Assembly (NCBI GenBank): GCA_020697025.1
Contig: JAJFBO010000014.1
Span: 1 to 11,015, forward strand
Source of the DNA: Burkholderiales bacterium
GTDB taxonomy: Bacteria; Pseudomonadota; Gammaproteobacteria; Burkholderiales; UBA11063
Direction: 5' to 3'
Length of the DNA stretch: 11,015 nt
Both the position numbers and the translations under genes were made by a program. The notes beneath the pieces were generated by a model. The model did no database searches and was not told the DNA's origin. It worked only from the letters and a program-made list of their open reading frames with translations. Below are positions 1 through 11,015 of the stretch, piece after piece (position 1 is the stretch's first letter; every line of letters begins with the position of its first letter).

Positions 1-118
1 TTCGTTCACTATTGCCGCCAACAGCAACTGGTTTATTAATAAGTTCTGGATTATCCCTTATCTCAATAGCTGCATAAAAACAGTCCATATCAATATGAAT
101 AATTTTACGGTTTAGCAT
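1..118 (-). CDS. dinB: DNA polymerase IV (Y-family), N-terminal fragment cut by the window edge
   Basis: The reverse complement of the first 118 bases is open from an ATG at 118-116 to the window edge. It begins [19 protein letters not shown] and continues into RDNPEL and [11 protein letters not shown]. This matches the start of the Y-family translesion polymerase DinB, where the DMDCF/YA segment carries the first metal-binding Asp and the residue after DMDC is the aromatic steric gate (Tyr here, Phe in E. coli). The family inserts nucleotides opposite damaged bases and lacks proofreading. Only about 39 codons are visible, so the palm, finger, thumb and little-finger domains cannot be checked. 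No strong Shine-Dalgarno sequence is seen before the ATG, and I found no convincing LexA box in the upstream gap. Identification rests on the highly conserved N-terminus and is quite secure. Confidence 0.9.
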
Positions 119-442
119 GAATTACTATTCATTAATATATTTAGCATATTTGGATTAGCAAGACATTGCATAATAAAGTTTGGCAAGCTTACTCTTGTAA
201 TTCAAAAAGTTAAATTAAAATTTTAAATCAGGGAGTATTTTAACACGCATAATTTCAATAAATATAGTTTTGGTTATTTGGTTTGAAGTTTAAACTTATA
301 TTATGTATCGAAAGCAGTTAAGTTGAGAAAAAGCAAAAGTATAATTAGTATGCAAATTGAAATACTGCATAAATATACTAAATATATATTATAATAATAC
401 AGTATAATTACTGGTTGAAATATATTATATAGGATCCTAAGT
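119..442. other. Divergent intergenic region between dinB and the PAS-like gene
   Basis: This AT-rich stretch of 324 bp separates two divergently read genes and should hold both promoters. For the rightward gene a TATAAT hexamer lies at 403-408 without a good -35, and AGGA at 431-434 is placed 8 bases before the ATG at 443. Several short A/T palindromes occur but none stands out from the base composition. I see no small ORF, RNA gene or SOS operator here. Confidence 0.4.
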
Positions 443-1255
443 ATGAAATTGGTTAATCAAAGTACAAAAGCTATATATGTAAAACTCAATTTAGAACATG
501 AGATAATTGCCTATAATCAAAATTTTATTGATTTTTTTGATTTGAGAGATAAAGAAACCATACTGGGTAAATCTTTTAGGGAAATATTTTCCAACATCAA
601 TGAAAACGTATATTTGAAGTTGCAGGATTTATGTGAGAATAAACAAAAGTCATTATTAATATTTAGAAATCATCATTTAACCGGAGTTACCGAACCATTA
701 GTTTCAATACTTTATGCCGTCGTAATTAAAGAGCCATATGCAGTAGTGCTGCATATTGCTAACTGGTTAAACTGGATTTGGCAGATTAATTCTTCAATAA
801 ACAAGGGCTATAATATGATTGCAGGCATGGAAGAATCTGTACATAGAAAAAAAATTAGGCGATTATTAGAAATGTATTGGTTTAAAGCTCTAAGCCCTCT
901 ATTACTGCATATACCAAATGGATTTATTGGTATGATTAATTCCTGGGCCTGTTTTGATATCTTGAAAATATTCAATAATAAGCGTGGGGAGAATATTTTT
1001 TCTAAAGATTATAGTCGTGATACGATCAGTAGGGTCAGGCATTGTATAAAGCGTGATCGCGGATTAAAGGCGCATGTAGATATTAGCGAGATTTTAAAAA
1101 ATAAAATGTTAATTAATTTACAATATAATGACGAATTATTTATTCCACATTCAATGTTAGAAGAAACAATTATATTAACGGCTAATAAAGATACTTTATT
1201 AGAAGAGGTTTTAAATATGTATATTTATACAGATATAATTATTAAAACAGATTAA
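443..1255 (+). CDS. Orphan PAS-like sensor protein, 270 aa, unknown output
   Basis: The first ~115 residues look like a PAS fold. The stretch HEIIAYNQNFIDFFDLRDKE, followed by TILGKSFREIF, has the usual PAS order of a strand, an N-F-x-x-F helix and the 'xxIxGKS' turn. PAS domains bind small ligands or cofactors and pass a signal to a linked output domain. The remaining ~150 residues are basic and match no family I recognise: there is no visible HisKA, GGDEF, EAL or LuxR-type HTH motif. It has no signal peptide or membrane segment, so it is probably cytoplasmic. The start is supported by AGGA at 431-434, 8 bases before the ATG. The gene stands alone, facing a lipoprotein gene. It may be a degenerate relative of the double-PAS regulator at 3838-5016, but the sequence similarity is too weak by eye to assert this. 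Confidence 0.6.
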   Translation: MKLVNQSTKAIYVKLNLEHEIIAYNQNFIDFFDLRDKETILGKSFREIFSNINENVYLKLQDLCENKQKSLLIFRNHHLTGVTEPLVSILYAVVIKEPYAVVLHIANWLNWIWQINSSINKGYNMIAGMEESVHRKKIRRLLEMYWFKALSPLLLHIPNGFIGMINSWACFDILKIFNNKRGENIFSKDYSRDTISRVRHCIKRDRGLKAHVDISEILKNKMLINLQYNDELFIPHSMLEETIILTANKDTLLEEVLNMYIYTDIIIKTD

Positions 1256-1264
1256 TTTCACTAT

Positions 1265-1311
1265 AAAGGCATAACTTTTAATAATGTCTATTAAAAACTT
1301 AAGATGCCTTT
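1265..1311. terminator. Long hairpin between convergent genes, likely two-way terminator
   Basis: AAAGGCAT at 1265-1272 pairs with ATGCCTTT at 1304-1311. Inside this lies a second pairing, CTTTTAATA (1275-1283) with TATTAAAAA (1289-1297), around the loop ATGTC. The structure starts about 10 bases after the stop of the PAS-like gene and lies downstream of the convergent lipoprotein gene. It could therefore stop transcription from both sides. There is no perfect T-run directly after either arm, so the call is moderate. Confidence 0.4.
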
Positions 1312-1385
1312 TAGAGTAGATAATTTTTATTAACCCAAAAATTCAGCAATGTTTCCGGAATTATTTAAGTTAATATACTAATGCA

Positions 1386-1775
1386 TTAATTAAGAGCCTG
1401 CAGATGATACCAATTATCAATTCCATATATTCCATTAATCTGCATGGCACTACTTGCTAAAGGTCCATAATGCTCATTAAGTATTTGCACTACCTGTTTA
1501 TTTATATCTTTACCTTTATCTAATGGAATTACTTGATTGTCGGCGACATGGTGAGATGAAGACTTCCCAGACAGATAAATGCAGCCAGTTGCGAAATCAA
1601 TTGCATAGGCAACAACGCCTGGCAAAATAAAAAATATCAGTCCAATTCCATCGAACACTGCTACTTTTGGATCAACATTGGAACTATTGCCATGACGCTC
1701 AGGATAAAATATAGCGCCACAACCACTTAAAAAAATAACACTTGATAATACACAGCATAAAATAACTTTTTTCAC
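1386..1775 (-). CDS. Small lipoprotein with a conserved hydrophobic core segment
   Basis: The N-terminus MKKVILCCVLSSVIFLSGC is a lipoprotein signal peptide, with lipobox LSGC and the acylated Cys at residue 19. The following Gly gives no inner-membrane retention signal, so outer-membrane sorting is likely. The mature part begins with FYPERHG, then a long hydrophobic segment (about residues 38-70, containing VFDGIGLIFFILPGVVAYAI and DFATGCIYLSG). This pattern recurs in small proteobacterial lipoproteins of unknown function, some wrongly labelled in databases as polynucleotide phosphorylase. The last ~50 residues are soluble and end in a short motif with NEHYGPL. The start is a GTG, supported by AAAGGA 7 bases upstream. 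It is a single-gene unit that converges on the PAS-like gene and diverges from ssrA. Confidence 0.7.
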   Translation of the reverse strand: MKKVILCCVLSSVIFLSGCGAIFYPERHGNSSNVDPKVAVFDGIGLIFFILPGVVAYAIDFATGCIYLSGKSSSHHVADNQVIPLDKGKDINKQVVQILNEHYGPLASSAMQINGIYGIDNWYHLQALN

Positions 1776-1980
1776 TTTAATTTCCTTTAAATATAATTAA
1801 ATAACTGCCGTATAAGTATTTTTACTAACAACTAGATATAATTCTTACAACTATTAACGAGTCGAATTATAACATACCATGTTATCAACTTAAAAATATG
1901 GCTTTACAGTTTCCAGGGAAATATTTAACCTAAATATTTTAGCTAAGGCTGAAGATATAATCAGTAAAAAATAGTGGCTA

Positions 1981-1989
1981 TGGTATAAT
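1981..1989 (+). promoter_or_regulatory. Extended -10 promoter of ssrA
   Basis: TGGTATAAT is a perfect extended -10 element (TGn + TATAAT), which compensates for the lack of a recognisable -35. Transcription would start near 1996, leaving a short 5' leader that RNase P would remove at the mature tmRNA end at 2014. Confidence 0.7.
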
Positions 1990-2013
1990 ACGTATATAGA
2001 GCAACTCTATCCT

Positions 2014-2366
2014 GGGGGTGACATGGCTTCGACGGGGGTAGCAAAGCAACAGAGCGCATACCGTGATCTCAGATCCACGTAAAACACTGTAAAAAAATAA
2101 ACGCAAACGATAAAAACTTTGCTTTAGCAGCCGCTTAAGGCAGCTATCGCTACCTTAATCTGTCTATAGGTTAAGATCTAGCGTCAGATCAATAGACTTT
2201 GGTATAATTTGACTACTTGATTATACCGAAACTCAACTGTAGTTAGCGAGCTTTAAGCCTGTTTGGCCGGCGTAGAGGGAGCGAAAATTTAATAGACCAG
2301 ACTAAGTATGTAGGACTCGTTGTAGAGGACTTCCGGACGCGGGTTCAATTCCCGCCACCTCCACCA
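2014..2366 (+). ncRNA. ssrA: Transfer-messenger RNA (tmRNA), one-piece form
   Basis: tmRNA rescues ribosomes stalled on broken messages. It acts first as an alanyl-tRNA and then as a template for a degradation tag, working with SmpB. The acceptor stem GGGGGTG (2014-2020) pairs with CACCTCC (2356-2362), followed by A and an encoded CCA that ends at 2366. The tRNA-like domain shows GGCTTCGACGGG near the 5' end and the T-arm GGGTTCAATTCCCGC near the 3' end. The tag frame lies at 2103-2138. A strong pairing GGTATAA (2211-2217) with TTATACC (near 2230) belongs to a pseudoknot downstream of the tag. At about 353 nt the length is typical of proteobacterial one-piece tmRNA. There is no sign of the permuted two-piece form. 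Confidence 0.97.
2103..2138 (+). other. tmRNA proteolysis-tag reading frame, ANDKNFALAAA
   Basis: The resume codon is GCA at 2103-2105, after the run of A residues and TAAAC. Translation gives ANDKNFALAAA, then TAA at 2136-2138. With the alanine carried by the tRNA-like domain, the tag added to stalled proteins is A-ANDKNFALAAA. The AND start and the ALAA-type end are the form read by ClpXP/SspB-type proteolysis in Gamma- and Betaproteobacteria. The extra final Ala is a small variation on the common ALAA ending. Confidence 0.9.
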
Positions 2367-2404
2367 TTCTGATTTAAAAATCAAATATAACTAATCTATT
2401 GAAT

Positions 2405-2425
2405 ATATTGATGCTTTTGCAATAT
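2405..2425 (+). terminator. Weak AT-rich hairpin downstream of ssrA
   Basis: ATATTG (2405-2410) and CAATAT (2420-2425) form a 6-bp stem around a 9-base loop, followed by TTT and a little later GGGTTTTTA. It sits about 40 bases after the CCA end. It could stop ssrA transcription, but the stem is AT-rich and the call is tentative. Confidence 0.25.
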
Positions 2426-2472
2426 TTTGCTGGGTTTTTATAGTCTTAAAAATGTCCAAAAGTGTCTGGAAA

Positions 2473-2565
2473 ATACTAGGCTGGTACACCTATAGCACAC
2501 TTAAGATTATAATCTATATGGTCATATCATCTAAAATTTTGTCATACTAGCGTAGGCGGGTATAC
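2473..2565. repeat. Degenerate direct-repeat pair in the ssrA 3' flank
   Basis: ATACTAG followed by GCTGGTACAC (2473-2488) recurs as ATACTAGCGTAG followed by GCGGGTATAC (2544-2565), about 71 bp apart. The second copy is a small G+C-rich patch in otherwise AT-rich DNA. Between them lies a short GTCATA direct repeat (2521 and 2541). No gene is seen in 2367-2651. The arrangement is reminiscent of recombinase-binding arms, because ssrA is a common integration target, but no integrase gene or duplicated ssrA 3' end is present in the window. Confidence 0.35.
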
Positions 2566-2651
2566 AAATTTTTTGAAAATACAGAACATGATAAAATTTG
2601 GTTGAACTCAAAACTTACTTATTTTTTTATGATAATTTATAGGAAATGTTT

Positions 2652-3179
2652 ATGAATAAAATATTAATAATTATTATGCTAACTTGTATGGCAGTATACG
2701 TATTTGCAGATGAAGTACAGTCTAATTCAAGTAATAATCAAATAGGTGCAGTCTTAGAGCAGCAAACAACTAATCCGAACCCTGGATCAGCATTTGCTTT
2801 TGCTGCTTTGGGCGTTAACCCATTTAAAAACGATTTAAATAATTATTCAGTTACTAATGAAAACAATATATTCAAAACAGAAAAATCCCTTAGAAATAAA
2901 ATAGATAATTTAAATTCTACTAAAAAAATTGTTAATTTTTGTTCATCTAGCTTAAAAGTTAAATTTGATAATAAGGGTTTATATTGTGCAAATATGATGG
3001 AAATTTTTGCTTATGATAAATATATAGTAAATGGTTTACAAATGCAAGTAGATATGACGAATTTCCTAAAAAATATTTCCAATGATGATAATACAGGTAT
3101 GAAATATATAGAGTTATTTAAAATATTTAATAAAGATTTAGACTCATTATTAAACAGGACATCAGTTTCTACAAATTAG
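2652..3179 (+). CDS. Small secreted protein of unknown function
   Basis: The N-terminus MNKILIIIMLTCMAVYVFA is a clear Sec signal peptide with likely cleavage before DEVQS. The mature protein of roughly 155 residues is polar and Asn/Lys-rich. It has a low-complexity AFAFAALG patch and two cysteines (in NFCSSS and YCANMM) that could form a disulfide in the periplasm. I do not recognise a family. An upstream in-frame ATG at 2646 is only 1-2 bases from the AGGAA Shine-Dalgarno (2641-2645), whereas the ATG at 2652 is 6 bases from it and starts the signal peptide in the usual way, so 2652 is preferred. A TATGAT at 2628-2633 is a possible -10. The gene stands alone after ssrA and before a repeat-rich gap, in a position typical of lineage-specific cargo. 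Confidence 0.65.
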   Translation: MNKILIIIMLTCMAVYVFADEVQSNSSNNQIGAVLEQQTTNPNPGSAFAFAALGVNPFKNDLNNYSVTNENNIFKTEKSLRNKIDNLNSTKKIVNFCSSSLKVKFDNKGLYCANMMEIFAYDKYIVNGLQMQVDMTNFLKNISNDDNTGMKYIELFKIFNKDLDSLLNRTSVSTN

Positions 3180-3261
3180 TATTGGTTTTTATGTAATTTC
3201 TATTTGATATTTTTAGCAATTGGCAGATGTTACGATACAGATAATGAATTGAGCAAAAAGA

Positions 3262-3339
3262 GAAACAAACTAAGTAAAACTACTCATAACTAAATAGGTT
3301 CAAAAGGTTTGCTTCTAAAATATGCTACTTGCATATTTT
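3262..3339 (+). repeat. Hairpin-bearing repeat, copy 1
   Basis: The copy starts with GAAACAAAC (3262-3270), passes through GGTTCAAAAGGTTTGCTTCT, and ends in a perfect 9-bp inverted repeat: AAAATATGC (3317-3325), loop TACTT, GCATATTTT (3331-3339). Copy 2 follows with an 84-bp offset. The downstream block ACCAAATTTCGGGTAT present in copies 2 and 3 is missing here, so copy 1 is the short form. Confidence 0.7.
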
Positions 3340-3341
3340 AA

Positions 3342-3474
3342 GGGCGAAACAAACCAGATAAAGCTACTTATAATTAATAGATTTAAAAGGTTCACTTCCA
3401 AATATGTTATTTACATATCCTCAGTCATAAGTATATCTAAATATGAAAAAAGTAAATTACCAAATTTCGGGTAT
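3342..3474 (+). repeat. Hairpin-bearing repeat, copy 2 (long form)
   Basis: It starts GGGCGAAACAAAC, continues with AAGCTACTTATAATTAATAG, and holds the hairpin ATATGT (3402-3407), loop TATTT, ACATAT (3413-3418). It ends in the block ACCAAATTTCGGGTAT (to 3474), which is shared base for base with copy 3. The hairpin differs from copy 1 by a matched C-to-T and G-to-A change that keeps the pairing. Confidence 0.7.
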
Positions 3475-3621
3475 TGCTTGTTAATTAGGTTAGAGCTAGA
3501 TAAATAAATTGCATTCTTTGCAAAAATCATCAATTGAGAAATAAATTCACTAAATTTGTTTTTCTAGGGTAAAATCTAAGAAAATAGATAGTGATTGGTA
3601 AATTAAAAGCTGCTTCAATAT

Positions 3622-3647
3622 GTACCAAAAACAATCATTTTTGGTAC
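3622..3647. repeat. Perfect 10-bp inverted repeat
   Basis: GTACCAAAAA (3622-3631) and TTTTTGGTAC (3638-3647) are perfect arms around the loop CAATCA. It sits between repeat copies 2 and 3, in the gap where two transcription units converge. It may end or protect one of the transcripts, but neither orientation has a T-run after the stem. Confidence 0.45.
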
Positions 3648-3697
3648 TGTTAAATAATACTTGGTGGATAATGAATTCTTTTGTTACTTGAATAAAA

Positions 3698-3834
3698 AGG
3701 CGAAACAAACTAAATGAAGCCACTTAAAGTTTAATGGGTTCAGAAGGTCTGCTTCTAAAAATATGTTAATCACATATTTCTAAGATAGGATTTTAAACAA
3801 ATTCAAAAAGATCAAATTACCAAATTTCGGGTAT
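3698..3834 (+). repeat. Hairpin-bearing repeat, copy 3 (long form) abutting the regulator gene
   Basis: It starts AAGGCGAAACAAAC, shares AGGTCTGCTTCTAAAA with copy 1, and has the hairpin AAATATGT (3759-3766), loop TAATC, ACATATTT (3772-3779). It closes with ACCAAATTTCGGGTAT (to 3834), three bases before the stop codon of the minus-strand regulator gene. Block order and spacing match copy 2 within a few bases. Confidence 0.7.
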
Positions 3835-3837
3835 CGG

Positions 3838-5016
3838 CTATTTGGAATTAAAATCCCCAGGTAAGAATGGAATTAATTTAAGCATACTTGCTTTTTCAAG
3901 TAGTTGTCCTATGTTATAAACACCAAATTTAGGATATAGTTGTTTATTGATGACAGCTTGAATTGTTGCAGGCGCAAATTTTTTATTTTCTATGATAGAT
4001 AAAATTGCAGCAATATCTTTGGGTGATTTATTAAGTGAGAGGTAGTATAATGTTTGGCTTTCTCTATTAGTAAGAGTGATATTTTTATCTAAGTCATTTA
4101 TTTCCAACTTAGTACCAGTCTTTTCATTTATTGTTTTTATTCTAAATTCATTCATCATCTGTTGCATGGCATCAACAAACTTTATAAGTTCTTTTTGCGC
4201 ATTTTTTTCTGCTAAATATGTTTCCTTTTCAAGTTGGAGCTGATTAGCTTTTTTTTGTGCTGTAATGTCAATAGAAGTTCCAACTATCCCAATGACTTTA
4301 CCGTAATTATCTAATAACCTATTTTTAGCTGATAAATAAATTCGTTCCTCATCATTAAATATTACTTGTTCTTCGCTTTCATGAGGGCCATCTTTCATTA
4401 CTAAAGTATCCATTTTGCTTATTGTGCCGGCAATTTCAGGGGGGTATAAATCATAATCTGTTTTACCAATAAGTTCTCTACGGTCTTTTGCTCCAAACAT
4501 ATCAACCATATATTTGTTACAGCCTAAAATATGCCCGCTTTTATCTTTCCAGTAGATGCTGGCATTTACTACATCGATAATTTGCATGATTTTCATTTGT
4601 TCATTATTAACAGCTTGTTGTTTTTCTTGCTCAACAAATTTCTTCTGATCTGTAATATCAAATGAAACTCCTGCTATTCCTATAACATTTCCCTTAGCAT
4701 CGCGTAATTGTGTTTTGGTTGAGAAATAAATTCTTTGTTCACCATTTGGAAAGTTAACACGCTCTTCTCCAGTATAACTGCCTGTTTTCATTACAGATAT
4801 ATCGGCAGCTCTAATTTCATCAGCGTAATTTTTCCAGCATAATTCATAATCAGTTTTACCAATAATTTTGGCTCTATCTTTTAATCCAGCCATTTTTAGC
4901 ATGTATTTATTGCAACCTAAAATATGCCCCTCTTTATCTTTCCAATAAATGCTAGCACCAATTGCATCAATAAGTTTATAATTATTTTCATCTTCAAAGT
5001 TAAATTGATTAATCAT
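3838..5016 (-). CDS. Double-PAS transcriptional regulator with a LuxR-like DNA-binding end
   Basis: Two very similar PAS domains lie in tandem, about residues 16-127 and 146-258. Each contains ASIYWKDKxGHILGCNKYM, an IGKTDY turn and a closing DITxQKK segment, which points to an internal duplication. A helical, Lys/Glu/Gln-rich linker (about 255-312) looks like a coiled coil for dimerisation. The C-terminus (315-376) begins LTNRES, followed by SPKDIAAIL and ATIQAVINKQLYPKFGV, the layout of a LuxR/GerE-type helix-turn-helix. It has roughly 7 extra residues (IIENKKF) before the recognition helix. There is no receiver domain or membrane segment, so it probably senses a cytoplasmic ligand. The gene lies 21 bp behind the NRPS gene with its Shine-Dalgarno (AAAGGA) in that gap, so the two are very likely one transcript and the regulator may answer to the NRPS product. 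The ligand and DNA target are unknown. Confidence 0.8.
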   Translation of the reverse strand: MINQFNFEDENNYKLIDAIGASIYWKDKEGHILGCNKYMLKMAGLKDRAKIIGKTDYELCWKNYADEIRAADISVMKTGSYTGEERVNFPNGEQRIYFSTKTQLRDAKGNVIGIAGVSFDITDQKKFVEQEKQQAVNNEQMKIMQIIDVVNASIYWKDKSGHILGCNKYMVDMFGAKDRRELIGKTDYDLYPPEIAGTISKMDTLVMKDGPHESEEQVIFNDEERIYLSAKNRLLDNYGKVIGIVGTSIDITAQKKANQLQLEKETYLAEKNAQKELIKFVDAMQQMMNEFRIKTINEKTGTKLEINDLDKNITLTNRESQTLYYLSLNKSPKDIAAILSIIENKKFAPATIQAVINKQLYPKFGVYNIGQLLEKASMLKLIPFLPGDFNSK

Positions 5017-5037
5017 TCATAAATTCCTTTTATGGCC

Positions 5038-7689
5038 TTAAGATTTGGTACGCCAACTACATAAAGTTTGGCAAATAAGACTTGATTGCTCACATACATC
5101 ATCGTGACTTATATTTTCTAAATGTGCCACTCTAATGTTTGCCGGATTTTTTATATAAAAATCGAGATTATTAAATGCTAATTTTGCTACATGATTATTT
5201 ATATCTTCATGATTTCTTATAAATTCGTTAGCATATTTTGTTGCTTTAAATAAAAGTATGTTGGAATGATACAATTTTTTTGATATTTTTTGATATACTA
5301 AATTTTGTTCACATTCGAAATTATTAATTAATTTATCAGTATAATTTTCTAAATAACCACGAGTCTGATGGTATGAATATAGTTTTTTTAGATCTTCTTT
5401 TGCTTGAGTCAAATATAAAGCTAGAGTTTTATCAATCAATACGGTATCAAGTATTACTATCCAAATTTGTTCAACTCCACGTTGTTCTAAGATACTAGCA
5501 ATTTCTAAAGCAATCTGCCCGCCAAAGGACCATCCTAAAAGTAAATATGGTTGTTTAGATTGATTGGTTTTTTGTCTAATAGCATCTAGGTTCGATAAAT
5601 AAAATTTTGCTAAGTCAGTTAGGTTACTTATTTTATTATTACTATTTAAATTATAATTATCTATACCATAGCAGCTATAATGTGCAGTCAATTTTTGTGC
5701 TAAAGAAACATATACTTCAGATCCGGCCATAGCTGGGTGAATCATAAAGATATTTAACTTATCTGTAGTATTATTTAGGTTATTAATAAGTTGAAATTTA
5801 TTCGGCTTTAATAGTGGTATTAATTTATCCAATGTTTTGGCAGTGTAAATATCTACAATTTTAATCTGACACTTAAATTTGACGTTTATTCTATTTATTA
5901 ATTTAATAGCTAGTATACTATCGCCGCCAAGTCTAAAAAAATCGTCATAGATTCCTATATTGTTAACCGGTATTTTTAATACTGTGCTCCAAATATCACA
6001 TAATTCAATTTCCACTTGGTTTCTAGGAGCTACATAGCTACTATCTTGATCAATTTTATAATTAAGTAAAGCAATACGATCTAATTTGCCATTAACTGTT
6101 AATGGCAGCTTATCTATCTGTATAAAGATATTGGGAATCATGTGTTCCGGTAACATATTGGATAGATAAGATTTTATTTCCTTTTCTACTAATTTGTTCT
6201 CAGAAATATAATAACAAATTAAATATTTTGGACCTTCCATATCAACTTCTATAGTATTAGTATGTTCTTTTAATAATACTACGGCTTGTTTTATTCCTGA
6301 ATAAGCCATTAAAGTAGACTCAATCTCTCCGAGTTCAACTCTAAAACCACGTATTTTGATTTGGGCATCATTACGTGCAATGTATTCAAAATCCTTGTTA
6401 GCTAAATAACGAACTAGGTCTCCAGTTCTGTATAATCTGTTATTTCTATTTTTTATTTTTTCTTCTTCAGTTTGAAATGGATTAGTAATAAATCTCTCTG
6501 CAGTTAATTCTGGTAAATTTAAATAGCCTCTGGCAAGCCTGTCTCCGCCAATAAATAATTCACCAATCTCTCCAGGGGGTAATGGGGTCAAATTATTGTC
6601 CAGAATATATCCTTGCATATTTGGAATAAATTTACCTATACATGATGTAGAACTAATATCTGCATTAGATATTTTTTTATAGGTAACGTGTATTGTAGTT
6701 TCTGTTATACCATACATATTAATTAATTCAGGCTTTAAAGGTTCGTATTTATCGAACCAGGGCTTTAATCGTTGGAAGTTTAGTTTATCTCCACCAAATA
6801 TTACATATTTTAAATTATCTAGTTTGGTTGGCTTATTTAGGTCAATATCCATAAATTGATAAAATACATTTGGGGTTTGATTCAATATGGTAACTTTTTC
6901 TCTCTCGCAAAGTGTATAAAATAATTCAGTATTTTTTACTAATTCAGCTGGACATATGACTAATTTTCCACCGTATAGTAATGCACCAAATATTTCCCAT
7001 ACGCTAAAATCAAAAATATAGGAGTGAAACAAAGTCCATACATCATGTTCGCTAAATTTATATAAACCTTCTGTGGCACTGAATAAGCTTATAACATTAC
7101 CATGTAATTGAAGAACTCCTTTTGGCTTTCCAGTGGTACCGCTGGTATAAATTACATAAGCTAAATCACGGCTGGTGGTGTTTACCTTAGGATTGCTAAT
7201 CGGTTGTTTCGTAAAATAATTTTGTACTAATTCCTGATTGTCTATAGCTAGAATATTGTAATCCCTAATTTGAGTCCTGTATAAGGTAGTAGAAAGTTGT
7301 TCACTGGTAATAATTATTTTGGCTTTAGTGTCTTCTAATATATAATTAATGCGATCTTTTGGAGCAGCTGTATCTATTGGTACATATGCTCCACCAGCTT
7401 TAAGCACGGCTAAAATAGCTATTACCATAGATTCATTTCTATTTAAATATAATGCAATTAAATCGCCATGTTGTACTTTAGAGACATTTTGTAAATAATG
7501 TGCTAATTGATTTGCAAGATTATTTAATTTCTGGTAGGTAATACTAATATTCTTAAAAGAAATTGCTATGTTATTGGGTGTATTAATAACTTGTTTTTGA
7601 AATAATTCATGAATAGAGCTATATTGAGAATTATTGGATTCAATCGCTCTATCTAGGCTAATTGGCGTTAAATTTGTATATTCTAACAA
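5038..7689 (-). CDS. Single-module NRPS (adenylation - carrier - thioesterase), predicted threonine-activating
   Basis: The protein has 883 residues. The adenylation domain (about 25-540) has all core motifs: ITYQKL, VLKAGGAYVPID, YTSGTTGKPKG (181-191), FDFSVWE (226-232), NMYGITETT, YRTGDL, IRGFRVELGEIE and NGKLD with catalytic Lys535. Reading the pocket against GrsA gives D227, F228, W231, N270, I297, G299, M325, I333, H334, K535. This is DFWNIGMIHK, one conservative change from the threonine code DFWNIGMVHK. The carrier domain has LGGDS with phosphopantetheine Ser591. The thioesterase has HPAMAG, GWSFGG with Ser721, Asp748 and probably His862. There is no condensation domain, so the enzyme should load one amino acid and release it as acid, lactone, ester or dimer. 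The start is a TTG with AAGAGA upstream; the frame has a stop (TAA) 13 codons earlier and no nearby ATG. Specificity is inference; domain order is secure. Confidence 0.9.
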   Translation of the reverse strand: MLEYTNLTPISLDRAIESNNSQYSSIHELFQKQVINTPNNIAISFKNISITYQKLNNLANQLAHYLQNVSKVQHGDLIALYLNRNESMVIAILAVLKAGGAYVPIDTAAPKDRINYILEDTKAKIIITSEQLSTTLYRTQIRDYNILAIDNQELVQNYFTKQPISNPKVNTTSRDLAYVIYTSGTTGKPKGVLQLHGNVISLFSATEGLYKFSEHDVWTLFHSYIFDFSVWEIFGALLYGGKLVICPAELVKNTELFYTLCEREKVTILNQTPNVFYQFMDIDLNKPTKLDNLKYVIFGGDKLNFQRLKPWFDKYEPLKPELINMYGITETTIHVTYKKISNADISSTSCIGKFIPNMQGYILDNNLTPLPPGEIGELFIGGDRLARGYLNLPELTAERFITNPFQTEEEKIKNRNNRLYRTGDLVRYLANKDFEYIARNDAQIKIRGFRVELGEIESTLMAYSGIKQAVVLLKEHTNTIEVDMEGPKYLICYYISENKLVEKEIKSYLSNMLPEHMIPNIFIQIDKLPLTVNGKLDRIALLNYKIDQDSSYVAPRNQVEIELCDIWSTVLKIPVNNIGIYDDFFRLGGDSILAIKLINRINVKFKCQIKIVDIYTAKTLDKLIPLLKPNKFQLINNLNNTTDKLNIFMIHPAMAGSEVYVSLAQKLTAHYSCYGIDNYNLNSNNKISNLTDLAKFYLSNLDAIRQKTNQSKQPYLLLGWSFGGQIALEIASILEQRGVEQIWIVILDTVLIDKTLALYLTQAKEDLKKLYSYHQTRGYLENYTDKLINNFECEQNLVYQKISKKLYHSNILLFKATKYANEFIRNHEDINNHVAKLAFNNLDFYIKNPANIRVAHLENISHDDVCEQSSLICQTLCSWRTKS

Positions 7690-7737
7690 GGTTGTTGGTT
7701 CTCTTGAAATATTTTAGCTAGCTTTATGGTGTGTTAA

Positions 7738-7749
7738 CCCAGATCTGGG
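7738..7749. promoter_or_regulatory. Perfect 12-bp palindrome between the PQ-loop and NRPS genes
   Basis: CCCAGATCTGGG is a perfect palindrome and one of the few G+C-rich spots in this AT-rich region. It lies in the 65-bp gap before the TTG start of the NRPS gene. As DNA it would suit a dimeric regulator. As RNA it gives only a 4-bp stem with a GATC loop. Its position suggests control of NRPS expression, but this is inference. Confidence 0.35.
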
Positions 7750-7754
7750 GGATT

Positions 7755-8066
7755 TTAGTCCAAATTATGACTATTTTTACTATGTTGGTTTTTTATTAAA
7801 TAAGAATAGCGGTACCAGATAATAAGGGTTGTTACAATTGTATTAGTAATTAAAGTAAAGGCATAACCTAGCATAAGTAAAGTATCATTTCTTATAAAAG
7901 CATGTAAGAAAATAAATATACTTATTATATTGAATCCAGCAAAAGTAAGCAAGGATATATCATCTGCATGTTTTGTTTTATAAAGCCGGATAATCTGTGG
8001 AATGTATAAAATTGCATTAATAAACAGCCCAATAGAAAAAACAAACTCAATAAAAAATTTAATCAT
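7755..8066 (-). CDS. SemiSWEET-type PQ-loop membrane protein
   Basis: This 103-residue protein has three predicted membrane helices (about 5-26, 39-58 and 64-87). The first ends in the PQ motif YIPQ (Pro23, Gln24), followed by a basic loop RLYKTKHADD and ISLLTFAGFN. This is one PQ-loop triple-helix bundle, the size and layout of bacterial SemiSWEETs. Those act as homodimers and, in the studied cases, move sugars; related PQ-loop proteins carry amino acids. The substrate here is unknown. AGGGA, 7 bases before the ATG, supports the start. It is the first gene of the set PQ-loop - NRPS - regulator, with 65 bp to the next gene. It may therefore move the substrate or product of the NRPS, but the link rests on position only. 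Confidence 0.75.
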   Translation of the reverse strand: MIKFFIEFVFSIGLFINAILYIPQIIRLYKTKHADDISLLTFAGFNIISIFIFLHAFIRNDTLLMLGYAFTLITNTIVTTLIIWYRYSYLIKNQHSKNSHNLD

Positions 8067-8126
8067 TACAAATCCCTTTTTTTAGAATGGTTGTTAAAAT
8101 GCAATTTGCTTTGTTTTTACCCACTT

Positions 8127-8132
8127 ATTATA
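8127..8132 (-). promoter_or_regulatory. Possible -10 box for the PQ-loop / NRPS / regulator operon
   Basis: On the minus strand TATAAT lies about 60 bases before the PQ-loop start codon and downstream of the terminator of the preceding gene, the right place for the operon promoter. No convincing -35 is seen at 17 bp spacing, which fits a promoter that needs an activator, although chance matches are common in AT-rich DNA. Confidence 0.3.
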
Positions 8133-8144
8133 CATTATTATGAT

Positions 8145-8179
8145 GAGAGAGAATAAAATTATAAGCATTTGCTTATAAT
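8145..8179 (-). terminator. Factor-independent-like terminator of the small gene at 8227-8499
   Basis: Read on the minus strand, ATTATAAGC and GCTTATAAT (8179-8171 and 8166-8158) form a perfect 9-bp stem with a 4-base AAAT loop, followed at once by TTTTATT. It begins about 48 bases after the stop codon of the minus-strand gene. It separates that gene from the PQ-loop operon on the same strand. Confidence 0.6.
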
Positions 8180-8226
8180 GTGTCTTTGCCTACTAGAGAT
8201 ATTCTATTCTAGCTTTACAATATAAC

Positions 8227-8499
8227 TCAATTTTCTATAACAACTTTATTTCTAAAGTTTTTCATTGTTTCTTTTAGTTTGGGCTGATACTTCGGATTGA
8301 TTTTATTGATTGCGTCAGCTTGCTTTGTTATAGGTAAGAATTTAATTATTCGACGTGCTTCTGATTCGATTAAGGAAGAATCAATAATTTCATTGATTAA
8401 CTTAGTATAGCGCGTACTTAATTCAGATTCAGAAGCTGTGTTTCTAAATAATGCTTCAGCTTGTTGCTGTATTAAGCTAAACAGCAGTAGTTCCTTCAT
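8227..8499 (-). CDS. Small helical protein of unknown function, 90 aa
   Basis: The product starts MKELLLFSLIQQQAEALF and is rich in charged and Leu/Ile residues with almost no Gly or Pro in the first 60 positions. It should be all-helical and soluble. The stretch from residue 20 to 60 has regular hydrophobic spacing that suits a helical bundle or a protein-binding adaptor. The last third is basic (PKYQPKLKETMKNF). I recognise no family. The start is well supported by GGAGAG 8 bases before the ATG, and a good terminator follows, so it is very likely a real single-gene unit. It is divergent from the tandem small genes at 8796-9405 and shares a motif-rich promoter gap with them. Confidence 0.6.
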   Translation of the reverse strand: MKELLLFSLIQQQAEALFRNTASESELSTRYTKLINEIIDSSLIESEARRIIKFLPITKQADAINKINPKYQPKLKETMKNFRNKVVIEN

Positions 8500-8656
8500 T
8501 TATAACTCTCCAATTATAACAAGTACTCTATGTCAGTAGATACTAAAACCTCAAATTAGGCGTTCATTTTCCAAATTTTACCACTTAAATCTTTGTAAAA
8601 ATTAAATACACTGTTATATAATAGCGTATACTGATGCATTAATTATGCTGTTTAAT

Positions 8657-8689
8657 TGCAAATTATATCATTTGCATAAATTATTTGCA
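8657..8689. promoter_or_regulatory. Operator-like array of three ATTTGCA motifs at 13-bp spacing
   Basis: TGCAAAT (8657-8663) is the inverted form of ATTTGCA, which follows at 8670-8676 and again at 8683-8689, so the three motifs start exactly 13 bp apart. The first two make a 20-bp inverted repeat with a 6-bp spacer, the usual shape of a dimeric regulator site. The array sits in the 296-bp gap between divergent genes (8500-8795), which otherwise shows no gene. It could control either side or both. Confidence 0.4.
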
Positions 8690-8795
8690 AAAAATGTTAT
8701 TTGTTGTACTTAGGTTTTTATGATATGGTTGCATGGCAAGCAGAATTGAACTAATGAAGCATTGCAAAAAATTTCAATTAATGAGGGAAGTATAA

Positions 8796-9095
8796 GTGAT
8801 CTGGCATATATTTAACTTTAAACATAAATTATACAATTTAATTAAATATTCTATTGATAAATATTTATATGCGCAATTTTATATTATCCGAATTGAGACT
8901 TTGGTCGAAAATCATGGATTTTTAGTTCACTTTACGAACAAATTCAATGCGCATAATATATACACAAAAAGTGTGAAAGATATTTTTGCTAACAAAAAAA
9001 TTATTAATCGTTTTGGTAGTCATGATGCTGCGAGAATCGGGTATTACTGTGCTAAAAGTATGCTGAAAGAAAAAATTTATCATGGACATTACTAG
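8796..9095 (+). CDS. Small protein of unknown function, first of two tandem paralogues
   Basis: This 99-residue basic protein shows no signal peptide or membrane helix. Its N-terminal third is helical (KHKLYNLIKYSIDKYLY). A short strand-rich part follows (VHFTNKF, IYTKSVKDIF), then a C-terminal helix with AARIGYYCA (residues 78-86). The same layout appears in the next gene, so they are paralogues. The start is a GTG with GAGGGAAG 7-8 bases upstream. A four-codon mini-frame (ATG at 8781, TAA at 8793-8795) covers that Shine-Dalgarno and ends directly before the GTG, so ribosomes could reinitiate, though this may be chance. I do not recognise the family; the fold looks like a small alpha-beta domain. 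Confidence 0.55.
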   Translation: MIWHIFNFKHKLYNLIKYSIDKYLYAQFYIIRIETLVENHGFLVHFTNKFNAHNIYTKSVKDIFANKKIINRFGSHDAARIGYYCAKSMLKEKIYHGHY

Positions 9096-9405
9096 AAGAC
9101 CCTTTTCCTTCAGAAGATTTATTTTCCACTTAATTAAATCTGTCTTAACGTTATTGCGTAAAAATCACTGTAAGATTGATTCAATTAAGAAAGATTGGGA
9201 GACAACTGAATATGCGGTAAGCTTTATCTATACAACTAAGAGACAAATTTTTGTAAAGTCATCAATCGAAATTTACAATAATGAATTTTTGTTAGATGAA
9301 TTTCTGCCATATGAGGCTGCGTTAATTGGTTTTTATGCAGCATGCGCGCATTCAGAGAAAATTAATAAAAATAGTAATAATCAGTATTTGAACTCAGCAA
9401 TTTAG
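9082..9405 (+). CDS. Small protein of unknown function, second tandem paralogue
   Basis: This 107-residue product overlaps the previous gene by 14 bases in another frame, so the two are very likely translationally coupled; no strong Shine-Dalgarno is seen. Aligned with its neighbour it keeps the basic helical N-terminus, a VSF / IFVKSSIEIY strand pair (VHF / IYTKSVKDIF in the first copy) and the helix AALIGFYAA (79-87, against AARIGYYCA at 78-86). The tail after this helix is Asn-rich and differs. Similarity is well below half of positions, so the duplication is old or the genes evolve fast. No known family is recognised. A paired small-gene cassette of this kind could encode two subunits of a heterodimer. 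Confidence 0.55.
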   Translation: MDITRRPFSFRRFIFHLIKSVLTLLRKNHCKIDSIKKDWETTEYAVSFIYTTKRQIFVKSSIEIYNNEFLLDEFLPYEAALIGFYAACAHSEKINKNSNNQYLNSAI

Positions 9406-9411
9406 GATACT

Positions 9412-9445
9412 TTAATTAGTTACAACTATAGCTGTAACTAATTAA
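9412..9445. promoter_or_regulatory. Perfect 13-bp inverted repeat between two transcription units
   Basis: TTAATTAGTTACA (9412-9424) and TGTAACTAATTAA (9433-9445) are exact inverted arms around the 8-base spacer ACTATAGC. It lies 7 bases after the tandem small genes and 22 bases before the VUT-family gene. It may act as the terminator of the former (an ATATTT follows) or, as DNA, as a dimer operator for the latter. Confidence 0.5.
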
Positions 9446-9467
9446 TATTTCTTAAAGATAGAGTAAA

Positions 9468-10172
9468 ATGAATAAGAATGCTGAACCAAAGTTCTATACT
9501 TTATTTGCAATGCTGATTTTTGTAACTAGCGTATGTTCTTCTATGCTGGGGTCCAGATTGATGGATATAAGTTATATTATCCCTGGAGCTACATTAGTAT
9601 CAGGTGGAATATTACCCTTTTGCATATCATTTGTTTTGCTTGATATTGCTACCAATCAATATGGTTATATTCGAGTAAAAAAGATTATAATGTTGGTGTT
9701 AATTTGTAAAGTTATAATGGCTTTATTTTTGTATTCTATGATGCAAATTCGCCCTGCAACATCTTTTCACTATGAAAGTAGTTATCAAATAGTAATTTTA
9801 ATGATGTTCCGTGCATTCTGGGCTAGTTTTTGGGGGACATTGGTTTCTTTTTACTTAAATTGTTATATATTTTCAAAACTATATGTTTCATTTTATGGAA
9901 GAATGTTATGGTTAAGGTGCTTAGTTGCAACAACAATGGGTGAGATTGTATTTTCTTTGGTTTCAACACCAATATTATTTTGGGGGAAGTTAGATATACA
10001 TCATATATTTTTACTAATATTTCATAATTATGGGTTTAAATTGATATTTGAATTTGCAAGTTTACCAGTTATATATCTGTTAGTTTATTTATTAAACAAG
10101 TATGAAATGGCTTTCCAAATCTCATACTCTGGGTTTAATCCACCACATAAGAAAATTAATGCTGAAATTTAA
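9468..10172 (+). CDS. VUT / YhhQ-family membrane transporter (divergent)
   Basis: The 234-residue protein has about six membrane helices and the signatures of the VUT (DUF165) family, whose studied members, such as E. coli YhhQ, import queuosine precursors. Visible matches are LLDIATNQYGY (57-67; usual form D-V-x-T-E-x-Y-G-Y), the cytoplasmic basic turn after it (RVKK), and GRMLWLR (144-150; usual G-x-x-L-W-L-R) before the fifth helix. The family Glu after 'T' is Gln or Asn here, and the WLRN Asn is Cys, so the substrate may differ from preQ0/preQ1. I therefore give no gene symbol. No strong Shine-Dalgarno is seen. It lies 26 bp ahead of the dehydrogenase gene, so both probably share a transcript. 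A strong inverted repeat just upstream may control it. Confidence 0.7.
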   Translation: MNKNAEPKFYTLFAMLIFVTSVCSSMLGSRLMDISYIIPGATLVSGGILPFCISFVLLDIATNQYGYIRVKKIIMLVLICKVIMALFLYSMMQIRPATSFHYESSYQIVILMMFRAFWASFWGTLVSFYLNCYIFSKLYVSFYGRMLWLRCLVATTMGEIVFSLVSTPILFWGKLDIHHIFLLIFHNYGFKLIFEFASLPVIYLLVYLLNKYEMAFQISYSGFNPPHKKINAEI

Positions 10173-10198
10173 TAAATCAAATATTACAAGGTTAGTTT

Positions 10199-10930
10199 AT
10201 GGAAAATTTAAAAGGCAGGGTTGCTATTGTCACAGGTGCTTCAAGTGGAATAGGTAAGGCTATCGCATTCCTTCTAGCAAAAAACAATGTTAAAGTTACT
10301 TTGATCGGCAGAAGAGAAGATAAATTAAATGAAATTGCTGCTGAATTAGCAGATTTAGGACTGCAAGCTTTAGTTATTAAAGCTGACTTAAGTGATGAAG
10401 CAGAAGTGGTTAAGGCTTTTAAAGTGTCACATACACATTGGGGGCGGAGCGATATATTAATTAATAGCGCTGGAATTTGTTCCAGCTCAAACTTTCATTC
10501 TGGAAATACCAGTGATTGGAAAAATATGTGGGATGTTAATGTATTTGCTGTTTGTGTAGCAATTCAAGAAGCATTAAAATACTTTAACCATGAAACTGGA
10601 GGGCAGATTATAAATATTTCCAGCACTTCATCATTCCGGGTCGGAAAACCTGGAAGTTTCTATGCTGCTACTAAGTTTGCACTAAGAGCCATTACTGAGT
10701 CATTACGCCAAGAATTGGTTTCAATAGGAAGTAAAACACGTGTAAGTTCAATTTCACCAGGTTTTGTGGCTACTAGTTTTGGTAGAGAAGGTCATAAAAT
10801 ACCTGATAATGACAATAAAGAAATGTTAGATACGGAAGATATTGCAAATGCAGTGCTACACGTATTGCAGACTCCGGCACATGTGGCTGTGTGTGATATA
10901 ATCCTGCGCTCATCTAAACAGTTGGCGTAA
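10199..10930 (+). CDS. NADP-dependent short-chain dehydrogenase/reductase, DHRS11/YdfG-like
   Basis: This is a complete 243-residue classical SDR. The nucleotide site TGASSGIG is at 12-19. Arg38-Arg39 after the second strand favour NADP(H) over NAD(H). ADL (Asp63) contacts adenine. The NNAG motif reads NSAG (89-92). The catalytic set is Asn114, Ser142, Tyr155 and Lys159 (YAATK), followed by SPGF. The C-terminal part with ESLRQEL and TPAHVAVCDIIL closely resembles the DHRS11 and YdfG group, which reduce hydroxy acids or carbonyl compounds such as serine/threonine-like substrates (YdfG) or ketones (DHRS11). The substrate here cannot be told. AAGG, 7 bases before the ATG, supports the start. It is second in the operon after the VUT-family gene, and a further frame starts 26 bp after its stop. 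Confidence 0.9.
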   Translation: MENLKGRVAIVTGASSGIGKAIAFLLAKNNVKVTLIGRREDKLNEIAAELADLGLQALVIKADLSDEAEVVKAFKVSHTHWGRSDILINSAGICSSSNFHSGNTSDWKNMWDVNVFAVCVAIQEALKYFNHETGGQIINISSTSSFRVGKPGSFYAATKFALRAITESLRQELVSIGSKTRVSSISPGFVATSFGREGHKIPDNDNKEMLDTEDIANAVLHVLQTPAHVAVCDIILRSSKQLA

Positions 10931-10956
10931 AAGTAGTTAATTAGGAATTGTAATTA

Positions 10957-11015
10957 ATGTTTTCCGTAAAAAGACTAAAGTATTTTATGGCAAGTTTGCA
11001 GCTATCAACAATAAA
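10957..11015 (+). CDS. Start of an unknown gene, cut by the right edge
   Basis: An ATG at 10957 preceded by TAGGA (10 bases away) opens a frame that continues to the window end: MFSVKRLKYFMASLQLSTIK. It lies 26 bp after the dehydrogenase stop in the same direction, the same spacing as between the two genes before it. It is probably the third gene of that operon. Nineteen codons are too few to assign a family. Confidence 0.4.
   Translation, partial: MFSVKRLKYFMASLQLSTI

Follow-up and report, generated by a model that had tools for sequence, protein, structure and literature searches.

What is a single-module NRPS with no condensation domain doing in one run of genes with a PAS-type regulator and a tiny PQ-loop membrane protein? 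The window, i.e., the whole 11,015-nucleotide stretch of DNA analyzed here, is the entire contig G000:C183 of a 1.6-Mb source genome that is 88% complete. It raises this question through three intact, co-directional open reading frames, all on the minus strand, with gaps of 65 bases between the SemiSWEET and NRPS genes and of 21 bases between the NRPS and regulator genes. Together with an upstream neighbor, they read as follows.

8227..8499, minus strand: conserved neighbor gene of 90 aa, function unassigned, upstream of the palindrome described below; its membership in the unit is uncertain.
7755..8066, minus strand: SemiSWEET-like PQ-loop membrane protein, 103 aa (PF04193, E 4.8e-9).
5038..7689, minus strand: A-T-TE single-module NRPS, 883 aa, TTG start, with predicted threonine loading.
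3838..5016, minus strand: PAS-PAS-LuxR-type regulator, 392 aa, a predicted small-molecule receptor.

The open reading frames and Pfam searches bore out the places, shared direction and domain make-up that the original prediction had assigned to the trio. In the NRPS, AMP-binding (6e-85), PP-binding (8e-15) and Thioesterase (8e-16) domains succeed each other in the order A, T, TE with no C domain, and all of the core motifs searched for are present (A3, A5, A7, A8, A10, PCP and TE, the last as GWSFG, which holds the TE serine, residue 721); its ortholog in genome G016 starts with GTG at the same place as the TTG. The A-domain code, DFWNIGMIHK, is one residue off the threonine code DFWNIGMVHK, the latter belonging to a domain with Thr at the corresponding position of its product (Table 1 of PMC2533009; see also PMC12283262), and the enzyme is thus predicted to load threonine. 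Related codes occur elsewhere. P0006 is an A-T-TE protein with the same code and an apparent C-domain remnant (judged by eye), P0011 is a C-A-T-TE protein with the Thr code, and within G000 the Thr code recurs exactly in L081/C95 and, over nine aligned positions, in L003/C192.

Within a genus set of 23 Aquella-type genomes, G000 included, one of the 22 others carries an orthologous trio; the genus is probably Aquella, and a related protein, P0005, bears the label Aquella sp. This locus, G016:C10, keeps the gene order and the upstream 90-aa gene, which is 76% identical there and has no Pfam match above the cut-off. Protein identities with the window are 80% (SemiSWEET), 76% (NRPS) and 84% (regulator), with dN and dS of 0.11/0.91, 0.14/1.01 and 0.09/1.29, i.e., dN/dS of ~0.12, ~0.14 and ~0.07, respectively. 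Such low ratios argue that the genes are maintained, not decaying, and, because all three are conserved together in G016:C10, that their reading frames are not chance; by this measure, the trio is under purifying selection. The original prediction named recurrence of the three-gene order in distant genomes as support, and no such recurrence was seen: apart from the window, G016 alone showed an A-T-TE gene between a SemiSWEET and a PAS-LuxR gene.

What does recur is a layout in which the enzyme changes. A profile of relatives of the small membrane protein matches solved SemiSWEETs (best 4rng, E 1.3e-6), and the protein has the features of that family, namely ~90-100 aa, one PQ-loop unit and the PQ motif (P23 and Q24, invariant in six rows). 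Where 4rng, 4x5m and 4qnc have a Trp and an Asn, which we take to be sugar-transporter pocket residues, the profile and the window protein have Ile and Tyr; therefore, we name it SemiSWEET-like and do not claim sugar transport. The 23 genus genomes hold seven SemiSWEET matches (the window; G016 C10, C7, C5 with two, and C8; and G004:C307), and all seven adjoin a PAS sensor, although the one at G016:C8, in a CDPS cassette, is interrupted by a stop and appears broken. The slot beside them is occupied by A-T-TE in two cases, by a CDPS in three and by family X in two, the latter being 420-aa proteins without a Pfam match for which no known function or fold match was found. The identity of the CDPSs is supported by a profile of eight relatives that matches the solved CDPS 5ocd (E 6e-83). 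Searching the genus for CDPSs returned three matches, all at SemiSWEET-sensor places and none elsewhere, and none in G000; one is stand-alone (L086) and two are fused to a PAS-kinase (L089 and L090).

Scanning named genomes with the SemiSWEET alignment extended this pattern beyond the genus. It yielded 47 loci, four of them from G016 itself, and at 29 of the 47 a sensor is adjacent or fused, a count that takes in a kinase with little recognizable PAS at L111 and L118, a PAS part cut by the contig end at L113 and L132, and a sensor on the opposite strand at L122. These 29 comprise 11 CDPS loci (L107, L109, L110, L113, L117, L121, L135, L137, L140, L144 and L147), two with weak CDPS matches (L111 and L118), 11 with family X, one A-T-TE locus (the G016 ortholog) and four with no recognized synthase (L122, L125, L129 and L131). 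At the other 18, no sensor was seen in the 4 kb preceding or the 5 kb following. SemiSWEET and sensor occur together in Aquella-like bacteria, Legionella, other gammaproteobacteria, alphaproteobacteria including Holosporaceae, and Endomicrobium; SemiSWEETs without a sensor are Nostoc-type, acidobacterial and some others. In seven cases, the SemiSWEET is itself fused to the N terminus of a PAS-kinase (L125, L129, L131, L140, L144, L147 and P0201). A SemiSWEET tree nests both A-T-TE rows in a supported clade of four (100/96) that also contains a CDPS row and an X row, so that the same SemiSWEET lineage lies beside different synthases; the tree rests on 87 columns, leaves its deeper forks unsure and excludes L139 (65 aa). 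This suggests that the trio is a synthase-swap variant of a layout composed of a small-molecule synthase and a PAS receptor.

The link between synthase and sensor extends to NRPSs at large in this genus, where 18 of 38 release domains have a PAS sensor either in the same chain or immediately downstream; within G000, the figure is six of seven. The 38 include 15 TD places, restricted to matches with E <= 1.7e-29 (the weaker rows dropped are, judging by frame lengths, probably stand-alone reductases, or dehydratases of another kind). At these, the sensor (PAS-kinase) is fused in five, directly downstream in six and upstream in one, while one place meets a contig end and two lack a sensor, both on short contigs that show no A domain. 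Among the 15, G006:C98 and G002:C293 are short contigs on which seed searches gave no A or carrier domain, and G011:C118 ends at a contig edge. The 23 TE places are the rows above the cut-off, nine below it having been dropped. Seven of them have a co-directional PAS sensor within 200 bases or overlapping (one cut by a contig end), one has a convergent sensor, one has a sensor 3.5 kb upstream, and at 14 none was found nearby (some lie at contig ends). As a control, seven NRPS-bearing genomes from other families of the order gave 0 of 11 PAS matches at an NRPS place, among the NRPS matches listed.

Fifteen of 70 matches to the PAS-kinase part of one NRPS-PAS-kinase fusion carry AMP-binding and HATPase domains; five of these fusions lie on contigs of >60 kb, and two belong to G000. 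The PAS-LuxR type of regulator also occurs in one chain with other putative synthases. Eight of 10 proteins scanned (P0161, P0174, P0178, P0181, P0190, P0193, P0194 and P0196) have an N terminus resembling GNAT, FeeM N-acyl amino acid synthase or Autoind_synth, the GNAT cut-off being exceeded only in P0174, P0181, P0193 and P0194; three more proteins share the GNAT-like N terminus, and in P0182, P0207 and P0248 this PAS-LuxR type is fused to a CDPS-like domain.

Two claims about the neighborhood have to be narrowed. The absence of a partner synthetase holds for the window contig and fails genome-wide, since at least nine other G000 contigs carry NRPS stretches. Some of these contigs may be fragments of one cluster. 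Nor does the NRPS version always include the SemiSWEET: pairs of NRPS and sensor that lack it are common in the genus. At G000:C145 (L010), a carrier-thioesterase piece truncated at the end of the contig is followed by a PAS-LuxR gene 47% identical to that of the window, and no second SemiSWEET was found in the G000 assembly; this pair may therefore lack one. Next to two more distant A-T-TE pieces, G016:C3 and G001:C108, both cut by contig ends and both among the 14 TE places just counted, no adjoining PAS sensor was found. The idea of a circuit that makes, moves and senses a compound thus gains comparative support from the recurring pairing of several unrelated synthases with PAS sensors, sometimes in one polypeptide, whereas the trio itself was not seen in distant genomes.

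The regulator offers a hint of what such a circuit might resemble. Pfam recognizes two PAS domains in it (PAS_4, E 4.9e-32), whereas GerE alone falls below the cut-off (E 0.023). Its nearest solved relatives are VqmA proteins: phmmer aligns both the PAS and HTH parts with VqmA at E 8e-7, a modest similarity, and a profile search gives E 4e-15. P0123-P0125 are regulators with 79-85% identity. VqmA has a single PAS domain and the regulator has two; therefore, we liken the two proteins in their working only and do not class the regulator as a VqmA. A Lys aligned with VqmA Lys101, which is presumably a DPO contact, is nearly invariant in 14 rows (K101, with K231 in the second PAS domain); K101 was not found in two papers searched for VqmA pocket residues. 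Top Foldseek rows for the PAS domains include DosP, LOV and FixL proteins. PAS domains sense many things, which weighs against the product-sensing circuit proposed below.

Upstream of the trio lie a candidate operator and a candidate promoter.

8158..8179, no strand: perfect palindrome of 22 bp with 10-bp arms and a 2-bp center, predicted operator.
8127..8132, minus strand: -10-like TATAAT, putative promoter, aligned with TGTATAAT in G016.

On the operon strand, the palindrome reads ATTATAAGCA AA TGCTTATAAT, and its core, TAAGCANNTGCTTA, occupies 8162-8175. The TATAAT begins 37 bases from the palindrome center (counted by eye), and the SemiSWEET start is ~90 bases from the palindrome. The core is identical in G016:C10, where the arms are shorter. 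Exact cores number three in G000, three in G016, one in G009 and none in G021, and a reversed control gave none. The further G016 core with 10-bp arms lies ~220 bases before a C-A-T-TD NRPS gene that is followed by a PAS-LuxR gene (L099), and the core at G000:C142 sits between a piece resembling the receiver end of such a sensor (judged by eye) and two GNAT genes. The cores at G000:C83, G016:C5 and G009:C64 (inside gene) have no recognized sensor operon nearby.

A single operator common to all sensor operons was considered and rejected, as a survey of up to 350 bases before 24 genes placed the TAAGCA palindrome only at the window, the G016 ortholog (core) and L099, leaving 21 of 24 upstream regions without it. 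The regulators at these three operon sites share the helix QAVIxKQLYPKF. A second, TTGGTATACCAA-like type of palindrome occurs in the tandem PAS-LuxR array L095, whose regulators have the helix NAIINK(K/R)LYPKF. An NAIINKK-type helix is also present at L087 and L094, where no TTGGTATACCAA site was found; the match between helix and site is therefore not strict. We infer that the regulator may bind the palindrome of its own operon.

The other end of the operon is marked by direct repeats, arranged in tandem on the operon strand between the regulator and the next gene.

3688..3834, minus strand: repeat copy C, with two hairpins and a U-rich end, 3 bases after the last base of the regulator gene (z -3.63).
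3332..3474, minus strand: repeat copy B (137.6 bits with the covariance model).
3248..3342, minus strand: repeat copy A, 3' part only, recognized by sequence similarity and missed by the covariance model.

A similarity search of G000 and G016 located the repeats at this locus only, in both genomes. Folded on the operon strand, two of the three copies exceed every one of 200 shuffles in stability (z -3.63 and -3.83); z for the third is -0.85. A search of the 23 genomes with a covariance model built from five copies, scoring at most 138 first-look candidates per genome, returned five matches, each of them at the present locus in G000 or G016. Standard pairs fill 96.6% of the pair cells, versus 40-49% in slid versions, in a structure that was derived from the same alignment; only two of 500 shuffles reach that paired percentage. 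Three pairs change on both sides, as do as many in 151 of 500 shuffles, and the covariation score is reached by 33 of 500. Rfam gave only a chance-level match (DGCR5, E 0.33). Together, these results are modest evidence that the repeats are a structured RNA in five related copies, and both small RNAs and a structured 3' end of the operon fit them.

Gene content, conservation, the swap pattern, palindrome sharing and repeat conservation are directly seen, and we lean slightly towards joining them in a self-contained, autoregulated circuit that makes and senses a small molecule and is VqmA-like in its working; its substrate, product, binding, direction of regulation, transport and signalling are what we infer. 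The A-T-TE enzyme, occupying the slot where a CDPS or another protein sits in related layouts, would activate threonine and hold it on the carrier domain, from which the thioesterase would release a very small threonine-derived product; a cyclized dimer or something similar is a guess. The PAS-PAS-LuxR protein would bind this product or a derivative of it and act at the palindrome upstream of the operon promoter, so that the operon would control itself. The SemiSWEET-like protein may move the compound or its precursor across the membrane, or couple the membrane to the sensor, and the tandem repeats might act as small regulatory RNAs or terminate the operon transcript as a structured 3' end.

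Alternatively, the PAS-LuxR protein may be a cluster-situated regulator that senses a general cue (oxygen, redox, or a host or diet compound) and switches a small-metabolite enzyme whose product is a metallophore, an antimicrobial or a host-directed compound instead of a signal. Regulators beside NRPSs are generally common, and redox, oxygen or light is a frequent cue for PAS domains, in keeping with the Foldseek rows. However, the occurrence of this PAS family in single chains with NRPS, CDPS and GNAT-like parts fits product sensing better, and the pairing was not seen, among the matches listed, in the seven NRPS-bearing genomes of other families. We regard this reading as unlikely, while granting it more weight than any that follows. 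In another reading, the SemiSWEET could be the receptor part of a membrane sensing system, passing either a ligand or a signal on to the PAS protein, as its N-terminal fusions to PAS-kinases in six loci and P0201 and the Ile/Tyr in place of Trp/Asn would allow; yet the window encodes it as a gene of its own (103 aa), and fusion is compatible with transport, which makes this quite improbable.

The remaining readings concern the enzyme. As a trans-acting loader, it would feed a threonine unit to NRPSs elsewhere, with the regulator serving a larger pathway. The other G000 NRPS pieces with a Thr code (L081/C95 and L003/C192) speak for it, but the enzyme's own TE would release the unit, and the operon is intact with SemiSWEET and regulator in G016; we deem this very improbable. 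The last reading, a C-A-T-TE enzyme decaying after loss of its C domain, earns hardly any credence. P0006 and P0011 speak for it in code and architecture, but all of the core motifs searched for persist and dN/dS versus G016 is ~0.14 over 882 codons.

The make-and-sense circuit may itself be one case of something broader, i.e., modular one-locus communication circuits in which interchangeable synthases (NRPS, CDPS, GNAT autoinducer-synthase-like, X) are wired or fused to PAS receptors. The window would then be a VqmA-VqmR-like member: its dedicated NRPS would make an autoinducer derived from threonine, the SemiSWEET-like protein would serve as carrier or co-receptor, the palindrome would mediate autoregulation, and the tandem repeats would be small RNAs. 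This generalization is tentative, and we think it has a smaller chance of being right than of being wrong. Should the product bind the co-encoded PAS protein, receptor and synthase could be paired by genome reading, each swap among NRPS, CDPS, GNAT and X would be a natural experiment on ligand change in PAS receptors, many orphan NRPSs and CDPSs, several of them in Legionella, Endomicrobium and Holosporaceae, would acquire a role, and synthase-receptor fusions would be ready-made single-chain sensors. The 2018 proposal of a signalling role for CDPS products near PAS domains (PMC5767969) would likewise become testable.

How does the locus compare with known systems? The RalA, atromentin and indigoidine synthetases are A-T-TE NRPS-like enzymes acting on aryl keto acids or glutamine. 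They share with the window enzyme the A, T and TE domains in one chain with no condensation domain; unlike them, it has a code predictive of threonine and shares its operon with genes for a predicted receptor and a PQ-loop protein. The valdiazen (ham) and pvf clusters contain an NRPS. Their products are small signals (PMC5878181 and PMC10194917). The likeness is that of a gene cluster with an NRPS giving a small signal, the product being predicted in our case; the window differs in having, by Pfam, no further such pathway enzyme and in encoding the predicted receptor within the operon.

CDPS-PAS clusters, with CDPSs near PAS domains, were described in 2018 by Skinnider et al., who suggested a role in quorum sensing (PMC5767969). 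CDPSs of intracellular bacteria had been noted earlier (PMC2922099), and a Legionella XYP-type CDPS makes cGE (PMC5816076). Both arrangements place the synthesis of a small amino-acid-derived product, here a predicted one, near a PAS sensor. The window has the SemiSWEET and PAS sensor of the CDPS-PAS-SemiSWEET cassette in one gene run, with A-T-TE in the CDPS slot, and is therefore a variant of that cassette, not a member. Section 9 of PMC5767969 makes no mention of SemiSWEETs, a synthase swap or NRPS-sensor fusions. Our search of open-licence PMC text, in which absence is a weak sign, found no publication dealing with the SemiSWEET component, the exchange for A-T-TE, fusions of NRPS with PAS-kinase or the operator; these appear new, whereas CDPSs near PAS domains are already in print.

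The VqmA-DPO-VqmR system of vibrios would be the nearest in working. Its PAS-LuxR receptor is the nearest solved relative of the window regulator, and VqmA receives a threonine-derived autoinducer. Moreover, vqmR, which we take to adjoin vqmA, may have a counterpart in the structured RNA-like repeats adjoining the receptor gene here, which, unlike vqmR, are candidate RNAs known from sequence and lie downstream and in tandem. The window further departs from the vibrio system in the two PAS domains of its receptor, in a dedicated NRPS instead of Tdh, and in the SemiSWEET that its operon carries.

The tandem structured repeats that lie on the operon strand 3' of the window regulator open with a conserved 5' block, TACCCGAAATTTGGTA (window positions 3834-3815, minus strand), which is similar to palindromes such as ATACCAAAATTTGGTAT that precede another PAS-LuxR gene, as judged by comparison of upstream regions in locus L095. 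The block may therefore be a regulator site. In the same-genus genome G016, a partial and divergent copy of the repeat occurs at L075:12539-12648, on the upstream side of the orthologous trio; the repeats thus flank the locus in that genome. Locus L095 itself carries five PAS-LuxR genes in a run (9219-15924), upstream of a very large NRPS-PAS-kinase, and TTGGTATACCAA-type palindromes, two of them exact, precede three of these five genes.

Two other features of the window are recorded here:
2014-2366, tmRNA gene, tag ANDKNFALAAA
443-1255, ORF of 270 aa that matches a PAS model weakly (PF13426; the E-value of 2e-4 falls below the cut-off)

Family X, which can occupy the synthase slot beside SemiSWEET and the PAS sensor, comprises proteins of ~420-470 aa that share invariant Cys and His positions, and comparison with Pfam and solved folds returned no match. 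Its linkage to SemiSWEET is biased by the search, since the family was found via SemiSWEET loci. Members were located as follows:
L087:7034-8296, family X member
L088:5367-6626, family X member
L116, L119, L120, L126, L128, L132, L134, L136 and L138, further family X loci

A SemiSWEET relative with an internal stop (L089, ~7890-8084, minus strand, contig C8 of G016) adjoins an intact CDPS-PAS-kinase gene. Among the A-T-TE proteins, P0006 has the same Thr-type code as the window enzyme; its N-terminal stretch, judged by eye, resembles a condensation-domain remnant, and the protein is a possible intermediate in the loss of the C domain.

Synthase and sensor also occur joined in single proteins. 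Reductase-terminated NRPS chains continue in one polypeptide into a PAS domain and then a histidine kinase, and PAS-LuxR is fused to a GNAT, FeeM or autoinducer-synthase-like domain:
L078, L079 and L080 (own genome), NRPS-reductase-PAS-histidine kinase chains
L096 and L100 (G016), NRPS-reductase-PAS-histidine kinase chains
P0241-P0247, P0249-P0254, P0257 and P0258, NRPS-reductase-PAS-histidine kinase proteins
P0161, P0174, P0178, P0181, P0190, P0193, P0194 and P0196, GNAT, FeeM or autoinducer-synthase-like domain with PAS-LuxR
P0165, P0172 and P0198, the same arrangement, assigned by N-terminus comparison only
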